Positions 1 through 64,000 of a stretch of DNA of 64,000 bases are shown in pieces. The notes under the pieces are model-generated. The model was not told the DNA's origin. It saw only the letters and a program-made list of their open reading frames with translations, and searched no databases. A program made the translations under genes and the position numbers. The first letter of the stretch is position 1. Every line of letters begins with the position of its first letter. The DNA is from a virus, in the IMG/VR virus record IMGVR_UViG_3300042507_006854, positions 62,001 to 126,000 of that record; one strand, 5' to 3'.

Positions 1-622
1 AAGAAATGTTATATTCTTGCATAGTTTTTTCAAGAAGAGCTAATGGTTGAGTGACCAATGTATTTGGTTCTACATCTGAATCAATATGAGTTGTTTTACC
101 CATTTCGTCATTACCAACAATATTGATTTTAAGAAAACTTCTGACACAACGAATAAAAGCACGATTTTCGGCAATCGCCATTAAAAAGTTTTTTGCAAAA
201 TCTTTTGTATTGTCAAGGTGGGCATCAGCTAAGGCTGAAAATGAAACCATATTCATACTAGTTTCATAATTAGGAATCCAATCAATAGTGCATTTAACAG
301 CAACATAATCTGGCTGAGCTTGAATTACTTCATAAGAAACATTTTTATATCCACGAATTTGGGCAAGTTCTTTAATACCCGCCAAAAGAATAAGCAATTG
401 GTTATCAGCTAAGGATGTTACGTCAATTTCTTTAAGGTTAATATCTTTTTGATTTTTAAAAGCATCACGATTGGGAACAAGATATTCTTTATTAATCATT
501 GCTCTCCAATTTATGGTATTGTCTGGATGAAAAATATAGTCTACGCACTCTAAAAGACCATTAACATCTCTTTTAAATTTATTTACAGTATCTTTATAAC
601 GATAAACGATTTTATCTGACAT
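1..622 (-). CDS. Possible ssDNA-annealing-like protein, 3' end cut by window edge
   Basis: I read about 207 residues from an ATG at 622 with no stop before position 1, so the C-terminus lies outside the window. A segment reading AENRAFIRCVRSFLKI recalls the helix found in Erf/Rad52/RecT-type single-strand annealing proteins, where an A-E-x-R-A pattern is common. The resemblance is weak and rests on one motif. The recombination genes further on (UvsX at 11296, RecB-like nuclease at 20945) make an annealing role plausible. It could equally be an unrelated phage protein. Confidence 0.6.
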   Translation of the reverse strand, partial: MSDKIVYRYKDTVNKFKRDVNGLLECVDYIFHPDNTINWRAMINKEYLVPNRDAFKNQKDINLKEIDVTSLADNQLLILLAGIKELAQIRGYKNVSYEVIQAQPDYVAVKCTIDWIPNYETSMNMVSFSALADAHLDNTKDFAKNFLMAIAENRAFIRCVRSFLKINIVGNDEMGKTTHIDSDVEPNTLVTQPLALLEKTMQEYNIS

Positions 623-658
623 ATTCTGATTATGGCATTATTTGATCAAAGTGTCAAC

Positions 659-1837
659 TTATTTACCATATATTAGAAAATAATCTAGATCTTGTTTTAA
701 TAATTCTTTGTTGTTAATTAATTTAATTTCTTGTTCTAACGTTTTCCCATTAAAATTTATCGGCTTATTCTCTTCTGCTGCTGCACGGCTTGCATAAAAA
801 TGATTATTAGCCATCAGTATTTTATTGGTCCTATATATAAAATTATCATTTAAAAATTCACAATCTTTATCTATATCAATCTCTTCAATTAAATTTGGTA
901 ACTCAATCATTTGATATTTACGTTCAGAAAAAAGATGCTCATTGTTTTTTGTTTTCTTAAATACAATAGCGCTTCGAATTAATAATTTATTTAAATATTC
1001 AATAAATCTAACATCAATTCCTTCTGTTACATCATAAATAATCATGCTCAGATTTTTCCTATAAACTAACAGTGGGTCTAAGTTTATAGGGCTATCCGTA
1101 ACAATGCAACAGGGTCGAGTTGCTAAATTATGAATAATAGGATCTAATACATTAATTTTTTTATAATCTAATCTAATATTGACCATTTCATTTTGATTAA
1201 AATTGGGAGGGATTACTTGGTCTGGATAACATTCTAAAATTGGATGTATAAATTTATCCCCAATAAATTTTGTAGTAAAACTTGTAGAACTTTTTTCAAA
1301 AAGTAATTTTTCACAGGCTTTTACTACATCTTCAATTTTAATTTCATTAATTCTTTTAGGATTTTCGTTCGGATTAAAACTTGGCTTCCAATTTTGGGGG
1401 GTTAAACAAATTTGCTTAGAATTTTTCCAAAATGGTCCCGCAATTTCTGGAGAAGATACGCTATAAAGGGCAACTAATGGAGTTCCGAAGGCGCTAGCCA
1501 TATGTACTGCAAAACTATCATTGCCAATATGTAACATTGAATTTTCAATAATATAAGCAGATTGATTAAGATTCGTTTGCCCTTGGTAATTAATAGCGTT
1601 TTTAAGAGGAGCATCATCTTTAGATCCAATTTGTATTATTTGAATATTTTCTTTTTCTAAAGATGGCCGAAGATGATTAATCACTTCTTGAAAATAATCA
1701 TAACATTTTCCTGGCATTCCACTACTATTTTGTATAGTAATGTATTTCTTAAATGGAAGAGGAAAATATTTTTTTATAATAAAAGGTTTTTTTATTTTAC
1801 TTCCCGTTGATAATGCGTATGTTTCTAATAAGTGCAT
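659..1837 (-). CDS. GT9 heptosyltransferase-like protein, C-terminal half
   Basis: 392 aa. Residues about 35-170 (NSSGMPGKCYDYF ... MLHIGNDSFAVHMASAFGTPLVALYS) match the C-terminal Rossmann domain of ADP-heptose:LPS heptosyltransferases (family GT9), where the H-x-G-x-D/N-S segment binds the nucleotide sugar. The matching N-terminal GT9 half is not in this protein but at the C-terminus of the gene just upstream (1839-3758). The stop of that gene and this ATG are joined as TAATATG, so the two are coupled or represent one GT9 enzyme split by a frame change. The C-terminal 200 residues are not recognised. Probable role: glycan modification of host surface or virion. Confidence 0.75.
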   Translation of the reverse strand: MHLLETYALSTGSKIKKPFIIKKYFPLPFKKYITIQNSSGMPGKCYDYFQEVINHLRPSLEKENIQIIQIGSKDDAPLKNAINYQGQTNLNQSAYIIENSMLHIGNDSFAVHMASAFGTPLVALYSVSSPEIAGPFWKNSKQICLTPQNWKPSFNPNENPKRINEIKIEDVVKACEKLLFEKSSTSFTTKFIGDKFIHPILECYPDQVIPPNFNQNEMVNIRLDYKKINVLDPIIHNLATRPCCIVTDSPINLDPLLVYRKNLSMIIYDVTEGIDVRFIEYLNKLLIRSAIVFKKTKNNEHLFSERKYQMIELPNLIEEIDIDKDCEFLNDNFIYRTNKILMANNHFYASRAAAEENKPINFNGKTLEQEIKLINNKELLKQDLDYFLIYGK

Positions 1838-1838
1838 A

Positions 1839-3758
1839 TTATTCTAATTTTAAATCAATTTTGTCTTCACCATTATGCATATAGCTTAATAGCCTTTGTG
1901 TTGAAAAATAAGGATGGTAAACTATATCACAAACCCCCTCTTGACCCATTCCACCCTCCATCACAATAGCTGAGTCCATTATTTGATGATACGGTATCCA
2001 TTTGTCAATAAAGGGGTTGCCATCGATTAAATCTCTATATTCAGGTTTTGTAGCTACATATATTTTATATTTATCATTTGAATATCTATCTCTAATAGAT
2101 TCAAATAAAGATGTTACTAAAAATATATCTCCTATACTTTCAGGTTGTACAATCAAAACTCTTTTTAAATTATCATCTTTATCAAATAAGTCTTTTAGCT
2201 CTGTTTTTTGAGATTCAGATAATTCTTTTGTGGCTACTTGTCTAAAATAATTTTCAATTTGTTCTCTTGGAGCTTTATTTGATAATTGTGACATCCAATA
2301 TCTAAGACCCTCATCTTCATCGGGTACATTCATATCTAATATATGTTTATACATATATTTCAACCATTCCTTCTCGTCTTCAATATGTGGAATAATGGCT
2401 TGTGGATTTTGTTTTTTAGAAGACTCTTCAAAATTAAAATCACTGTCATTAAGAATGTCAAGACTATCTATAAATTCTTCAATTTTTTTTCCATTCACTT
2501 CAATTGAATAATTTTCTAGAGCCCATTTTCTTGACTCTATTTCTAATTGGCGCTTTTTCTTTTGATCCATGTCGTAAACTTTTTTGAAGTTTTTCGAAAG
2601 ATCAAAAGCAGACGGTTGCGATTTTAAAAATTGCGTTCCATGTTCTGTATAAAAAATAAATTTAATTGGCAAGCTTCCTTTGTTATATTCAATAATATCT
2701 TCTCCAAAAGAGTAGGCGGCTGTTGTGATAATCTTCTCTGTTAAAGCTGCTTCTACACATGGTAATTCGCAAGCGCCTGATGTAGCAGGATGAGAATATA
2801 ATGAAAATATATTATATATCTCATTTAATTGCTCATCTGTAACACCTAAACCTACATTTACTGTAACTAAACTTTTTCTTTTAGTTATGGGATTTTCAAT
2901 ATCTTGGCCATGGAATGGTGCTATAAAATATTCTCTAGTTTCTTTGCAAATATAAGTACAAAGAATTTCTCTAGGATCTACGCCATATTGCTGACATAAT
3001 CTATGAATATCCCATCCTTCTCCGTAATGAGTATGAGTGTATAGAAATGTATTTTTGATTTCTGGGTTTGCTTTTTTGAACATTGCATATGCTTCAATTT
3101 GAGTATTGATTAGCTTTCGCAATTGATTTCTAAAAACAAAGCCAATAATAAAGGAGTCTTGTGGGATTCCAAACTTGCCTTTAATTTCAGCTATTTTTTC
3201 ATCAGGTAATTTGTAAAAATTTTTAGTATCTACTAGCGGATATTGGTTTTTAACATGCGGAAACCCAAGTTTGTGAAATTCTTTTCTTGCAAAATCACTC
3301 CAAGTCCAATAATGTTGAATATCTTTTGCTTTTGTTATAGTATCTGGTAAAAGGGGTAAAGAATCAAACGTGTTCCAACATACAGTCGGAACCTTTTTAA
3401 AGAACGGCATATCTGTTACAAATTGTGAGCCCCATGTATCATTAATAGCAAAAACAATATCTGGTTTAATTTCTTTAACAATATTATTTAATTCTAATTG
3501 TCCATAAGCGGCCGCTCTAGCTAAATTAGGATCTTGATTAATTTGTTGTATTTTAGATGGATCGTTTGGTAAAGTTCCAATTGTTTGCCATGGAAATTTT
3601 TTATTTCCAGGAGAGTCTTTTGGTACGCCCTGTGCGGCATTTACTATTTCATATTTACCTGTTTTATAAAGATAAGAAAGTAAAAATTTACACTGTTTAC
3701 CAAAACCCGTAAAAGCTCCAGCGTAATCTGTTAAAAATAAAACTCTTTTTTTACGCAT
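1839..3758 (-). CDS. GT4-type glycosyltransferase fused to GT9 N-terminal half
   Basis: 639 aa. The N-terminus (KRVLFLTDYAGAFTGFGKQ) and the block around residues 190-410 (IIGFVFRNQLRKL, SHPATSGACELPCVEAALTEK) are those of a GT-B retaining glycosyltransferase of family 4, with the C-terminal E-x7-E nucleotide-sugar site. After about residue 530 a second domain begins (RVLIVQPESIGDIFLVTSL), the typical N-terminus of GT9 heptosyltransferases. It stops at residue 639, and the missing GT9 half is the next gene (659-1837). The fusion implies two successive sugar transfers by physically linked enzymes. Substrate unknown. Confidence 0.8.
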   Translation of the reverse strand: MRKKRVLFLTDYAGAFTGFGKQCKFLLSYLYKTGKYEIVNAAQGVPKDSPGNKKFPWQTIGTLPNDPSKIQQINQDPNLARAAAYGQLELNNIVKEIKPDIVFAINDTWGSQFVTDMPFFKKVPTVCWNTFDSLPLLPDTITKAKDIQHYWTWSDFARKEFHKLGFPHVKNQYPLVDTKNFYKLPDEKIAEIKGKFGIPQDSFIIGFVFRNQLRKLINTQIEAYAMFKKANPEIKNTFLYTHTHYGEGWDIHRLCQQYGVDPREILCTYICKETREYFIAPFHGQDIENPITKRKSLVTVNVGLGVTDEQLNEIYNIFSLYSHPATSGACELPCVEAALTEKIITTAAYSFGEDIIEYNKGSLPIKFIFYTEHGTQFLKSQPSAFDLSKNFKKVYDMDQKKKRQLEIESRKWALENYSIEVNGKKIEEFIDSLDILNDSDFNFEESSKKQNPQAIIPHIEDEKEWLKYMYKHILDMNVPDEDEGLRYWMSQLSNKAPREQIENYFRQVATKELSESQKTELKDLFDKDDNLKRVLIVQPESIGDIFLVTSLFESIRDRYSNDKYKIYVATKPEYRDLIDGNPFIDKWIPYHQIMDSAIVMEGGMGQEGVCDIVYHPYFSTQRLLSYMHNGEDKIDLKLE

Positions 3759-3767
3759 ATTAACGTA

Positions 3768-4202
3768 TTATAAATACATTTGTTGTAAAGTCAATTTTAA
3801 ATATTCCTGAAGACGAAGAGTTTCTGCAAAATTTAATGCAATACTAATGCCACCTAATTTAATCAAATAACCAACATGCTTTTCTTCACGAATAAATGGC
3901 TCTACAAAAATAGGGGTTTTTCCAGCATGAACTGTTGACCATTTTTTTTCGCCATTAGATTGTAAAACTAAAAGAGTTTCAGCAATATCATTTTCACTAA
4001 GCTTAATTCTTTTATGTTTTTCAGGATTATTAACGTTTTCTTTAAAAGTTCCGTTTTTAGTTTCTTCGTTCCATCCCGCTTGACGGATCATATTTATATA
4101 AAAACCATTCTTTTTTTGATCTTCTTGGTCTTGAGTTAATCCAAAGGTAATCCAAGAGCCAGTTACGGATTTAGTTGGTTTACAAAAATCTAATTTTTTC
4201 AT
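3768..4202 (-). CDS. Putative ssDNA-binding protein (PC4/whirly-like)
   Basis: 144 aa. It has the pattern I associate with a family of small phage proteins resembling PC4/whirly ssDNA-binding folds: N-terminal KPTKSVTGS, then FYINMIRQAGWNEETKNGTFKEN, a KRIKLSENDIAETLLVLQSN segment, and a closing helix NFAETLRLQEYLKLTLQQMY. In that family the final helix supports dimerisation. The assignment is from memory of the pattern only. It lies 9 nt upstream of the GT4 gene on the same strand. Confidence 0.6.
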   Translation of the reverse strand: MKKLDFCKPTKSVTGSWITFGLTQDQEDQKKNGFYINMIRQAGWNEETKNGTFKENVNNPEKHKRIKLSENDIAETLLVLQSNGEKKWSTVHAGKTPIFVEPFIREEKHVGYLIKLGGISIALNFAETLRLQEYLKLTLQQMYL

Positions 4203-4217
4203 AAGTTATTATATGAT

Positions 4218-4601
4218 CTATCTGTTTGAGAATCTAAGAATAAAGTCTAATACTCTTAATATTAAAAAGATTAAACCAATATATAGAATATTACCCAAAA
4301 CCAAAGAAATTATTAAAGCAGTCCAAGTCGTTAAACATATAATACAACCAAACAGTTTTAGAAAAAAACTTATAATAAAATTATTATTTATTGATCTTTT
4401 AATATATAAGAACTCAATATAACTAGTAGCTTGCGTTTCGGTATCTGTAAAAAATTCTTCGATCAATAACCAATCATAAATCTTTTTAGGAAAGATAAAT
4501 TTTAAGGCTTTTGCATAATACGCAAAAAAATCTGAATAAAACCATAAATACATTAACCATGATCCGACACAACAGAGTAAAATTAAATATAAGCTTGACA
4601 T
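4218..4601 (-). CDS. Membrane protein of unknown function
   Basis: 127 aa with hydrophobic segments near residues 1-25 (YLILLCCVGSWLMYLWF) and about 75-115 (IISFFLKLFGCIICLTTWTALIISLVLGNILYIGLIFLIL), so two to three membrane passes with a basic C-terminus. No family recognised. It is the first gene of the leftward group and starts divergently from the sigma factor gene across a 156-nt gap. Confidence 0.55.
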   Translation of the reverse strand: MSSLYLILLCCVGSWLMYLWFYSDFFAYYAKALKFIFPKKIYDWLLIEEFFTDTETQATSYIEFLYIKRSINNNFIISFFLKLFGCIICLTTWTALIISLVLGNILYIGLIFLILRVLDFILRFSNR

Positions 4602-4722
4602 AAGTATAAAAAAAGTTAAAGTAAAGGAACATTTCTATTTCGAAACCTCACTTCGTTCGGCTTCGATTTGTTCGCTTTGCTCACAAAATTATATTTCTTT
4701 TTTTGAAAAAATCTAATATATC

Positions 4723-4751
4723 TTGACTTGTAATTCAAAATTTATTATCGT
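4723..4751 (+). promoter_or_regulatory. sigma70-like promoter of the sigma factor gene
   Basis: TTGACT at 4723-4728, 17-nt spacer, TATCGT at 4746-4751, then exactly 6 nt before the ATG at 4758. The predicted start of transcription coincides with the start codon, so the mRNA would be leaderless. Confidence 0.6.
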
Positions 4752-4757
4752 TATTTA

Positions 4758-5357
4758 ATGGTAAAAGATTTAAAAAAACATTCTGATAATCAGTTAATTA
4801 ATAAAGTTAAAAAAAATAATTGCAATGATAGTCTCAAAGAGCTTGTAGATCGTCATAGTGGAATGATTTTTAATATGGGGAAAAAATATTGCCCATCTTG
4901 TAATCTAGATTTAAATGATTTAAGTGGTAACAAATATTGGATTATATTTAATGCAATCCAATCTTATGATTCAGAAAAAGGGAGTAAATTTTCTACTTGG
5001 TTAGGTAATCAAATAAGATTCTTTTGTTTAAACCATAAAAATAAAAATACGAAACTTATACCAACAGAAAATGATTCTTTAGAATTTTTTCTTAATGACT
5101 TCTTAAAAAAAGAAAATACCTCAAATAAGAAAGAAGTTATAGACAAAATTATTGATTTATTTAATCAAATTTCAGATCCAAATACTAAAAATGCTATTTA
5201 CTATAGATATTTTTATAACAAAGAACGCATTTTAAATTATGCAGAAATTGCTGAAATCTTGAAAGTTACTCCTCAAACAGTTCTTAATTGGCATAATAAA
5301 TTTATTAGGCTTGCACAAAAAAAATTGACAAACAAATCATCTATTGATATTATATAA
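4758..5357 (+). CDS. Phage RNA polymerase sigma factor, sigma70 family
   Basis: 199 aa, small compared with host sigma factors. Region 2 is clear around residues 65-95 (FNAIQSYDSEKGSKFSTWLGNQIR), matching the YDPEKGxKFSTYA..WIR core that melts and recognises the -10. A region 4 helix-turn-helix follows near residues 150-180 (LNYAEIAEILKVTPQTVLNWHNKFI). There is no region 1.1 and region 3 is reduced, as in T4 gp55 and other phage late sigmas. It likely redirects host RNA polymerase to late promoters. The best candidate target is the GTGTAAT motif found before structural genes. The gene itself has a host-type promoter. Confidence 0.85.
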   Translation: MVKDLKKHSDNQLINKVKKNNCNDSLKELVDRHSGMIFNMGKKYCPSCNLDLNDLSGNKYWIIFNAIQSYDSEKGSKFSTWLGNQIRFFCLNHKNKNTKLIPTENDSLEFFLNDFLKKENTSNKKEVIDKIIDLFNQISDPNTKNAIYYRYFYNKERILNYAEIAEILKVTPQTVLNWHNKFIRLAQKKLTNKSSIDII

Positions 5358-5362
5358 AAATT

Positions 5363-5668
5363 ATGGATAACAATGATAAAACTAAACTCGAAGAAGCTGG
5401 TGCCTTTTGGATCAAGACTTCTAAAACTGGAAACCAATTTCTTACCGGAAAAGTAAAATCAAAGTCTGGGGAAGAAATTAGTGTTATGGTATTTAAGAAT
5501 AAATATAAAACTGAAGGGTCTAATCAACCTGATTACAGAATTTATTTTGATAACGGTCCTCAAAAAGTTAGCATTTCTACTACGAAAGCGGAAGAGGCGC
5601 CTAAAAAACAAAAAGCCCTTCCTAAAAAGGAAGAGTCTGCACCAAAAAACGAAGAAATTCCATTTTAA
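5363..5668 (+). CDS. DUF736-like protein with SSB-type acidic tail
   Basis: 101 aa. The N-terminal 65 residues (GAFWIKTSKTGNQFLTGKV ... VFKNKYKTEGSNQPDYRIYF) match the DUF736 pattern of small beta-rich proteins. A Lys/Glu/Pro-rich linker follows, ending in EEIPF, which closely copies the C-terminal tip (DDIPF) that bacterial SSB uses to recruit replication proteins. I infer it acts as the phage ssDNA-binding protein or mimics the SSB hub. It sits 5 nt after the sigma factor gene. Confidence 0.65.
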   Translation: MDNNDKTKLEEAGAFWIKTSKTGNQFLTGKVKSKSGEEISVMVFKNKYKTEGSNQPDYRIYFDNGPQKVSISTTKAEEAPKKQKALPKKEESAPKNEEIPF

Positions 5669-5671
5669 GCT

Positions 5672-6763
5672 GTGGCTAAATTAGCATTTAATTTACCTAT
5701 TAATTCAACCTCTTTGGGTCAAGTCTCTCTCTGTATTTTAAGAGAACTCTTTCAAAGAGGTCTGGACATTAATTTATTTCCCATTGGGGGCGTTGACATT
5801 TCAAGTCAAAATCAAGATCCAAAATTTTTTGAATGGATTCAAAAATCTATTAATGAAAGTCAAAAAAGTCATAATAGAAATACCCCAATTTTTAAATTAT
5901 GGCATTTAACTGGGAGTTTAGAAAGTTTTTCTCAAAAACAAGTTCTTTTAACTTTTTATGAGGTTGATTCTCCTACAACTACAGAAATTAATATAGTAAA
6001 AAATAATGCAAAAGTATTATTGTCAAGCAATTACGGAATTTCAATTTTTAAAAATTTTGATATAGAAAATGTTGATTTTCTTCCATTAGGGTTTGATAAT
6101 ATACATTTTCAAAAAGTTAATAATGATAAAAAGAAAGACGGTATTCATTTTGGTCTGTTTGGAAAGTTAGAGCCACAAAGAAAAAGACATTTAAAAACTC
6201 TTCAAGCTTGGGCTAAAAAATATGGTAATAAACACGGATACTTTTTAAACTGTGCTTTATTTAATCCATTTATGGATCCAAATATGCAGTCCCAAATTAT
6301 TGGACAAGCTTTAGGTAATCAAAAATATTGGAATATAAACTTTTTGGGCTATATGCAGTCTAATTCAATGTATAACGATTTATTAAATAATACTGATATT
6401 GTTCTTGCAATGAGCGGAGGAGAGGGGTGGGGGTTACCCGAATTTCAGTGTGTAGCAATGGGTAAACATTGTATTGGTTTAAACGCCCATGCATACAAAG
6501 AATGGATGACAGAAGAAAATTCTGTACTAATTAGTCCTGCAAATAAAATTCCAGTGTATGATAATTTCTTTTTTAAACAAGGTATGGACTTTAATCAAGG
6601 AAATATTTTCGATTGGAATGAAGAAGACTTTTTAGAAGGTCTAGACAAAGTTGTTGAAAAATTTAATAAAAACCCCGAGAACATTTCTGGGCTAAAATTA
6701 CAAGAAAAATTTTCTTATAAAAAAATGGTAGATAAAATTCTAGAAATATTAGAAAAAGTATGA
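5672..6763 (+). CDS. GT4-like glycosyltransferase (GT-B fold)
   Basis: 363 aa, GTG start 3 nt after the preceding stop. Domain order is typical of GT-B enzymes: N-terminal LAFNLPINSTSLGQVSLCILREL, then from about residue 160 HFGLFGKLEPQRKRH and AMSGGEGWGLPEFQCVAMGKH, in which the E-G-x-G-L-P-x-x-E motif binds the nucleotide sugar. Probably transfers a hexose to a host or virion glycan. It ends in ATGA, overlapping the start of the next small gene. Confidence 0.8.
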   Translation: MAKLAFNLPINSTSLGQVSLCILRELFQRGLDINLFPIGGVDISSQNQDPKFFEWIQKSINESQKSHNRNTPIFKLWHLTGSLESFSQKQVLLTFYEVDSPTTTEINIVKNNAKVLLSSNYGISIFKNFDIENVDFLPLGFDNIHFQKVNNDKKKDGIHFGLFGKLEPQRKRHLKTLQAWAKKYGNKHGYFLNCALFNPFMDPNMQSQIIGQALGNQKYWNINFLGYMQSNSMYNDLLNNTDIVLAMSGGEGWGLPEFQCVAMGKHCIGLNAHAYKEWMTEENSVLISPANKIPVYDNFFFKQGMDFNQGNIFDWNEEDFLEGLDKVVEKFNKNPENISGLKLQEKFSYKKMVDKILEILEKV

Positions 6764-6912
6764 ATTTAAATAATCTAACACCAGCCTCTTTAGGAGAAAA
6801 AATTAAATTTAAAGATGGTACAGAATATATGCGTATGCCAAATGGCGAATTACGTAGAATGTCTCCTAAGGCGGTTCAAATTAGAAAAATGAATAAAAAA
6901 CAAGTAAAATAA
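6760..6912 (+). CDS. Small basic protein, 50 aa, unknown
   Basis: Starts at the ATGA overlap with the glycosyltransferase stop and encodes 50 residues (MNLNNLTPASLGEKIKFKDG ... KKQVK). Its C-terminal third is strongly basic. Coupled start, intact frame and tight spacing support it as a real gene; no function recognised. Confidence 0.55.
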   Translation: MNLNNLTPASLGEKIKFKDGTEYMRMPNGELRRMSPKAVQIRKMNKKQVK

Positions 6913-6916
6913 GGAT

Positions 6917-7255
6917 ATGCCTTATTATTTGTTTAGCCATCCAGAAACCGAAGAAATACGTGAAATATTTTTTCATATGAATGATGAAAAAGTATATATT
7001 GACGAGAATGGTTTAAAATGGAGTCGTGAATTTATTGTTCCACAAGCTAGTATGGATACAAATATAGATCCATATTCTAAACGTGCTTTTATGGATAAAA
7101 CAAATAAAGCTGGAACATTTGGTGAAATGATGGATCTTTCAAAAGAATTAAGTGAAAAACGTGGTGGTATTAAAAATGATCCAGTTAAAAAAGAGTATGT
7201 TAAAAATTGGAAGACGAAAAGAAAATTAAAACATACACCAAAAGCGATTCAATAA
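6917..7255 (+). CDS. FmdB-like small phage protein
   Basis: 112 aa. Begins MPYYLFSHPETEEIREIFFHMNDEKVYIDENGLKW, the layout of FmdB-type zinc-ribbon proteins common in phages, but the zinc-binding cysteines are missing, so the ribbon is degenerate. The remainder (TFGEMMDLSKELSEKRGG) matches the usual C-terminal extension of phage members. Function unknown. Confidence 0.6.
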   Translation: MPYYLFSHPETEEIREIFFHMNDEKVYIDENGLKWSREFIVPQASMDTNIDPYSKRAFMDKTNKAGTFGEMMDLSKELSEKRGGIKNDPVKKEYVKNWKTKRKLKHTPKAIQ

Positions 7256-7285
7256 ATATTTTTTATTTTGAAAATTTTTTAATTT

Positions 7286-7314
7286 TTGCATCGTAAATCA
7301 TATTGATGTATAAT
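7286..7314 (+). promoter_or_regulatory. sigma70-like promoter of nrdJ
   Basis: TTGCAT at 7286-7291, 17-nt spacer, perfect TATAAT at 7309-7314. The ATG at 7328 is 13 nt downstream, giving a leader of only about 7 nt. Confidence 0.7.
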
Positions 7315-7327
7315 TAATATTACTAAA

Positions 7328-9307
7328 ATGAGTACAGAAATTATTTCAGAAAAATTTGCAAACAAATACGTAAACAAACAACCGAATTGGGGTTTTAATG
7401 GTTTAGGGTATATTGTTTATAAAAGGACTTACGCTCGCCTTAAAGATGACGGCAAAACAGAGGAATGGCATGAAACTATTCGTCGTTGCATAAATGGTGC
7501 TCAAAAAATTGGTGCAAACTATACCCAAGAAGAAGCCGAGCAACTTTTTGATTTAATTTTTAATTTAAAATGTAATTTTGCAGGCCGTATGCTTTGGCAA
7601 CTTGGTACTCCAACAATTGATCGTTTTGGAGCGAACTCTCTTCTTAATTGTTGGAATGTTAGTATTAATAGTATTAAATCATTTCTGTTTCTTTTTGAAA
7701 ATCTAATGCTCGGTGGAGGGGTAGGGTTCTCTATTCGTCGTGAAGATATTCATGAATTGCCAAGAGTCAAAAAAGGGGTAAATATAATTCATAAGAATAC
7801 TAAAGACGCGGATTTTATTGTCTCCGATAGTAGAGAGGGGTGGATCCGTCTTTTAGAAAATGTCTTTAACGCATTTTATACGACAGGTAAATCTTTTAAT
7901 TATTCGACAATTCTTATTCGTGGCGCTGGAGAAAGAATCGGCGGGTTTGGTGGTATTGCAAGTGGTCCACAAATTCTTATTGATGGCATAGAAAAAATTA
8001 ATAAAATCTTTCAAACAAGAGAAGGTAAAAAACTTCGTTCTGTTGATGTTCTAGATATTTGTAATATTATAGGTGGAATTGTCGTTTCTGGAAATGTTCG
8101 TAGAAGCGCACAAATTGCGATTGGAGATCCAGACGATTATCTTTTCTTAAGAGCGAAAAATTGGTCTTTAGGAAATATCCCAAACTGGAGAGCTATGTCT
8201 AATAATACAATTTATGCAGATGATTTCTCTCATATTTCTAATGAGATATGGAGTAATGGTTATGTATTAGATTCTGAAACTGGTTTTGCAAAAGGTGAGC
8301 CATATGGATTTTTTAATCTTCCACTCTCACAAAAATATGGAAGACTTAAAGACGGGCCAATGAAAGATAGTAATCTTTATCCAACAGATGAAGATAATGT
8401 CGTTGGAACAAATCCTTGCGGTGAAATTAGTCTTGCTTCATATGAGTGTTGTAATCTTTCCGAATTGTATTTGAATAATATAACTTCTAAAGAAGAACTG
8501 ATTCTCTGTGCAAAGCTTTTATATAAAACACAAAAAGCTATTGCAGCATTACCTTTTATTCACGAAGAAACGAATAAAATTGTACATAAAAATATGCGCC
8601 TAGGTCTTGGCGTGACCGGAATTTGCCAATCTCTTAACAAAATTGATTGGCTTGATGCCTGTTATAAAGAGCTTCGTAAATTCGATAAAGAATGGAGTAA
8701 AGAACGTGGCTGGAATCGTAGTATTAAATTAACAACAGTTAAACCAAGTGGAACACTTAGTCTTTTGGCAGGGGCAACTCCAGGTGTTCATCCAGCGTAT
8801 TCTAAATATTATACTCGTAGAATTCGTATGGCAAGTAACGATCCTCTTGTAAGTTATTGTAGAGACCTAGGATATTATATAGAATATGTCGTAAATTTCG
8901 ATGGTTCTGAAAATCATGATACCGTGGTTGTAGAGTTTCCTTGCGAAACTCCAGACGGAGCATTATTTGCTGATGATATGGGTGTTATTAAACAGCTTGA
9001 TATGGTAAAAAAACTTCAAGAGGTTTGGTCAGATAACGCTGTTAGCGTTACAGCTTATTATAGCGAAGAAGAATTATCGGCCTTAAAACAATGGCTTTCA
9101 GACAATTATGAAAATGGGATTAAATCTGTAAGCTTCCTATTAAGACAAAAGCATGGGTTTAAACAGGCCCCATATGAAGAAATAACTAAAGAGCAATATG
9201 AGAATAAGAAATCTAAAGTAAAATCAATTATTAATATTAATCATAATATTGGAAATGAAGCTTTGGAGGGAATTGAATGTGAAGGCGGTGCTTGTCCAAT
9301 TAAATAA
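7328..9307 (+). CDS. nrdJ: Class II (B12-dependent) ribonucleotide reductase
   Basis: 659 aa. Monomeric adenosylcobalamin-dependent ribonucleoside-triphosphate reductase, which converts NTPs to dNTPs without oxygen or an R2 subunit. Active-site residues are visible: Cys108 in SLLNCWNV, N362/C364/E366 in NPCGE, and Cys374/375 in SYECCNLSEL. The C-terminus ends CEGGACPIK, the shuttle cysteine pair seen in Lactobacillus RTPR. Length is slightly below the usual ~700-740. It would supply dNTPs for replication together with the dCMP deaminase, ThyX and dNMP kinase in this window. The host must provide or import cobalamin. Confidence 0.93.
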   Translation: MSTEIISEKFANKYVNKQPNWGFNGLGYIVYKRTYARLKDDGKTEEWHETIRRCINGAQKIGANYTQEEAEQLFDLIFNLKCNFAGRMLWQLGTPTIDRFGANSLLNCWNVSINSIKSFLFLFENLMLGGGVGFSIRREDIHELPRVKKGVNIIHKNTKDADFIVSDSREGWIRLLENVFNAFYTTGKSFNYSTILIRGAGERIGGFGGIASGPQILIDGIEKINKIFQTREGKKLRSVDVLDICNIIGGIVVSGNVRRSAQIAIGDPDDYLFLRAKNWSLGNIPNWRAMSNNTIYADDFSHISNEIWSNGYVLDSETGFAKGEPYGFFNLPLSQKYGRLKDGPMKDSNLYPTDEDNVVGTNPCGEISLASYECCNLSELYLNNITSKEELILCAKLLYKTQKAIAALPFIHEETNKIVHKNMRLGLGVTGICQSLNKIDWLDACYKELRKFDKEWSKERGWNRSIKLTTVKPSGTLSLLAGATPGVHPAYSKYYTRRIRMASNDPLVSYCRDLGYYIEYVVNFDGSENHDTVVVEFPCETPDGALFADDMGVIKQLDMVKKLQEVWSDNAVSVTAYYSEEELSALKQWLSDNYENGIKSVSFLLRQKHGFKQAPYEEITKEQYENKKSKVKSIININHNIGNEALEGIECEGGACPIK

Positions 9308-9735
9308 TGAAAGATAAAGATATACATAAACATTTACGAGATTCAATGGATGAAACATTGGAAAAAAAGTTTATGCAAAATCTTCAATGGTCAATGTTAT
9401 TTTTCTGTTTTAATCAAATTGCGAACCATATAAATGAAGAAAATAATTTTAAAAAAAAATATGTTCATCAAGAATTTATAAAAACATGGAAAAAATTTGC
9501 TAATCAAAATATCTCAAGCGTAGATTTAAAAATTATTAATGATATTTTAAATTCTCCTAAAAATGTTTTTTACTCAGCGCTTCAAAATAATAACGAAATT
9601 AGCGAAAGCACCGAAATATATCAAGAAAAATATAATAATATATTAAATAAAATTGAAAAATTTTTTTTAAATACTTTAAATAATGAGAAAAATTTTGAAT
9701 CTCCAGAAGAAGACGACGATAATAAATATGCGTAA
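9307..9735 (+). CDS. Hypothetical protein, 142 aa
   Basis: Starts at the last base of the nrdJ stop and ends overlapping the gmd start (ATGCGTAA). Lys/Asn-rich, helical, with an acidic tail (ESPEEDDDNK). No family recognised. Confidence 0.6.
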   Translation: MKDKDIHKHLRDSMDETLEKKFMQNLQWSMLFFCFNQIANHINEENNFKKKYVHQEFIKTWKKFANQNISSVDLKIINDILNSPKNVFYSALQNNNEISESTEIYQEKYNNILNKIEKFFLNTLNNEKNFESPEEDDDNKYA

Positions 9736-10759
9736 AAAAGTTCTTATTACAGGCGTTACGGGCCAAGATGGTAGTTACATGGCAGATTTTCTACTAGAGA
9801 ATACTGATTATGAAATTTATGGAATGGTGAGAAGGGCTTCTACAAATAATTATCATAATATAAAACATTTATTAGATAACCCTAGATTTAAATTAATCAC
9901 TGGAGATTTAACAGACTCACAATCTATTGATAACATTGTTAGAGACGCGCAACCAGATTATTTTATAAATTTAGCTGCCCAAAGTTTTGTTGGAGCGTCT
10001 TGGCAAATACCCGAACAAACCTTTGATATAGATGCTGTTGGTGTTATTAGATGTTTAGAAGCCGTCAGAAAACACGCCCCAAATTGTAGATTTTATAACG
10101 CAGGATCTTCGGAAGAATTAGGAAACGTAGATTATAGTCCACAAGATGAAAAACACCCCTTAAAACCAAGAAGTCCTTACGGGGCAGCGAAAGCTGCTGC
10201 TAGACATATTGTAAAAGTTTATAGGGAAAGTTATAATCTTTTTGCAATTCAAGGGTTATTATACAATCATGAGAGCCCAAGGCGTGGAGAAGAATTTGTC
10301 ACAAGAAAAATTACAAAAGAAATTGCTAAGATTAAAAAAGCTTTAGATCATGGTTATGATTTTGAACCGCTAGAATTAGGCAATATTTATGCTAAAAGAG
10401 ATTGGAGCCATGCAAAAGATTTTGTTCGTGGCATTTGGATGATGTTAAATCAAGATACCCCTGTAGAATATTTATTATCTTCCGGAGAAACTCATACAGT
10501 AAAAGAATTTCTTGAAAAAGCCTTTGAACATGTAAGTATCAAAGGGGATTGGGTTGGGTCAGGAATAGAAGAAAAATTAATTTATAAAAATCAAATACTT
10601 GTACAGATTAATTCACAATTTTACAGACCAGCCGAAGTTGATTTATTGCTTGGAAATCCTACTCAAGCTGTAACAAAACTAGGGTGGAAACCAGAAATTT
10701 CTTTTGAAAATTTAGTTAAAGAAATGGTAGATTGGGATAATTTAAATCTGAATGTGTAA
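9728..10759 (+). CDS. gmd: GDP-mannose 4,6-dehydratase
   Basis: 343 aa from the ATG at 9728. A longer frame from 9683 exists, but it overlaps the previous gene by 53 nt and adds residues absent from the family. The NAD-binding motif GVTGQDG is at residues 8-14 and the SDR catalytic YGAAK near residue 150. MVRRAST and the RRGEEFVTRK segment are typical of Gmd. It converts GDP-mannose to GDP-4-keto-6-deoxymannose, precursor of GDP-fucose, rhamnose or perosamine. It belongs with the glycosyltransferases and epimerases of the window. Confidence 0.92.
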   Translation: MRKKVLITGVTGQDGSYMADFLLENTDYEIYGMVRRASTNNYHNIKHLLDNPRFKLITGDLTDSQSIDNIVRDAQPDYFINLAAQSFVGASWQIPEQTFDIDAVGVIRCLEAVRKHAPNCRFYNAGSSEELGNVDYSPQDEKHPLKPRSPYGAAKAAARHIVKVYRESYNLFAIQGLLYNHESPRRGEEFVTRKITKEIAKIKKALDHGYDFEPLELGNIYAKRDWSHAKDFVRGIWMMLNQDTPVEYLLSSGETHTVKEFLEKAFEHVSIKGDWVGSGIEEKLIYKNQILVQINSQFYRPAEVDLLLGNPTQAVTKLGWKPEISFENLVKEMVDWDNLNLNV

Positions 10760-10760
10760 T
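10754..10760 (+). promoter_or_regulatory. GTGTAAT late-type motif
   Basis: GTGTAAT with AATATTTATT before the ATG at 10771 (10-nt gap), resembling the late-gene motif. It overlaps the gmd stop, so it may be fortuitous. Confidence 0.3.
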
Positions 10761-10770
10761 AATATTTATT

Positions 10771-10977
10771 ATGGAAGAAACAGTTCAAATCATAACACCG
10801 GCAGACAAATTTAATCACTGTAAGCATCGTTCCCCAGAAGAAGAAAGTAGGGTAATTAAAAGATGCTCTTGTCAAGGTGGAGACTATGTTGACAAAGGTT
10901 ATTTTTGTCACAAAAGGCAAATTTTTAAACTAGGGGCACAAATTTGTGAAATCTGCGAACTTTTCGAGTCTAAATAA
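10771..10977 (+). CDS. Small cysteine-rich protein, likely zinc-binding
   Basis: 68 aa with seven Cys and several His: HCKHR, CSCQGG, GYFCHKRQ, CEICEL. The spacing suggests one or two zinc sites. Function unknown. The 3' end overlaps the next reading frame by 32 nt. Confidence 0.6.
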   Translation: MEETVQIITPADKFNHCKHRSPEEESRVIKRCSCQGGDYVDKGYFCHKRQIFKLGAQICEICELFESK

Positions 10978-11314
10978 AAAAGAGTTTGTTAAAAAATTCT
11001 TAAAAGACACAAATAATATTATTTGGCCAAAAGAAATGAAAATGGTCAAAAGTTTATTTAAAATTTTTCCAAATGAAAATTTTTGGAAAGGCTTAACGCT
11101 TAATTTTCAACTAAATAGTTTATGTTGGTTTTTATCCGATGACGGAAGAAAATTTCTTAATAAAGAATATAAAAAATTTAATTTAGAATTGCCAGAAATA
11201 AAAACTTTTGAAGTAGATAATAATAATATTGCATTCGAAAACAAATCGTCATATGATTTAGATAAAGCTCTCAATCTAAGAGAGTTCTTAAATTTATGGC
11301 AAAAGAAACTATAG
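10946..11314 (+). CDS. Hypothetical protein, 122 aa
   Basis: Possible GTG start at 10946 overlapping the previous gene; a later ATG at 11036 would give a shorter product. Contains FPNENFWKGLTLNFQLNSLCWFLSDDG. It overlaps the start of the RecA-like gene by 19 nt, consistent with translational coupling. No family recognised; start uncertain. Confidence 0.5.
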   Translation: MKSANFSSLNKKEFVKKFLKDTNNIIWPKEMKMVKSLFKIFPNENFWKGLTLNFQLNSLCWFLSDDGRKFLNKEYKKFNLELPEIKTFEVDNNNIAFENKSSYDLDKALNLREFLNLWQKKL

Positions 11315-12387
11315 GCGGCAAAAGCATATTATCTTCACATTTAAAAGATAATAAAGACAGTCATTATAATTTTGAAGATGAAAAAATCTTTCATATTTCA
11401 ACGGGATCTTTGCTTTTAGATTCTGAACTTAGCGGGTCGTTAGAAGTTCCAGCGATTGTTCGCTTTACCGGAGTAAGCGGTGGCGGAAAAACAAGCGCCG
11501 CGCTTCTTATAATGAAGAATTTTCTTAAAACCGTCCCAAACTCTAAAGGCTTCTTAGTTAAAGCCGAGGGGCGTTTAAATTCAAACGTCAAAAAAATTTC
11601 TGGAGTAGATTTTGTTGATAAGCCAGAAGAGTGGGATAATGGAAAATGTTTTGTTTTGCGCTCGAATGTTTACGAAAATATTGCCACGCTTATTCTAGAG
11701 TTGATTCAAAATAATCCAGAAAATACTCGATACTACTTTCTCATTGATAGTATGGATGCACTCATTTCTAAAAATGACTTAAGTAAAGGTTTTGACGATA
11801 GCGCTAAAGTTGCAGCTGGGGCTGTACTTACTTCAAATTTTCTCCGGAGAATAATGTTGCCGTTATCTACCTTTGGACATATTTGCGGTCTTATTTCGCA
11901 AGTTCGTTCTAACGTTCAAATTAATCCATACGCTAAAGGAGATCCAAAATTAACCAATAGCTCTGGCGGTAACGCATTACAACATTATGCTGATTGGATT
12001 TTTGAATTCCAGCCAAGATATAAATCAGATCAAATTATTGAAGATGGAAAAATTATTGGCCATTGGTCGAAGATTCTACTTAGAAAAACAACAAACGAAA
12101 AAGATGGTGTAGAAGTTACCTATCCAATTAAGCATGGAAGAAGTGACGGTAAAAGCATTTGGACAGAATATGAAATTGCTGATATGCTTATCCAATGGGG
12201 TTTTGCAAAAAAATCTGGAGCATGGATTGCTTTTGACGAAGGTTTAATCAAGGATATTAAAGAAGATGTCAAAGAAAATTGCCCTGATAAAATTCAAGGA
12301 ATGGATCAACTTAGAACATTTTTAGAAGAAAATAATAAAATATGTAATTATTTATTCAATAAATTTAAAGCTGCATTTGCTAAATGA
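11296..12387 (+). CDS. UvsX/RecA-like recombinase
   Basis: 363 aa. Walker A GVSGGGKTS at residues 59-67, Walker B FLIDSMD near 148-154, and a DNA-binding L2 region (LISQVRSNVQ ... SSGGNALQHYADWIFEF) as in phage UvsX and RecA. It forms filaments on ssDNA and drives strand exchange and recombination-dependent replication. Length and layout are closer to T4 UvsX than to bacterial RecA. Arg codons are mostly CGT here, as in the other core replication genes. Confidence 0.9.
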   Translation: MAKETIGGKSILSSHLKDNKDSHYNFEDEKIFHISTGSLLLDSELSGSLEVPAIVRFTGVSGGGKTSAALLIMKNFLKTVPNSKGFLVKAEGRLNSNVKKISGVDFVDKPEEWDNGKCFVLRSNVYENIATLILELIQNNPENTRYYFLIDSMDALISKNDLSKGFDDSAKVAAGAVLTSNFLRRIMLPLSTFGHICGLISQVRSNVQINPYAKGDPKLTNSSGGNALQHYADWIFEFQPRYKSDQIIEDGKIIGHWSKILLRKTTNEKDGVEVTYPIKHGRSDGKSIWTEYEIADMLIQWGFAKKSGAWIAFDEGLIKDIKEDVKENCPDKIQGMDQLRTFLEENNKICNYLFNKFKAAFAK

Positions 12388-13322
12388 AAATAGATTATAC
12401 AGATTTAATTATAAACTATTATAAAGATAAAGTTTCAAGCAAAAAAACTTTAGAACGTTCCGATTCTTTTTTAGACCAAAAAGAACGGTATGCAATTACC
12501 TTTAATAACGGTATTGGGGATAGCGTAGTTATTAATCAATTACTATTTGAAACAGAATCTAAAAGAAGTAATATCCATATAAAAAGTTATTCAGACAAAT
12601 TTTTTCAAATATCGCAATTTAATAAATTTATAAAAACAAATTTTTATGACGAAAGTTGTCCGGAACAATATAGAACAGAAGTTCTAGAAGATTATAATTT
12701 AGGCTCTGGGCATTTAATTCAAAAAATGAGAAAGTTTTTTAACTTACCGGTTTTAAATAAACCAAAATCATTTTTAGAAACCGGAGAAGAAAAAATTAAA
12801 AATCGAATTGGGTTACATTTATCGGTAGGGGCAAGCGCAATGGAACTATCCAAGTTTAATTCTTTTCCAAGGCAAATATACAAACAAAATATTGATATTA
12901 TCCAAAAATTTATTAATGAACATCCAGAATATCAATTTGTTGAATTTGGTGGGCAATCAGTTGGTTTAACGAACTGCATAGATTATTGCGGGCAAACTAT
13001 GTCCTTGTCTATTAAAGAGTTATCTAAATGTGAGTATTTTATCGGTTTAAATAGTGGGTTTATGAATTTAGCCGCATGTTTTGATATTAAATCTATTATT
13101 ATTTTAAACATACCTATTAACCCATCAGATATAGTACTCCCAGTCTTAAAAGATATAAGAGTTCCAGATATGAACTGGTTATATCCACAAAATGTTCATC
13201 TTCATCAAGATGGAAAGTCAGACTTAGTTCCTTTATTCAACTATGAAAACATTTTAAAAGCTATTAATGGAGAGATATATCCATTTTGGACAGAAAAATA
13301 TTTAGATTTAATTTATGGTTAA
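12384..13322 (+). CDS. GT9-like glycosyltransferase
   Basis: 312 aa, starting in a 4-nt overlap with the recombinase stop. Has GT9 heptosyltransferase features: YAITFNNGIGDSVVINQLLF near the N-terminus, then IGLHLSVGASAMEL and SLSIKELSKCEYFIGLNSGFMNLAACF, the nucleotide-sugar domain. Opens the sugar-modification block that runs to 17.5 kb. Substrate unknown. Confidence 0.7.
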   Translation: MKIDYTDLIINYYKDKVSSKKTLERSDSFLDQKERYAITFNNGIGDSVVINQLLFETESKRSNIHIKSYSDKFFQISQFNKFIKTNFYDESCPEQYRTEVLEDYNLGSGHLIQKMRKFFNLPVLNKPKSFLETGEEKIKNRIGLHLSVGASAMELSKFNSFPRQIYKQNIDIIQKFINEHPEYQFVEFGGQSVGLTNCIDYCGQTMSLSIKELSKCEYFIGLNSGFMNLAACFDIKSIIILNIPINPSDIVLPVLKDIRVPDMNWLYPQNVHLHQDGKSDLVPLFNYENILKAINGEIYPFWTEKYLDLIYG

Positions 13323-13647
13323 AATTAGTGTAGACGAATCGTACGCGTTTGATTATCTTTCTATTCTTTTTATAAAGAAGAATATGTCAGACGAGTGTTT
13401 TAGAAACTGGGAAAATTGTTATGATGAACTTTCATTACAAATAAATAATTTTGACGAAATTATTAATTCTCAAGAATATATAAATTTGCTAGAAGCAAAT
13501 CAAATTACTTTTACTGCCGTAGAGCACGCAAGGTATGGCGAAATCTCAGCAAAAGATGTTGATAATGCCAATATGTTACGACATAAAAGAAAAAAAGAAT
13601 TACAAGAAAAATATTTTGGCAATAAAATTACAGAACATAAAACATGA
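13315..13647 (+). CDS. DUF6165-like small protein
   Basis: 110 aa. The opening KISVDESYAFDYLSILFIKKN resembles DUF6165, whose members begin with a similar SVGE-x-x-D-x-L-T-I-L-x-x-K pattern and are found in sugar-transfer operons. Overlaps the genes on both sides by 4-8 nt, so it belongs to the same operon. Weak assignment. Confidence 0.55.
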   Translation: MVKISVDESYAFDYLSILFIKKNMSDECFRNWENCYDELSLQINNFDEIINSQEYINLLEANQITFTAVEHARYGEISAKDVDNANMLRHKRKKELQEKYFGNKITEHKT

Positions 13648-14342
13648 AAAAACTTAAAAATACAACGTTAGTATGTGTAGATGGAGTTGGTAAAACCGAA
13701 TCTGCATTAAAGTCTATTGAAGCCTCTACTTTAAATATAGAATATGAAAAAATAGTACTAATTACTCCAGATAGAAATCTTGACTCTAATAATAAAATTC
13801 AAGTCAGCCATATTAATAAAATGTCATGGAATGATTATAATGAGTTTATTCTCAAAGATTTAACAAATTATTTTGATACAACATACGTTCTTTTAACACA
13901 AGACGACGGGTTTGTGTCTAACTCAGAAAATTGGACGGATGAATTTTTTGAATATGATTACATTGGAGCTCCATGGCCAATCTATTTAGTCAACCACCTT
14001 TTGGTAAATTTATCCCAAGGCACTGATTATCATGGCACTGGGTTTAAAACAAATGTTCCCAAATTACCCAATTATGATTTACATAATTATAGAGTTGGAA
14101 ATGGTGGTTTTTCTTTTAGGAGTAAACGTCTTTGCAATTTTACAAAAAACTATGCAAATAAATACCCAGAGAAACCAGAAGATTGTATAATATCTCTTTA
14201 CGAAAGACAAGATATTTATGATAATGATATGTATATCGCTCCAGTAGAAGTTGCTGCAAAGTTTGCTGTAGAATCCCCGAATGAATTTAATCCAACTAGA
14301 GATATAACAAAAACTTTTGGATTTCATAGGTTTAATTATTAA
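13644..14342 (+). CDS. DUF5672 glycosyltransferase-like protein
   Basis: 232 aa. Shows the DUF5672 signature: YVLLTQDDGFVSNSENW, EYDYIGAPWP, then YRVGNGGFSFRSKRL, and an acidic ED pair further on. This family is a GT-A-like sugar transferase common in phages and surface-polysaccharide loci; QDDG is the probable metal-binding site. Confidence 0.8.
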   Translation: MKKLKNTTLVCVDGVGKTESALKSIEASTLNIEYEKIVLITPDRNLDSNNKIQVSHINKMSWNDYNEFILKDLTNYFDTTYVLLTQDDGFVSNSENWTDEFFEYDYIGAPWPIYLVNHLLVNLSQGTDYHGTGFKTNVPKLPNYDLHNYRVGNGGFSFRSKRLCNFTKNYANKYPEKPEDCIISLYERQDIYDNDMYIAPVEVAAKFAVESPNEFNPTRDITKTFGFHRFNY

Positions 14343-14343
14343 A

Positions 14344-15030
14344 ATGATAAATATTATTTATCGATTTTGTAATACACCGTGTAGTGAAAGGCATAATCGA
14401 CCATATTGGTTTTCTAAAATTAATTGTTTTGAGTCCCTGTACCAAAATTTTGTAATTAAAGATGAGTATAAAATATACTGTATTCAAGATGGAGAAGATG
14501 ATGAATTAACTTATTTAATTAAATCAAAAGATAAAATTGAAAGATTTATTAATATTAATTATAAATCAAACGCTGCGAGCCTAGATTTTTGTTTAAATTA
14601 TGCAGATAATATAAAAGAAGGCGATTATTATTTTGTAGAAGATGATTTTTTGCATAGGCCGAATTCAAATTCTATTTTAGAAGAAGGTTTAAATAAGTTT
14701 GGTTTAATTACTCTATATGATCATTTAGATAGGTATACAGTGAGTGATGATATTACAAAAAATTGTGAATCTATTGCCTTAACCAATTCCTGCTACTGGA
14801 GAACAGCGGAAAGTACTACTTGTACATGGGCATGTAAACGAGAGACCTGGGAAGAAATAAAAGATGATGCTAAAAAATTTAATTTAAATGATCGGGGATT
14901 TTTTAGGCATTTAATACAAAAAAATATTAGATTATGGTCACCAATTAAAGCATATTCTACTCATTGTATGAGTCATTTACTATCCCCATTAATTGATTGG
15001 AAAAAAGTTAATAACGAATATATTATTTAA
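14344..15030 (+). CDS. Putative glycosyltransferase (GT-A like)
   Basis: 228 aa from the ATG at 14344, just after the previous stop. Contains YYFVEDDFLHRPNS, an E-D-D metal-binding motif like that of GT-A enzymes, and a C-terminal CTWACKRETWEE segment. No precise family recognised; context places it in the glycan-building operon. Confidence 0.6.
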   Translation: MINIIYRFCNTPCSERHNRPYWFSKINCFESLYQNFVIKDEYKIYCIQDGEDDELTYLIKSKDKIERFININYKSNAASLDFCLNYADNIKEGDYYFVEDDFLHRPNSNSILEEGLNKFGLITLYDHLDRYTVSDDITKNCESIALTNSCYWRTAESTTCTWACKRETWEEIKDDAKKFNLNDRGFFRHLIQKNIRLWSPIKAYSTHCMSHLLSPLIDWKKVNNEYII

Positions 15031-15031
15031 T

Positions 15032-15610
15032 ATGCAAAAAATATTATCAAAATACGAAGAACTAAAATCAACTCCGTCTGATATTAATGAACATTTTGAC
15101 ACGCTTTTAAAATATGGAGCCGAATGTAAAACTATTACCGAACTCGGAGTTAGGGGGATTTGTTCTACCTGGGCTTTTCTAGCTTCAAAGCCTGAAAAAT
15201 TAATAAGTTATGATCTTAAACATCCAATTTTTTTTGGTGGAAATCTTGAAGAAGTCGTTGAGGCAGCTAATGAAGCTGGTATTGATTTTAAATTTATAGA
15301 AGGAGATAGTACAAAAATTATCCTTGATAATACAGATTTATTATTTATTGATACGTGGCATACGTATGATCAATTGTCGCTAGAATTAAAATTGCATTCA
15401 AAAAATGTTAATAAATATATTGTTTTACATGACACAACAAATTATGAATATCAGGATGAGACATTCCATCATGTACATGCTTGGGAACAACCTTTTCAAG
15501 GTGGTGGTTTATGGAAAGCGGTAGAAGAATTTTTAGTTAAAAATAAAGATTGGCTTCTTAAAGAAAGGTTTATAAATAACAACGGTTTAACAATTTTAGA
15601 GAAAAAATGA
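15032..15610 (+). CDS. Class I SAM-dependent methyltransferase (Methyltransf_24/CmcI-like)
   Basis: 192 aa from the ATG at 15032. Motif I ITELGVRGICSTWAFLA binds S-adenosylmethionine; LLFIDTWHTYDQL and YIVLHDTT are typical of the CmcI/Methyltransf_24 group seen in polysaccharide clusters. Likely O-methylates a sugar. It overlaps the following gene by 4 nt (ATGA). Confidence 0.75.
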   Translation: MQKILSKYEELKSTPSDINEHFDTLLKYGAECKTITELGVRGICSTWAFLASKPEKLISYDLKHPIFFGGNLEEVVEAANEAGIDFKFIEGDSTKIILDNTDLLFIDTWHTYDQLSLELKLHSKNVNKYIVLHDTTNYEYQDETFHHVHAWEQPFQGGGLWKAVEEFLVKNKDWLLKERFINNNGLTILEKK

Positions 15611-16602
15611 AAAAAATTTTAATTACAGGCATAGCAGGAATGATTGGAAGTATCTTGGCAAGATACTTTTTATCAAGAGGTTATATAGTATATGGAATTG
15701 ATAATCTTAGCGGGGGGTTTATAGAAAATGTAGATGATCCAGTTCATTTTTATGAGATTGATATTTGCGATCAAAAACAAATCAATAGTATTTTTGAAAA
15801 AGATAAATATGATTATGTAATACATTGTGCAGCATATGCCGCAGAAATTTTAAGCCCTTTTATTCGTAATTATAATTATACAAACAATTTAATTGGTTCG
15901 GTGAATATAATAAATGCATGTATAAATAACGAAGTTAAAAAATTAATCAATTTTTCAAGTTTTGCTACTTATGGAGAAGGATCGCCACCTTTTAAAGAAA
16001 CTGATCTAAGGCAACCAAAAGATTGCTATGGTATAGCAAAATTAGCTGTAGAGATGGATTTAAAAGAGGCTAGTGATCATTTTGGATTAAGATATTCTAC
16101 AGTTCTTCCTCATAATGTTGTTTCTATTTATCAGAATTATTGGGATAAATATCGAAATGCTATCGCTATATGGGTAAGACAATGTGCAAAAGGTGAAGAT
16201 ATTACTATTTTTGGAGATGGTCTTCAAACTCGTGCTTTTTCAGATTGTAAATTTATTTGCGAGCCTATTGAAAAACTGTTAGAAAATTTTGATGGAGAAG
16301 TATTTAATATAGGATCTGATAATGCTATTACAATTAAAGAAGCGGCAGAGCTAGTTTTGAAAGTTGGCGAAAATTGGGGTTTGATAAATTCTAAATTAAT
16401 TTTTTTAGAAAAACGTCGAGAAGTTGTTCACGCTTATTGTGATCATAGTAAAGCAAAAAAATTATTAAATTTTAAAGATGAAACGAATTTAGAATCTTTA
16501 ATTGATCAAATGTTTGGTTATTATCTAACTTTCCCGAATAAATCGGTAGAGTATATGGATTATGAAATAAACAAGAACATGTATAGCATTTGGAAAAAAT
16601 GA
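15607..16602 (+). CDS. NAD-dependent sugar epimerase/dehydratase
   Basis: 331 aa extended SDR. N-terminal ITGIAGMIGS (G-x-x-G-x-x-G), VIHCAAYA, the SSFATYG segment, and catalytic YGIAK near residue 140. Resembles UDP-glucose 4-epimerase-type enzymes. With Gmd and RmlC it gives the phage three nucleotide-sugar enzymes. Exact substrate unclear. Confidence 0.85.
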   Translation: MKKILITGIAGMIGSILARYFLSRGYIVYGIDNLSGGFIENVDDPVHFYEIDICDQKQINSIFEKDKYDYVIHCAAYAAEILSPFIRNYNYTNNLIGSVNIINACINNEVKKLINFSSFATYGEGSPPFKETDLRQPKDCYGIAKLAVEMDLKEASDHFGLRYSTVLPHNVVSIYQNYWDKYRNAIAIWVRQCAKGEDITIFGDGLQTRAFSDCKFICEPIEKLLENFDGEVFNIGSDNAITIKEAAELVLKVGENWGLINSKLIFLEKRREVVHAYCDHSKAKKLLNFKDETNLESLIDQMFGYYLTFPNKSVEYMDYEINKNMYSIWKK

Positions 16603-17012
16603 AATTTAAAAATATTTTTGGCAAAGAGGTAAATAAAAATATTAACAAATATCTTATTGATTGGGACAAGCCCTGTAAAAGTAAGGTTCAATTTAATGTA
16701 AAAAAATTTACAGAATCCTATTGGGGCACACACGTTGTAGTAGAAGAGTTCCCTGTTTTTGGAACGAGGATGAGGTGTGACCTTATTAATTTTACTAAAA
16801 AAATTGCTATAGAGACCCATGGAATGCAACATGATAAATTTGTAAAACACTTTCACAGAACAAAAACTGGATTTAAAAATAGTGTAAAAAGAGACTTGCA
16901 AAAATATTCTTGGCTTGAACTGAATGGATTTAAGATTATCGAAATATTTGAAAATGAAATTCATTTACTATCTCCAGAATGGATAAAAGAAAAATTTGAT
17001 ATAGAGATTTAA
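16599..17012 (+). CDS. Vsr/DUF559-like PD-(D/E)xK endonuclease
   Basis: 137 aa from the ATG at 16599 in an ATGA overlap with the epimerase stop. The core reads FGTRMRCDLINFTKKIAIETHG, with D and E-T-H in the positions of the D...ExK motif, then KRDLQKYSWLELNGFKIIEI, the closing helix-strand of Vsr/DUF559 nucleases. It is a lone nuclease inside a sugar operon, which suggests a free-standing mobile or repair nuclease. Cleavage activity not proven. Confidence 0.65.
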   Translation: MKFKNIFGKEVNKNINKYLIDWDKPCKSKVQFNVKKFTESYWGTHVVVEEFPVFGTRMRCDLINFTKKIAIETHGMQHDKFVKHFHRTKTGFKNSVKRDLQKYSWLELNGFKIIEIFENEIHLLSPEWIKEKFDIEI

Positions 17013-17013
17013 T

Positions 17014-17529
17014 ATGGGATATTTAAACAGACCATTATTTACGAATAACAAAGCTTTTTACGATGATCGTGGGGTTTTTGTGCCATTGTCGTTAACATCG
17101 CATTTAACATGGTCGCAATCTAATATATCTGTAAATTTAAAACCATTTACTTTGAGAGGGTTGCATTTTCAAAAGAACCCTTACCAACAATCAAAATTTA
17201 TAAAAGTCGTTAATGGGTCAATTCTTGATTTCGTAACTGATCTTGACCCTACATCCGAAACCTACCTAAAAATAGAAATGTTTGCAATGAAACCTGGAGA
17301 TGAACTATACGTGCCTCAAAATTATGCTCATGGATTTTTAACTTTAGAAGAAAATACGATTGTTCAATATTTAGTAAATAATATTTATAATCCAAATTCA
17401 GAAGGGGTAATTCCCTGGACAGAATTTCCAGAACTTCTTAAAGAATTTAAAAAAATAAAAAATTTTTCTATAAAAAATATTGTAATAAAAGATAGAGATT
17501 TAGTAGCTAAAAATTTTGATAAAAAATAG
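17014..17529 (+). CDS. rmlC: dTDP-4-dehydrorhamnose 3,5-epimerase-like
   Basis: 171 aa cupin. Shows FYDDRGVFVPL, TLRGLHFQ and YVPQNYAHGFLT, the active-site His and cupin metal/substrate motifs of RmlC. It isomerises 4-keto-6-deoxyhexose nucleotide sugars at C3/C5. No rmlA, B or D is seen in this window, so it may act on host intermediates or on the Gmd product. Confidence 0.88.
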   Translation: MGYLNRPLFTNNKAFYDDRGVFVPLSLTSHLTWSQSNISVNLKPFTLRGLHFQKNPYQQSKFIKVVNGSILDFVTDLDPTSETYLKIEMFAMKPGDELYVPQNYAHGFLTLEENTIVQYLVNNIYNPNSEGVIPWTEFPELLKEFKKIKNFSIKNIVIKDRDLVAKNFDKK

Positions 17530-17530
17530 C

Positions 17531-17559
17531 TTGAATATCAAAATAAGTTAGGCTATCAT
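17531..17559 (+). promoter_or_regulatory. sigma70-like promoter of dNMP kinase gene
   Basis: TTGAAT at 17531-17536, 17-nt spacer, TATCAT at 17554-17559, then exactly 6 nt to the ATG at 17566: a leaderless arrangement. Confidence 0.65.
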
Positions 17560-17565
17560 ATATGT

Positions 17566-18162
17566 ATGAGCGTATTATATATTGGTATAGCCGGTGTAGC
17601 GAGGTCTGGAAAAGACAGTCTTGCACTAGAAATCGAAAATTTAATCCGATCTTATAAAGGTAAAACAATTTATAGAACGTCTTTAGCGCAACCTCTTAAA
17701 GAAGACTGTAAAGATTTTATTAAACAATATCTTGGATTGAATGTTTTTACAGATAATAACGAAGAAAAAGCTACCTTTCGTGAATTCCTAGTTTGGTATG
17801 GCAAAGTCAAACGCCAACAAACAGAAGGAAAATATTGGACAAATCTTTTAGATGAGAGGGTAAAAAAATTTCAACCAGATATTTGTATTATCCCAGATGT
17901 GCGTTATCAGCAATACGAACAAGATGAAGTTAGCTGGTTAAAAGCAAAACCAAATAACATACTTATTCACTTGCAAAGAATCGCAATTAATGGTGAAATA
18001 GTCCCTCCTGCTAATATGGATGAGTCAATCAATGATTCTATCATTCAAAATAGTGCGGATTATAAAATAGTTTGGCCAACTTTTACTGATGAGAATAAGC
18101 AAGAAAATATGAGAGAATTTGCTGAAAAAGCATTTAATGCGGTAATTAAAAATAAAATTTAA
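17566..18162 (+). CDS. Deoxynucleoside monophosphate kinase-like
   Basis: 198 aa. The P-loop GVARSGKDSLA at residues 10-20 and the layout (QPLKEDCKDFI, IIPDVRYQQYEQ) match phage dNMP kinases such as T4 gp1, which phosphorylate dNMPs to dNDPs. It is the first gene after a promoter and precedes the helicase-primase pair, fitting a role in DNA precursor supply. Confidence 0.8.
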   Translation: MSVLYIGIAGVARSGKDSLALEIENLIRSYKGKTIYRTSLAQPLKEDCKDFIKQYLGLNVFTDNNEEKATFREFLVWYGKVKRQQTEGKYWTNLLDERVKKFQPDICIIPDVRYQQYEQDEVSWLKAKPNNILIHLQRIAINGEIVPPANMDESINDSIIQNSADYKIVWPTFTDENKQENMREFAEKAFNAVIKNKI

Positions 18163-18163
18163 T

Positions 18164-19636
18164 ATGAATTCTATTCGTAGCGTACAAATAGAAAAACATG
18201 TTCTTGCTGGTTTTCTAAAATACCCTCAAGTATATTTTGAAGTTTCTCATTTCATTAATGAGAATGATTTTTCGAATGGGCATAAAACGATATTTAGTGT
18301 TGTAAAAGGTCAGATCATGAAGGGTCAACCGCTTGATCCAGTAATAATCGGAGAAAAAATTAAAAACCTTGGTATTAATTTTAAACAAGATTTTAATGTT
18401 TTTGATTATATAGAGAGCCTAGCCTTTCTTAAAATTAGCCAAAAGTCTCTTATTGATGCTTGTAAAAATTTAAAAACAATTACTATTCGTCGTGAAATCG
18501 CGGAAACCGCATCTTTAATTGCAGAGTCAATGGAAAATTCTGGAGACAAATCTCCAGATGAAATTATCTCATTCGCAGATAAAATGTATAATGACAAAAT
18601 TACTGCCTATGATTTAGAATCTAATCCAGAAGATCTTTTCCAAGATATCGAAAAAATGGTTGAGGAAAGAGCTAATAACCCTATCACTGAAACCGGGTAT
18701 CTCACTCCATATAAGCTTTTTAATAAAATGTATGGCGGACTAAGGCCTGGAGAGCTTTATGCATGGGTGAGTCGTCCCAAACATGGTAAATCAACGATTC
18801 TTAGTGATATATGTTCCAAAGCAACCTTAGTTAACCCGAATATGCAGGCTCTTATTCTGGATACCGAAATGCAAACAAATGTAATTCGTTTTCGTATTGC
18901 TAGTAGCATTACTGGTATTCCAATGTGGTGGCTTGAAACAGGGCAATTCAGAAACAATAAAGAGCTTCTGGCAAAATGGAATAGTAAAAAATCAGAGCTT
19001 GCGAAAGCACAGGGTAAAGTAAAGCACTTGCAAGTAGCAGGGAAGCCCATCGCAGAAATTGAATCAATTATTCAGCGTTGGTATCTTGGCCAAGTCGGGC
19101 GTGGCAATCCTGCTATTGTTGTTTATGATTATATTAAACTAACAGGTGAAATAGAAAAAGGTAAACAGGAATATCAACTTATCGGTGATAAAGTAGATCG
19201 TCTTAAAGAGCTTTCTGTTCGTATGAATATTCCGATTCTTACTGCTTGCCAATTGAATCGTAGTGCCGAAAATGGGGCTGACGATTCTAGTGCTATTGCC
19301 CAATCAGATCGTCTTCAATGGTTTGCTGCTTATGTTGGGATTTTTAGACGTAAAACTCTTGAAGAACAAGCGGAAGATGGCGCTCAATTTGGAACGCATA
19401 AAATGATTGAACTTGCATCCCGATATCAAGGTCAGCATGCTCATGGTCACAATGATCTTGTGAGGGTAATTGAGAACAATCGTCCAGTATATCGTAAAAA
19501 TTTTATTTCATTTAATGTGGATAATTTTAATGTAGAAGAAAAAGGTACTTTACAAGATATTGTAAACCACCAAAATGGTGTTAATGTGAATATATTTGAC
19601 CGCGAAAATAATCAGGATCAAGAAGAAATCATATGA
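18164..19636 (+). CDS. DnaB-like replicative helicase
   Basis: 490 aa. The N-terminal helical domain (VLAGFLKYPQVYFEV, residues 13-27) is typical of DnaB/gp41 and binds primase. The ATPase has Walker A SRPKHGKST at 203-211, AIVVYDYIKL near 320 as Walker B, and the TACQLNRSAE segment that senses nucleotide. Hexameric 5'-3' helicase at the fork. It overlaps the primase gene by 4 nt. Confidence 0.92.
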   Translation: MNSIRSVQIEKHVLAGFLKYPQVYFEVSHFINENDFSNGHKTIFSVVKGQIMKGQPLDPVIIGEKIKNLGINFKQDFNVFDYIESLAFLKISQKSLIDACKNLKTITIRREIAETASLIAESMENSGDKSPDEIISFADKMYNDKITAYDLESNPEDLFQDIEKMVEERANNPITETGYLTPYKLFNKMYGGLRPGELYAWVSRPKHGKSTILSDICSKATLVNPNMQALILDTEMQTNVIRFRIASSITGIPMWWLETGQFRNNKELLAKWNSKKSELAKAQGKVKHLQVAGKPIAEIESIIQRWYLGQVGRGNPAIVVYDYIKLTGEIEKGKQEYQLIGDKVDRLKELSVRMNIPILTACQLNRSAENGADDSSAIAQSDRLQWFAAYVGIFRRKTLEEQAEDGAQFGTHKMIELASRYQGQHAHGHNDLVRVIENNRPVYRKNFISFNVDNFNVEEKGTLQDIVNHQNGVNVNIFDRENNQDQEEII

Positions 19637-20529
19637 GACTTTTAGAACTTTTAAAAGATGCTGGGTGTAATCCTAGGTGCTATGGTAGTTATCTTACTTG
19701 TACTGCTCGCTATCGTGGTGGTGATGACCCTGGATCTGTAGCTATTTATCTGCAGACGAATATTGTCAAAGATTTTGTCACGGGACACTCTTTTTCTTTG
19801 GAAGAGTTTCTTAAACTAACCCTTAAATTAAAAGACCTGAAGCAAGTAGAACAAATTCTTGAAGATAAAGCAAAGTATTATACAGGATTTAATAATGATG
19901 TAGAAGACCCTTTTAACAGAAGTGTTAAATATTATTCACGGGAAGATATTGTAGATTTAAAACAAGATGGATCATATTGGAATCGTCGCGGGATTAGCGA
20001 TGAAACATTAAAAGTTTTTGAGGGGGGTATTTGTGAAGTGGGTAAAATGTATCAAAGATATGTATTTCCAATTTTTGATGCTCGCAAAAAAATTCAAGGA
20101 TTTTCTGGCCGTGATGTAACGGGTAAATCAAAAATTAAATGGAAACATATTGGCCGCAAAAACGAATGGGCGTATCCATTTATATTTAATTATAAATTTA
20201 TTAGAGAATCGAAACAGTTAATTCTTGTTGAAAGTATCGGAGATATGCTTTCTCTTTGGGAAAGTGGAATTAAAAATACCGGTATAACTTTCGGGACTGA
20301 AGCTGGTGGAGGCTTGTTAAAAGCGATTATTCGCCTTGATCCCGACCAAATAGTCATTGCGACCAACAATGATGAAAACAGGGCGGGGCAAAAAGCGGCT
20401 ATGAAAATACGCTCAACACTCATAGACGGATTTTTTGACCCCGCCCAAATTCATATTTGCCATCCATTTAAAAATGATTTTGGAGATCAAACTATAGAAG
20501 AAAATAAAGAATGGTATTCTAACTTATGA
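19633..20529 (+). CDS. DnaG-like DNA primase
   Basis: 298 aa, much shorter than bacterial DnaG. The Toprim domain is visible: LILVESIGDMLSL (catalytic Glu) near residue 200 and IVIATNNDENRAGQKAA near 240. The N-terminal cysteines (CNPRCYGSYLTCTARY) form an atypical zinc-binding start. Synthesises RNA primers with the helicase encoded directly upstream. Confidence 0.85.
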   Translation: MRLLELLKDAGCNPRCYGSYLTCTARYRGGDDPGSVAIYLQTNIVKDFVTGHSFSLEEFLKLTLKLKDLKQVEQILEDKAKYYTGFNNDVEDPFNRSVKYYSREDIVDLKQDGSYWNRRGISDETLKVFEGGICEVGKMYQRYVFPIFDARKKIQGFSGRDVTGKSKIKWKHIGRKNEWAYPFIFNYKFIRESKQLILVESIGDMLSLWESGIKNTGITFGTEAGGGLLKAIIRLDPDQIVIATNNDENRAGQKAAMKIRSTLIDGFFDPAQIHICHPFKNDFGDQTIEENKEWYSNL

Positions 20530-20948
20530 GAAGTACTTGGGAACAACATGCAATGAATTTAGCTGCTATTGCGATGCAGCGTTCAGAGGATCCATATCAA
20601 CAAGTAGGAGCTTGTGTTTTAGGGCATCATAACGAAGTTCTGGCTGTCGCCTATAACGGCCTTGCTGCTGGAGTCAATGTAACACGGGAATTTTGGAGTG
20701 ATCGTGACGCAAGACGACCATATATGATTCATGCGGAAAGTAACTGCCTTGCTAGAATTAAAATGGGCGAAGGCAAACTTTTGGCCTGTACTCTTCTACC
20801 ATGTTCCGCATGCGCTACTAATATTGCTGCTTATGGAATTAAGCATGTTATTTTTAAAGATATCTATAATAGAGATACAAAATCAGTAGATATTTTTAAA
20901 TTTTATGGAATTTCTTGCCATCAAGTCGATCCAACATATCCATTATGA
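20526..20948 (+). CDS. dCMP deaminase
   Basis: 140 aa. Zinc-binding signature of the cytidine/deoxycytidylate deaminases: HAES near residue 73 and LPCSACA near residue 95. It makes dUMP, substrate for ThyX at 44884. Overlaps both neighbours by 4 nt. Confidence 0.9.
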   Translation: MRSTWEQHAMNLAAIAMQRSEDPYQQVGACVLGHHNEVLAVAYNGLAAGVNVTREFWSDRDARRPYMIHAESNCLARIKMGEGKLLACTLLPCSACATNIAAYGIKHVIFKDIYNRDTKSVDIFKFYGISCHQVDPTYPL

Positions 20949-21940
20949 GTGAACTAGTAAAACTTTCAGCCAGTAGAATCAAGACATTACAATCATGCTC
21001 TTGGATGTATTATTGCAATTATAATCTTAAATTGCCACAAAAGAATAATTCCGGAGCAATGCGTGGCACTGTAGCGCATTTAATCTTCGAAGTGTTGGCT
21101 AATCCTCGGCACGAGCATTACGTTAAAAAAATTGTAAAAAATAAAACGTGCCTAAAGTCTCCAGCAGTTTTTAAATTAATTATAAAGGCCGCTAAGCGCG
21201 AAGGGCTCGATTTAGATGAAATGGTCGCACCACTTAAAAAGAGTGGGCAAGAAATAACTAATCTTAAATGTATAGATGAGATGATTTTAGTTGGTTTAAA
21301 ATTTGATTTTATTGGAGATTATAAACTTATTGGTTCGGAATGGGAGTTCGATATTACCAGTGAGGAACCCAAGTATAGAATTGGTGGATTTGTTGACCGA
21401 ATCTTTAAAGATAAAAATCAAATGATTATTCGAGATTTTAAATCTAGTAAGAAGGCTTTTAAAGGAGACGAATTAGAAAGTAACCTACAAGGAATGATGT
21501 ACTCTCTAGCTCTTCGTAAAAAATACAAAAAACAAAAAGATATTTTAGTTAGATTCTTATTTTTAAGATATCCCGATGATCCAGAAAGAGAGTGCCCGCA
21601 TTTCAATGAAGAGGAGTTAATTGGTTTTGAGCATTACCTTGAATATATTAGTGAATATTTAAAAAACTTTGATGAAAAAAAGGCTCGATCAAATTTTGCT
21701 TCTAGCGAATTTAGTCGTAAATGGATGTGCAAAACAAAATCTGGATGGCGTTGTCCATACTTAGATCCAATTGAATATAAGGTTCTTATAGATAAAGATG
21801 GTAAAACTATTAAATCAATTTTTGCAAATGAAGAGTTTAAAGAAAAAGATTTAAAACCCGAATATCGTATTGAAGTAAGAAAATATGAAGGATGTCCAGC
21901 TTGGAAGCAAACTCAATCAAATAATGACTTTGACTTTTAA
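20945..21940 (+). CDS. RecB-like PD-(D/E)xK exonuclease
   Basis: 331 aa from the ATG at 20945 (ATGA overlap). LSASRIKTLQSCSWMYYCNY opens the domain; AMRGTVAHLIFE supplies the catalytic His, GGFVDRIFKDKNQMIIRDFKSSKK the D...D-x-K core, and LQGMMYSLALRK the final motif. This is the RecB/AddB/Cas4-like nuclease fold. Three Cys near the C-terminus (CKTKSGWRCPY, GCPAW) could bind an iron-sulfur cluster. Probably processes DNA ends for recombination. Confidence 0.8.
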   Translation: MSELVKLSASRIKTLQSCSWMYYCNYNLKLPQKNNSGAMRGTVAHLIFEVLANPRHEHYVKKIVKNKTCLKSPAVFKLIIKAAKREGLDLDEMVAPLKKSGQEITNLKCIDEMILVGLKFDFIGDYKLIGSEWEFDITSEEPKYRIGGFVDRIFKDKNQMIIRDFKSSKKAFKGDELESNLQGMMYSLALRKKYKKQKDILVRFLFLRYPDDPERECPHFNEEELIGFEHYLEYISEYLKNFDEKKARSNFASSEFSRKWMCKTKSGWRCPYLDPIEYKVLIDKDGKTIKSIFANEEFKEKDLKPEYRIEVRKYEGCPAWKQTQSNNDFDF

Positions 21941-21958
21941 AAAAAGTATTGTTAATAT
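21930..21958 (+). promoter_or_regulatory. sigma70-like promoter of the polymerase genes
   Basis: TTGACT at 21930-21935, 17-nt spacer, TAATAT at 21953-21958, 8 nt to the ATG at 21967. It also argues for that ATG over the upstream TTG at 21949. Confidence 0.6.
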
Positions 21959-21966
21959 TAGGTTCA

Positions 21967-22716
21967 ATGCTACCAATCTTTAGATCAAACTACTCGTTGA
22001 GTTCGGTTCTTACTCTAGAGCCATATTCTCCTATAGAGAATCGTGCTTTAAACCAACCCGACTCTGTATTTGATATTTGTAAAGACTATGGTATTGAAGA
22101 TGTTTTTATTGTTGATAACACCTTAACTGGAATGGTAGAAGCTTATGAAAATTCAAAAAAAGCAGGTTTAAATCTACGTTTTGGATATCGAGTAAACGTT
22201 TGTCAAGATATTGAAAATAAAACTCCAGAGTCTGAACTTACAGAAAGCAAATTTATTATTTTTGCTCTTAAAAATTCGTTTACAGATTTAATTAAATTGC
22301 ATAATATTTCTACTACAAAAGGAATTTATAATGGAAAACCTCGTCTTGATTTTAAAACTTTAAAAGAAAATTGGAGTAAAAATCTTTTGTTTGCGGTACC
22401 ATTTTATGATTCATATATTTATTATAATCTTTTATATGGTCGTCAATGCGTTCCAGAATTAGATTTCACTGATCCTGTTTATTTTATTGAGAATAATGGC
22501 TTACCATTTGACGATCTTTTAAGTAGTCATATTAAAGAAACAATTAAAGATCATGAAATCGTTTTGTCTAAAACAATTTATTATCGTGAGAGAAAAGATT
22601 TTAAATCTTATATGACGTATCGCTGTATTTTGAATCGGACAACATTCCAAAAACCAGAGCTACGTCATTTTGGAAGCCAAGAATTTTGTATGGAGGCACT
22701 GAAAGAAAATGCATAG
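21967..22716 (+). CDS. PHP-domain part of a split DNA polymerase III alpha
   Basis: 249 aa. LPIFRSNYSLSSVLTL aligns with the F-x-H-L-H-x-H-S-x-Y-S-L start of DnaE/PolC PHP domains, but the metal-binding His residues are absent, so the site is probably dead. VFDICKDYGIEDVFIVDNTLTGMVEAY and the closing KDFKSYMTYRCIL ... SQEFCMEAL follow the rest of the PHP domain. The protein stops exactly where the polymerase core would begin; the core is encoded two genes on. It likely assembles with the polymerase as a structural domain. Confidence 0.8.
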   Translation: MLPIFRSNYSLSSVLTLEPYSPIENRALNQPDSVFDICKDYGIEDVFIVDNTLTGMVEAYENSKKAGLNLRFGYRVNVCQDIENKTPESELTESKFIIFALKNSFTDLIKLHNISTTKGIYNGKPRLDFKTLKENWSKNLLFAVPFYDSYIYYNLLYGRQCVPELDFTDPVYFIENNGLPFDDLLSSHIKETIKDHEIVLSKTIYYRERKDFKSYMTYRCILNRTTFQKPELRHFGSQEFCMEALKENA

Positions 22717-23341
22717 TAATCTTCTACGTTTTAATAAAAAGCAAAAATATATTGTTTTTGATACGGAAACCGAATCTTTAGCATTAGCTTTAACTAGGCC
22801 TTGGCAACTTTCTTGGCTAGTTTATGATGATCATAAAATTGTTAAAAATGAAGATCACATGCTTTATTGGAAAGATTTGAATGTTTCTGCTGATGCGGCT
22901 AGAATTACAAGATTCGATTATAATAATTGGAAAGAAAAATCTGAAGACCCAAAAGAAGTTCTCCAACTTTTTGAAAGCTATCTTTACAATCCAGATTATC
23001 TAATAGTTGGCGCAAATCTTTTCGGGTTTGACATTTATGTTATAAATACGTTACGCAGAATTTTAGGATTGAAATCAGACTTTTCATATCTTGATCGTGT
23101 TTTAGATATACAATGTATTCAAAAAGGTATATATATGGGACTGAAATCTGTTCCAGAAAATAGAACAGCTTGGCAATATCAAATGTATCATTATGTCAAG
23201 AAAGGGGTAAAGACTTCTGTTAAACATCTATGTGGTCTTTATGATATCGAATATAATGATTTAAAAGCTCACGATGCTGTTTATGATAACGAAAAGTGTC
23301 TTGAAATTTTTAAGAAACAAATTTTGACAATTGAAATATGA
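22709..23341 (+). CDS. DnaQ-like 3'-5' proofreading exonuclease
   Basis: 210 aa. Exo I motif VFDTETESL (D18, E20), Exo II around ANLFGFDIYVIN, and Exo III KAHDAVYDNEKC, the DEDDh set. It lies between the PHP and polymerase genes, with 8-nt and 4-nt overlaps. It would provide proofreading for the split polymerase. Confidence 0.85.
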   Translation: MHSNLLRFNKKQKYIVFDTETESLALALTRPWQLSWLVYDDHKIVKNEDHMLYWKDLNVSADAARITRFDYNNWKEKSEDPKEVLQLFESYLYNPDYLIVGANLFGFDIYVINTLRRILGLKSDFSYLDRVLDIQCIQKGIYMGLKSVPENRTAWQYQMYHYVKKGVKTSVKHLCGLYDIEYNDLKAHDAVYDNEKCLEIFKKQILTIEI

Positions 23342-25872
23342 AATTTTTAGAACAATTTAAAAATATTGAGATGAAAAATGTCAACCTTGTGAGGTTGCCA
23401 AATATTTCTTTTACAAAAGAAGAGAAAGGTTTATTGGCTGAAAAAGCAGAAACAAACGAACAATTCCTTCAACAATTAGTAAATGAAGGATGGAAAAAGT
23501 TTCGTGATAAGATCCCAGAGCATAAAAAGAAAATCTATCTTGATCGTATCAAAGAAGAATTTGACATTGTCAAAGATTTAGGTTTTATTGATTACTTTCT
23601 TCTTGTTTGGCGTGTTATAAACAAAGCTCGTCAGCTTGGGGCTTTTATTGACTGGGGTCGTGGTTCAGCGGCGGGTAGTCTTATTTTCTATTTGATTGGC
23701 GTTACTGGTGTTGACCCAATCGATAAGAATCTTTTCTTTACTCGTTTTATTTCTAAAACTCGTGCTAAAAAAGAAGTCATTGACGGAGTCACTTATATTC
23801 AAGGAGATCTTGCTCCAGATGTTGATATTAACTTGGGTGGAGTTCGTGATGAGATTATTGAGTGGCTTAAAAAATGCTACCCGAATAAAGTTTGCAAAAT
23901 TTCTTCTGTTTCTACTTTTTCTGGAAAAATTCTGGTTAAAGATGTTTTTAAAATCATGAATGAGGCCTCGGAAGAAGATGCCAGTCATTTAGCAGATACT
24001 ATTGGCAAGCATTTCGGAGTTGTTGAAGATATTGAAGATTCTTATAAGAATAGCGAGAAGTTTCGTGATTGGGCTGATCGTTACGCAGAAACTTACCAAG
24101 TAGCTTTAAAATTGCGCGGATTAATTCGTGGGAAATCTACTCATGCAAGCGGATATTTTCTTTCATATTACCCTCTTGACAAGTTTGCTCCTGTCGAGAT
24201 GAATAAAGAAGGTGAGTTAACCATTTCTTATGAAATGAATACTGCGGCGAAGTTTGGTATCAAACTTGATCTTCTTGGTCTTATTAGTAATGAGATTATT
24301 AAAAATGTCTTTGAATTAATTTCAGAAAAATTTGAAGATATTAATCTTGATGATAATCCAGAAGTTTATACTCATCTTCAACGTGAGGACTTGCTTCCAT
24401 ATGGACTCTATCAAATTAGTGCTGATTGTGCTTATCGTGTTTGCAAAAACATTCGTCCAGCAAATATTGCACATTTGAGTGACGTAAATGCTATAGCCCG
24501 ACCTGGAGCCCTTGCTTACGAAAAAGATTACATTAATTTTAGTGGAGAAGCTCCACATGAAAAACTCGCCCCAGTATTTGCGGAAACGCGTAATCTTCCT
24601 CTTTATCAAGAACAATTAATTCAAGCTCTTGTTACGGTTGGTTTTACTGCTGACGAGTCTGAATATATTCGTCGTATTATTGGTAAAAAGAAACGGGACG
24701 AAATGCCCAAGTGGAAAGATAAAGTTTTCGAGATCTGTGAAAAGAATGGGTTTGGAGAACAGGTTGCGGAAGCTATTTGGAAAGTCATGTTGGATTCCGC
24801 TGACTACAGTTTTAATAAATCGCATTCTTACTGTGTTGCCTATCTGGGAGCTTTAACTGTTTATCTCAAATATAAGTATCCTTTGGAATTTTTTACGGCA
24901 TGTCTTAACGCTATTCAAAAGCTTCCTGATCCTATGGACGAAATCAGACAGATCGAGAGGGAACTGCCTTATTTTAATATAAAATTGCTTCCGCCAAGCT
25001 TATTGAAGTCGGACATAGGATTTACAGTCGAGGGCAAAAATATTAGATATGGTTTAAGCGCAATTAAAGGCGTTTCAGATAGCTCAATTGAAAAACTTAT
25101 TAAATTCCGTGGAGAATATGATAATAAGATTGATTGTTTCTTAGCTGCAAAACAGGCCGGATTAAACATTGGTATTGTTTCATCCCTTATTCAAGCTGGA
25201 GCGCTTGACGATCTTGGTTCGTCACGCCCACATCTTGTTTTACAGGTTCAAGCCTTTAATCTCTTAACCGATAAAGAAAAACGTCTTGTGAAGGGTTTGC
25301 ACGATGAAGGCGAAAATAAAAATATTCTTAGTATTATTCAATTGCTTGTAGATAAAAAGCAAATTAAAGAATCTCGTTTTGAGACGTTTAAGAAAAAGTA
25401 TGCGTCTTATAAACAAATTTATGAGTTAAATAGTCGAAACGAGGCACTTACAAATTATTTTTATGAAAAGAATTGTCTGGGTTTTAGTTATAGTCAAAAC
25501 CTCACTGAGATCTTTAAACAAGGTAACCATAATTTTATTACTATTAAAGACGCTTTTGAAACTAAAGAAGATAATGATAGAGTATTGTTAATTGGGGAAA
25601 TTGTTGAACCACCAAGACAATCTAAATCTAGAAATGGTAATAAATTTTTTAAAGCGAATGTGGCCGATGATACCGGTAAAATTTCAGTTCTTCTTTTTGA
25701 TGGTCGCTTTGGACTGTTTGAAGATTGTAAAGATAAGAATGGTGGCGCATTCCCAGAAGAGGAAGATATTGTAATTGTTAAAGGGCGTTTAAAAGGAACA
25801 GATGCTATCTTTGCAGATGAGATAGTTAAGCAAGACTGTAAAATATATAAGAATATGAGAGACTTAAAATAA
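23338..25872 (+). CDS. DNA polymerase III alpha-type replicative polymerase (core)
   Basis: 844 aa, C-family. Palm motifs: GRGSAAGS at residues 107-114, catalytic PDVDIN at 160-165, and the third Asp in KLDLLGL near 311. The fingers carry LPLYQEQLIQ and SADYSFNKSHSYCVAYLGALT; there is a helix-hairpin-helix region near 610-640 and a C-terminal OB fold near 750-830. The PHP domain is missing because it is encoded separately at 21967. It is shorter than bacterial DnaE (~1160 aa) for this reason. Confidence 0.93.
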   Translation: MKFLEQFKNIEMKNVNLVRLPNISFTKEEKGLLAEKAETNEQFLQQLVNEGWKKFRDKIPEHKKKIYLDRIKEEFDIVKDLGFIDYFLLVWRVINKARQLGAFIDWGRGSAAGSLIFYLIGVTGVDPIDKNLFFTRFISKTRAKKEVIDGVTYIQGDLAPDVDINLGGVRDEIIEWLKKCYPNKVCKISSVSTFSGKILVKDVFKIMNEASEEDASHLADTIGKHFGVVEDIEDSYKNSEKFRDWADRYAETYQVALKLRGLIRGKSTHASGYFLSYYPLDKFAPVEMNKEGELTISYEMNTAAKFGIKLDLLGLISNEIIKNVFELISEKFEDINLDDNPEVYTHLQREDLLPYGLYQISADCAYRVCKNIRPANIAHLSDVNAIARPGALAYEKDYINFSGEAPHEKLAPVFAETRNLPLYQEQLIQALVTVGFTADESEYIRRIIGKKKRDEMPKWKDKVFEICEKNGFGEQVAEAIWKVMLDSADYSFNKSHSYCVAYLGALTVYLKYKYPLEFFTACLNAIQKLPDPMDEIRQIERELPYFNIKLLPPSLLKSDIGFTVEGKNIRYGLSAIKGVSDSSIEKLIKFRGEYDNKIDCFLAAKQAGLNIGIVSSLIQAGALDDLGSSRPHLVLQVQAFNLLTDKEKRLVKGLHDEGENKNILSIIQLLVDKKQIKESRFETFKKKYASYKQIYELNSRNEALTNYFYEKNCLGFSYSQNLTEIFKQGNHNFITIKDAFETKEDNDRVLLIGEIVEPPRQSKSRNGNKFFKANVADDTGKISVLLFDGRFGLFEDCKDKNGGAFPEEEDIVIVKGRLKGTDAIFADEIVKQDCKIYKNMRDLK

Positions 25873-26631
25873 TTAGTATTCTTTAACAATTTCAAAAGAA
25901 CCTTCTACATACCCACCGGCACTTACAGTAGACTCAGAACTTGTAAGCTTACCATTTTGAATACTCGTATTAACACCGCCGCCGCCACCACAAATAGCGC
26001 CCACGCTTACAGTCACATTGTCAGAACCAGGGCATTGAGTTACAGCACGACCAGCATTTAAACCACGAGCGGTAATTGATTGTCTTGCGCTTCTAAAAGT
26101 AATCCCTAAAGCCGTTTGAGAACCTAGAATATAAATAGGTTCCCATTCTATAGATGCATTATATTCAAAACCAATAGCATTAGAAATTGCGGCAGAAGCA
26201 GATCCATGTCCAATTGGGGCGTCTTGTACAGTTCCCCCTCCGCCTTGACTCATAGGGCCACCACCAGGACCAAAAACAGTAAATGATAAAGATCCATTTA
26301 CAATTGCATTTGCTTCTGCTGATAGCGTATGGCTTGTTAAATAAGCTTTTGCAAAAGATTGACCTCCAATAGAAACACTAGTTCCCTGATAAACTCCTGG
26401 ATTAGCGACAATTGCTGAAAAAATACTAAAACCGGGGTCGCCAGCCGAAATAATATAATCAATATTAATAGTTCCTTCTACCGCCCCATTTGGAATGGTA
26501 GCAATAGCATTTTTCTGACCTAGGACTCTGACGCCCTCCATAGGAACTTGGAAAGAATAACTAGCGCTATTGGCGTATAGATTAGATCCGCCAACATTTA
26601 CAGAAACATTTGTATAATTAATAAGGGACAT
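25873..26631 (-). CDS. Tail-tube-like virion protein A
   Basis: 252 aa, Gly/Ser-rich and beta-strand rich, no transmembrane segment. SYSFQVPMEGVRVLGQKNAIATIPNGAVEGTINIDYII and GFEYNASIEWEPIYILGS are shared in arrangement with the next gene, so the two are paralogues. Fold pattern and pairing suggest tail tube or tube-terminator subunits, but this is inference. A glycine-rich loop (GPGGGPMSQGGGG) interrupts the centre. Stop is convergent with the polymerase gene. Confidence 0.55.
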   Translation of the reverse strand: MSLINYTNVSVNVGGSNLYANSASYSFQVPMEGVRVLGQKNAIATIPNGAVEGTINIDYIISAGDPGFSIFSAIVANPGVYQGTSVSIGGQSFAKAYLTSHTLSAEANAIVNGSLSFTVFGPGGGPMSQGGGGTVQDAPIGHGSASAAISNAIGFEYNASIEWEPIYILGSQTALGITFRSARQSITARGLNAGRAVTQCPGSDNVTVSVGAICGGGGGVNTSIQNGKLTSSESTVSAGGYVEGSFEIVKEY

Positions 26632-26641
26632 ATTAATATAA

Positions 26642-26648
26642 TTTACAT
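26642..26648 (-). promoter_or_regulatory. ATGTAAA late-type motif before 26631
   Basis: On the minus strand ATGTAAAT lies 10 nt before the ATG at 26631, a variant of GTGTAAT. It overlaps the end of the upstream gene. Confidence 0.35.
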
Positions 26649-27437
26649 TAAAAATGAACGAAAGGTCAGCTCCATTGTGGTAGAATTTTCCACATCTCCG
26701 TTATAATTAGTTGAAACAAGTCTAGCGTTTGGAGCATAGAAACTTTCTATAATTTGAGAATTATCACAATTTTTAAGATCTATAGTTATATTCTGAATAT
26801 CGGGAGAACAAAGTAGTGTTTGTATATCGGGCGATTCGTAATCATCTATTTCTAAAGTTAAATTAAAATCAATAGAAATTGGTTTTTTAAGGAAAACATC
26901 GGCGGGATCAAAACTTCCAAGTACGAATATTGGAACTCTTTCACATGATACATTATATTCAAATGAGGTAATACGATTAGTAGTGCCTTGATTTGCGGAT
27001 ACAAAAATATTACCAAAATTAGCCACATAAATTTTATCTGAATTAATGGAGGGAGTAATCGGGGTTGTTATATTACCCCCAATATTACCATATACAACAA
27101 ATTCCGTATCTATATTAGCAATATCACCAACAGAACAGCTAGCATTATAATTTACTAAATAACCGCTTTGAAAGCCAAAAGATTGATTTTTATAATTTAC
27201 AAATCCATTACAGGGAGCATCTCCAGTTAAAGATTTTAAAGGATCGGCATTAATTAAAAATCTACTAAAATTTATATTTCTAGTTAATTCTCCTTGAACT
27301 GTTGCGCCAAAGTTATTTCCTAATAAATCCACATTCTCATACGGAATGTCGATATTTCCATTAAAACTAGTAACTCCAGAAAGCTCTTGGCCATTTATAA
27401 TTAGTTTTTGATCTGGATGTATTATTCTACCGTACAT
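26643..27437 (-). CDS. Tail-tube-like virion protein B (paralogue of 25873-26631)
   Basis: 264 aa. Shares with its downstream neighbour the order N-terminal beta region (SFNGNIDIPYENVDLLGNNFGA), then SFEYNVSCERVPIFVLGSFDPADVF, and a final strand-rich part. Beta-rich, secreted-protein-like composition but no signal peptide, as expected of a virion protein. Late-type motif directly upstream. Specific role not established. Confidence 0.55.
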   Translation of the reverse strand: MYGRIIHPDQKLIINGQELSGVTSFNGNIDIPYENVDLLGNNFGATVQGELTRNINFSRFLINADPLKSLTGDAPCNGFVNYKNQSFGFQSGYLVNYNASCSVGDIANIDTEFVVYGNIGGNITTPITPSINSDKIYVANFGNIFVSANQGTTNRITSFEYNVSCERVPIFVLGSFDPADVFLKKPISIDFNLTLEIDDYESPDIQTLLCSPDIQNITIDLKNCDNSQIIESFYAPNARLVSTNYNGDVENSTTMELTFRSFLM

Positions 27438-27440
27438 AAC

Positions 27441-27451
27441 TTATTTTACAC
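27441..27451 (-). promoter_or_regulatory. GTGTAAA late-type motif before 27437
   Basis: Minus strand reads GTGTAAAATAA, with 7 nt between GTGTAAA and the ATG. Confidence 0.55.
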
Positions 27452-27482
27452 TTATTTAAGGGTGGCTTAATTTTTATAATTA

Positions 27483-27490
27483 ATGTAAAT
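27483..27490 (+). promoter_or_regulatory. ATGTAAAT late-type motif before 27498
   Basis: ATGTAAAT then TATATAT before the ATG at 27498. It is back to back with the minus-strand motif at 27441, making a bidirectional late promoter region. Confidence 0.45.
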
Positions 27491-27497
27491 TATATAT

Positions 27498-28379
27498 ATG
27501 CCGATTCCAAATCCTAAAAAATCAGAAAAACAGGGAGATTTTGTTTCTCGTTGTATGGGCGATGAAACTATGAATAAAGATTTTCCTGATCAAAAGCAAC
27601 GCGCCGCAGTTTGTTATTCACAGTTTAAGAAAGCTAATGCGAGCATTGAAGCGGCAGAAAGTTTAGAAGAGTATAAGCAAGATTTTTTCAATATGTCTGT
27701 AGGGTCTTTAAATTCTATTAAAAAACATGCAGAAAATATTCTAGATTCTTTAAATGATCCGATGGTTAAAAATAATTTAACCGAATCTTGGTTACAGGGA
27801 AAAATTGCTATTACTGAAGATTACATGTTAACAATTCATAATTATGTAATGTTTGTAGATGAAAATGGAGAGGAATCAGAAGAATCAGAAGTAGACGCTG
27901 CTGCAGAAGATCTTACTGTAGATAATCTTTATATTCCAGAAGAATCTGAATATGTTTCTGCAGAAGAAGTAGTATTTGATGAAAATGATGTTGTAGAAAT
28001 AGACATTGCAAAAGAAAGACCTGGTCTTTGGGAAAATATTAGACGTAAAAAGAAAAGAGAAGGCAAAAATTATAAGCCAGCAAAACCTGGGGATAAAGAT
28101 CGCCCATCTTCAGAAGCTTGGAAAAAAGCTCAAGGCGCTGAATACCAAGGTCGAAAAGTCACTTTAAATAAACCATTCAGAACTCCAGGTGGTCCTAAAA
28201 AATTTGCCGTATATACTAAAAATCAAAGCGGTAATGTTGTAATCGTAAGATTCGGTGACCCGAATATGAAAATTAAAAAGAATATTCCTGAGCGCAGAAA
28301 AAGTTTTCGAGCCCGACATAATTGTTCGAGTCCTGGTCCAAAATGGAAAGCTAGATATTGGGCTTGCAAAAGTTGGTAA
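27498..28379 (+). CDS. Prohead/structural-type protein with conserved RHNC...ARYWACK domain
   Basis: 293 aa. The N-terminus (DFVSRCMGDETMN...QRAAVCYSQF) is a motif common at the start of phage head-assembly proteins. A helical acidic middle (130-180) follows. The C-terminal domain runs from RPGLWENIRRKKKR to a conserved KFAVYTKN, FGDPNMKIKKNIPERRKSFR and ARHNC ... KWKARYWACKSW, a module I recall in many marine phage proteins. The four regularly placed Cys/His could bind metal. Likely a head or packaging-associated protein; not proven. Confidence 0.6.
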   Translation: MPIPNPKKSEKQGDFVSRCMGDETMNKDFPDQKQRAAVCYSQFKKANASIEAAESLEEYKQDFFNMSVGSLNSIKKHAENILDSLNDPMVKNNLTESWLQGKIAITEDYMLTIHNYVMFVDENGEESEESEVDAAAEDLTVDNLYIPEESEYVSAEEVVFDENDVVEIDIAKERPGLWENIRRKKKREGKNYKPAKPGDKDRPSSEAWKKAQGAEYQGRKVTLNKPFRTPGGPKKFAVYTKNQSGNVVIVRFGDPNMKIKKNIPERRKSFRARHNCSSPGPKWKARYWACKSW

Positions 28380-28385
28380 ATTTTA

Positions 28386-28414
28386 TTGACTAGTTAAAAA
28401 AATAGTTCTATCAT
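28386..28414 (+). promoter_or_regulatory. sigma70-like promoter of 28424-29946
   Basis: TTGACT at 28386-28391, 17-nt spacer, TATCAT at 28409-28414, 9 nt to the ATG at 28424. Confidence 0.65.
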
Positions 28415-28423
28415 ATTGGCTAT

Positions 28424-28711
28424 ATGATAGTAACATGGACAGTAGAAGGTGTCGATTGGTCAAAAAATATAAAAGCGAGTATTGACTCCGAGCCTTCTGA
28501 AATTGCCACCCGTGGGGTAGAATCTATTTTAGAATCACTAAAAACAGAAGAAGATTCAATTCAGTTCGGCGCTATTTTGAGAGTCTTTCATAATAAAATG
28601 AAAGACGAAGGCGAGCATTGGATTATTTATGCTCCACCAATTTTAGCTAATGCTGGTCATTATCAAGATGCCGAAGAGCTTAAGCAAGCCTCGGAAAGAG
28701 AATTCTTGTGA
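28424..28711 (+). CDS. Hypothetical protein, 95 aa
   Basis: First gene of a two-gene unit with the VWA protein (GTGA overlap at 28708). Helical, with FGAILRVFHNKMKDEGEHWIIY. No family recognised. Confidence 0.65.
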   Translation: MIVTWTVEGVDWSKNIKASIDSEPSEIATRGVESILESLKTEEDSIQFGAILRVFHNKMKDEGEHWIIYAPPILANAGHYQDAEELKQASEREFL

Positions 28712-29946
28712 ACAAGCACCTTACATATGAAGAATACCGACAAATTTTGGAATCTCTTCTTGAGCATCATGGGGTATTTTATCAATTTTGGCGTTTGGTT
28801 AAGCCTGTTTATAGTAATGATATTCCTACTGCATGCGTTGGCTTTAATAAAGAAGGTAATTGCATTGAATTTTTAATCAATAAAAAGTTTTGGGACAAAC
28901 AATCAGAACATAATAAAAAATTTATTATTGCCCATGAATGTCTTCACGTAATAAATTCTCACGGAAAACGTGCTGGTAAAAAAATGTCAAACTTGGCAAA
29001 TCAAGCAATGGATATTGTTGTCAATGAAAGTCTTGTAAAATATTTTAAATTTAATCGAAAAGAGATAGATCCAAAGACTGAATATTATTGGATGGATAAT
29101 TCATTTGATAATGATCCCAATATTCTCCCATGGAATAATTTTGAGTATTATTATAATAGGCTATTAAAAGACGCTAAATTTGTAAAGAACAAACAACTTA
29201 TTAATGATCATAGTGGTCTTGGAGATTTTCCAGAAGACCATGTTCAACAGATTATTAATAATCTTTCAGAAGAAGACGCGGAAAGTCTTAAAAATATAAC
29301 AGAAGATGCTCAGAAAAATTCACGTAAAAATGATGATAAATCTATAGGTAACATAAAGGGCGGGTTAATTCAAAAAATTGAAAATAAACCAACTCAATAT
29401 AAAAAGAAATGGGAAAGTATTATAAGGCGTTTTGAAAAGAAAATGTCTAAAGATGAGGGTTTGGAGTCACACTGGATAATGAAAGATCGTCGTTTATATA
29501 ATCTTAATTTTAATATTTTTCTTCCATCTGATATAGAACAAACATTAAGAAAAACAGAAAGTGAGAAAGTTGCTACATGGTTTTTTATGGATACTAGTGG
29601 TTCTTGTTGGGGTTTAGCTCAACGCTTTTTCCAAGCGGCCAAAAGTTTAGACCCAGAAAAATTTGATGTTAAATATTTTGCTTTTGATACGGAAGTATAT
29701 GAAGTAGATTTAAAAAAACAAAAATTAGATGGCGGCGGAGGAACAAGTTTTCGTTGTATTACAGACTATATTTATAACAATAAAAAAGTAAAACCATTTG
29801 TTTGGATTTTAACTGATGGGTGGGGTTATGGCGCACAGATTCCAGAAGACCAAAGAAAAAAATGGAATTGGTTCTTAACAGAAGATGGAACAACAGCTTA
29901 TATCCCACAAGGATGTAAACTGCATGAGCTTAAGAATTTTGAATAA
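28708..29946 (+). CDS. VWA domain protein with zinc-peptidase-like N-terminus (DUF2201-like)
   Basis: 412 aa, GTG start overlapping the preceding stop. The N-terminal half has FIIAHECLHVINSHG, with HECLH at residues 76-80 as a metallopeptidase-like HExxH. The C-terminal half is a von Willebrand A domain with the MIDAS start FFMDTSGSCW and the later GGGGTSFRCI and WILTDGWG motifs. This arrangement (putative metallopeptidase plus VWA-like) partners with MoxR AAA+ ATPases; one is encoded at 42594. The pair probably remodels or inserts metal into a target complex. Confidence 0.82.
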   Translation: MNKHLTYEEYRQILESLLEHHGVFYQFWRLVKPVYSNDIPTACVGFNKEGNCIEFLINKKFWDKQSEHNKKFIIAHECLHVINSHGKRAGKKMSNLANQAMDIVVNESLVKYFKFNRKEIDPKTEYYWMDNSFDNDPNILPWNNFEYYYNRLLKDAKFVKNKQLINDHSGLGDFPEDHVQQIINNLSEEDAESLKNITEDAQKNSRKNDDKSIGNIKGGLIQKIENKPTQYKKKWESIIRRFEKKMSKDEGLESHWIMKDRRLYNLNFNIFLPSDIEQTLRKTESEKVATWFFMDTSGSCWGLAQRFFQAAKSLDPEKFDVKYFAFDTEVYEVDLKKQKLDGGGGTSFRCITDYIYNNKKVKPFVWILTDGWGYGAQIPEDQRKKWNWFLTEDGTTAYIPQGCKLHELKNFE

Positions 29947-29949
29947 ATT

Positions 29950-30255
29950 TTAAGCATAATCCCAATCTGGATCTCCAGATAGATTATTTGGATTTCCAGG
30001 AGGATCGTTTAAAAATTTTTTCAATTCGTCTCCACAAAACTCTGCTGGCCTTGTCGCTGTCATATTTCCTTCTGAATCTGGGCCAGTTACCCTCCATTCG
30101 TCTGGATTATTTTTCATATCATCTCGAACTTTATCTAACGTATCTTGAGTGACGTTTTCACCATTATATACTGTAGCAGGATCATTTGGATTGGGTGGAA
30201 AAGTTACTTCAACGATTCTTTTGCAACATTTGGGTTTTCCAGGATGAATTGTCAT
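29950..30255 (-). CDS. Small CC...NNPDEW...FCG family protein, copy 1
   Basis: 101 aa. Member of a four-gene tandem family with three landmarks: KCCKR near the N-terminus, KNNPDEW in the middle, and AEFCG near the C-terminus. Pro/Asp/Asn-rich between them. The conserved Cys triad suggests a disulfide- or metal-stabilised fold. Downstream of the large structural gene at 31210, so likely a virion protein. Family not recognised. Confidence 0.7.
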   Translation of the reverse strand: MTIHPGKPKCCKRIVEVTFPPNPNDPATVYNGENVTQDTLDKVRDDMKNNPDEWRVTGPDSEGNMTATRPAEFCGDELKKFLNDPPGNPNNLSGDPDWDYA

Positions 30256-30261
30256 AACGAG

Positions 30262-30543
30262 TTAGGGGGCAGGAATTCTTGAAAGACTACCTCCACAAAA
30301 AATACCATCTTTTATTAAAGTTATTGATCCATCTGGATTATCAACTCCAGTCCATTCATCAGGATTATTTTGTGCGTCATCAACAATACGCTCTACGTCT
30401 TGATCTCTAACATTAGAATCTTCTGATCCTTTAGAGTCTTTAGCGACACTATATCCAGGATCGTTTTCATCATCGCTTGGAGGTTGTATATTTAAATAAA
30501 TAGATCTACGACAGCAAGGTGGTGAAGGAGTATAATAAGCCAT
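30262..30543 (-). CDS. Small CC...NNPDEW...FCG family protein, copy 2
   Basis: 93 aa. PCCRR, QNNPDEW and GIFCG mark it as a paralogue of the neighbours. Spacer region is rich in Asp/Ser (DSKGSEDSNVRDQD). It has its own late-type motif just upstream. Confidence 0.7.
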   Translation of the reverse strand: MAYYTPSPPCCRRSIYLNIQPPSDDENDPGYSVAKDSKGSEDSNVRDQDVERIVDDAQNNPDEWTGVDNPDGSITLIKDGIFCGGSLSRIPAP

Positions 30544-30550
30544 AATATAA

Positions 30551-30558
30551 ATTTACAT
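30551..30558 (-). promoter_or_regulatory. ATGTAAAT late-type motif before 30543
   Basis: Minus strand ATGTAAAT followed by TTATATT and the ATG at 30543. Confidence 0.45.
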
Positions 30559-30566
30559 TTAAAAAA

Positions 30567-30878
30567 TTATAACCAACCGTTAAAATAACTACCGCAAAAT
30601 TCAGCTTCTCTATAAAATGAACCGCCTGGATTTTGACCAGGTGGAACCGGACCACTCCATTTATCTGGATTATTTTTAAAATCATTAATTGCAGTTTGTG
30701 CCGCATGTGATGATAAAGGAGGATTTCCACCTCCTTTAGCTACATCCCAAAATTCACTACCAGGACCTGGTGGACCAACGTAAATTCTTCTTTTACAACA
30801 AATAAAAGGGCCTAAAAATCCTAATAAAAAAATACTATTAGCCAAACTGAATTCAATAATATTAATTAATGTATTCAT
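30567..30878 (-). CDS. Small CC...NNPDxW...FCG family protein, copy 3, with hydrophobic N-terminus
   Basis: 103 aa. ICCKRR, KNNPDKW and AEFCG match the family, but this copy carries an extra N-terminal segment (IIEFSLANSIFLLGFLGPF) that could cross or insert into a membrane. The other copies lack it. Confidence 0.65.
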   Translation of the reverse strand: MNTLINIIEFSLANSIFLLGFLGPFICCKRRIYVGPPGPGSEFWDVAKGGGNPPLSSHAAQTAINDFKNNPDKWSGPVPPGQNPGGSFYREAEFCGSYFNGWL

Positions 30879-30884
30879 AATTTT

Positions 30885-30894
30885 TATATTACAC
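30885..30894 (-). promoter_or_regulatory. GTGTAAT late-type motif before 30878
   Basis: Minus strand GTGTAATATA, 9 nt between GTGTAAT and the ATG at 30878. Confidence 0.55.
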
Positions 30895-30897
30895 TAG

Positions 30898-31209
30898 TTA
30901 AGAACCGAAATGTTCTATTTTTCCGCTCCCATTACAAAATGTGGCCATTCTTTGAAAAGTTTGTCGATTAGGATTTCCTGGTTTTTCAGTCCATTGATCG
31001 GGATTATCTATAAAGTCTTGCCTCATTTTTGCTTGATCTTCTTGTGATAAAGGTTCTCCGTCACCAGGTTTAGGATCATTTGGGTCACCGTTATCTCTTG
31101 AGTGCTCTGGGTCATCAAAATAATAATTTAAAGGCCCCTCATTTAACTGTTTAAATGACAAGGTTAGAAGTCTTCTACAGCAACCATCTGGAGGTCCACC
31201 AGCTTGCAT
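30898..31209 (-). CDS. Small CC...DNPDQW...FCN family protein, copy 4
   Basis: 103 aa. GCCRR, IDNPDQW and ATFCN match the other three copies. Acidic, Pro-rich centre (DNGDPNDPKPGDGEPL). Its ATG directly abuts the stop of the large structural gene at 31210, so the two are co-transcribed. Confidence 0.68.
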   Translation of the reverse strand: MQAGGPPDGCCRRLLTLSFKQLNEGPLNYYFDDPEHSRDNGDPNDPKPGDGEPLSQEDQAKMRQDFIDNPDQWTEKPGNPNRQTFQRMATFCNGSGKIEHFGS

Positions 31210-32829
31210 TTATTGATTCCTTGGTGGGTCAATACAAATGACTTGTTTATTAGCTAATTTGAAACATCCGTAGACCCCAGATGGAATACTTTCTACTGTT
31301 TCATAATCATAAATATTCGTAGTATATAAGTTACGGAATCTTCTTGTTTTAGAATTATCTGGGAAAATTTTTATACCAGAAGGTAAATTTTTTCTTAATT
31401 GCAAATAACTATTATTAATTCCTTTTCTTAAATTATTATTTGATAATTCAATAGATTTTCTGAGATTATATGATAATCCGAACCCTCTTTTTAAGACTGG
31501 CTCTGAGATAATAAAATTTCCACTTCCCGTAGTTAAAGGATTTTTAAAAGTATTTCTTATTGTTTGATCAATGTATGAATTATCTCCGTAATTTTTATAG
31601 AAGAATCTAAATTCGTTATTTGTGCCCATACGGCCATCTTTAGTCGTGATATATTCTAAAGTAATAGAATGTCCAGATGGTATTGTCCCATCCCATGTAC
31701 CCGTCGCCAAAGTTTTATTATTTATATATAAACCACTGTAAAATTTATAGAACCACGTGTCTTTTAATGGGGTTGTTTGTTTTAATACGTTTAATAATTT
31801 ATATTTATTATTAATTCCCGAATTAAAATTATCTATTATTGGGTTTAAACTTATGCCAGAATCAAATATATTTTGACCGCTAGGTAAATATTCAGAACCA
31901 ATATCTAAAATATTAACACTAATCCCAGAATTAATTTGAACATATTCATATTTTGGTGGTTTACCAGCAACTTTGGGTTGAATTTTTGAAAGTCTTAACT
32001 CTAAATTATCAACTATAGTATTAACAAATCTGTTTTGCACCCCGTGAGGACTAACATAAACAATTTTTTCTGTTCCGTTTGTTGATTTTAATGATGCGAC
32101 TAATAATCCATTCATGTCTTTATACATTTCAGGATATGTATAAACCGAATCTAAAGCGATAACAGTATTTAATTGAAAAACTGGATATTGCCAAAGAGTT
32201 ACGCTATTTGGGTATGGTAAATAACCTGAAACATTTTCATATTTCTTATATAAGAATGTATTTCTATTGTCGTAATTAATTCCGCTATTATAACCGGTAA
32301 TATAATAGCCTGATGTTATAACATTGTTTTGAATAGTAATTGGTTGATAATTAAGTTTAGCTCCTGTTAAAGATGTATTGTTTGATAGATTTGCGGGAAA
32401 TTGAATTCTAGAGAAAGGTAAATTTCTATCAATACTTTTGAGATGTGTTTCTCTCGATTCTAAAAGTGGTTTAAAAAAATTGCTATTTAAAGTTTCAAAT
32501 CTGATTTTATATGGAGCGAAATAAGAATAATCTCCATAGAAATTTAAGGCAAGTTCTGAAATAGTTTCATAAATTTTATTATCATTTTTAATAATAATAT
32601 TTTCAAAAGCGTTTTGCTTTCTTCTACTAAAAAGAATATCATTATAAAGAGTTTTTCTTAGAACTGCTGTCGGTATAACGTTTCTTAAAGTTCCAAGATT
32701 TATTACATCAAATTTATAGTCACGAATTCTCGAATTTGGGTGTGGCTTAGTATCTATTCCAGCCCCATCAAATGCAGATGGAACAAAACTTAACCCTAAT
32801 TTTTTATAATTATTTGTCGAAAGACTCAT
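31210..32829 (-). CDS. Large structural paralogue P1 (539 aa)
   Basis: One of four paralogues (others at 35583, 40336, 48235). Shared landmarks in order: N-terminal NLGTLRN, KIVYVSPHGVQNRFVNTIV, then LKQTTPLKDTWFYKFYSGLY with GTWDGTIPSG, the segment ISEPVLKRGFGLSYN, and the C-terminal SIPSGVYGCFKLAN...CIDPP. No signal peptide or membrane segment. Beta-rich with many Tyr/Asn/Ser, like phage tail fibre or baseplate proteins. Preceded by group I intron A. Function inferred only from context. Confidence 0.7.
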   Translation of the reverse strand: MSLSTNNYKKLGLSFVPSAFDGAGIDTKPHPNSRIRDYKFDVINLGTLRNVIPTAVLRKTLYNDILFSRRKQNAFENIIIKNDNKIYETISELALNFYGDYSYFAPYKIRFETLNSNFFKPLLESRETHLKSIDRNLPFSRIQFPANLSNNTSLTGAKLNYQPITIQNNVITSGYYITGYNSGINYDNRNTFLYKKYENVSGYLPYPNSVTLWQYPVFQLNTVIALDSVYTYPEMYKDMNGLLVASLKSTNGTEKIVYVSPHGVQNRFVNTIVDNLELRLSKIQPKVAGKPPKYEYVQINSGISVNILDIGSEYLPSGQNIFDSGISLNPIIDNFNSGINNKYKLLNVLKQTTPLKDTWFYKFYSGLYINNKTLATGTWDGTIPSGHSITLEYITTKDGRMGTNNEFRFFYKNYGDNSYIDQTIRNTFKNPLTTGSGNFIISEPVLKRGFGLSYNLRKSIELSNNNLRKGINNSYLQLRKNLPSGIKIFPDNSKTRRFRNLYTTNIYDYETVESIPSGVYGCFKLANKQVICIDPPRNQ

Positions 32830-32858
32830 AGTTTACCATCCCCTGTCAGACACTATTC

Positions 32859-32877
32859 GGCGCTCTCTCTTGGTGAG
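32859..32877 (-). other. Stem-loop before gene 31210-32829
   Basis: Minus strand GGCGCTC...GAGCGCC, a 7-bp GC-rich stem between intron A and the start codon. It could be a peripheral intron helix or control translation. Confidence 0.4.
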
Positions 32878-32879
32878 CG

Positions 32880-33131
32880 CCTACTTCCGGTCTAACTGGG
32901 CAACTTATGTTATCGTGCGGGAGTTTACCCCGCACATCTCTACGTCACCGTAGAGTTCAGACTATATCTTGTTTACGTTTGCACGTAAATCAGGGCGCTC
33001 GTGGGAAGATTACTGTCCGTTCTGGACTCGCTTCCTAGTCGTTACACCTTTTTCGTATTCCTACGAAACTTGGCTCGGTATTGTCTTTGCCGCGTTAGCG
33101 GCAAAGAGTTCCACCGAATTCACCCCGAAAT
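32880..33131 (-). ncRNA. Group I intron A (IA-like), ends approximate
   Basis: Read on the minus strand: P4 region GGTGGAACTCT, Q-like ACAATACCGAGCCAAG, R-like GGTGTAACGACTAGG at 33034-33048, S element AAGATATAGTCTGAAC at 32955-32970, then a P9 hairpin CTCTAC-GGTGAC-GTAGAG and a GC-rich P9.1. The order and spacing match phage group IA introns such as T4 td. No homing ORF inside. Its 5' flank lacks the ATGACC seen at introns B and C, so the host micro-ORF may be decayed here. It precedes structural paralogue P1. Confidence 0.85.
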
Positions 33132-33161
33132 GGCCTAAATTTTAAAAGATCGATAATAATA

Positions 33162-33168
33162 TTTACAC
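33162..33168 (-). promoter_or_regulatory. GTGTAAA late-type motif upstream of intron A
   Basis: Minus strand GTGTAAA about 17 nt before a degenerate boxA-like stretch (GATCTTTTAAAATTT, about 33140-33154) and the intron. Confidence 0.5.
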
Positions 33169-33185
33169 GTAAATTTATGTTTTTT

Positions 33186-33896
33186 TTAAAAAATATTTAA
33201 ATTTGAAGAGAATGTTTCTTCAACAATTCTTCTTGCTTCTTTATCCTCAGAATCTTTAACAGCGTAAACTAACTTATTATTATAAATACTACATTTATAA
33301 ATAGAATCTCCAGCTAAGTTTTTAATTTCTTTAAAGTTGCCTTTAAAATCAATTAAATATGAACGATAAACGCCATCCAAATCTGAAACAGTTATAATAA
33401 ACCTGTCTTCTTGTTCAAAAACATTTGTTAATCTATAAATAAATTTATATTCAAAAGGTAATTTAAATAGTTCATCGTTAACAATTAATTTATCATGACC
33501 ATGTTTATGATCTATAGAAAACAATTTATTTTGAATCAAGCAAGAGCTAAACGATCTTGTTATTATGTTCATATCTCCAATAATATTTAAATTGGAATCT
33601 ATAGGGATATTAATATAACAATATACAATAGGTGTATTTAAACCTTGATTAAAACCAGCTGTATAGCCAAGATAAAGATTATTATCTTTAATTAAAATAT
33701 GTGGATTACACTCTACGAGAATATCTCCATAAATGCCATATTTCGGGGTATTAATTTCAGATTCAACATTATTCGAATCTTTCTTCCAAATTTTCCACGG
33801 AACGAGTTCGTATTCTCCGCCAAAATTTAATTTAATAGAATTTTCTGCAGAACAATATAGTAAGAAATTAGAAGATAAATAAGGTTGATGTTTCAT
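33186..33896 (-). CDS. Hypothetical protein, 236 aa, beta-rich
   Basis: Strand-rich sequence with repeated short segments (NLYLGYTAGF, NKLFSIDHKHGHDKLIVND, YRSYLIDFKGNFKEI, NNKLVYAVKD) suggesting a small beta-propeller or jelly-roll. No family recognised. Sits among late structural genes. Confidence 0.55.
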   Translation of the reverse strand: MKHQPYLSSNFLLYCSAENSIKLNFGGEYELVPWKIWKKDSNNVESEINTPKYGIYGDILVECNPHILIKDNNLYLGYTAGFNQGLNTPIVYCYINIPIDSNLNIIGDMNIITRSFSSCLIQNKLFSIDHKHGHDKLIVNDELFKLPFEYKFIYRLTNVFEQEDRFIITVSDLDGVYRSYLIDFKGNFKEIKNLAGDSIYKCSIYNNKLVYAVKDSEDKEARRIVEETFSSNLNIF

Positions 33897-33913
33897 TTTT
33901 TTATTAATTTTGT

Positions 33914-34660
33914 TTATTCCAATGAATCTAAAAGAATGTCCAAACTCCGTGAAGATGTAGTTGAAGGGTCATTGCCTCCACAGTTTTTTCTTAGTTCCAT
34001 ATACCCAGGATAAGTATAACCAGGTGGTTTAAATTTATTAGGCGGTTTACAACTATCACCATAATTGACTCCAGCACCCGCTTCTACGAGTGAATAATTA
34101 CAACCACAACCACCGCTACCATTTTGTTGATTTCTTTGAGCTTGTCGCATAGCTCTTTCTAAAGTTGCCACTGGATCCATGTCACCCTCAAGTTGTGCAG
34201 CATCAAAAGCGTCATAGAATTCTTGTTCTCTGTCGGTTGGTCCGCCCGATTCGCAACCTGTTAACGCACTAGCTACGGCGGCAGCGCTCCCTGCACCAGC
34301 TAACCATTTAGCCGTGCGCGCGGGACCACTTTGTTTAAGTTCTTCTGTAGCTTTATCTATCATACTATTACCAATACCATTTGCAATTTTTGACTGTAAT
34401 TCTTGACAAGTGTAATTACTATCCGATCCAGGAAAAAATTTTTCATTACTCTTGCCAGATTTAAGGTTAGTATAAGATTGATGAAATCCTCTACCACCAT
34501 TCGGACCCCAATGAGAAGTTTTCCAAGAGCCACCCAAAACAATGTCATCTGGTGTTGGTAAAGCTCCACAACTATTTAATTTATCTGCCGCAGCTTTTTT
34601 AGCGCAACTTGGGAAAGCAAATCGCATGGCTTTTATAAATTCAATTACAGCTTTTATCAT
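33914..34660 (-). CDS. Hypothetical late protein with hydrophobic Ala-rich segment, 248 aa
   Basis: Cys-rich (SCAKK, NSCG, TCQEL, GCGCNY, SCKPP, NCGG). An internal segment AKWLAGAGSAAAVASALTGC resembles a lipobox but lies near residue 115-135, so it is unlikely to be a real signal. Probably a virion or internal protein. No family recognised. Confidence 0.55.
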   Translation of the reverse strand: MIKAVIEFIKAMRFAFPSCAKKAAADKLNSCGALPTPDDIVLGGSWKTSHWGPNGGRGFHQSYTNLKSGKSNEKFFPGSDSNYTCQELQSKIANGIGNSMIDKATEELKQSGPARTAKWLAGAGSAAAVASALTGCESGGPTDREQEFYDAFDAAQLEGDMDPVATLERAMRQAQRNQQNGSGGCGCNYSLVEAGAGVNYGDSCKPPNKFKPPGYTYPGYMELRKNCGGNDPSTTSSRSLDILLDSLE

Positions 34661-34662
34661 AT

Positions 34663-35598
34663 TTAAAATCTCCTATAATCGGGTTTGTTTTGAATGTTTG
34701 TAGTATTTGGTTTTAATGGGTTCATATTTAAAACTCTATTACCAAAAACCTCTACATCAAAATATTTTCTAGTTTTTACTTCGACATATGGAAAATGAAT
34801 AAAAATTATAAATTCTAACGGTTTTTGAACAATACTCTTGTCATTATTAAATTCATTTAGTAATGAAGATCTTAAACTTGAAGTTAAATTATTAAAAGTT
34901 GATGAATTCCAACTTTTCGCCGCAATATGTGGAATAATAGATCTTTGTGGTAAATTATTTATTATATTGTAAATAGATTCTATAAAAAGATATGTAATTG
35001 ATCTATTAATAGATGGATCCATTAAAAATTCTATATTAGAATTTACAGGCGTATTTTTTAGAGGGCCATACCACGGATTTGTTCCGGATGGGTTCGCTGT
35101 ATAATATACATCATGATAAAAACTGCCACATTTATTATTAGCAGATAATGAATTAAAAAGTTTTTTATTTTCTAATTCATAATTAATTGTGTTAGCGAAG
35201 ACCTCAAGGCTATCCCTATTAATTATTTGATTTTCTCTATTAATTGGATAATAGAATCCTGATATTAATGATAATTTACTATTTAAATATTTAATTAAAG
35301 GATCAGGATTAGAATTTTCATTATTATTTACCAAGGTCGTGGGATATGGACGACTAACGTCATTAGTAATATCAACTGTTATTAAACGAGATGGATAAAA
35401 ATTAATATCAATATTTGCAATATTTGTTCGAAAACCTTGTTCATGATGAACTATTGTAGACAGTTCTTCAATATTAAGACCTGTTTCAGGAGTTTTATCT
35501 AAAAAAACTACTCGGGCTGCATACCATTGAGGATTCGTTGGGCTGAATTTTTGAGTTAATGGGGTTAATGCAGTATTCATATTTATGTATAGCTCCAA
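34663..35598 (-). CDS. Hypothetical structural protein, 311 aa
   Basis: Overlaps the start of its downstream neighbour's strand partner by 16 nt at 35583 and lies 2 nt before 34660. Contains QWYAARVVFLDKTPETGLN and FHLP-like aromatic segments (FIIFIHFPYVEVKTRKYFDV). Long Asn/Ser-rich stretches fit a virion protein. Co-transcribed with the large paralogue P2. No family recognised. Confidence 0.55.
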   Translation of the reverse strand: MELYINMNTALTPLTQKFSPTNPQWYAARVVFLDKTPETGLNIEELSTIVHHEQGFRTNIANIDINFYPSRLITVDITNDVSRPYPTTLVNNNENSNPDPLIKYLNSKLSLISGFYYPINRENQIINRDSLEVFANTINYELENKKLFNSLSANNKCGSFYHDVYYTANPSGTNPWYGPLKNTPVNSNIEFLMDPSINRSITYLFIESIYNIINNLPQRSIIPHIAAKSWNSSTFNNLTSSLRSSLLNEFNNDKSIVQKPLEFIIFIHFPYVEVKTRKYFDVEVFGNRVLNMNPLKPNTTNIQNKPDYRRF

Positions 35599-38327
35599 AC
35601 TTTAAGTGGACCTCCGTTTATAGTCGTCCAGCGGTCTAAAATTGTATAACCATTGCCTAAAATAGGCTCAGATATATAAATATCACTACCCTGACCGCTC
35701 AATTTACAATAAATATCATTATTTGATAATTTAAAGCATCCTCCAGAATTTGGTGGAATATTAGCGATAGAATAATAATTATAATTACCAGGTTTAATTC
35801 CAGTAAAATAATTTTCAAAATATTGTCCTATAAGAAAACTTTTAATTCTACGGTCATTCGCGGTATAATTAACAATTTCTGGCAAAAATTTTCTTATCTT
35901 TGCAATGTAAGAATTTCTTTCAAACTTTCTATATTTTAGTTTATTTTTCCAAAAAGCTTCATTTAAAGAATTAAATGAGATACTATAAAAAGTTTTTTTT
36001 GTATTATATTCTTGTAACATCATTATCATTTTAATATAAACATCTTGTACCGAATTAGATCCATAATAATCATGCACTAATAAAAATTCATTTGTTGTTC
36101 CACATGGATTTTCACTTGTTGATAGGTATTCAATAAATAATTGAGTACCACTTGGTATAATTCCATTCCAAGTTCCGGTATTAAAAGTTTTACCGCCATT
36201 CCCAGTTGTATAAATTCCACTGTATAACTTATAAAACCAAGTATCTTTTATAGGAGTTGTTTGTTTTAAATGGTCACTAATTTTATATAAATCATTATTT
36301 ATTAAATGATATCCAAATATAGATTGATTAGCTTGCTCTGTAATTTGTTGGGTTGTTAAGCCTGGATATAAATTATATAATGCTGGATTTTGGGCAACCC
36401 AATCTTGAGTCACGTATCCACTTTTTGGCCAAAGACCACTACCCGTAGTAGCTGTATTAAGTCTTTCTATATATGGTTTAGAATATAATCCAGAATCTGG
36501 AAATACAAAACCACTATTATTATGAAAAGAGTCTAGGTCATACCCAAGAATTGTAATTCCAGAAACTACTTTTCTATATTCTAAACTTGGGGCCGATAAT
36601 CTTCTTATATAATCTCTTCCGATTAGTATAGTTGTTTCAATTCCGCTATTATGAATTATATTACTCCAATATCTTTGTTGTGTAGTGTTTGTTGTTAATG
36701 CGAATCCAGACCAATTAATTCCGTTAGATGACTTAAAACCGCTAGAAGTTTGTGAATAATTGTCTGGAATAATAGTCCATTCTTTACCATCATGAGTAAT
36801 TCCGGCCCAGCTTGTATTAGCTGGTAAAGTTCCTACAGACCATCCGCTACCATTTGTAGAAGTAAGATATTGATTGCCATATGATGGTATCCCAATAAAT
36901 CTTCCATTTGCAAATTGTATATCTTTAATATAAAGACTTCCTGGAAGTGAGAATTCTTGCCAATTAATCCCATTTAGAGAAATAGCTCCCATAGGAGAAG
37001 AGTAAAATCCGCCACCAGCATTATTAATAGCGACCCATTTACCATCTCCATAAGCTAAAGATCTATAATCTGTTTGGCCAGCAGATGTTGGTAATGCTGC
37101 ATTTCCACTCCAATTTACTCCGTCTGTAGAAGTAATAGTTCTATCAGAACTATCTCTACCTAATATTACCCAACGATTGATACCATTAAAAACAATTTTT
37201 TTGAACTGCGTCATTGGGAAATATTGACCGTTATTACTTCCATTTATATCTATTTCTGACCATGTTTGTCCATTATTAGTGGACGTAGCCCCTTTTGCAA
37301 AAGAAACATTATGAAAGGATGGAAGAGCTATCCAACGACCTGTTCCATAAGCGATATTTGCCCATAGAGCGGTATGAGGTAAAGCTTCAATACGTAATTC
37401 CCAACTTTTTCCATTTTGTGATCTAGCGAGATCTGTTGTGCTACCACCATATTTGTTTGACCCAACTGCAATCCAATAACCACTACCATAATCAGCATCC
37501 ATCCACTGCCCATCAAGCCTTGTTTCAACATCTTTTTGTTGTTTAGACAGCGAAACTTCTATATTCTCTACAATTGTATTAAAAAATTGTTTTTCGGCTT
37601 TGTGTGGGCTAATATAGACTATTTTTTGGTTAGTTGGTGTTCCCGTACTTAAAATTAATAATCCATTCATTGGGGCATTTGGTAAAAATGCATTTCTAAC
37701 TAATTTTGTGGGTATATTATATTTTGGATAAGTTTGTTGGAAAATTGTTTGTGGATATGGTACATAAGCCCCAGAATAAGATACGAAATGATTTTTTTCT
37801 TCTAAAGATTTAATAATCGGGTTATTAATATTAGGAGTTTTATATGTTGTAAAATATCCTGATAATGTATTTGTATTTGATACTTTCCATTCTCTTGGAA
37901 AAGAAAATCTTGCGTAAGATTTAAGAGGGTCTGTATTTCTAACATGTGACGCTGGTAATTTAAGCATCTTGCTATAAAATTTTTGGTCAAAAAAATCTAA
38001 ATGAATTAAATTCATTTTAAAACTTTCTAGCTCCCCATATTTTTTTTCAAAAAATTCTGAAAAAGCTTTATAATAAATATCTGAAGGTAATTTATTATTT
38101 GACCATATAACTTTGCCGTAATACCCAGCACTATTACTATCATTAAAAAATTCTATTTGTTTTTCTGCAACAATCGCATGATTTGGATTTTTTAAAGTTC
38201 CAAAATTTGCGTTTTTTGTAATGAATGACGCCAATGCCGCATTTTTATTAGGAACTAAATTTACGTTTTCAAGTAACGAAAGTGTTCCGCCTAATCCAAG
38301 ATTAGTTGCATCATTATAAATACTCAT
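35583..38327 (-). CDS. Large structural paralogue P2 with inserted Asp-box beta-propeller (914 aa)
   Basis: Same framework as P1, P3 and P4: N-terminal FGTLKNPNHAIV, QKIVYISPHKAEKQFFNTIVENIEV, LKQTTPIKDTWFYKLYSGIY with GTWNGIIPSG, ISEPILGNGY, and the GGCFKLSNN tail. Between about residues 270 and 590 it carries a region absent from the others, with repeated Asp-box/BNR units such as STNNGQTWSE, STDGVNWSG, SLNGINWQE, STNGSGWSV and SSNGINWSG, each followed by GxW(I/V) strands. That is a sialidase-type beta-propeller, a fold often used for carbohydrate binding. Likely a receptor-binding variant of the family. Confidence 0.8.
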   Translation of the reverse strand: MSIYNDATNLGLGGTLSLLENVNLVPNKNAALASFITKNANFGTLKNPNHAIVAEKQIEFFNDSNSAGYYGKVIWSNNKLPSDIYYKAFSEFFEKKYGELESFKMNLIHLDFFDQKFYSKMLKLPASHVRNTDPLKSYARFSFPREWKVSNTNTLSGYFTTYKTPNINNPIIKSLEEKNHFVSYSGAYVPYPQTIFQQTYPKYNIPTKLVRNAFLPNAPMNGLLILSTGTPTNQKIVYISPHKAEKQFFNTIVENIEVSLSKQQKDVETRLDGQWMDADYGSGYWIAVGSNKYGGSTTDLARSQNGKSWELRIEALPHTALWANIAYGTGRWIALPSFHNVSFAKGATSTNNGQTWSEIDINGSNNGQYFPMTQFKKIVFNGINRWVILGRDSSDRTITSTDGVNWSGNAALPTSAGQTDYRSLAYGDGKWVAINNAGGGFYSSPMGAISLNGINWQEFSLPGSLYIKDIQFANGRFIGIPSYGNQYLTSTNGSGWSVGTLPANTSWAGITHDGKEWTIIPDNYSQTSSGFKSSNGINWSGFALTTNTTQQRYWSNIIHNSGIETTILIGRDYIRRLSAPSLEYRKVVSGITILGYDLDSFHNNSGFVFPDSGLYSKPYIERLNTATTGSGLWPKSGYVTQDWVAQNPALYNLYPGLTTQQITEQANQSIFGYHLINNDLYKISDHLKQTTPIKDTWFYKLYSGIYTTGNGGKTFNTGTWNGIIPSGTQLFIEYLSTSENPCGTTNEFLLVHDYYGSNSVQDVYIKMIMMLQEYNTKKTFYSISFNSLNEAFWKNKLKYRKFERNSYIAKIRKFLPEIVNYTANDRRIKSFLIGQYFENYFTGIKPGNYNYYSIANIPPNSGGCFKLSNNDIYCKLSGQGSDIYISEPILGNGYTILDRWTTINGGPLKVWSYT

Positions 38328-38377
38328 AAGTTTTTAACCAACAGAAGAATTTTTTTTCATACCGGGATTCAATCCGG

Positions 38378-38628
38378 CCGAAATGATTTACTTCCACTTA
38401 TCAACGTGTTATCGTGCGGGAGTTTACCCCGCACATCTCTACGTCACCGTAGAGTTCAGACTATATCTTGTTTACGTTTGCACGTAAATCAGGGCGCTCG
38501 TGGGAAGATTACTGTCCGTTCTGGACTCGCTTCCTAGTCGTTACACCTTTTTCGTATTCCTACGAAACTTGGCTCGGTATTGTCTTTGCCGCGTTAGCGG
38601 CAAAGAGTTCCACCGAATTCACCCCGAA
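38378..38628 (-). ncRNA. Group I intron B (IA-like) in a micro-ORF
   Basis: Core motifs as in intron A: R-like at 38533-38547, S element at 38454-38469, P9 and P9.1 hairpins. Predicted 5' splice site after ATGACCT (38635-38629): ACC-T pairs with GGGGT across a TTCG loop, putting a U.G wobble at the cut. Predicted 3' end at G38378, with downstream CCGGA able to pair with TTCGG as P10. Splicing would give a 16-residue ORF that ends 6 nt before the ATG of paralogue P2. Nearly identical to intron A. Confidence 0.85.
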
Positions 38629-38635
38629 AGGTCAT
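38629..38635 (-). other. Predicted 5' exon of micro-ORF (intron B)
   Basis: ATGACCT. The predicted 3' exon starts at 38377 and ends with TAA at 38334-38336. Joined product: MTSGLNPGMKKNSSVG. Inferred from base pairing only. Confidence 0.4.
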
Positions 38636-38642
38636 ATTAATA

Positions 38643-38653
38643 TTTTAAAGAAC
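38643..38653 (-). promoter_or_regulatory. boxA-like motif before intron B
   Basis: Minus strand GTTCTTTAAAA, resembling the boxA antitermination site of rRNA operons. It lies 7 nt after the late-type motif GTGTAAT (38661-38667). Confidence 0.5.
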
Positions 38654-38660
38654 AGTAATA

Positions 38661-38667
38661 ATTACAC
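38661..38667 (-). promoter_or_regulatory. GTGTAAT late-type motif before intron B
   Basis: Minus strand GTGTAAT. Predicted start of transcription falls at or near the boxA-like motif. Confidence 0.5.
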
Positions 38668-38700
38668 TTAAATATTTGAAATGTAGATTTTTTTATAAAA

Positions 38701-39468
38701 TTATCTTTTATATTGACTTGGAACTGGGAAATTATTACATTTTTTGGGTTCTATATCATTATTATTTAATAGTCTATAACTTTGTAGATTTACTTTATTT
38801 TTTGATTTAAATTTAATTATAGGAGAGGTAAAAACAATATCTAGATTTAAGGCATGAGGAACAATAGTCCCACGATTTCCAGTTTTTGATTCTAATTCTA
38901 TTTGTTTTTGCTCGGTTGGTATACTTCCCATTGCGTAACCATAACAATCAAAATAATCTTTTTCCGGATTAGTAGCGTCAGTCCATTGGTTGTTTATATT
39001 TTTATATCTAATTAAACCAAGATTTAATTCAAGATCTTCTTTTTTATATTCATTATTCAAGTATTTATTTAATAAAGATGAGAATTGCTTTGAAGAACGA
39101 ATATCTTGATTATTTTCAGTATAATTGCTTCCTAAAGATTTAAACTCTAACGAAAATTCTTGAAAGTCTGGTTGTGGTCCTTCCCATTTTGGGCTTTTAG
39201 GGCCGATTCTTGGAATAAAATTTGTATAGGGTTTTGTTGAGAAATTTCCAGGTTTTAAAATTTTCTTATAGTGTTGAGAGCGTACTATTTTTTGATTATA
39301 ATTTTCAACAATTACCGATTCAGAATCTTGTGTTAAGATGTTAGTAATATTTATAAATACTTGATCTGGCGGAGCCACCGAAGTCGTTTCTAAATTAATC
39401 CGTTTTCCGCCCAGAGAAATAGAAGTTCTTACACCATGTTTAAAATTTGTTGTGTCGATATTAATCAT
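38701..39468 (-). CDS. Hypothetical structural protein, 255 aa
   Basis: Contains VFINITNILTQDSESVIVEN, a KPGNFSTKPYTNFIPRIG stretch, and YFDCYGYAMGSIPTEQKQ. No membrane segment. Lies between two paralogue/intron cassettes on the late strand. No family recognised. Confidence 0.55.
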   Translation of the reverse strand: MINIDTTNFKHGVRTSISLGGKRINLETTSVAPPDQVFINITNILTQDSESVIVENYNQKIVRSQHYKKILKPGNFSTKPYTNFIPRIGPKSPKWEGPQPDFQEFSLEFKSLGSNYTENNQDIRSSKQFSSLLNKYLNNEYKKEDLELNLGLIRYKNINNQWTDATNPEKDYFDCYGYAMGSIPTEQKQIELESKTGNRGTIVPHALNLDIVFTSPIIKFKSKNKVNLQSYRLLNNNDIEPKKCNNFPVPSQYKR

Positions 39469-39481
39469 AAATTTTATTTTT

Positions 39482-40336
39482 CTAACCTATTACTGGCCAT
39501 AGTTGTGCCCCTCCGTTCTGTGAAGAATTTTGTGCTTCTCCGTCTATTTCATCTGAACAGCTATCGCCCCCATCGTCTGTTTCGTCTAAATCTTCCTCTT
39601 TTTCATCTTCTTCTTCTTCGTTTTCGTCGTCATCGTCTTTATCGGGCGGATAATCTTTATTACGTTTTCTATTCTTATCGGGTCTTTTATCTCTACATCC
39701 TGGACAATTTGGATCATTATTACTTATTACCGTATCATCGGGATTTAGTAATTCATTTGCCAAAGCGCCTACCGCTCCTGCAGCGAGAGTCGCGGCGGCT
39801 CCAACTCCTTGAGGACTACTGAGAGCGCCATCTATCGCAGCTTTTGTAGCCGCTTTAGCTTCTGCATTTAAAGCTGTTTGCTCCATTTTTGCTAAGCCAT
39901 GAGCATGCTCTCTTATAAAATTTTCTTTACGTACAGTTTGATTTAACAGGTCAGATTTTCTCACCTCGTTAAAATTTTCCATTAGAGATTTAGCGCTTGT
40001 ATCTCCACGCCAAGCTGCTTGTTTAGACGCTTTATCCCATAAGCTTGCTGGAGAGGATGGTTTGAGAATGTTGTCTCTTAAATAACCTTGCATTTCGGGC
40101 CTATTAAGTTGTGCCCTTGCAGCTTGAGTTATTCCATCTCGACCAGTATTATTTACGATAGTATTACTAACTTCACCGATTTTATATCCAGGTTTACCAA
40201 CACCAGCCTTTAATCCTTGAGAAATACCTCTTGATGTTGACCACGATTTACTTACAGCCTTTGCTGCTGCAGCCACTGCAGCGCTTTGTGTCGCAGCTCT
40301 TGCGGCGAGTCCACCTAATAGTAAAGGAAATCCCAT
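39482..40336 (-). CDS. Late protein with Ala-rich helices and acidic tail, 284 aa
   Basis: N-terminal Ala-rich segment (LLLGGLAARAATQSAAVAAAAK), a helical centre, a second Ala-rich patch, then a CPGCRDKRPDKNRKR motif and a long Asp/Glu run near residues 235-260. Such composition fits an internal virion or scaffold-like protein. Overlaps the stop of paralogue P3 by one base (TAATG). No family recognised. Confidence 0.55.
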   Translation of the reverse strand: MGFPLLLGGLAARAATQSAAVAAAAKAVSKSWSTSRGISQGLKAGVGKPGYKIGEVSNTIVNNTGRDGITQAARAQLNRPEMQGYLRDNILKPSSPASLWDKASKQAAWRGDTSAKSLMENFNEVRKSDLLNQTVRKENFIREHAHGLAKMEQTALNAEAKAATKAAIDGALSSPQGVGAAATLAAGAVGALANELLNPDDTVISNNDPNCPGCRDKRPDKNRKRNKDYPPDKDDDDENEEEEDEKEEDLDETDDGGDSCSDEIDGEAQNSSQNGGAQLWPVIG

Positions 40337-42201
40337 TAGCTACCTCCCCCCGCTGCCGATGGAGCTAATTTAAAATTTGAATGTCTACGAGAAAACGTAT
40401 TTAAAGAAGGATAAGCTTTCAATCTTTTTCTATTAAAAAAGGTAAGAGATCTTTTCATGCGATTTGTTTGTGTCATAAGTAGTGGGAATTTATTTATTAT
40501 ATTTTTTACATATAAATTTCTTTTATATACCTCAAATTTTTGAAAATTTTTCCAAAAACCGTCCTCCATAGAATTAAAAGATATAGAGGTAAATTCTTTA
40601 GAAATACTAGTATCAAATAATAAAGATAATCCCATTGATTTTTTAATGGACACATCTATCAAAGAATTATCTCCATAATTAGAATGAACTAGCAAAAAGT
40701 CTGCATTTGTACCGCATGGTTCTTCGTTAGTGCTAAGATATTCCATAAAAACAGTTGTTCCGCTAGGTATAATTCCATTCCAAGTACCCAAATTAAATGT
40801 TTTATTTCCGGTATATAAGCCACTATATAATTTGTAAAATAAAGTATTTTGAATCGGAATTTCTTGTTTTAAGAAATTATTTACTTTATAGACATTACAA
40901 TCTAATAACATTGATACAAAATAATTTAAATTCGCCTGTTGTAAATTATCTAAACCAGAAATAAAAGAAATATTATCTGGAGCTGGCGCGCTTCCGCTTA
41001 TAAATGAATTCATAGTATTAAGATATGTTAACATTTCATTCGTAATTAATCCGGAAATAGGCCAGGTGCTCATAATACCTGTATCTCCTAAATTAGCTAA
41101 TTCCGTGGGACTTTTAGAAATCAAACCTGTTGGAAATACAAAACCATTATTTACATATATTGAATTTACGTCTATCCCAGGAACCGAAATACCATATGAT
41201 GTTTTAACATAATTTAAAATTCCTGTATAACCAGTAAATGAACATGATCTAGGATCACTTGGATTAATATATTTTTTACATCTGAAGTTATTAAATGGTT
41301 TAAAATTTTGAACACTCGTTTCGAAAGTTTCTACTACTGTATTAAAAACTCTTGTGGATCCGCTATGTGGTGAAATATACACAATTTTCTGAGAATAATG
41401 ATTACCAGTAGAAATTAGTAAAATACCATTAAGATTACTATTTGCAGAAATAGAATTTTGAGTAATTACGGTGTCAATATTTAATCTTGGTAATTGATGC
41501 AAGTAAATTGATTGTGGATAGATTACATATCCAGAATAATCTTTATTATAAATAAAATTATTAATGTTATTTATAGCATTTAATGTTGCTAAATTTCCAG
41601 TAACAAAAGATCTTCTTAAATTTCCAGTTAATTGTTCAAAATTATAAACATTTGGAGAATCGATATAATCAATAATTCCGGTCGATAAGCCAGAATTAAA
41701 AAAACCAGTTACTGGAACTGATTTAATACCAGATAAAATTTTTGTATTGTGGACGCCCCAATCTTTTGGAAATGAAAATCTTACATAATCTAATAGAGGA
41801 TGGGTATCTTCATTATTAAAGTTTTTGTTTATTCTTATAAAATTAAAAAATCCTTGATCAAGAGTATCTCTTTGAATAGGTGGAGTATCGATACTATACA
41901 ATTCACCATAAAAAGTATGAGAATATTTTGAAATAGTTTTAAAATAATCTTTAACATTTAAAGGATGTTCGGTCCAAACGATTTTGCTATGATAAGCTTT
42001 TAAATTCTCATCTATAGAATTATCAATTTCTTTTTGTAGTACAAGCGCAGTGTTAGGGACTCTTAAAGTACCAAGGTTATCGATAGAAATAATATAACCA
42101 TTTAATTTTGTGTTGAGAGAAGGGGTTAGATCAACGTTCTCTAACAAATTAATAGGCCCTCCAAACCCAATTTTACTAGCATCGGAAATTAGTTGTTGCA
42201 T
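40336..42201 (-). CDS. Large structural paralogue P3 (621 aa)
   Basis: Shares with P2 the N-terminus (GFGGPINLLENVDLTPSLN versus GLGGTLSLLENVNLVPNKN), DNLGTLRVPNTALV, KIVYISPHSGSTRVFNTVVETFE, and the LKQEIPIQNTLFYKLYSGLY/GTWNGIIPSG block. A CKKYINPSDPRSCSFTGYTG segment is shared with P4. It lacks the propeller and the usual GCFKL tail, ending instead in SAAGGGS. Preceded by intron C. Confidence 0.75.
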   Translation of the reverse strand: MQQLISDASKIGFGGPINLLENVDLTPSLNTKLNGYIISIDNLGTLRVPNTALVLQKEIDNSIDENLKAYHSKIVWTEHPLNVKDYFKTISKYSHTFYGELYSIDTPPIQRDTLDQGFFNFIRINKNFNNEDTHPLLDYVRFSFPKDWGVHNTKILSGIKSVPVTGFFNSGLSTGIIDYIDSPNVYNFEQLTGNLRRSFVTGNLATLNAINNINNFIYNKDYSGYVIYPQSIYLHQLPRLNIDTVITQNSISANSNLNGILLISTGNHYSQKIVYISPHSGSTRVFNTVVETFETSVQNFKPFNNFRCKKYINPSDPRSCSFTGYTGILNYVKTSYGISVPGIDVNSIYVNNGFVFPTGLISKSPTELANLGDTGIMSTWPISGLITNEMLTYLNTMNSFISGSAPAPDNISFISGLDNLQQANLNYFVSMLLDCNVYKVNNFLKQEIPIQNTLFYKLYSGLYTGNKTFNLGTWNGIIPSGTTVFMEYLSTNEEPCGTNADFLLVHSNYGDNSLIDVSIKKSMGLSLLFDTSISKEFTSISFNSMEDGFWKNFQKFEVYKRNLYVKNIINKFPLLMTQTNRMKRSLTFFNRKRLKAYPSLNTFSRRHSNFKLAPSAAGGGS

Positions 42202-42257
42202 ATTTTTTTAACCAATGAATAGATTACCTGGAGCTCTAGCTTTTCTGGGTGCCGGAG

Positions 42258-42502
42258 CTTTATTCTTTCTATACAATTATCAACGTGTTATCGTGCGGGA
42301 GTTTACCCCGCACATCTCTACGTCACCGTAGAGTTCAGACTATATCTTGTTTACGCTTGCGCGTAAATCAGGGCGCTCGTGGACAGTTTATTGTTTTGTG
42401 CTACTCACTGTCTAGTCGTTGCACCTTCTACTTACTATTGCACTTCAGTAGCTTGGCTCAAGATTGTCTTCTTAAAAAGAGTTTCCTTGAATTCACCCCG
42501 AA
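42258..42502 (-). ncRNA. Group I intron C (IA-like) in a micro-ORF
   Basis: S element at 42333-42348, R-like GGTGCAACGACTAGA at 42411-42425, Q-like ACAATCTTGAGCCAAG, and the same P9/P9.1 hairpins as A and B, but peripheral sequence has diverged. 5' flank ATGACCT (42509-42503) with TTCGGGG gives the same P1 as intron B. Taking G42258 as the last intron base keeps the frame: MTSPAPRKARAPGNLFIG, stop six bases before the ATG of P3. The 3' site is less certain than in B. Confidence 0.82.
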
Positions 42503-42513
42503 AGGTCATATTT

Positions 42514-42528
42514 AAATTTTTAAAGAAC
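42514..42528 (-). promoter_or_regulatory. boxA-like motif before intron C
   Basis: Minus strand GTTCTTTAAAAATTT, 7 nt after the late-type GTGTAAT. Confidence 0.5.
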
Positions 42529-42535
42529 ATCCTTT

Positions 42536-42542
42536 ATTACAC
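42536..42542 (-). promoter_or_regulatory. GTGTAAT late-type motif before intron C
   Basis: Minus strand GTGTAATAAAGGAT leading into the boxA-like motif. Confidence 0.5.
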
Positions 42543-42559
42543 ATTTTTAAATAAAAACC

Positions 42560-42587
42560 TTGTTTTTTTTAAAAAAAACTTTATAAT
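42560..42587 (+). promoter_or_regulatory. sigma70-like promoter of the MoxR gene
   Basis: TTGTTT at 42560-42565, 16-nt spacer, TATAAT at 42582-42587, exactly 6 nt before the ATG at 42594. Confidence 0.65.
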
Positions 42588-42593
42588 TCTTTT

Positions 42594-43625
42594 ATGGCTG
42601 AAAATATCAATACAATTAAAAATAAACTAAATCAATATTTTAAAATTGGTAAGAATGTATTACTTGAAGGCCGTCATGGAACTGGAAAAACAAGTCTTGT
42701 CACAGAAGTATTTAGTAAAAATTGTAAAAATTGGCTTTATTTTTCTGGGTCAACCCTCGACCCATGGGTAGATTTTGTTGGAGTTCCCAAAGAAATTAAA
42801 AAAGGGAATGATTATGTTCTTTCGTTTGTTCTTCCGGAAAAAATGGCAGACGATAAAGTAGAAGCTATTTTTATTGATGAGTATAATCGTAGCCACAAAA
42901 AAATTCGCAATGCTACTATGGAACTTGTTCAGTTCAAAAGCATTAATGGGCGTAAATTCCCCAATCTTAAAGTTGTATGGGCTGCTATTAATCCAAGCGA
43001 TGACGAAGAAGAATACGACGTAGAAGAACTAGATGGCGCACAAACAGATCGTTTTCAAATTAGAATCAAAGTTCCATTTGTTCCTGATATTGAGTATTTC
43101 CAAAATAAATTTGGTAACGATTGGGCCAAATCAGCCCTTGAATGGTGGAATGGAATGCCAGATAAAGCTAAAAAATTAGTATCACCACGTAGGCTTGATT
43201 ATGCACTAGAAATTCATAAAGAAGGTGGGGATATCTTTGACGTTATTCCACTAGAAACAAACCCAACAAAGTTAATTGCAACATTAAAACTCGGAAGTCT
43301 TGAAGATAAAATCAAAAGTCTTTATAAACTAAAAGATGCAAAAAAAGCTCAACAATTTTTTGAAGACGAGAATAGTTTTCAAGCTGCGTTACCAATTATT
43401 AAAAGAAAAGCTGATTACATGAAATTCTTTTTACCAACTATTGATAACGAACGCATTACTTCTCTTTTCTTCAGCGATGCACATTATAAAACATTTATTT
43501 TAGATCATGCTCCATATTTTAAACCAGCATTAGAAGAAATTTCAAAATTAAAATCTGTTAGTAAAGATGATATTCGTATGATTAATCATGCTCTTAAACA
43601 AGTGGGAAATATTACTTATTTTTAA
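42594..43625 (+). CDS. MoxR-type AAA+ ATPase
   Basis: 343 aa. Walker A GRHGTGKTS at residues 26-34, Walker B AIFIDEYNR near 91-99, and sensor 1 VVWAAINPSD, the AAA_5/MoxR layout. These ATPases act with VWA proteins on target complexes; the partner is probably the VWA gene at 28708, 12.6 kb away. It is a single-gene unit flanked by minus-strand genes. Confidence 0.85.
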   Translation: MAENINTIKNKLNQYFKIGKNVLLEGRHGTGKTSLVTEVFSKNCKNWLYFSGSTLDPWVDFVGVPKEIKKGNDYVLSFVLPEKMADDKVEAIFIDEYNRSHKKIRNATMELVQFKSINGRKFPNLKVVWAAINPSDDEEEYDVEELDGAQTDRFQIRIKVPFVPDIEYFQNKFGNDWAKSALEWWNGMPDKAKKLVSPRRLDYALEIHKEGGDIFDVIPLETNPTKLIATLKLGSLEDKIKSLYKLKDAKKAQQFFEDENSFQAALPIIKRKADYMKFFLPTIDNERITSLFFSDAHYKTFILDHAPYFKPALEEISKLKSVSKDDIRMINHALKQVGNITYF

Positions 43626-43834
43626 TAAAAAAATAATTCTTTATTAAAAGCCCAGCCAGTTAATACCAATAGCCCCATTTGTAAAAATGATGCCCAACAG
43701 AATGGTGGTTCTAATTTTATACCAAATCCTAAACGTATAAAAATTAAACAAGCGGCTACAGCAAATAATGTTATTGAAACTATCAACATTAAATTGACTA
43801 CTTTTTTGATGATTTTCTTAGTTTGGGTTTTCAT
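43622..43834 (-). CDS. Small two-pass membrane protein, holin-like candidate
   Basis: 70 aa from the ATG at 43834; the frame extends upstream from a TTG but that is unlikely. Two hydrophobic segments (LMLIVSITLFAVAACLIFI and FLQMGLLVLTGWAF) and a basic N-terminus, the size and shape of a small holin. Overlaps the coiled-coil gene upstream by 17 nt. No sequence family recognised. Confidence 0.5.
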   Translation of the reverse strand: MKTQTKKIIKKVVNLMLIVSITLFAVAACLIFIRLGFGIKLEPPFCWASFLQMGLLVLTGWAFNKELFFY

Positions 43835-44156
43835 TTCGCCTAGATTCCAGAATAGCAACCATTTGCTCTATCTGCCTCAACCTTATTTCTATAAGTTCTA
43901 ATGTTTTGTTTTGCGAAAGATCTATTTGATTTTTAATTTCTAATTGGCCCAAAATAAGCTCAATTCTTTGAACCTTTTCTGAAGTTTTTTGGTATTCAGT
44001 TTTTGTAATAAAATTGTTTTGTAAATATAAACTGGCGACCATAAATGCCAAGATTGCCAATTTCCATATATTATCAAACGATAAAAAATCTGATAAATGT
44101 ACGGGCTTTGGATTATTTGCTACAATTTTTTTAGTATTTTTATTAGAAGTAAGCAT
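43818..44156 (-). CDS. Membrane-anchored coiled-coil protein, spanin-like candidate
   Basis: 112 aa. One transmembrane segment near residues 32-48 (LAILAFMVASLYLQNNF), then a long heptad-like helix (EKVQRIELILGQLEIKNQIDL, LELIEIRLRQIEQMVAILE). N-in anchor plus periplasmic coiled coil is the plan of i-spanins such as Rz. With the neighbouring small membrane protein it may form a lysis unit; no endolysin was recognised nearby. Confidence 0.5.
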   Translation of the reverse strand: MLTSNKNTKKIVANNPKPVHLSDFLSFDNIWKLAILAFMVASLYLQNNFITKTEYQKTSEKVQRIELILGQLEIKNQIDLSQNKTLELIEIRLRQIEQMVAILESRRNENPN

Positions 44157-44179
44157 GGTAAAAACGTATGATATTATAT

Positions 44180-44186
44180 ATTACAC
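44180..44186 (-). promoter_or_regulatory. GTGTAAT late-type motif before 44156
   Basis: Minus strand GTGTAATATATAATATC, 23 nt before the ATG. The same stretch may serve as a plus-strand -10 for 44191. Confidence 0.4.
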
Positions 44187-44190
44187 ATAA

Positions 44191-44850
44191 ATGGCATATA
44201 TTAATACAGATATACCACTTTTTTCTGCTTATTTAGATACAAGTTTTTTATATGATAAAGAATCTCGGAGTACAAATGAGTTTATTCCGGTAGAAGTGTT
44301 TGGATTTACCTCTTTAAATCGGCGTTGCGCCCTTTTTTCTGTAATGACTGAAATGGGTAGCGTACATGCTCGTGTTCCTATCCATTATTTAACAGATCTT
44401 CTGCCAGAAGAAGGTTTAACGAACTTTCCATTAGATTGGCTAGAACTTTGGGATTGTTACTCTCCATATGTTACAGTGAATAGGTACGAATATTTAAAAC
44501 ATAGTGCTTGTAAAATTGTATTGAAAAATCGGGAATGGCATGACGCTACGTATTTAATGACATTTGATTGGGCTTATGGGCCGCAACACCAAACTGGCCA
44601 AAGTGAAAATCCTGGGGGTCATAAACAGGGGCATCTTCTAATTGGTAAAGGTGGTCAATATTTTTTCCAGCCTGGAAATCGTATTGTTTGGCGTGATGGG
44701 GGCGCTTTTATAGGAAAAGAATTAAAAGGGCACGAAAAATGGAAAGTATTTAGTAAGGAATTTTCTTGCGAACAAACTGGTAGTCGCTGGTTTGCTGGTG
44801 AAGAAGAACTTTATTTTTATCAGTTTGAACCTAATAAAGATAAGTCTTGA
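44191..44850 (+). CDS. Hypothetical protein, 219 aa
   Basis: Trp/Tyr/His-rich soluble protein with FNWAYG-like and GGHKQGHLLIGKGGQYFFQPGNRIVWRDGG segments suggestive of a compact beta domain. No family recognised. Divergent from the spanin-like gene. Confidence 0.65.
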   Translation: MAYINTDIPLFSAYLDTSFLYDKESRSTNEFIPVEVFGFTSLNRRCALFSVMTEMGSVHARVPIHYLTDLLPEEGLTNFPLDWLELWDCYSPYVTVNRYEYLKHSACKIVLKNREWHDATYLMTFDWAYGPQHQTGQSENPGGHKQGHLLIGKGGQYFFQPGNRIVWRDGGAFIGKELKGHEKWKVFSKEFSCEQTGSRWFAGEEELYFYQFEPNKDKS

Positions 44851-44875
44851 ATTTTAATTCATTTAATTATAATAT
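44847..44875 (+). promoter_or_regulatory. sigma70-like promoter of thyX
   Basis: TTGAAT at 44847-44852, 17-nt spacer, TAATAT at 44870-44875, 8 nt to the ATG at 44884. Confidence 0.55.
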
Positions 44876-44883
44876 ATTCAACA

Positions 44884-45507
44884 ATGAATAATACTGTTGA
44901 ATTAATTGGTTACTATGGTTCTGATGAAGTAATTGCCTGTTCTGCTTGGACTTCTACTTCACGTAATTTGACAGAAGAAAAGCGCGAAAGAATTGAGGGG
45001 TTGATTAATATGCTTTGGTCTAATGGGCACGAGACTCCATTTGAAAAGGGTGTCGTTCATTTTTTAGTAAATACAGATATTGCTACTCATATTCATCTTC
45101 TCAAACATCGTATTTCGAGCATCAATGCTGAATCAGCGCGCTATAAAGAATTAAAAGAAGATAAATATTATGTTCCTCATGATTGGCCCATTGAATGGAT
45201 TGAAAAATTAGAAAACTACACATCGCAAGGATTGAAATTATACCATGAATGCGTCGATAGTCTTACAAAGCATTATGGAATTGATCGAAAGCGCGCTAAA
45301 GAATCAGCAAGATTTTTTAGAACCTATAACACTCAAATTGAAGCAGATGTTATGTTTAATATGCGTAGTTTTGCTAATTTCTTAAAATTAAGAGATAGTG
45401 AGCACGCTCAAAAAGAAGTGCGAGACATTGCTCAGCAAATGGCGCAAGCAGTAAAGTCTATAGAAAATAGACCTTTTAAATATACTTTAAAAGTCTTTGG
45501 TTATTAA
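44884..45507 (+). CDS. thyX: Flavin-dependent thymidylate synthase
   Basis: 207 aa. ThyX signature HRISSINAESARY near residues 74-86 corresponds to RHR-x7-S, with Lys in place of the first Arg. HETPFEKG near residue 50 is the conserved N-terminal H-x-S/T-P-F-E motif. It methylates dUMP to dTMP using FAD, NADPH and methylene-THF. It follows from the dCMP deaminase product. Confidence 0.93.
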   Translation: MNNTVELIGYYGSDEVIACSAWTSTSRNLTEEKRERIEGLINMLWSNGHETPFEKGVVHFLVNTDIATHIHLLKHRISSINAESARYKELKEDKYYVPHDWPIEWIEKLENYTSQGLKLYHECVDSLTKHYGIDRKRAKESARFFRTYNTQIEADVMFNMRSFANFLKLRDSEHAQKEVRDIAQQMAQAVKSIENRPFKYTLKVFGY

Positions 45508-46089
45508 TTAGGGCAAACTAATTTTAACTAAGGCGTATCCGTTTTCGTCTTTACGGCTTAAGAATTTTCCGATAACAACGATTCCGTCTGTAGCTATACG
45601 ACCATTCGATCCAACGTAAGCTGCATCTCCGATATCAGGAGCACCTCCGCCGCCACCACGATTGGTTTCATCAATATCATTGATAAGAATAAGACCTCTT
45701 GTTAATACTGGAACTGCTTGAATATCTTTAATAATAACATCCATTTCAGCAGCTTTACGAGAATTAAAGATTAATTTTTCGCCATTTTCATCAAATTCAC
45801 GAATATCTTTAAGTAGAACACCTATTGCTGTTGGTACATCATCATGATTAACAACAGGTTCCACTTGACCAACTAATTCAAAATTTTGCGTTACAGTATT
45901 TGTATATACAGCGCCAGGAGCGGAAGATCCTAAGTCCAAAGGCCCTGCAGTTCTTTTATCAGAAGCTCCAGTTGATTTCCAGCTTCTTTTTGGCTTAACA
46001 AGAGTTCCTTTATTTGCAATAGCTGTGCAAGCAAAAAAGTTTAAAACTTCATGTTCACTATAATCTCTAAATGGAAGTAAGTTTGGCAT
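45508..46089 (-). CDS. Putative virion protein, 193 aa
   Basis: N-terminal LLPFRDYSEHEVLNFFACTA, then a beta-rich body (GVLLKDIREFDENGEKLIFN, RGGGGGAPDIGDAAYVGSNG). Composition and late-type motifs upstream suggest a capsid-associated or decoration protein. Family not recognised. Confidence 0.55.
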   Translation of the reverse strand: MPNLLPFRDYSEHEVLNFFACTAIANKGTLVKPKRSWKSTGASDKRTAGPLDLGSSAPGAVYTNTVTQNFELVGQVEPVVNHDDVPTAIGVLLKDIREFDENGEKLIFNSRKAAEMDVIIKDIQAVPVLTRGLILINDIDETNRGGGGGAPDIGDAAYVGSNGRIATDGIVVIGKFLSRKDENGYALVKISLP

Positions 46090-46097
46090 ATATTGAT

Positions 46098-46104
46098 ATT
46101 ACAC
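46098..46104 (-). promoter_or_regulatory. GTGTAAT late-type motif before 46089
   Basis: Minus strand GTGTAAT, 8 nt before the ATG. A second GTGTAAT at 46158-46164 lies further upstream. Confidence 0.55.
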
Positions 46105-46206
46105 TCAAAAAATAGATTATCTACTTTTTTTTAAATTAAATTATTTAATTTATTTACATTACACTTTTTTTTATATTTAAATAGATTATTTATATAATTT
46201 ATAACA

Positions 46207-46689
46207 ATGGATTTACAACAAATTTTAAATATACAAGAATTAGAAGGGTTACATCTCGATGTAATGTTTGGAGCAGTACCTAAACGTTTAATAGGAGATG
46301 TTTCTAAAAAATTTAATAAACGTAAAACAAAAAATTTATTTTATATAATATTCGGAGTTTATTTAAAGGAATCTAAACAATATATTGTATTTACGAGCGT
46401 ATTTAAATCTTCTAGAAAAAAAATAGAAAATCAATGGTTTTCAGAAGTAATGGTTGATTCAGCAGTATTTGAAGACAAACAGAAAGTTCTAGATTATTTA
46501 TATGATTTTATGGATAATTTTGAAGAGCACGAAAGGATTATTAATGAAGAAATTATGAGTATGGGTATGATGCCAGCCATAGAAGCTTTTCGATATTTAC
46601 TCATATGGAATAGAGGAATTTTCGATTATTTCAATATTTTTATTGAAAGCGAGAATAAAAAACGATTTAAATTTTTAAAATTGTTTTAA
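46207..46689 (+). CDS. Hypothetical protein, 160 aa
   Basis: Mixed alpha/beta, with YIIFGVYLKESKQYIVFTSVF and a helical acidic C-terminal part. A TATAAT stands at 46191-46196, 10 nt before the ATG. No family recognised. Confidence 0.6.
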   Translation: MDLQQILNIQELEGLHLDVMFGAVPKRLIGDVSKKFNKRKTKNLFYIIFGVYLKESKQYIVFTSVFKSSRKKIENQWFSEVMVDSAVFEDKQKVLDYLYDFMDNFEEHERIINEEIMSMGMMPAIEAFRYLLIWNRGIFDYFNIFIESENKKRFKFLKLF

Positions 46690-46721
46690 CAACCGCTCAT
46701 AATAATATTATTATACTAAAT

Positions 46722-46925
46722 TTAACGACAAGACGAAGAAGATGAAGAATAACCGTCATGGCCAGGCCTTCCATAAAAAGGACAACTTGGCCCACATTGA
46801 TGAATACTTGGAGGAGATTGGGGTGGACTAATAGGCCCTAGACTAGGGGCTCCTGGAATTCCACATGGATCAGGCGGTATGCAATTATTAATGGTTGAAC
46901 CTGCAGATGATGTTGAAACGCTCAT
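46722..46925 (-). CDS. Small Pro/Ser/Cys-rich protein, copy 1
   Basis: 67 aa from the ATG at 46925. Starts MSVSTSSAGSTINNCIPP, shared with the next gene (MSAASSSAGGTINNCIPP). Followed by Pro-rich text with C-G-P repeats and a Ser-rich end. Probably a small virion protein. Function unknown. Confidence 0.6.
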   Translation of the reverse strand: MSVSTSSAGSTINNCIPPDPCGIPGAPSLGPISPPQSPPSIHQCGPSCPFYGRPGHDGYSSSSSSCR

Positions 46926-46930
46926 AATAT

Positions 46931-47146
46931 TTATTTTAAAGTTTTTGTAGGTGATGGAGTTGGTGGTTGAGGACCCTGTGGTGGCATACCAGGGTAAGGA
47001 TAAAAAGAATCTCCAGGGTTCATTGATGGGGGCCACTCTGTACACTGCCCTTGACCTGGATAATCAGGTCCAGTACAAGAAGATGAACTTGCTGGAGGAA
47101 TACAATTATTTATTGTACCCCCAGCTGATGATGAAGCGGCACTCAT
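46931..47146 (-). CDS. Small Pro/Ser/Cys-rich protein, copy 2
   Basis: 71 aa. N-terminal 18 residues nearly copy those of 46722-46925, after which the sequences diverge. The two genes are 5 nt apart in tandem. A late-type motif stands directly upstream. Confidence 0.6.
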   Translation of the reverse strand: MSAASSSAGGTINNCIPPASSSSCTGPDYPGQGQCTEWPPSMNPGDSFYPYPGMPPQGPQPPTPSPTKTLK

Positions 47147-47155
47147 AATAATATT

Positions 47156-47162
47156 ATTACAC
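47156..47162 (-). promoter_or_regulatory. GTGTAAT late-type motif before 47146
   Basis: Minus strand GTGTAATAATATTATTATG, 9 nt between GTGTAAT and the ATG; one of the clearest examples. Confidence 0.6.
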
Positions 47163-47176
47163 TTTTTTAAAAAAAA

Positions 47177-47204
47177 TTGACTTATTTAAATTAAATGCTA
47201 TAAT
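47177..47204 (+). promoter_or_regulatory. sigma70-like promoter of 47211
   Basis: TTGACT at 47177-47182, 16-nt spacer, TATAAT at 47199-47204. The ATG at 47211 is exactly 6 nt away, while an ATG at 47205 would sit inside the promoter. This favours 47211 as the true start. Confidence 0.65.
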
Positions 47205-47210
47205 ATGTTT

Positions 47211-47429
47211 ATGTATTGGCCATCTATGCAAGTATTAAAAAGCAGCGATCTTTGGAAAAAGCTCGATAAAAAAATGAAATGGACTTTTATGGGTATGTGG
47301 ACTGTTGAGGATTCACAAGTTCATTCTGATAACCCAGAATATAAATTAGAGCCAAATATGGCTTATATTAACAAAAGAAAATCAGGTTTTAAACCTCGCC
47401 CGAAACGAGAAGAAGAATTTGATGATTAA
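47211..47429 (+). CDS. Hypothetical protein, 72 aa
   Basis: Starts MYWPSMQVLKSSDLWKKL, basic centre and Glu/Asp tail (REEEFDD). Start chosen by promoter geometry. No family recognised. Confidence 0.6.
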   Translation: MYWPSMQVLKSSDLWKKLDKKMKWTFMGMWTVEDSQVHSDNPEYKLEPNMAYINKRKSGFKPRPKREEEFDD

Positions 47430-47764
47430 TTTTGATAAGTAATATAAGCAAATACTGGAGCACTACCATTAGTTGCTACCAGTCTTATATTGGCAATAGG
47501 AGAATCAAAGAAAATAGGGTCTCCATATCCAGCGCCAACTCCCGTAGCTGTATAAAAAGAAAGTGCATTTGCTACCCCACCTTCTAAAAACATAGGGTGT
47601 TGAGTTAATTCTGTTTTAGCTTGTAAATTAATATCTACACTAGAACCGCTAGCATAAATAACTACAAAACCATTTTTACATAAAGCTGTGTTAACCCATC
47701 GTCCAGTAAATGGGGCAGATTGTCCGGTTGCTAAAAATTCGGTCTTAATAAGAGAAGGGTTCAT
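47426..47764 (-). CDS. Putative virion decoration protein, 112 aa
   Basis: Beta-rich, Gly/Ala/Ser-rich (GFVVIYASGSSVDINLQAK, FYTATGVGAGYGDPIFFDSP). No signal or membrane segment. Late-type motif upstream. Function inferred from composition and context. Confidence 0.55.
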   Translation of the reverse strand: MNPSLIKTEFLATGQSAPFTGRWVNTALCKNGFVVIYASGSSVDINLQAKTELTQHPMFLEGGVANALSFYTATGVGAGYGDPIFFDSPIANIRLVATNGSAPVFAYITYQN

Positions 47765-47772
47765 TATTCATA

Positions 47773-47779
47773 ATTACAC
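47773..47779 (-). promoter_or_regulatory. GTGTAAT late-type motif before 47764
   Basis: Minus strand GTGTAAT, 8 nt before the ATG. Confidence 0.55.
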
Positions 47780-47821
47780 ATAAAATAGATAGTTTTTGTT
47801 TTAAAATTTAAAATAATACAA

Positions 47822-48229
47822 ATGAATAGACAAAAAACAATATGCTTTTTACGCCAAATCTGTTTGCAATATGAAGTTAAAGTTAGATTTCGTACCCGTT
47901 TTGATAAAGAATTAGACGGAGAAGCAGATACTGAAAAAGAAATAATTTATATAGATAAAAAATTACCACGTAGAGCCATGGCTGAAGCGGTATTTCATGA
48001 ATTGGGTCATATTTATTGTGTCCGAAAAGGTATTTGGAATAAATTCCATAAAGAGCATGATTATTCCGCAATCAAATCATTCAAAGCAGAGAATTGGATT
48101 GAACACTGGGCCAAACGCGAATGGGATGCGTGGGGTATGAGAAAAATATTTGGACAGTATCGATTTGTTTATTTAAAAAGCGAAAAGAAAAAATTAGTAA
48201 AATGGTTTGAAAAAAAATTCAACTTATAA
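47822..48229 (+). CDS. Small zinc metallopeptidase-like protein
   Basis: 135 aa. AVFHELGHIYC with HELGH at residues 59-63 is an HExxH site of the IrrE/gluzincin-like type. The remainder is Trp-rich and basic. Cytosolic, no signal peptide. Its target is unknown. Confidence 0.7.
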   Translation: MNRQKTICFLRQICLQYEVKVRFRTRFDKELDGEADTEKEIIYIDKKLPRRAMAEAVFHELGHIYCVRKGIWNKFHKEHDYSAIKSFKAENWIEHWAKREWDAWGMRKIFGQYRFVYLKSEKKKLVKWFEKKFNL

Positions 48230-48234
48230 ACTTA

Positions 48235-50334
48235 TCATAGGGGTGGATCAATACAAACCCCGATACCCCCAGATAGAGTAAAACATCCAAAAACTCCAGG
48301 AGGAATATCTGATATTGTTGCATAATCATAAGGCAATACTTTTTTCCATTCTACTTTTTGTCCGGAGATAAAAGTATCTTCGATCAAATTATTATTTGTT
48401 AATCTAAAACCGGCACGAGTTGATATACCGGTTGGAAGTCCAGGGCGATTTCTGAGAGGAATGCCAGCATATCCTGTATAAGAACATGACATTGGGTCAG
48501 AAGGGTTAATATAGGTCTTACAGTATCTACCCACACCGTCTTTTGGATTATTTTTAACAAGATCTAAACGGCCCATCAAATCAATCATTTTTCTTACTTT
48601 TGCATTACCTTTTGTAATTCCTCTTGACCATAAATAACCATATAATCGAGATTTCGCTTGTTTACTTGCTTTTCTACTGGCTAAATAAGATGCTTCATAT
48701 TGATTATTTGCACTAGCAGTAACTTTATATCCATAAAATATACCTGAACCTAATAAACCACTAGGGTTTTCGGAATATTGATAAATTCCGCTCCCACTTT
48801 CAGAAGAAAGGATGAAAGCATTAGAGATATATACATTTAAATTTGGGGTCGTAATTTCTGAATTTTTCAATCTGACCGTTTCAATAGAAAAAGGTGTTCC
48901 GCTTGGAATTATTCCATTCCAAGTGCCAGTGTTAAAAGTATTTTTTCTATATACTGGCTCATACAATTTATAGAACAATGTGTCCTTTAAAGGAATTTGT
49001 TGTTTTAATCGTGCCGCATCAAAATTGTAAAAACGTTTAGAAGAACCACTTGTTATCTTAGTGATATAATTTAAGCCAGTATAATTATAATCAAAACTGG
49101 AGACGCTTGTTAAATTTCCACTTTGTAATAAATAGACATCTCTTGAATTAATTATTCTACCATTACTTCCAGTAATTGGAATACGGCTTGAAGAAGATAA
49201 TTCGGCCCAAAATCCGGCGAAATTTTCAATAGCGTGAGGACTTACGTAAACAATTTTTTTAGATGATATCCCAGTACTTACAATGATTATGTCACTAATT
49301 TTATTTCCATTATTTTCAAAAGTAATAACACTATTATATCTTAATGCTGGGTAGCTTTGAATATTATAGGAATGGGGATATGTTATCCAGTTATTATTAG
49401 CTGGAAGATTTCCACTTGTATTCCCTACAACACCATTCACAGATGAATAAATTTTATTTTTACCGTTAGAAATTCTTGTCGTTGCTAATTTAAAAAATCC
49501 TTCTAATTCAATTTCTTCTGAAACAGGTAAAGGATTTGATCCACTTGTGGAGCTTGAACCTGTAATTTGCCAATTATTTCCCGTAGGCAAAGTATTATTT
49601 CCAAGAAGAACATACAAAGGACGAAAATTTAATCTCCATTGATCTCTTTGTCTTAAAACCCATCCACTTTGCGTAGGTACAGATATAAAACCAGATATTC
49701 CAGATACAAAATTATTATTTTGAAACCAAATCATATCAACTGGTATAGAATTAGAAGAATTTACATATCTTGTTTTATTATTTATAACCCCATTTGGAAC
49801 AAAAATTCCATTAATTGGGAGGGAGGACTGACTTACTATAATATTTTGACTTTTTGTAAAACCGGAAGACAATGCGAAAAATTTTTGCTGTTCTCCTTGC
49901 GAAATTCCAGTCACGCCACTTTGAATAGTTATAGAAGTAACTCTTGAAGATAAACGGTTAAAACTTGCAAAAAGTGGATCATAAGGATTATTTTGATCGA
50001 TTGATGAATTGCTTTGATATGTTAAGACTTGACCATTTAAAACAATTTCGCTAAGAGTTTCTTGAAAATAATATTGTGGTGCAGATTCGTTTTTTATTTC
50101 AATTGGATAGTAACCTTGCGTCTCATTATCAAAAATGACCAATTTCTCAATCGGTTTTCTCAAAGTTCCAACGTTAATAGTTTTTAAATCTATTTTAGAA
50201 TAACTATTAAAATCTTTTATCGTCTTATTTAGACTGATTGGGGTAGAAGTTGAAATTTTTTGCTCAGACTTGCGAATGTCTACTAGATAATCTTTTTTAG
50301 ATAATCCTAATTTTTTCCTTTTAAAGTTATTCAT
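48235..50334 (-). CDS. Large structural paralogue P4 (699 aa)
   Basis: Family landmarks: INVGTLRKPIEKLV, SSKKIVYVSPHAIENFAGFW, LKQQIPLKDTLFYKLYEPVY with TGTWNGIIPSG, CKTYINPSDPMSCSYTGYAG (as in P3), and C-terminal DIPPGVFGCFTLSGGIGVCIDPPL-like tail (as in P1). About 160 extra residues in the N-terminal half distinguish it. Preceded, after a 160-nt leader, by intron D. Confidence 0.75.
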   Translation of the reverse strand: MNNFKRKKLGLSKKDYLVDIRKSEQKISTSTPISLNKTIKDFNSYSKIDLKTINVGTLRKPIEKLVIFDNETQGYYPIEIKNESAPQYYFQETLSEIVLNGQVLTYQSNSSIDQNNPYDPLFASFNRLSSRVTSITIQSGVTGISQGEQQKFFALSSGFTKSQNIIVSQSSLPINGIFVPNGVINNKTRYVNSSNSIPVDMIWFQNNNFVSGISGFISVPTQSGWVLRQRDQWRLNFRPLYVLLGNNTLPTGNNWQITGSSSTSGSNPLPVSEEIELEGFFKLATTRISNGKNKIYSSVNGVVGNTSGNLPANNNWITYPHSYNIQSYPALRYNSVITFENNGNKISDIIIVSTGISSKKIVYVSPHAIENFAGFWAELSSSSRIPITGSNGRIINSRDVYLLQSGNLTSVSSFDYNYTGLNYITKITSGSSKRFYNFDAARLKQQIPLKDTLFYKLYEPVYRKNTFNTGTWNGIIPSGTPFSIETVRLKNSEITTPNLNVYISNAFILSSESGSGIYQYSENPSGLLGSGIFYGYKVTASANNQYEASYLASRKASKQAKSRLYGYLWSRGITKGNAKVRKMIDLMGRLDLVKNNPKDGVGRYCKTYINPSDPMSCSYTGYAGIPLRNRPGLPTGISTRAGFRLTNNNLIEDTFISGQKVEWKKVLPYDYATISDIPPGVFGCFTLSGGIGVCIDPPL

Positions 50335-50493
50335 AATAGTATCACTATAATATTAATAAATTATTATATGTTTATCCGCCATCCAGATGTCAGTTACTAG
50401 CCCGAGTAATTCTCCGACCATGAAGAATTTTCCCAGTTGGGTCCGAATCTGGTAGGTCATTACAGCATTGCCATTGTGAATTGATTCACCATG

Positions 50494-50548
50494 CTCAATC
50501 CGCTATATTTATAGCTCTAATTTAAAGCGATAAAGGTAGCGGATTGAG
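50494..50548 (-). other. Long stem-loop in the leader of P4
   Basis: CTCAATCCGCTA pairs with TAGCGGATTGAG (12 bp), with further pairing inside (GCTTTAAATT.AGAGC). It lies between intron D and the P4 gene. No T-run follows, so it is not a typical terminator. Confidence 0.6.
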
Positions 50549-50559
50549 AATACAACGTG

Positions 50560-50783
50560 TCTCATCATTGTGTTATCGTATAAGTGTTTATCTTATACAT
50601 CTTTGCGTCACCGCAAAGTTCAGACTATATCTTCTTTTCTTTTGAAAAGTTCGGGCGCTCTTGGGCTATTTTATTGTTGGGACTCAACAGCCTAGTCGTT
50701 ACACCTTCCATCCTATCTTTCCCAGATGGCTTGGCTCGGGATTGTCTTTTTATAAAGAGTTCCCCCGAATTCACCCGATAACG
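50560..50783 (-). ncRNA. Group I intron D (IA-like), diverged, ends approximate
   Basis: Minus strand shows GAATTCGGGGGAACTCT, Q-like ACAATCCCGAGCCAAG, R-like GGTGTAACGACTAGG at 50691-50705, S element AAGATATAGTCTGAAC at 50618-50633, and P9/P9.1 hairpins with compensatory changes (CTTTGCGGTGACGCAAAG instead of CTCTAC...GTAGAG). The covariation supports a maintained RNA fold. 5' flank ATGTCCG suggests a micro-ORF start. No endonuclease ORF. Confidence 0.83.
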
Positions 50784-50794
50784 GACATTTTTTT

Positions 50795-50808
50795 AAATTT
50801 TAAAGAAC
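50795..50808 (-). promoter_or_regulatory. boxA-like motif before intron D
   Basis: Minus strand GTTCTTTAAAATTT, preceded by GTGTAAA (50817-50823). Confidence 0.5.
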
Positions 50809-50867
50809 TATTTATTTTTACACAAAATAATATTGAATACCCCAAAAAAATTTATTATCATAATAAT

Positions 50868-51143
50868 ATGCATGAATATATAGCTGAAATTTTTGGAATA
50901 ATAATGACGATCAGTTTTATGTTTTGTTATATTCCCCAAATTTTAAAGATTTTTAAAAATCGTTCTTCTAAAGATGTTTCTTTAGCCTTGATATTAATGT
51001 CAATTTGTGGTTACATATCTGGCATGGTATATATGTTTTTGACCCAATTTGGGGTTTGGTGGTTTGCAAATTACTCAGTTGGGTTAGTAATGTGTATAAT
51101 ATTAGTTTACGCTTGGTTTAAATTTCAAAAAGGAGTACGGTAA
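50868..51143 (+). CDS. SemiSWEET/PQ-loop sugar transporter-like membrane protein
   Basis: 91 aa from the ATG at 50868; the open frame extends further upstream into intron D sequence but the family starts here. Three transmembrane segments with the PQ motif CYIPQILKIFKNRSSKDVSL near residues 20-40 define the SemiSWEET family, which dimerises to pass small sugars. Its last 13 bases (including the stop) overlap tRNA-Tyr. A sugar transporter on a phage with many sugar genes is notable. Confidence 0.85.
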   Translation: MHEYIAEIFGIIMTISFMFCYIPQILKIFKNRSSKDVSLALILMSICGYISGMVYMFLTQFGVWWFANYSVGLVMCIILVYAWFKFQKGVR

Positions 51144-51213
51144 AGTTGGAGAGTTACATCAGACTGTAAATCTGACGCCATTGGCTTAGTAGGTTCGAAT
51201 CCTATTGCTCCTA
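51131..51213 (+). tRNA. tRNA-Tyr (GTA)
   Basis: Acceptor AGGAGTA/TGCTCCT, anticodon loop with GTA, class II variable arm (GCC-ATT-GGC), T arm AGG-TTCGAAT-CCT. CCA not encoded. 5' end overlaps the SemiSWEET stop. Confidence 0.93.
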
Positions 51214-51228
51214 GTTCTTTAAAATTTT
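51214..51228 (+). promoter_or_regulatory. boxA-like motif between tRNA-Tyr and tRNA-Val
   Basis: GTTCTTTAAAATTTT. No obvious promoter next to it, so it acts within the tRNA transcript, which suits an antitermination role. Confidence 0.5.
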
Positions 51229-51230
51229 AT

Positions 51231-51302
51231 GCACGGTTAGCTCAGTGGTAGAGCGGCTGCTTTACACGCAGTTGGTCGGGGGTTCAAATCCCTCACCGTG
51301 TA
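51231..51302 (+). tRNA. tRNA-Val (TAC)
   Basis: Acceptor GCACGGT/ACCGTGT, D arm GCTCAGTGGTAGAGC, anticodon loop TTTACAC (TAC), T arm GGGGG-TTCAAAT-CCCTC. Confidence 0.93.
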
Positions 51303-51389
51303 CGTTTTGGGATTATCTCGTAAAAGGAGCCGACTTTCCGCTGGTTGTGGTTTTCCCAGAGCAGTCGCGGGTAAACTGCTCACATTTAA
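51303..51389 (+). other. Structured spacer between tRNA-Val and tRNA-Ala
   Basis: 87 nt holding a perfect GAGCAGT-N9-ACTGCTC stem-loop and an outer TGGGA...TCCCA pairing. Not a recognisable tRNA. Could be a processing signal or a small RNA; unassigned. Confidence 0.35.
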
Positions 51390-51462
51390 GGGGGTGTAGC
51401 TCATCTGGTAGAGCAGGACCTTTGCAAGGTCAAGGTAGCAGGTTCGAGCCCTGTCACCTCCA
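51390..51462 (+). tRNA. tRNA-Ala (TGC)
   Basis: Acceptor GGGGGTG/CACCTCC, D arm GCTCATCTGGTAGAGC, anticodon loop TTTGCAA (TGC), T arm GCAGG-TTCGAGC-CCTGT. Confidence 0.93.
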
Positions 51463-51466
51463 AAAT

Positions 51467-51548
51467 GCTGATGTGGCGTAATTGGCAGCCGCGACAGACT
51501 TAGGATCTGTTTTCTTCGGAAGTGTAGGTTCGACTCCTATCATCAGCA
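51467..51548 (+). tRNA. tRNA-Leu (TAG)
   Basis: Acceptor GCTGATG/CATCAGC, anticodon loop CTTAGGA (TAG), short class II variable arm TTTTCTTCGGAAG, A73. CCA not encoded. Confidence 0.92.
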
Positions 51549-51614
51549 CTTTCTTCTTGATTATTAATTAATTATATGTATAATAAATAAAGCGTGTGAA
51601 GCAAGTTCTCTATT

Positions 51615-51803
51615 ATGAGCAAATTTAAAAAACCAACAAAAAAAGAGATTAAAAGATTATCAGAAGTAATTGTTCATCTCTTCGAAAAAGATAAACATCG
51701 TGAATTTGAAAATAGTTTACACCTTGCCCTATCATCTAGTTTGCATAAAAAAGCGTTGGTTGAACAATCTATTTCAGTGGCTTTTGGTTTAGATCCTTTT
51801 TAA
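51615..51803 (+). CDS. Hypothetical protein, 62 aa
   Basis: Basic helical protein (KFKKPTKKEIKRLSEVIVHLF). A TATAAT stands 29-34 nt upstream, after TTGATT, giving an atypically long leader for this genome. Followed 1 nt later by the AAA ATPase gene. Confidence 0.6.
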   Translation: MSKFKKPTKKEIKRLSEVIVHLFEKDKHREFENSLHLALSSSLHKKALVEQSISVAFGLDPF

Positions 51804-51804
51804 T

Positions 51805-52962
51805 ATGAACTCATATAGAATTCCAAAATCTAAAATGCCTGAACTTACATTGGCTGGATTATTCCATTCAGAATTTGTTAACCCGATGGCGTTAATTACT
51901 GCCCTATCCGATGGCGAAATACCATCTTATAAAAGATACAGAGAAAATTTCTTTAAAAATAAAATTATTGACTATCTTAATAAAAATGGAGCACAACTTG
52001 TTCAAATTGGCGAAGAGGTTCTAATTTCTAAAACATTAGACGAGCTAGAACAAGAAGAAGGAGAAGAACCATTCATGATTGGTGGGGAAGTTATTCTTCC
52101 TAGCTTTGATTATGAAGACGGCTCAATTTACTTCTATAAAGATAATTTTATACAAATTAATTCTGAAAGTGGACGGGATAAAGATAAATGCAAATTAATG
52201 TTTTATTATCCTACCAGCAAACAATGTGTAGATGAAGAATTTAGAGAGTTTATGGATACAGATAAACGTCCAAATATTTTCATGGTAAACCAGGATTACG
52301 GTAATTTTAATTTTTCCAAATTTAATATTAACTTGCCAGAAACATTTGATCTTGAATTAAATTATGGGGATGATTTTAAATCAGTTAGTGATAAAATGAT
52401 TAAATCATTGCATGAAAATTCTTCTGGTCTATACATGCTTCATGGGATCCCTGGAACTGGTAAGACAACTTATATCAGATATCTAGCTTCAGTTCTTAAA
52501 AAAGATGTTATTTTCTTTCCAACTTCTTTTGTAGATGAAATTACAAACCCATCAATTTTGAGTTTACTAAAGAAAAAAACTGATTGCGTTATGATTCTTG
52601 AAGATGCCGAGAAAGCTCTTACAAAGCGCAGTCTTTCCGACCAGCCATCTCTTGTATCTACGCTTCTTAACATGACAGATGGTATTCTTGGGGATGTTTT
52701 AAAATTAAATGTTATTGTTACCTATAATTGTGATCGCCAAGATATTGACGAGGCCCTTTTAAGAAAAGGGCGCTTGAAAGCAGAGTATTCGTTCCAAGGC
52801 TTGAAAAAACACCAAGCAGCAAAATTAATAAAAACACTTGACTTAGATATCAAAGCCGACGATAATATGACTCTAGCAGATATATACTATGCTAAAAGTG
52901 ACGAAGAACTTATTGGAAATATCAAAACCTTAGAAAAACCAAAAATAGGATTTATGCCATGA
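51805..52962 (+). CDS. AAA+ ATPase (BCS1-like)
   Basis: 385 aa. Walker A GIPGTGKTT at residues 214-222, Walker B CVMILEDAEKAL near 256-267, sensor 1 VIVTYNCDRQDID, and the second-region ALLRKGRLKAEYSF, the AAA pattern of BCS1 and FtsH-type ATPases. The N-terminal 190 residues are not recognised. Probably a phage chaperone or unfoldase. Confidence 0.82.
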   Translation: MNSYRIPKSKMPELTLAGLFHSEFVNPMALITALSDGEIPSYKRYRENFFKNKIIDYLNKNGAQLVQIGEEVLISKTLDELEQEEGEEPFMIGGEVILPSFDYEDGSIYFYKDNFIQINSESGRDKDKCKLMFYYPTSKQCVDEEFREFMDTDKRPNIFMVNQDYGNFNFSKFNINLPETFDLELNYGDDFKSVSDKMIKSLHENSSGLYMLHGIPGTGKTTYIRYLASVLKKDVIFFPTSFVDEITNPSILSLLKKKTDCVMILEDAEKALTKRSLSDQPSLVSTLLNMTDGILGDVLKLNVIVTYNCDRQDIDEALLRKGRLKAEYSFQGLKKHQAAKLIKTLDLDIKADDNMTLADIYYAKSDEELIGNIKTLEKPKIGFMP

Positions 52963-53615
52963 AAAAGAAACAAGTAAAAATTAAACCAAATAAAGTAATT
53001 AAGCCAACTCGTAAAATTGAAAAAATGAAAACTTATGTTAAAGACTTTGGCGCGAGCACTAAAAAAATCAATATTATTGACCCTCTTGAATACAAATCTA
53101 CTTGGAAAAGTTGGTTTAATATTAATATTTGGCTTAGATGGCTAATGTTTAAAAAAAATTTCTATTATAAAATTCCATACCAAATCCGTGATGGTTGGTA
53201 TAAATTTAAATGCTTTTTTAATCCAAAAAATAAAAAATATCGTGCCGCGATTCCTAATACATGGACTGATGTATGCGTTCTAATTGAAGACGTTAATTTT
53301 GCGTTCGTAAAAGGTTTCTATGAAGATGAGTATAAAAATGGAATTGTAGACTGGGAAGCTTCTGGAAAAGAATGCTCAAAGTTTGCAAAATGGCTTGAAA
53401 AAGCTTACGCTTATTTGACAGTAGAAAGACCTAAACTTCAAAAGGATCTTGATGCTGCATATCCACCGCTAACCGCAAAGCGTCTTACAGAAGTAAGAAG
53501 GGACTCATATGAACAAGATTACGCAGAAGTTCATCGTATTGAAACCTTAATTAATAAAAGCGATACAAAGCTCTTGACAGAAATTGTAAAATATAGAGAA
53601 TATTTTTGGACATGA
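52959..53615 (+). CDS. Hypothetical protein, 218 aa
   Basis: Overlaps the ATPase by 4 nt. Basic N-terminus, central aromatic stretch (NIWLRWLMFKKNFYYKI, YKFKCFFNPKNKKYR), helical C-terminal half. Coupled with the ATPase; may be its partner. Confidence 0.65.
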   Translation: MKKKQVKIKPNKVIKPTRKIEKMKTYVKDFGASTKKINIIDPLEYKSTWKSWFNINIWLRWLMFKKNFYYKIPYQIRDGWYKFKCFFNPKNKKYRAAIPNTWTDVCVLIEDVNFAFVKGFYEDEYKNGIVDWEASGKECSKFAKWLEKAYAYLTVERPKLQKDLDAAYPPLTAKRLTEVRRDSYEQDYAEVHRIETLINKSDTKLLTEIVKYREYFWT

Positions 53616-53989
53616 GCGAAGATTCTCCAAAGTACGAAGTTCTCTATAATCACAATACGCTTCTAGAAACTCGTCAGTTTAATAATAAATCAGAATCAAT
53701 TTATACAATTACAATGGTTCCAGAAAAATCTGGAGAGCGTTGTCGATGTGTTGGTTTCTATACTAGGTATAGTGACGCCCTGCATTTTATAGAAAAAAAT
53801 GGGATCAATGGTCTTGATGAGGGCGGATTATTTAAATATTTAATAATTGAAAAAATATCTGAAGGTATTTATGCCATGTCTGATGAATTTGAAGAGTCAT
53901 GGTTTGAAGCTGATTTTAAAACCATGAAATGGAAAGAAATAAAAAAGCCAGAAAAGTTTAAAGGTGTAATTAACTTTGGGCTTGGATGA
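53612..53989 (+). CDS. Hypothetical protein, 125 aa
   Basis: ATG at 53612 in an ATGA overlap. Contains YTITMVPEKSGERCRCVGFY and a Glu-rich C-terminal half. No family recognised. Confidence 0.65.
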   Translation: MSEDSPKYEVLYNHNTLLETRQFNNKSESIYTITMVPEKSGERCRCVGFYTRYSDALHFIEKNGINGLDEGGLFKYLIIEKISEGIYAMSDEFEESWFEADFKTMKWKEIKKPEKFKGVINFGLG

Positions 53990-53990
53990 T

Positions 53991-54386
53991 ATGGCTAAAT
54001 ACGAAAATTTTATTGTTACAAAAGATTTTTTAGACAAAAATCCGAATGCTGTATTTGTCTTTGGTGATAATCTTCGTCGGGTAGGTTATGGTGGCGCGGC
54101 GGCTTTAAGAGATCACCCACAAACATACGGGTTTATAACTAAAAAAAATCCAGATAATATGGATGAATCTTTTTTTCGTCCTGAAAGTTACCGAATTGAT
54201 TTTACCGTTCAGTCTATTGAGCTACAATTGGTTATTGAAAAAAATCCTGATAAAATTTATTATATCTCCCAGTTAGGTGGTGGGTTAGCCAATAGATATA
54301 AAATATGGGAACAAGTTTTAAAGCCTGGATTAGAAAAAGATTTCTCACATTACGAAAATGTTATATTCCTTTGGGATAAAGATTAA
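53991..54386 (+). CDS. Hypothetical protein with VFVFGDNLRR...GGAAALRDH motif
   Basis: 131 aa from the ATG at 53991. NPNAVFVFGDNLRRVGYGGAAALRDHPQTYGFITKK recalls a family of small phage proteins (DUF7831-like) with a Rossmann-like nucleotide-binding start and G-G-G-L-A-N-R-Y-x-I-W later. Ligand unknown. Confidence 0.65.
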   Translation: MAKYENFIVTKDFLDKNPNAVFVFGDNLRRVGYGGAAALRDHPQTYGFITKKNPDNMDESFFRPESYRIDFTVQSIELQLVIEKNPDKIYYISQLGGGLANRYKIWEQVLKPGLEKDFSHYENVIFLWDKD

Positions 54387-54399
54387 TGTAATTCTATGA

Positions 54400-55056
54400 A
54401 TGCAATGTAAAATATTAGCATTCTCTGATATTCACCTTGGCGATCCTGATTGTCAACCCAAAAAAGTAATTAACGTTTTAAGAAAGGTTAAAGCCGAAAA
54501 AATAATTATTGTAGGCGATCTTTTTGATTCTAAACATCTTTCGAGATTAAAGAAAAATCATTGGCGTGTTTTGTCTACTATACGTAGCGTTAGTAAAAAA
54601 TGTGAAGTAATTTATTTATTAGGTAACCATTGTTTTCTTAACATGGAACACATGACCCATCTTTTGGGAATTAAAACTGGTTTGGAGCATGAGGAAACAA
54701 TTAATGGGAAAAAATTTATTTTTTTACATGGTGATATTTTTGATTTTTTTGTTTCAACAAAGCGTTGGAGAACGGATTTAACAACTGATTTTTATTACTG
54801 GTTAAGAACAAATTTTCCTGATCTAGCCCGTTGGGTTCGCCATGCTTGCCACAAATTAGTCTGTAAAGCAACTTATTATAAAGATAATGCAAAAAAGTAT
54901 TGTACATTGAATAAAAAAGATTATATAATATGTGGACATTCGCATTTTCCAGCTATAGAAGGATGTTACGTTAATACGGGGTCTTTCTGTGAGAGAAAAT
55001 TGTGTTCATACATAACAATTGACGAAAACGCAGAAATCAGACTAAACTACATTTAA
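54400..55056 (+). CDS. Calcineurin-like metallophosphoesterase
   Basis: 218 aa. Complete motif set: FSDIHLGD (residues 7-14), VGDLFDS, LLGNHC, LHGD and CGHSHFP, the dimetal site. Layout resembles LpxH-type UDP-diacylglucosamine pyrophosphatases. Substrate uncertain. Confidence 0.85.
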   Translation: MQCKILAFSDIHLGDPDCQPKKVINVLRKVKAEKIIIVGDLFDSKHLSRLKKNHWRVLSTIRSVSKKCEVIYLLGNHCFLNMEHMTHLLGIKTGLEHEETINGKKFIFLHGDIFDFFVSTKRWRTDLTTDFYYWLRTNFPDLARWVRHACHKLVCKATYYKDNAKKYCTLNKKDYIICGHSHFPAIEGCYVNTGSFCERKLCSYITIDENAEIRLNYI

Positions 55057-55058
55057 CC

Positions 55059-55847
55059 ATGAAAACTCTTATAATACCAGATATTCATCAAGATATAGCT
55101 GGGCTTAAAAAGATTTTTCAACTTGAGAAGTTAGAATCGTTTGATGAGATTATCTTTCTTGGGGACTGGCTAGATTCTTTTTACGAGCCCCCAAAAGTTG
55201 CAAGTTTTAAAGATACTTGTCTATTTTTGCGTGATCTTGTTTGGGAAAATGAAAAAACCGGTAAAATGGTTTTTCTTGTCGGAAACCATGATCTTGCTTA
55301 TATTTATAATAACAAAAAAGGCGGCTATACTAGCGTTGCGCCAAGTATAACCTATTGGTGTTCAGGAGTCACTAAAAGTAAAATTGGTACTTTTCGCCAA
55401 GTCTTTTACGATAAAGGTCTTAAAGATGACTGGTTTGTAAAAAACTTTAAAATTGCACATCGTTCGCAGGGATGGATTTTTTCTCATGCTGGGATGATTA
55501 ATCGTCAAATTCCATATGGTTATACCGTAAATCAAATAATTGATGAGGTTATACCAGATGTTTGGCTTAACTTTAGGAATGTTGCTTACCGTCAGAACGC
55601 ATTGATTTCTGCTGTTGGGGTTGCTCGTGGGGGACAAGACAATACTGGCGGACTTTTGTGGCTTGATTACTATAATGAATTTCATGCGTCACCTGATATC
55701 GGTAAGCAGGTTTTTGGGCATAGTTATGTGCCAGAGCCAACCGCTACGGCATTGAATACCGAATATGAAAGCTGGAATTTAGATACTAATCTTAAAGACT
55801 ACGCAATCATTCGTGACGGTCGCTTAACAACATATAGAATACGATGA
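55059..55847 (+). CDS. Calcineurin-like metallophosphoesterase (PPP-like)
   Basis: 262 aa. IPDIHQDIAG, LGDWLDSF, LVGNHDLAY, SHAGMINR and FGHSYVPEP make up the metal site of PPP-family phosphatases. It follows another phosphoesterase by 2 nt; both probably arose by acquisition, not duplication, as sequences differ. Confidence 0.85.
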   Translation: MKTLIIPDIHQDIAGLKKIFQLEKLESFDEIIFLGDWLDSFYEPPKVASFKDTCLFLRDLVWENEKTGKMVFLVGNHDLAYIYNNKKGGYTSVAPSITYWCSGVTKSKIGTFRQVFYDKGLKDDWFVKNFKIAHRSQGWIFSHAGMINRQIPYGYTVNQIIDEVIPDVWLNFRNVAYRQNALISAVGVARGGQDNTGGLLWLDYYNEFHASPDIGKQVFGHSYVPEPTATALNTEYESWNLDTNLKDYAIIRDGRLTTYRIR

Positions 55848-56428
55848 ATAAAAATATACAAAAATTAATATCTGATATTATGACTCAATGTATTAGGCAT
55901 GGGATTAATTTTCGTTTAGAATATACGGACCAAGTTGACCAAGAAAATATTCCTTGTAGTGGGTATTTTGATGAACAAACGCTTGCGGTTGCCACAAAAA
56001 AAGAAAAAATGCAGGACTGGCTTGATATTCTTGTTCACGAATCCTGTCACTTGGATCAAATGTTGGAGGGTCCACCAGTTTGGATTCCAGATAAAGATTC
56101 TTTATTTATTGTTGAAGACTGGATTCATGGTAAAAACTTGTCAAAAAAAACCCTAGAAAAAGGTTTCAAAAATGCGATCAATCTTGAGATTGATTGTGAA
56201 AAAAGAACCGTTGCAAAAATGCAAAAATACAAAATTCGTTTTAATAAAAAACAATATATACAAAAGGCAAATTCATATCTTTTTTCTTATACTTATGCTT
56301 TTGTTAATAAGGCTTGGTATCCAAAGCCATATGAAAACCCAAAAATTTATAATAATATGCCGACAAAGTTCTTGACTGTTAATGAATATTTTGATATAAA
56401 TAGCAAATACTTTCAATACTATCTATGA
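55844..56428 (+). CDS. Zinc-peptidase-like protein (HESCH motif)
   Basis: 194 aa. LVHESCHLDQM with HESCH at residues 65-69 is a plausible zincin site, followed by EGPPVW and a downstream acidic DWIHG. Overlaps the phosphatase by 4 nt. Family not recognised. Confidence 0.6.
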   Translation: MNKNIQKLISDIMTQCIRHGINFRLEYTDQVDQENIPCSGYFDEQTLAVATKKEKMQDWLDILVHESCHLDQMLEGPPVWIPDKDSLFIVEDWIHGKNLSKKTLEKGFKNAINLEIDCEKRTVAKMQKYKIRFNKKQYIQKANSYLFSYTYAFVNKAWYPKPYENPKIYNNMPTKFLTVNEYFDINSKYFQYYL

Positions 56429-56775
56429 AAAAAATAACTCAACCCAAACAAGAAGAACGTGCGGAGTATTTTTCTGATTTCAGTGATAAATCTTTTGAAG
56501 GTTTTAACCCAGATGTCGAAATCAAATTTGAATTTAATTATGGGTCTGAATTTGACGGCTCGCGTGTCGAATTCCATTTGACAGACGAAGAAGCTAAACA
56601 CGTTTTAGATTTTATTCGCATGAATTTGTCTGAAGGTAAAATTACCGAATTCAAAAATAAGTTAGAAGAAAACGAAGAATACTATGAAGAAAATATGAAT
56701 GCGCGTGATTGGGAATCATGTGATCGTTTTGGTAATTGTATTTTTCTTCTTAAATATCTTTTAAATGAAAAATAA
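56425..56775 (+). CDS. Hypothetical acidic protein, 116 aa
   Basis: Glu/Asp-rich with VEIKFEFNYGSEFDGSRVEF and helical EEAKHVLDFIRMNL. Overlaps neighbours by 4 and 11 nt. Confidence 0.65.
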   Translation: MKKITQPKQEERAEYFSDFSDKSFEGFNPDVEIKFEFNYGSEFDGSRVEFHLTDEEAKHVLDFIRMNLSEGKITEFKNKLEENEEYYEENMNARDWESCDRFGNCIFLLKYLLNEK

Positions 56776-57004
56776 ATATAATAAAATTAATAACCCGATT
56801 TTATATTATCATAATCTTGATATTCTAGGAAATTTATTCCGTTTTTACGGTGGAAATTCTTTATATTATATTTCAGAGTACAGAGATAAAATAAGACATA
56901 TTTCTAATCAAAATATAAGAATTAAAGAAGAAATGTTTACGTATGCTGATAATATGATAGAATTTTTAAAAATTCTTGATGAGTTTATTTTTGAAAATTT
57001 GTGA
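56765..57004 (+). CDS. Hypothetical protein, 79 aa
   Basis: Asn/Tyr-rich (NPILYYHNLDILGNLFRFYG). Overlaps both neighbours; part of the run of small coupled genes. Confidence 0.55.
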   Translation: MKNKYNKINNPILYYHNLDILGNLFRFYGGNSLYYISEYRDKIRHISNQNIRIKEEMFTYADNMIEFLKILDEFIFENL

Positions 57005-57204
57005 ATATAATTAATCTTAAACACCGATACGTTTTTGGCCATAATGTTCTCGTATGGTGGAACACTCATTCTGAATTTAAACTAATAAAAATAGATAATC
57101 GTATGTATAAAAAATACAGTTTATACGTGGGAAGATTTATTTTTGAAATAGGAAAGCTTAAATATGGAACAAACAATAAATCTATATCAACAATTAGTAA
57201 ATAA
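57001..57204 (+). CDS. Hypothetical protein, 67 aa
   Basis: GTG start overlapping the previous stop (GTGA). Basic, aromatic. Overlaps the next frame by 41 nt, so the C-terminal end may not be functional. Confidence 0.5.
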   Translation: MNIINLKHRYVFGHNVLVWWNTHSEFKLIKIDNRMYKKYSLYVGRFIFEIGKLKYGTNNKSISTISK

Positions 57205-57526
57205 TTTAACAAATGCAATCGACCAAAATTTCCGTAATCAGCTCACCAAAGAAAAGCAAATCGAAACGCTTGACCCAAAGTGGAAAGCAGCGCGCCAAAA
57301 TATCGAAAAATATTTGCAACAAATTGCCAATCAAAACATGGGGCTTGAGCCCATTCTTTTATCAGATAGGTATTTTCTTTACGAAGATGTCGCGGCTCTT
57401 TTAATTGATTTAATTTGGCAAGAGCTTCATAACAAACTAGATATAAAAGAAACTCTGTATTTTTATCGATATTATAAAATACAAATTAGTGACAAATATT
57501 TATTGACAGCACCACAAAATTCATAG
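57164..57526 (+). CDS. Hypothetical protein, 120 aa
   Basis: Predominantly helical, Gln/Asn-rich (LYQQLVNNLTNAIDQNFRNQ) with LIDLIWQELHNKLDI near the C-terminus. No family recognised. Confidence 0.6.
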   Translation: MEQTINLYQQLVNNLTNAIDQNFRNQLTKEKQIETLDPKWKAARQNIEKYLQQIANQNMGLEPILLSDRYFLYEDVAALLIDLIWQELHNKLDIKETLYFYRYYKIQISDKYLLTAPQNS

Positions 57527-57531
57527 ATAAT
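57503..57531 (+). promoter_or_regulatory. sigma70-like promoter of 57537
   Basis: TTGACA at 57503-57508, 17-nt spacer, GATAAT at 57526-57531, 5 nt to the ATG. Confidence 0.65.
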
Positions 57532-57536
57532 AAGGT

Positions 57537-57830
57537 ATGGAAAAATATAAAAAAGTTCAAGAAAAAAAAGAACTTTTCATCCAATTTTCTGAGGAAGAAA
57601 TGACCGAGCTTGGGTGGGAAGAAGGTCAAAAACTTTCTTTTAAATTTGATGAGAAAACTAAAGCTATTACTCTAGAGCCATTTATTAAAATGGAATTAGA
57701 TATAGATAGCTGGCCAAAAGAATTACTACTCTTTCTCATTCAAGAGTCCTGTGAAAAAGATATATCTGTGAATGAAGTTATTTCAAATACGTTAGAGGAG
57801 TCATTAAAATATTATGATAAACAAAAATAA
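57537..57830 (+). CDS. SpoVT/AbrB-like small DNA-binding protein
   Basis: 97 aa. LFIQFSEEEMTELGWEEGQKLSFKFDEKT has the swapped-hairpin pattern (beta, LGW-x-x-G-x-x-L, beta) of AbrB/MazE regulators. The C-terminal 45 residues (SWPKELLLFLIQESCEKDIS) form an extra helical part. Possible transcription regulator or antitoxin; no toxin seen next to it. Confidence 0.6.
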   Translation: MEKYKKVQEKKELFIQFSEEEMTELGWEEGQKLSFKFDEKTKAITLEPFIKMELDIDSWPKELLLFLIQESCEKDISVNEVISNTLEESLKYYDKQK

Positions 57831-58104
57831 AAAAGATCTTTATTGGTTTCATAGTTATAAAGTCGTTCAAAATATGAGTGATTTAACGCATAGCAATTAT
57901 CCCAATGTAAGCATGGAAATCAGTGAAGAGGCGACCATCGGAGATCATCTTTACGCCTTTGAAAGATTTTTACAAAGTATTGGATTCGTTTTACCAGAAA
58001 ATAGTCATCTTGATTTTGTTGAGAACGAATCCGAAAGCCGCAGTTTTGAAGATTTAACTGTAATTGAAGGGGATGAAAAAAATACAAAAAACGGAACACA
58101 CTAA
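57814..58104 (+). CDS. Hypothetical protein, 96 aa
   Basis: Overlaps the preceding gene by 17 nt. ISEEATIGDHLYAFERFLQSIGFVLP is a helical, acidic core also seen in small phage proteins of unknown function. Confidence 0.6.
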   Translation: MINKNKKDLYWFHSYKVVQNMSDLTHSNYPNVSMEISEEATIGDHLYAFERFLQSIGFVLPENSHLDFVENESESRSFEDLTVIEGDEKNTKNGTH

Positions 58105-58105
58105 T

Positions 58106-58300
58106 ATGATAGATCGTAGAAAATTTAATTTTAATTTAATGTTAGTTGTAATGATCTTATTTTTATTTTCGGTGGTTCTTTATAACCAAAGACTCATATT
58201 AAATATGAATAGCCATATACAAGATATAGACAATAAAATTGATAAATACTTTGCGCCAATTGAAGATGTTGAACTTCCACAATGGGAGGAGAATCCATAA
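58106..58300 (+). CDS. Small single-pass membrane protein, 64 aa
   Basis: ATG at 58106, one nt after the preceding stop. One transmembrane helix (FNLMLVVMILFLFSVVLYN) followed by a short helix. Ends in TAATG with the next gene. Confidence 0.6.
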   Translation: MIDRRKFNFNLMLVVMILFLFSVVLYNQRLILNMNSHIQDIDNKIDKYFAPIEDVELPQWEENP

Positions 58301-58890
58301 TGGGAATGTTTGATTCAATAGAGTGCAATTATCCGCTCCCACTTCCATTGGAAGTAGTAGATGTTATGCCAGATCCATATGATCAAGACTTTCAAACTAA
58401 AGATCTTGAAAATTTACTAGATTTGTATTATTTGAATGAAGATGGAGTTTTATACTGGCGTAAAAGAAAATACGAGTGGAAAGATGATGATAACGCCTTT
58501 TTGAAAGGCTACATGGACGTTATTGAGGAAAAGGTCGTACCTACCGATTTTCATGGAATTCTAAATTTTTATTTCTATGAAACCATTCATGAAGACGAAT
58601 CTTCTGATAAAGCAAAAGACGTTACAATAGATTATCTTGCCAAATTTACGAACGGAAAACTTGAAAATATAGAAGTTCTTTCCTATGAAATTCGTGACGC
58701 TACCGTGCGTATTATTGATTTAAAAAATACCATGAAAAAGCATGAGGAGCGGCGTAAGCGTTGGTATAATAAATATGTTTTCTATACTAAAGGTTGGAGA
58801 TTTATTAAAAATAAAATAATTTTAAATCCTATTGATTTATTGAGAAAATTTTTAGATAAATTATACTGGTTGGTTGTAAAATATTTGTAA
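58300..58890 (+). CDS. Hypothetical protein (MGMFDSIxCxYPLP type)
   Basis: 196 aa from the ATG at 58300. Starts MGMFDSIECNYPLPLP, a sequence common at the start of a widespread uncharacterised phage protein family. The C-terminal third is strongly basic (KKHEERRKRWYNKYV). Function unknown. Confidence 0.7.
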   Translation: MGMFDSIECNYPLPLPLEVVDVMPDPYDQDFQTKDLENLLDLYYLNEDGVLYWRKRKYEWKDDDNAFLKGYMDVIEEKVVPTDFHGILNFYFYETIHEDESSDKAKDVTIDYLAKFTNGKLENIEVLSYEIRDATVRIIDLKNTMKKHEERRKRWYNKYVFYTKGWRFIKNKIILNPIDLLRKFLDKLYWLVVKYL

Positions 58891-59042
58891 TGAAATTAGA
58901 TTTTACAGAAATCAATGGTAAACAACTTCAAGTTACCGACATGGAATATCTCTATACTTATACAAGTAACGATGGAGAAGAAATAGCAGTATTTGAATAT
59001 CAAGGGGAGCGAATTGAGAGAAAGGTAATTAAAAATACTTAA
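58890..59042 (+). CDS. Small protein, 50 aa
   Basis: Begins in the TAATG overlap with the previous stop (MKLDFTEINGKQLQVTDMEY...). Beta-rich; unknown. Confidence 0.5.
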   Translation: MKLDFTEINGKQLQVTDMEYLYTYTSNDGEEIAVFEYQGERIERKVIKNT

Positions 59043-59072
59043 TTTTTGGGGGTGGGTTTAAATAAATTTAAA

Positions 59073-59079
59073 GTGTAAT
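59073..59079 (+). promoter_or_regulatory. GTGTAAT late-type motif before 59088
   Basis: GTGTAATATTATATTATG: 8 nt between GTGTAAT and the ATG. It precedes a virion-like gene on the plus strand. Confidence 0.6.
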
Positions 59080-59087
59080 ATTATATT

Positions 59088-59492
59088 ATGTACACAACAA
59101 CAGTTAATAAAAGCGTTTCTACAAATCTAGATTTTCAGTATTCTAGTAATATAACCATATCTGGCGCTGCAAAATACTCTATTAATCAAGTAGTTCCTAC
59201 TGGAACTAACGGTGCATTAGTTAATTTTGGATTTAGTATGGTTAGTGGTACATTTTTAGCAATTTCTGCTGTTCAGGGCGCTTTAGAGTTAAGAGCTTTT
59301 TCAGGAGCATCTCCTGGAAATACATTTTTATTAGATGCCGGGGAGAGCTATATATTTGATAATTTAGTTATCGCAAAAGATTCTCTTGGGGCAAATTTGG
59401 CCACATTTAATACTTTATTTGTGTATAATAGTGGTTCTGTTCCAGCCACGCTAAGAATTGATTCATTATTAGATCCAACTCCTGGAATCTAA
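59088..59492 (+). CDS. Putative virion protein, 134 aa
   Basis: Beta-rich, Ser/Ala/Gly-rich (NLDFQYSSNITISGAAKYSI, GALVNFGFSMVSGTFLAISA). Resembles the decoration-like protein at 47426 in composition. Late-type motif upstream. Confidence 0.55.
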   Translation: MYTTTVNKSVSTNLDFQYSSNITISGAAKYSINQVVPTGTNGALVNFGFSMVSGTFLAISAVQGALELRAFSGASPGNTFLLDAGESYIFDNLVIAKDSLGANLATFNTLFVYNSGSVPATLRIDSLLDPTPGI

Positions 59493-59501
59493 TTTAAAAG
59501 T

Positions 59502-59949
59502 GGAGATGAGGGGAGTCGAACCCCTGTCCAAATAACTTACGCTAAAAGGTCTACATGTTTAGGTATCTTTAGCATTTCAGCTACCATACGGTAACGAAGA
59601 CTTTAGGCTGCTTGGTGACACTAACCGGGTTTTTAGTCTGCCTATGCAGAGAATGTTCTGCATAACACCTAACAATTAATTTTACAAGTAAGTTAGGACT
59701 TCATAAACCTATTGCGGTTCCAATGCTTTTAATAGGATCCAGACATTGGTTCTTAGGCAGCCATCAAGTACTCTTCTTCAACACCGCCGAGAAACTCGTC
59801 GGAGTTGTTAAAGATATACTCAGCTTCTGCCAAGATCGAGTCAGTATTATCTTCTGCTCTTAGTTTTTTAATCGATTTTTTACGAGGCCATCGATTAACC
59901 TCGACATGCGCTTTTAATTTCAACTATTTGTCGAAACCAGTACATCCCC
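59502..59949 (-). ncRNA. ssrA: tmRNA (one-piece) with unusually long tag ORF
   Basis: 5' GGGGATG pairs with 3' CATCTCC; the tRNA-like part has GGTTTCGAC near the 5' end and a T arm GGGG-TTCGACT-CCCC. CCA is not encoded. The tag frame, read from GCA at 59857, gives 34 codons from AEDNTDSILAEAEY to EEEYLMAA before TAA at 59753-59755, ending in a hydrophobic LMAA-type degron. Most bacterial tags are about 10 residues. It rescues stalled ribosomes and tags their products. Its promoter and boxA-like leader are described separately. Confidence 0.92.
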
Positions 59950-59964
59950 AAATTTTCAAAGAAT
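59950..59964 (-). promoter_or_regulatory. boxA-like motif at the 5' end of the tmRNA transcript
   Basis: Minus strand ATTCTTTGAAAATTT directly before the mature tmRNA. Confidence 0.5.
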
Positions 59965-59970
59965 AATGTA

Positions 59971-59999
59971 TTATTACAATAATTTTATACTTTTGTCAA
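59971..59999 (-). promoter_or_regulatory. sigma70-like promoter of the tmRNA
   Basis: Minus strand TTGACA (59999-59994), 17-nt spacer, TAATAA (59976-59971), then 6 nt to ATTCTTTGAAAATTT: same geometry as the promoter of the large RNA at 60430. Confidence 0.6.
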
Positions 60000-60014
60000 A
60001 TATAAATTGACTTT

Positions 60015-60221
60015 ATGTGTAAAAAATTCGATAATATTATTATGGAATGTCAAAATAATAATTCTTGTGGGGCCGGAAAAGGCGATAAACCAAGAAATTG
60101 CTTTTCACAAAAATATCGTGATAATTATGATAGTATAAATTGGAATAAAAAAAATGAAAAAGATAAACTTAATATTGATATTGCTCCTCCTCCAAAACGT
60201 GGGGTGTCAGCACCTCGATAA
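60015..60221 (+). CDS. Small phage protein (SCGAGKGDKPR type), 68 aa
   Basis: Contains NSCGAGKGDKPRNCFSQKYRDNYDSINW, similar to a short motif (S-C/G-x-G-K-G-D-K-P-R) often found in small phage proteins. TATAAA at 60001-60006 lies 8 nt upstream. Overlaps the next gene by 68 nt in another frame. Confidence 0.6.
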   Translation: MCKKFDNIIMECQNNNSCGAGKGDKPRNCFSQKYRDNYDSINWNKKNEKDKLNIDIAPPPKRGVSAPR

Positions 60222-60423
60222 AATACAAGTAAAGGGAGAGGTTACCGGAACTAGATATAGTAGCCAACAATTTATTAAAGGTAAGCATGTTATTTCAGCT
60301 ACTTACCCACTTTCAGAAACAATAAATATCAAAGGAAAAATGGCTCAACCATATATTAGTAGTCATTCTATGGATGTGGGGATGCCCGATTATGGAGAAA
60401 CTGGGTTAGAAATTTTATTTTAA
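60154..60423 (+). CDS. Small lipoprotein, 89 aa
   Basis: Signal peptide MKKINLILILLLLQNVGC with a lipobox-like LQNVGC and acylation Cys at residue 18; mature part is short and beta-rich. Implies a host with an outer membrane or a lipoprotein pathway. Possibly alters the host surface or blocks superinfection. Overlaps the preceding gene out of frame. Confidence 0.65.
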   Translation: MKKINLILILLLLQNVGCQHLDKIQVKGEVTGTRYSSQQFIKGKHVISATYPLSETINIKGKMAQPYISSHSMDVGMPDYGETGLEILF

Positions 60424-60429
60424 AAACAG

Positions 60430-60458
60430 TTGACAAAATAATAAAATAAGTGTATATA
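60430..60458 (+). promoter_or_regulatory. sigma70-like promoter of the large RNA
   Basis: TTGACA at 60430-60435, 17-nt spacer, TATATA at 60453-60458, then exactly 6 nt to GTTCTTTGAAAATTTT. Confidence 0.7.
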
Positions 60459-60464
60459 AAAATA

Positions 60465-60830
60465 GTTCTTTGAAAATTTTATTAGCGAACCGCTCACATT
60501 GAGCAGAGACGCTAATGAATGGTGGCGTGGCGATGTACAACCAATAAAATCGGGATCGCCTTTGATAAGGTATGCAACTCTACCTCCATATGTGCCAAGC
60601 TTATTACGCTTGGCGAATTCTAGAATCCATATGGTTCCACAGTGAATAAGACTATCGGAGTCGTTAGTTCAAAAAAGAAGAGCGTAGGTTCTGGGTTATC
60701 CAAGGCTAGATGGGCCAAAACTCTTGTATAAATGGTTAGGTGTTCTGAATTAAAGAGTAGTCTTTAATAATGCCAGCAGGGGCGCAACTCTGAACTGGTC
60801 CAAAGTGCGATAAAAACACCAAATTTTAAT
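60465..60830 (+). ncRNA. Large structured RNA of unknown class, directly upstream of tRNA-Met
   Basis: About 365 nt with no ORF. Starts with the boxA-like GTTCTTTGAAAATTTT. Helices seen by eye: ATTAGCG/CGCTAAT enclosing GCTC/GAGC; GGCGAT/ATCGCC; CCATATG/CATATGG enclosing GCCAAGC/GCTTGGC; ATTAAAGA-gtag-TCTTTAAT; and an outer GGTGTT/AACACC. It runs straight into a tRNA gene, the setting of the large phage-borne RNAs GOLLD and ROOL, but it is shorter and I recognise no motif of either. Not RNase P, 6S or group I. Likely real because of its own strong promoter and many nested stems. Confidence 0.7.
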
Positions 60831-60903
60831 TGCAGGATCGACAAGAGGTTAAGTCAGTAGGCTCATAACCTACCATGCGTGAGTTCAAATCTCACTCCTG
60901 CTA
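60831..60903 (+). tRNA. tRNA with CAT anticodon (Met, or Ile2)
   Basis: Acceptor TGCAGGA/TCCTGCT has a T1-T72 mismatch, an initiator-like feature. Anticodon loop CTCATAA, stem GTAGG/CCTAC; T arm GTGAG-TTCAAAT-CTCAC. The anticodon stem is not the GGG/CCC of initiators, so Met-elongator, initiator or lysidine-type Ile2 cannot be separated here. Confidence 0.85.
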
Positions 60904-60911
60904 TTTTTTAT

Positions 60912-60940
60912 TTGACTCTAATGTAAAATCATAATAATAT
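60912..60940 (+). promoter_or_regulatory. sigma70-like promoter of 60947
   Basis: TTGACT at 60912-60917, 17-nt spacer, TAATAT at 60935-60940, exactly 6 nt to the ATG. Confidence 0.65.
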
Positions 60941-60946
60941 CAATAC

Positions 60947-61213
60947 ATGAACAACACAATTGATATTAATAGTCGTAATACTCCTACAATTCATCAACTT
61001 CGGCGTGCTGGATGGAAAGTGCGCGTAATTCATGGTCAGTATGAGAATGATGAAGCGCTATTTGATCGCTATACCCGCATTGAACTAACAAGTCCAGAAG
61101 GTAAAGATTCTTTTGGTGTTGCTAACTGTAGTAAAAAAGATCAATGGAATCGTAAACTTGGCAATCGTATTGCCCTTGGTAGGGCTTTGAAAAATTATAC
61201 TCCTATTTCATGA
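60947..61213 (+). CDS. Hypothetical protein, 88 aa
   Basis: Soluble, basic: LRRAGWKVRVIHGQYENDEAL and KKDQWNRKLGNRIALGRAL. The RRAGWKVRVxH... pattern is common in small phage proteins of unknown function. Four-nt overlap with the next gene. Confidence 0.65.
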   Translation: MNNTIDINSRNTPTIHQLRRAGWKVRVIHGQYENDEALFDRYTRIELTSPEGKDSFGVANCSKKDQWNRKLGNRIALGRALKNYTPIS

Positions 61214-61413
61214 AAAAAATCATTTTTATTTTATTTTTGTCTATAACTATTTGTAACGCTGATTACGTTTCTAGCGGAAGTGGAGAAAATAAAGGAGAAG
61301 CGTATATCGAAGCTATGAGTAATGCTCCAAGTGGCGGTCATTGGATTTTACATGATATACGTTATGGACCAAATGGAACTACGTGTACTATTACTTGGAA
61401 AATTAAAAAATAA
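61210..61413 (+). CDS. Small exported protein, 67 aa
   Basis: Signal peptide (MKKIIFILFLSITICNA) with probable cleavage before DYVSSG, then a short Gly/Ser-rich mature part with GGHWILHDIRYGPNGTTCTI. Likely periplasmic. Function unknown. Confidence 0.6.
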   Translation: MKKIIFILFLSITICNADYVSSGSGENKGEAYIEAMSNAPSGGHWILHDIRYGPNGTTCTITWKIKK

Positions 61414-61418
61414 TTAAA

Positions 61419-61489
61419 TGCCCTCTGGTGAAATGGTATCACGGTTCCCTTTGGAGGAATTTTTCTACGTTCGAGTCGTAGGGGGGCAG
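61419..61489 (+). tRNA. tRNA-Gln (TTG)
   Basis: Acceptor TGCCCTC/GGGGGCA with T1 and discriminator G73, typical of Gln. Anticodon loop CTTTGGA (TTG). T arm CTACG-TTCGAGT-CGTAG. Confidence 0.9.
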
Positions 61490-61497
61490 CTTTTAAG

Positions 61498-61526
61498 TTG
61501 ACTTTATATTCAATAAACTATATCAT
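61498..61526 (+). promoter_or_regulatory. sigma70-like promoter of 61533
   Basis: TTGACT at 61498-61503, 17-nt spacer, TATCAT at 61521-61526, exactly 6 nt to the ATG. Confidence 0.65.
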
Positions 61527-61532
61527 CCTCTT

Positions 61533-61727
61533 ATGAAAGATAACACAAATATTTATTTTGCATTTATTACGTCACTTGGCTTTATGATTTGTCTTTTGGC
61601 TATTGTTTCCCTTCATAAAGAAAATAAAAAATTGCAAGCACAAATTGATGAGCTGCACTTGATTTTTAATCAAAACTTTTTGCAAGAAATGGTTGTTAAT
61701 AAACCCACTGTTAAATTTGAATTTTAA
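61533..61727 (+). CDS. Small membrane-anchored coiled-coil protein, 64 aa
   Basis: Transmembrane segment near residues 8-27 (YFAFITSLGFMICLLAIVSL) followed by a heptad helix (KENKKLQAQIDELHLIF). May be spanin-like or a host-membrane modulator; no family. Confidence 0.55.
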   Translation: MKDNTNIYFAFITSLGFMICLLAIVSLHKENKKLQAQIDELHLIFNQNFLQEMVVNKPTVKFEF

Positions 61728-61730
61728 AAA

Positions 61731-61821
61731 ACTGGATTAGTGTAATTGGAAGCACCGACGAGCTTATACCTCGTGTGCCCTAGATGAGGGCCGAGCGCTG
61801 GTTCGATTCCAGCATCCAGTA
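61731..61821 (+). tRNA. tRNA with TAT anticodon and long variable arm
   Basis: 91 nt. Acceptor ACTGGAT/ATCCAGT, anticodon stem ACGAG/CTCGT with loop CTTATAC (TAT, reads AUA Ile). Yet it has a class II variable arm, hairpin GCCCT-agatg-AGGGC, and a Leu-like D arm (AATTGG), with A73. Normal Ile tRNAs have a short variable loop, so identity is uncertain between Ile and Leu/Ser-like charging. Confidence 0.8.
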
Positions 61822-61831
61822 CCATTTAAAT

Positions 61832-61904
61832 GTTGCTCGTGGTGTAACGGTAAGCATTACAGATTGTGATTCTGTCGGTGAGGGTTCGAGCCCCTTCGAG
61901 CAAC
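61832..61904 (+). tRNA. tRNA-His (GTG)
   Basis: Has the His-specific extra G-1 (61832) opposite C73, acceptor TTGCTCG/CGAGCAA, anticodon loop TTGTGAT (GTG), T arm GAGGG-TTCGAGC-CCCTT. Confidence 0.92.
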
Positions 61905-61915
61905 CCAAAAAATAT

Positions 61916-61944
61916 TTGACATTTCATTCAATCAGTCTTATAAT
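61916..61944 (+). promoter_or_regulatory. sigma70-like promoter of 61953
   Basis: TTGACA at 61916-61921, 17-nt spacer, TATAAT at 61939-61944 (both consensus), 8 nt to the ATG. Confidence 0.75.
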
Positions 61945-61952
61945 AATATACT

Positions 61953-62060
61953 ATGAAACATATTATTCTATCAATCCTAGTAGTTGTCGCTTTAACAGCC
62001 TGTGCTTCTAAAAAGCCTTGTTCGCCATGTGGCAAAACTACAGTTTGCGCTGTTAAATAA
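61953..62060 (+). CDS. Very small lipoprotein, 35 aa
   Basis: MKHIILSILVVVALTAC-type signal with lipobox LTAC and a 19-residue mature part with Cys-x-x-Cys pairs (PCSPCGK). Strong consensus promoter and a terminator after it. Size is like T5 Llp-type superinfection-exclusion lipoproteins or Rz1, but identity is unproven. Confidence 0.7.
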   Translation: MKHIILSILVVVALTACASKKPCSPCGKTTVCAVK

Positions 62061-62082
62061 ATTAATTTAAAAGTGTAAACTA

Positions 62083-62115
62083 AATAGCAGGCTAGCAATA
62101 GTCTGCTATTTTTTT
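62083..62115 (+). terminator. Rho-independent terminator
   Basis: AATAGCAG pairs with CTGCTATT (8 bp), followed directly by a T7 run. Ends the lipoprotein transcript just before tRNA-Gly. Confidence 0.75.
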
Positions 62116-62116
62116 G

Positions 62117-62187
62117 GCGGGATTAGTTTAGTGGTAAAACTGGACTCTTCCAAAGTCAAGTCGTCGGTTCGATTCCGACATCCCGCA
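62117..62187 (+). tRNA. tRNA-Gly (TCC)
   Basis: Acceptor GCGGGAT/ATCCCGC, anticodon loop CTTCCAA (TCC), T arm GTCGG-TTCGATT-CCGAC. It begins right after the terminator's T-run, so it needs its own promoter or readthrough. Confidence 0.92.
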
Positions 62188-62188
62188 A

Positions 62189-62971
62189 TTAATATTCGAT
62201 ATTGAATCTTTTTAAATAAACATGAATATTTTTTACGAATGTTTCTTTATTTCTCATAAGATGAATATATCCACTTTGAGAAATTTTTTCATCGAAATCT
62301 GTTTTCCAATTTTTAATATTTATTAATTGTGAAATATTTATGTTAAAAAATTTGAATATCTGAAATAACCATATTTGTTCGATTAATACAGATGGTTCCA
62401 TAAAGTTCGGAGAATTCTTATATTTAATATAAAAATTATCTATGATTTCTGCATTTTCTTTAATATAATTCATAAGAATATTTATACTTTGTTGAATTAT
62501 TTTTATATCTTGACCACCTATTATACCACAATTATAAGAAATACTCGGATAATTTTCTGTTTCTTGGGGCTGTATAGAAAATAAATTTTGTAAATTTGTA
62601 GACATTTTTATGTTAAATGCCTCGTCATGAAAACAAAAAATATCATTTTTTAAAAAGTCTCTTGAAATCGGTTTTGTTAAAAACAAATCATTATCAATGT
62701 GTATAGATGGCTCATTTACCAATGACAAAGAAATTAATTTGCCAGCTGACCAAAAACATTTTGGAAGATTATCGAAAATATTTTTAGGGAATAGTTTTAT
62801 GTAATCAAAATTAATTTTATTAAAAGATGGTAAAGATTTTTCGTCTGTATAAAATACTGTTTTAAAACCTTGTTTTTTTGCAAAAAAATTAGCTAAAGCC
62901 GTAAGTTCTACATAATTTTTAGTAGGATAAAATGAAAAAGGATTATGTGCATGACTAAATATGGCTTTCAT
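62189..62971 (-). CDS. Putative glycosyltransferase (DUF6734-like)
   Basis: 260 aa from the ATG at 62971; an upstream in-frame ATG at 63019 adds unlikely residues. SIHIDNDLFLTKPI has the D-x-D-like site of GT-A transferases; KAIFSHAHNPFSF and FCFHDEAFNI fit the DUF6734 group. Stop lies beside tRNA-Gly, convergent with it. Another sugar gene of the phage. Confidence 0.65.
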   Translation of the reverse strand: MKAIFSHAHNPFSFYPTKNYVELTALANFFAKKQGFKTVFYTDEKSLPSFNKINFDYIKLFPKNIFDNLPKCFWSAGKLISLSLVNEPSIHIDNDLFLTKPISRDFLKNDIFCFHDEAFNIKMSTNLQNLFSIQPQETENYPSISYNCGIIGGQDIKIIQQSINILMNYIKENAEIIDNFYIKYKNSPNFMEPSVLIEQIWLFQIFKFFNINISQLINIKNWKTDFDEKISQSGYIHLMRNKETFVKNIHVYLKRFNIEY

Positions 62972-62990
62972 ATAATTTATCGAATAATTA

Positions 62991-62997
62991 GTGTAAT
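62991..62997 (+). promoter_or_regulatory. GTGTAAT late-type motif before 63005
   Basis: GTGTAATAATTATAATG, 7 nt between GTGTAAT and the ATG at 63005. Confidence 0.55.
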
Positions 62998-63004
62998 AAT
63001 TATA

Positions 63005-64000
63005 ATGATTTTTACACAAGAAAACGAAGAAAAATTTCCAACTTTATTTGGATTTAAGACGGATAATAAAGTTGCTGCAAATTTATTAAATATAGTATAT
63101 GGGATAGTTATGGTTGTTTCCATATCTTTTGCCTATTATGCTTTAAGTCTTATTCTTGTTGGGTGGTCATTTTTAATGATTTTTTTAGCCTCTCTCGCCG
63201 TGGTGGGGCTACCATATTGTATTAAAATTATTCTTTTTGGAAGGAAAGAATTTACTTTAAATATGGCTGTTCTTTGTATTGTCATTAGTATATTACCCAC
63301 AATATTTGATTTTATTGGATTTTACGCTAAAACAAGTGTTCGACAATCACTCATAGAAACAAAGTTCGAGGTATTAGAAAAAATTAATTATTTTGATAAA
63401 GAGGCTCGTGAAAGTATAACTCAAAATATAATACAATTAGACCAAAATTTTAATGATCAATTAATTCAAACCGATAAAAAATTTAATGAACAAAAAGGTG
63501 AATTAAATAAACAAGTTTTAGACGCTGAACAAACATATATAGATGAAACAGAAGGAATTGCTGGAAAAACAACTTCTGGAAAAATTGGCGCTGGACCAAA
63601 AGCTCGAGAGCTTGAAGCCGAATGGCGTAGAAAAGAAGCGGAAAATGAATTGGCTCTTGAAACTTTGAAATCTAATAAAGATAGAGAAATAGAAAAAATA
63701 AATAAAAATTATTTAACCGAAAAATCTTCTTTAGAAGAAGGTATTGCCGTAATTAATCAATTAACAAAAACAGATAAAGATTCGGGGGTAATTCTTGAAG
63801 TTACAAAAGCACAAACCTTTGATGAATTAGCCGAAACATTAATTCGTTTAAATAGTTCCATAAATATTATTAGTTCAAAACTACAATTAGAACCGGAATA
63901 TATTAAATTTTCTACTGAAAATATAATTCAATTATCTTTTGGGGCTTTATTTCGTGGAGATATAACAGCAATAATATGTTTATCTTTAGCTGTCTTATTA
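63005..64000 (+). CDS. Large membrane protein, DUF4407-like, 3' end beyond window
   Basis: 332 residues read without a stop. Hydrophobic segments near residues 30-55, 58-78 and 90-110, then a long charged coiled-coil (about 120-290) with GIAGKTTSGKIGAGPKAREL, and the start of a last membrane segment (AIICLSLAVLL). N-terminal helix bundle plus coiled coil recalls DUF4407 proteins. Late-type motif upstream. Role unknown. Confidence 0.6.
   Translation, partial: MIFTQENEEKFPTLFGFKTDNKVAANLLNIVYGIVMVVSISFAYYALSLILVGWSFLMIFLASLAVVGLPYCIKIILFGRKEFTLNMAVLCIVISILPTIFDFIGFYAKTSVRQSLIETKFEVLEKINYFDKEARESITQNIIQLDQNFNDQLIQTDKKFNEQKGELNKQVLDAEQTYIDETEGIAGKTTSGKIGAGPKARELEAEWRRKEAENELALETLKSNKDREIEKINKNYLTEKSSLEEGIAVINQLTKTDKDSGVILEVTKAQTFDELAETLIRLNSSINIISSKLQLEPEYIKFSTENIIQLSFGALFRGDITAIICLSLAVLL

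What the first reader, a model, noticed from the sequence alone, without database searches (positions are those of the whole stretch)
60465..60830. Unidentified large structured RNA fused to a tRNA transcript
About 365 nt without an ORF sits behind a near-consensus promoter and runs straight into a tRNA. Several nested perfect helices are visible (7-bp ATTAGCG/CGCTAAT; 7+7-bp CCATATG/GCCAAGC pair; 8-bp ATTAAAGA hairpin with a 4-nt loop; outer GGTGTT/AACACC). The tRNA-adjacent setting is that of GOLLD and ROOL, but size and motifs do not obviously match. It could be a new class of large phage RNA.
Basis: partly seen in the sequence, partly recalled or inferred. Interest (0 to 1): 0.82.

Follow-up and report, generated by a model that had tools for sequence, protein, structure and literature searches.

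The report
New phage structured RNA beside tRNA
A group of uncultured bacterial viruses carries a previously undescribed, strongly conserved folded RNA gene of about 310-600 bases, switched on with the kind of leader used for ribosomal RNA, and it probably works as a free RNA machine or scaffold in infected cells, like the mysterious GOLLD and ROOL phage RNAs but unrelated to them in sequence.

Summary
Homologues occur in 16 other IMG/VR contigs, giving 10 distinct full sequences of 312-595 nt. They share a conserved 3' core, and the stems covary: on ten sequences 12 of 29 pairs change on both sides, and 91.6% of cells pair against 31-48% when partners are slid. On four close sequences 18 of 79 pairs covary. 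It has its own sigma-70 promoter and a boxA-like leader (GTTCTTTGAAAA), present in all ten loci and shared with the adjacent phage tmRNA. The tRNA fusion is not essential: two lineages lack an adjoining tRNA, and one relative has an empty site where the flanking ORF runs directly into the same tRNA-Met. Unrelated 5' domains are joined to the same core, and no protein gene accompanies it everywhere. I read it as a new class of accessory, trans-acting phage RNA resembling GOLLD/ROOL in setting and architecture but a member of neither. New RNA class: about 0.9. RNA-only scaffold: inference, about 0.25-0.3. No relatives were found in cultured phages, plasmids or GTDB at the sensitivity used.

The parts
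60430..60458 (+). sigma-70 promoter TTGACA-17-TATATA of the RNA gene
   Evidence: sequence; conserved in L004-L006 alignment A1; similar promoters before the other homologues
60465..60476 (+). boxA-like leader GTTCTTTGAAAA at the predicted RNA 5' end
   Evidence: present in all ten homologous loci; same motif before the phage tmRNA; one substitution from the Legionella boxA GTTCTTTAAAA (PMC7862264)
60465..60820 (+). the structured RNA (356 nt from leader to AACACC); one copy per phage record
   Evidence: homologues in 16 contigs; covariation
60482..60515 (+). P1 hairpin TTAGCG/CGCTAA with inner GCTC/GAGC
   Evidence: G-C to A-U compensatory change between window and L004-L006
60520..60560 (+). 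5' domain type A, predicted pseudoknot TGGT(60520)/ACCA(60540) with GGCGAT(60529)/ATCGCC(60555)
   Evidence: conserved pairs, one U-A to U-G change; type B phages carry a different 5' domain with its own predicted pseudoknot
60569..60584 (+). Ha hairpin GGTA[UGCAACUC]UACC, invariant start of the common core
   Evidence: identical in all homologues, most of which were found through this motif
60586..60634 (+). Hb two-part stem CCATATG/CATATGG and GCCAAGC/GCTTGGC
   Evidence: both-side changes in 6 pairs of alignment A1
60650..60669 (+). Hd hairpin GACTA/TAGTT, replaced by other stems in other homologues
60739..60820 (+). 3' domain closed by GGTGTT/AACACC
   Evidence: inner five pairs invariant in ten sequences
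60749..60768 (+). Hg hairpin ATTAAAGA/TCTTTAAT
   Evidence: all 8 pairs have both-side changes among ten sequences; 41/42 fixed-position pairs, 1e-4 of strand shuffles as good
60772..60799 (+). Hh stem carrying the conserved octaloop GGCGCAAC (60781-60788)
   Evidence: stem sequence changes completely (L005, L007, type B) while the loop stays G[G/A]CGCAAC
60783..60809 (+). predicted pseudoknot: loop CGCA (60783-60786) with UGCG (60806-60809)
   Evidence: inference; complementary in all sequences but invariant, so no covariation evidence
60830..60904 (+). tRNA-Met(CAU), 10 nt after the RNA, probably co-transcribed
   Evidence: present without the RNA in G021/L072
59498..59949 (-). phage tmRNA, divergent neighbour with the same promoter/leader type
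   Evidence: Rfam RF00023, E 2.1e-55; leader matches at 82% over 51 nt

Best explanation
This is a new class of phage-encoded structured noncoding RNA. It is transcribed as its own gene from a sigma-70 promoter. Its boxA-like leader probably lets host Nus factors keep RNA polymerase from terminating on an untranslated transcript, as on rRNA. In this phage transcription continues into tRNA-Met, and RNase P would separate the two. The mature RNA has an exchangeable 5' domain and a conserved, probably pseudoknotted 3' core, and acts in trans as an accessory factor during infection. My best guess is an RNA-only or host-protein-bound scaffold for the translation/tRNA apparatus, working like GOLLD and ROOL. 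Shown: class, structure, promoter and leader conservation, accessory distribution. Inferred: Nus antitermination, RNase P release, abundance, trans action, scaffold role. Rough confidences: new RNA class 0.9; autonomous accessory trans-acting RNA 0.7; RNA-only scaffold 0.25-0.3.
For: Covariation with collapse on sliding and by strand swapping at fixed positions. Conserved loops on completely changed stems. Own promoter and leader in all ten loci; the leader also precedes the tmRNA, and boxA elements are reported upstream of long noncoding RNAs (PMC7862264). Not tied to one tRNA. Empty site in a relative, and a relative of the L007 phage lacking the RNA. Carried by phages with and without the window's DnaE-type polymerase, so it moves between lineages. 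No protein gene is shared near all loci. GOLLD has a conserved 3' and variable 5' region and lies near tRNAs; ROOL reaches 16S rRNA levels yet is non-essential (PMC12286853).
Against: No expression data. The predicted start puts the boxA-like motif at the very 5' end, where it could instead be a conserved initially transcribed sequence; one-mismatch copies of the motif are not enriched overall. Only ten distinct sequences, several closely related. The outer helix and both proposed loop pseudoknots are invariant, so unproven by covariation. Nothing here tests oligomerisation or a translation link.
Confidence: 0.6

Rival explanations
1. A cis-acting leader of the tRNA-Met operon: a structured 5' extension that controls transcription or processing of the downstream tRNA, such as a T-box-like or antiterminated leader.
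For: In the window and L004-L006 the RNA runs into tRNA-Met with about 10 nt between, and the leader motif resembles an antitermination site.
Against: In L010/L014/L017 and in L007 no tRNA follows, and in type B loci another RNA intervenes. The tRNA exists without it in G021. No T-box hit in Rfam. A 312-595 nt conserved fold is far more than a leader needs.
Confidence: 0.12
2. A very divergent or shortened GOLLD or ROOL RNA that the Rfam models no longer recognise.
For: Same setting (phage, tRNA island, Met-tRNA neighbour for GOLLD env-38), conserved 3' and variable 5' part as in GOLLD (PMC12286853).
Against: No match to either model in the window or homologues, including permissive scans. In whole records GOLLD gives only background hits elsewhere and ROOL none (no positive control rang). 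Shorter than GOLLD.
Confidence: 0.08
3. Part of a mobile or guide-RNA system: degenerate group I intron, retron ncRNA, or omegaRNA of an IscB/TnpB-like element.
For: The phage has two group I introns, some related loci share HNH-like proteins nearby, and presence/absence is sporadic.
Against: No intron, HEARO or retron family hit. No protein of any kind, so no RT or RNA-guided nuclease, is conserved beside it. One copy per genome. Own promoter and leader.
Confidence: 0.05
4. A decoy or counter-defence RNA: an abundant phage RNA that titrates a host RNA-binding factor (for example NusB/NusE through its boxA-like 5' end, or a host RNA-sensing defence protein).
For: Accessory, swappable 5' domains and sporadic presence fit an arms-race role; boxA-like sequence at the predicted extreme 5' end.
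Against: The core is more conserved than expected for a simple decoy, and the leader is shared with tmRNA, which suggests a transcription role. No direct test.
Confidence: 0.15

Closest known systems
GOLLD RNA (Rfam RF02032)
   Same: Phage-encoded, near tRNA islands (env-38 beside Met-tRNA), conserved 3' region with a variable 5' region (PMC12286853).
   Different: No covariance-model match; 312-595 nt instead of often over 800; own boxA-like leader; quaternary structure untested.
ROOL RNA (Rfam RF03087)
   Same: Phage RNA near tRNAs with predicted pseudoknots, non-essential where tested, no protein partner known (PMC12286853).
   Different: No model match; most members much shorter; different conserved motifs.
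rRNA-type boxA (NusB/NusE) antitermination leader, also found before CRISPR arrays
   Same: GTTCTTTGAAAA and GTTCTTTAAAA leaders match the Legionella CRISPR boxA GTTCTTTAAAA (PMC7862264).
   Different: Here it sits at the predicted transcript start of a phage RNA and a phage tmRNA; function untested.
OLE RNA
   Same: Large ornate RNA class that forms a homodimer (PMC12286853).
   Different: OLE has known protein partners such as OapA (PMC12286853); no conserved neighbour protein here, no Rfam match.

Membership tests
GOLLD RNA (RF02032) | match to the GOLLD covariance model | tested here: not met
   no hit at the RNA in window, in homologues or in whole records (only background scores elsewhere)
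GOLLD RNA (RF02032) | conserved 3' region with variable 5' region | tested here: met
   common 3' core with two unrelated 5' domains and a third in L007
GOLLD RNA (RF02032) | phage/prophage location near tRNA islands | tested here: met
   tRNA genes around the RNA in the full loci
GOLLD RNA (RF02032) | length often above 800 nt | tested here: not met
   312-595 nt from leader to AACACC
GOLLD/ROOL (nanocage RNAs) | closed homo-oligomeric cage (14-mer GOLLD, 8-mer ROOL) | not testable with these tools
   needs native gel, mass photometry or cryo-EM
ROOL RNA (RF03087) | match to the ROOL covariance model | tested here: not met
   no match at E<=1 in ten records (no positive control rang) nor in cmscan
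boxA antiterminated stable RNA | boxA sequence in the transcribed leader | tested here: met
   all ten loci; one substitution from a published boxA
boxA antiterminated stable RNA | NusB/NusE-dependent suppression of Rho termination | not testable with these tools
   needs a reporter assay
Group I intron (RF00028) | catalytic core match | tested here: not met
   two group I introns found elsewhere in the window, none here
T-box / tRNA leader | T-box model match and obligate downstream target | tested here: not met
   no Rfam hit; no adjoining tRNA in L010 and L007
Known phage or plasmid-borne RNA | similar DNA in cultured phage or plasmid records | tested here: not met
   no match apart from the tRNA and a 32-nt chance piece in phages; none in plasmids; none for the L018 and L007 versions in phages

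The most novel reading that the evidence does not exclude
A third class of cage- or ring-forming phage RNA, made at rRNA-like levels through a boxA leader. The conserved core would assemble with itself, and the swappable 5' domain would decide what it holds (for example phage tRNAs or ribosomal particles), so that phages trade cargo or host specificity by exchanging 5' domains.
Probability: 0.2. Interest if true: 0.92.

Novelty: new variant of a known kind. Interest (0 to 1): 0.7.

Why it matters
Large phage RNAs such as GOLLD and ROOL form RNA-only cages, but their purpose is unknown. An unrelated class with the same genomic habits suggests that phages evolved such RNAs more than once. This one is small, has natural presence/absence pairs and natural 5'-domain swaps, and carries a leader that points to rRNA-style transcription. 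Those features make the open question of what large phage RNAs do more testable. It is also a ready Rfam candidate.

Tried and rejected
Distant BLASTN of the RNA in phages gave only the tRNA-Met and a 32-nt AT-rich piece. Plasmids gave nothing, and the L018 and L007 versions gave nothing in phages. Pattern hits L022-L024, L026, L027, L034-L039 were read and rejected as chance, mostly coding or GC-rich sequence. The one GTDB scan gave two chance hits in coding-like DNA (L046, L047). RNAalifold on the MAFFT core alignment gave a poor consensus because the variable hairpins were misaligned, so I fixed helices by invariant flanks instead. A short concatenated-stem alignment was misaligned by MAFFT and replaced by a script. 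RF01998 was searched by mistake as GOLLD; it is a group II piece, and the right model is RF02032. A symmetric GCGC kissing loop in the octaloop was considered, but L007 has GACGCAAC, which breaks the palindrome. The stem-swapping count used hand-picked stems, so only the fixed-position version and the tool counts are used as evidence.

Full report
Setting. The window is part of a 146,949-base IMG/VR virus record. It has a DnaE-like DNA polymerase, nine tRNAs in the window and six more downstream, a one-piece tmRNA and two group I introns. No cultured phage is close: the best polymerase identity is about 27%.

Observation. The promoter, the helices and the 10-nt approach to tRNA-Met are as described. 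Single-sequence folding is only mildly unusual (z -2.35). Rfam gives no match for the RNA at gathering thresholds or at E<=10. The longest ATG ORF is 34 aa, and no frame is conserved in homologues.

Homologues. The neighbouring 88-aa ORF led to three contigs with the RNA at 83-87% identity in the same place. Scans of IMG/VR with different sub-motifs then gave the same set repeatedly, plus chance hits that I read and rejected. Counting identical copies, 16 other contigs carry it. There are ten distinct full sequences and one fragment (L019). A covariance model of the 3' core (R1) finds exactly one strong copy in each record that holds the full core, from E 1.6e-37 to 2.1e-16 for the divergent L007. 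Because the scans need exact short motifs, more divergent members could have been missed. The one GTDB scan gave only chance hits, and the RNA was not found in phage or plasmid records.

Structure. On the model-guided alignment of ten sequences, 91.6% of pair cells are standard pairs and 12 of 29 pairs change on both sides. Sliding partners by 1-3 columns drops pairing to 31-48%, and no shuffle reached the covariation score; this alignment leans towards the structure it was fitted to. On the independent MAFFT alignment of the four close sequences, 79 pairs are 97.7% paired with 18 both-side changes, against 32-44% when slid. A test at fixed positions beside invariant motifs, with no search for pairing, gives 41/42 for Hg (about 1e-4 of strand shuffles as good) and 20/20 for Hh. 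The most telling element is Hh: its stem is CCAGCAGG/TCTG..CTGG, CCGTAAAA/TTTTACGG, CCATGTTA/TGATATGG or longer, yet the loop stays G[G/A]CGCAAC. Two loop pairings (CGCA with UGCG, and the Ha loop/stem CUCU with AGAG) are possible in all sequences but invariant, so they are inference.

Modularity. The 3' core from AAGGTATGCAACTCTACC to AACACC is common. The 5' domain comes in at least two unrelated forms. Type A (window, L004-L006; without P1 in L010) has the predicted pseudoknot TGGT/ACCA with GGCGAT/ATCGCC. Type B (L009, L011, L018) has CAGAG/CTCTG with ACCAAT/ATTGGT, a part that L008 lacks. L007 has about 325 nt of other sequence from its leader to the core. L004 (type A) has nearly the same Hb hairpin as type B L009, which suggests recombination between types.

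Expression signals. GTTCTTTGAAAA (GTTCTTTAAAA in L010, GATCTTTGAAAA in L007) follows the -10 element in all ten loci. The same leader precedes the tmRNA in 9 of 16 stretches read, and in the window the two promoters and leaders are 82% identical over 51 nt although divergent. In the 147-kb record the 11-mer TTCTTTGAAAA occurs three times, twice in these leaders. One-mismatch copies are not enriched, so the position matters, not the count. [quoted passage not shown] I therefore infer Nus-dependent antitermination. A caution is that the predicted start, 7 nt after the -10 element, coincides with the motif.

Relation to tRNA and distribution. In the window and L004-L006 the RNA ends 10 nt before tRNA-Met. 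In the L010 group and L007 no tRNA follows, and in type B a second structured RNA lies between it and tRNA-Asn. Relatives found by DNA polymerase lack the RNA as far as their contigs show; most are fragments. In G021 (polymerase 84% identical) the site is intact and empty: the same upstream ORF ends, about 25 nt follow, then the same tRNA-Met. A 58% relative of an L007-phage protein lies in a locus without the RNA. Type B phages lack the window's polymerase. The RNA is therefore accessory and moves between phage lineages. No protein-coding neighbour is shared by all loci, so a dedicated protein partner encoded next to it is unlikely.

Mechanism. Shown: own promoter and leader, conserved compact fold, modular 5' part, dispensability across related phages. 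Inferred: antiterminated, rRNA-like transcription; RNase P release from tRNA-Met in this phage; action in trans, since tRNA linkage is optional; and, by analogy with GOLLD and ROOL (PMC12286853), an RNA-only or host-protein-bound scaffold, perhaps for tRNAs or ribosomes. Decoy or counter-defence action is the strongest functional rival.

Membership. It sits and is built like GOLLD/ROOL but fails their sequence-structure models, and it is shorter than GOLLD. I call it a new class within the known kind of large phage RNAs. The ROOL whole-record test had no positive control.

Noticed in passing
L018 about 5568-5768 (-), also L008, L009, L011, L013, L021, L025: A second unknown structured RNA ('RNA-B', about 200 nt) follows the first RNA and precedes tRNA-Asn in type B phages, 81-96% identical among them; no Rfam match in L008, L009, L018.
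   Followed up: partly
L009 about 10715-10835 (-): A further structured insert of about 115 nt closed by GAGACG/CGTCTC between the two RNAs, seen only in this phage.
   Followed up: no
window 60831-60903: The phage tRNA-Met looks initiator-like: U1.U72 mismatch, A11:U24 and anticodon loop CUCAUAA; the U.U mismatch also appears in L004-L006 and G021 (read).
   Followed up: partly
window 59498-59949 (-): Phage-encoded tmRNA; its boxA-like leader recurs before the tmRNA of many related phages.
   Followed up: partly
window 42316-42565 (-) and 50601-50839 (-): Two group I introns (Rfam E 3e-19 and 2e-17), both on the minus strand near minus-strand genes.
   Followed up: no
L009 8273-9310 (-): Type B phages encode an adenylosuccinate synthetase relative (phrog_1211; weaker PurZ match), so a modified-purine genome is possible.
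   Followed up: no
L007 8226-9677 (-) and 91-744 (+): NodU-like carbamoyltransferase and BshB-like deacetylase beside the RNA in the L007 phage.
   Followed up: no
L005 4100-4955; L006 2500-2650 and 4110-4930: In L005 an extra gene of about 850 bases lies between tRNA-Met and the 88-aa ORF; L006 has other inserts around the tmRNA and tRNA-Met.
   Followed up: no
window 4758-5357 (+): Phage sigma-factor-like gene (phrog_351).
   Followed up: no
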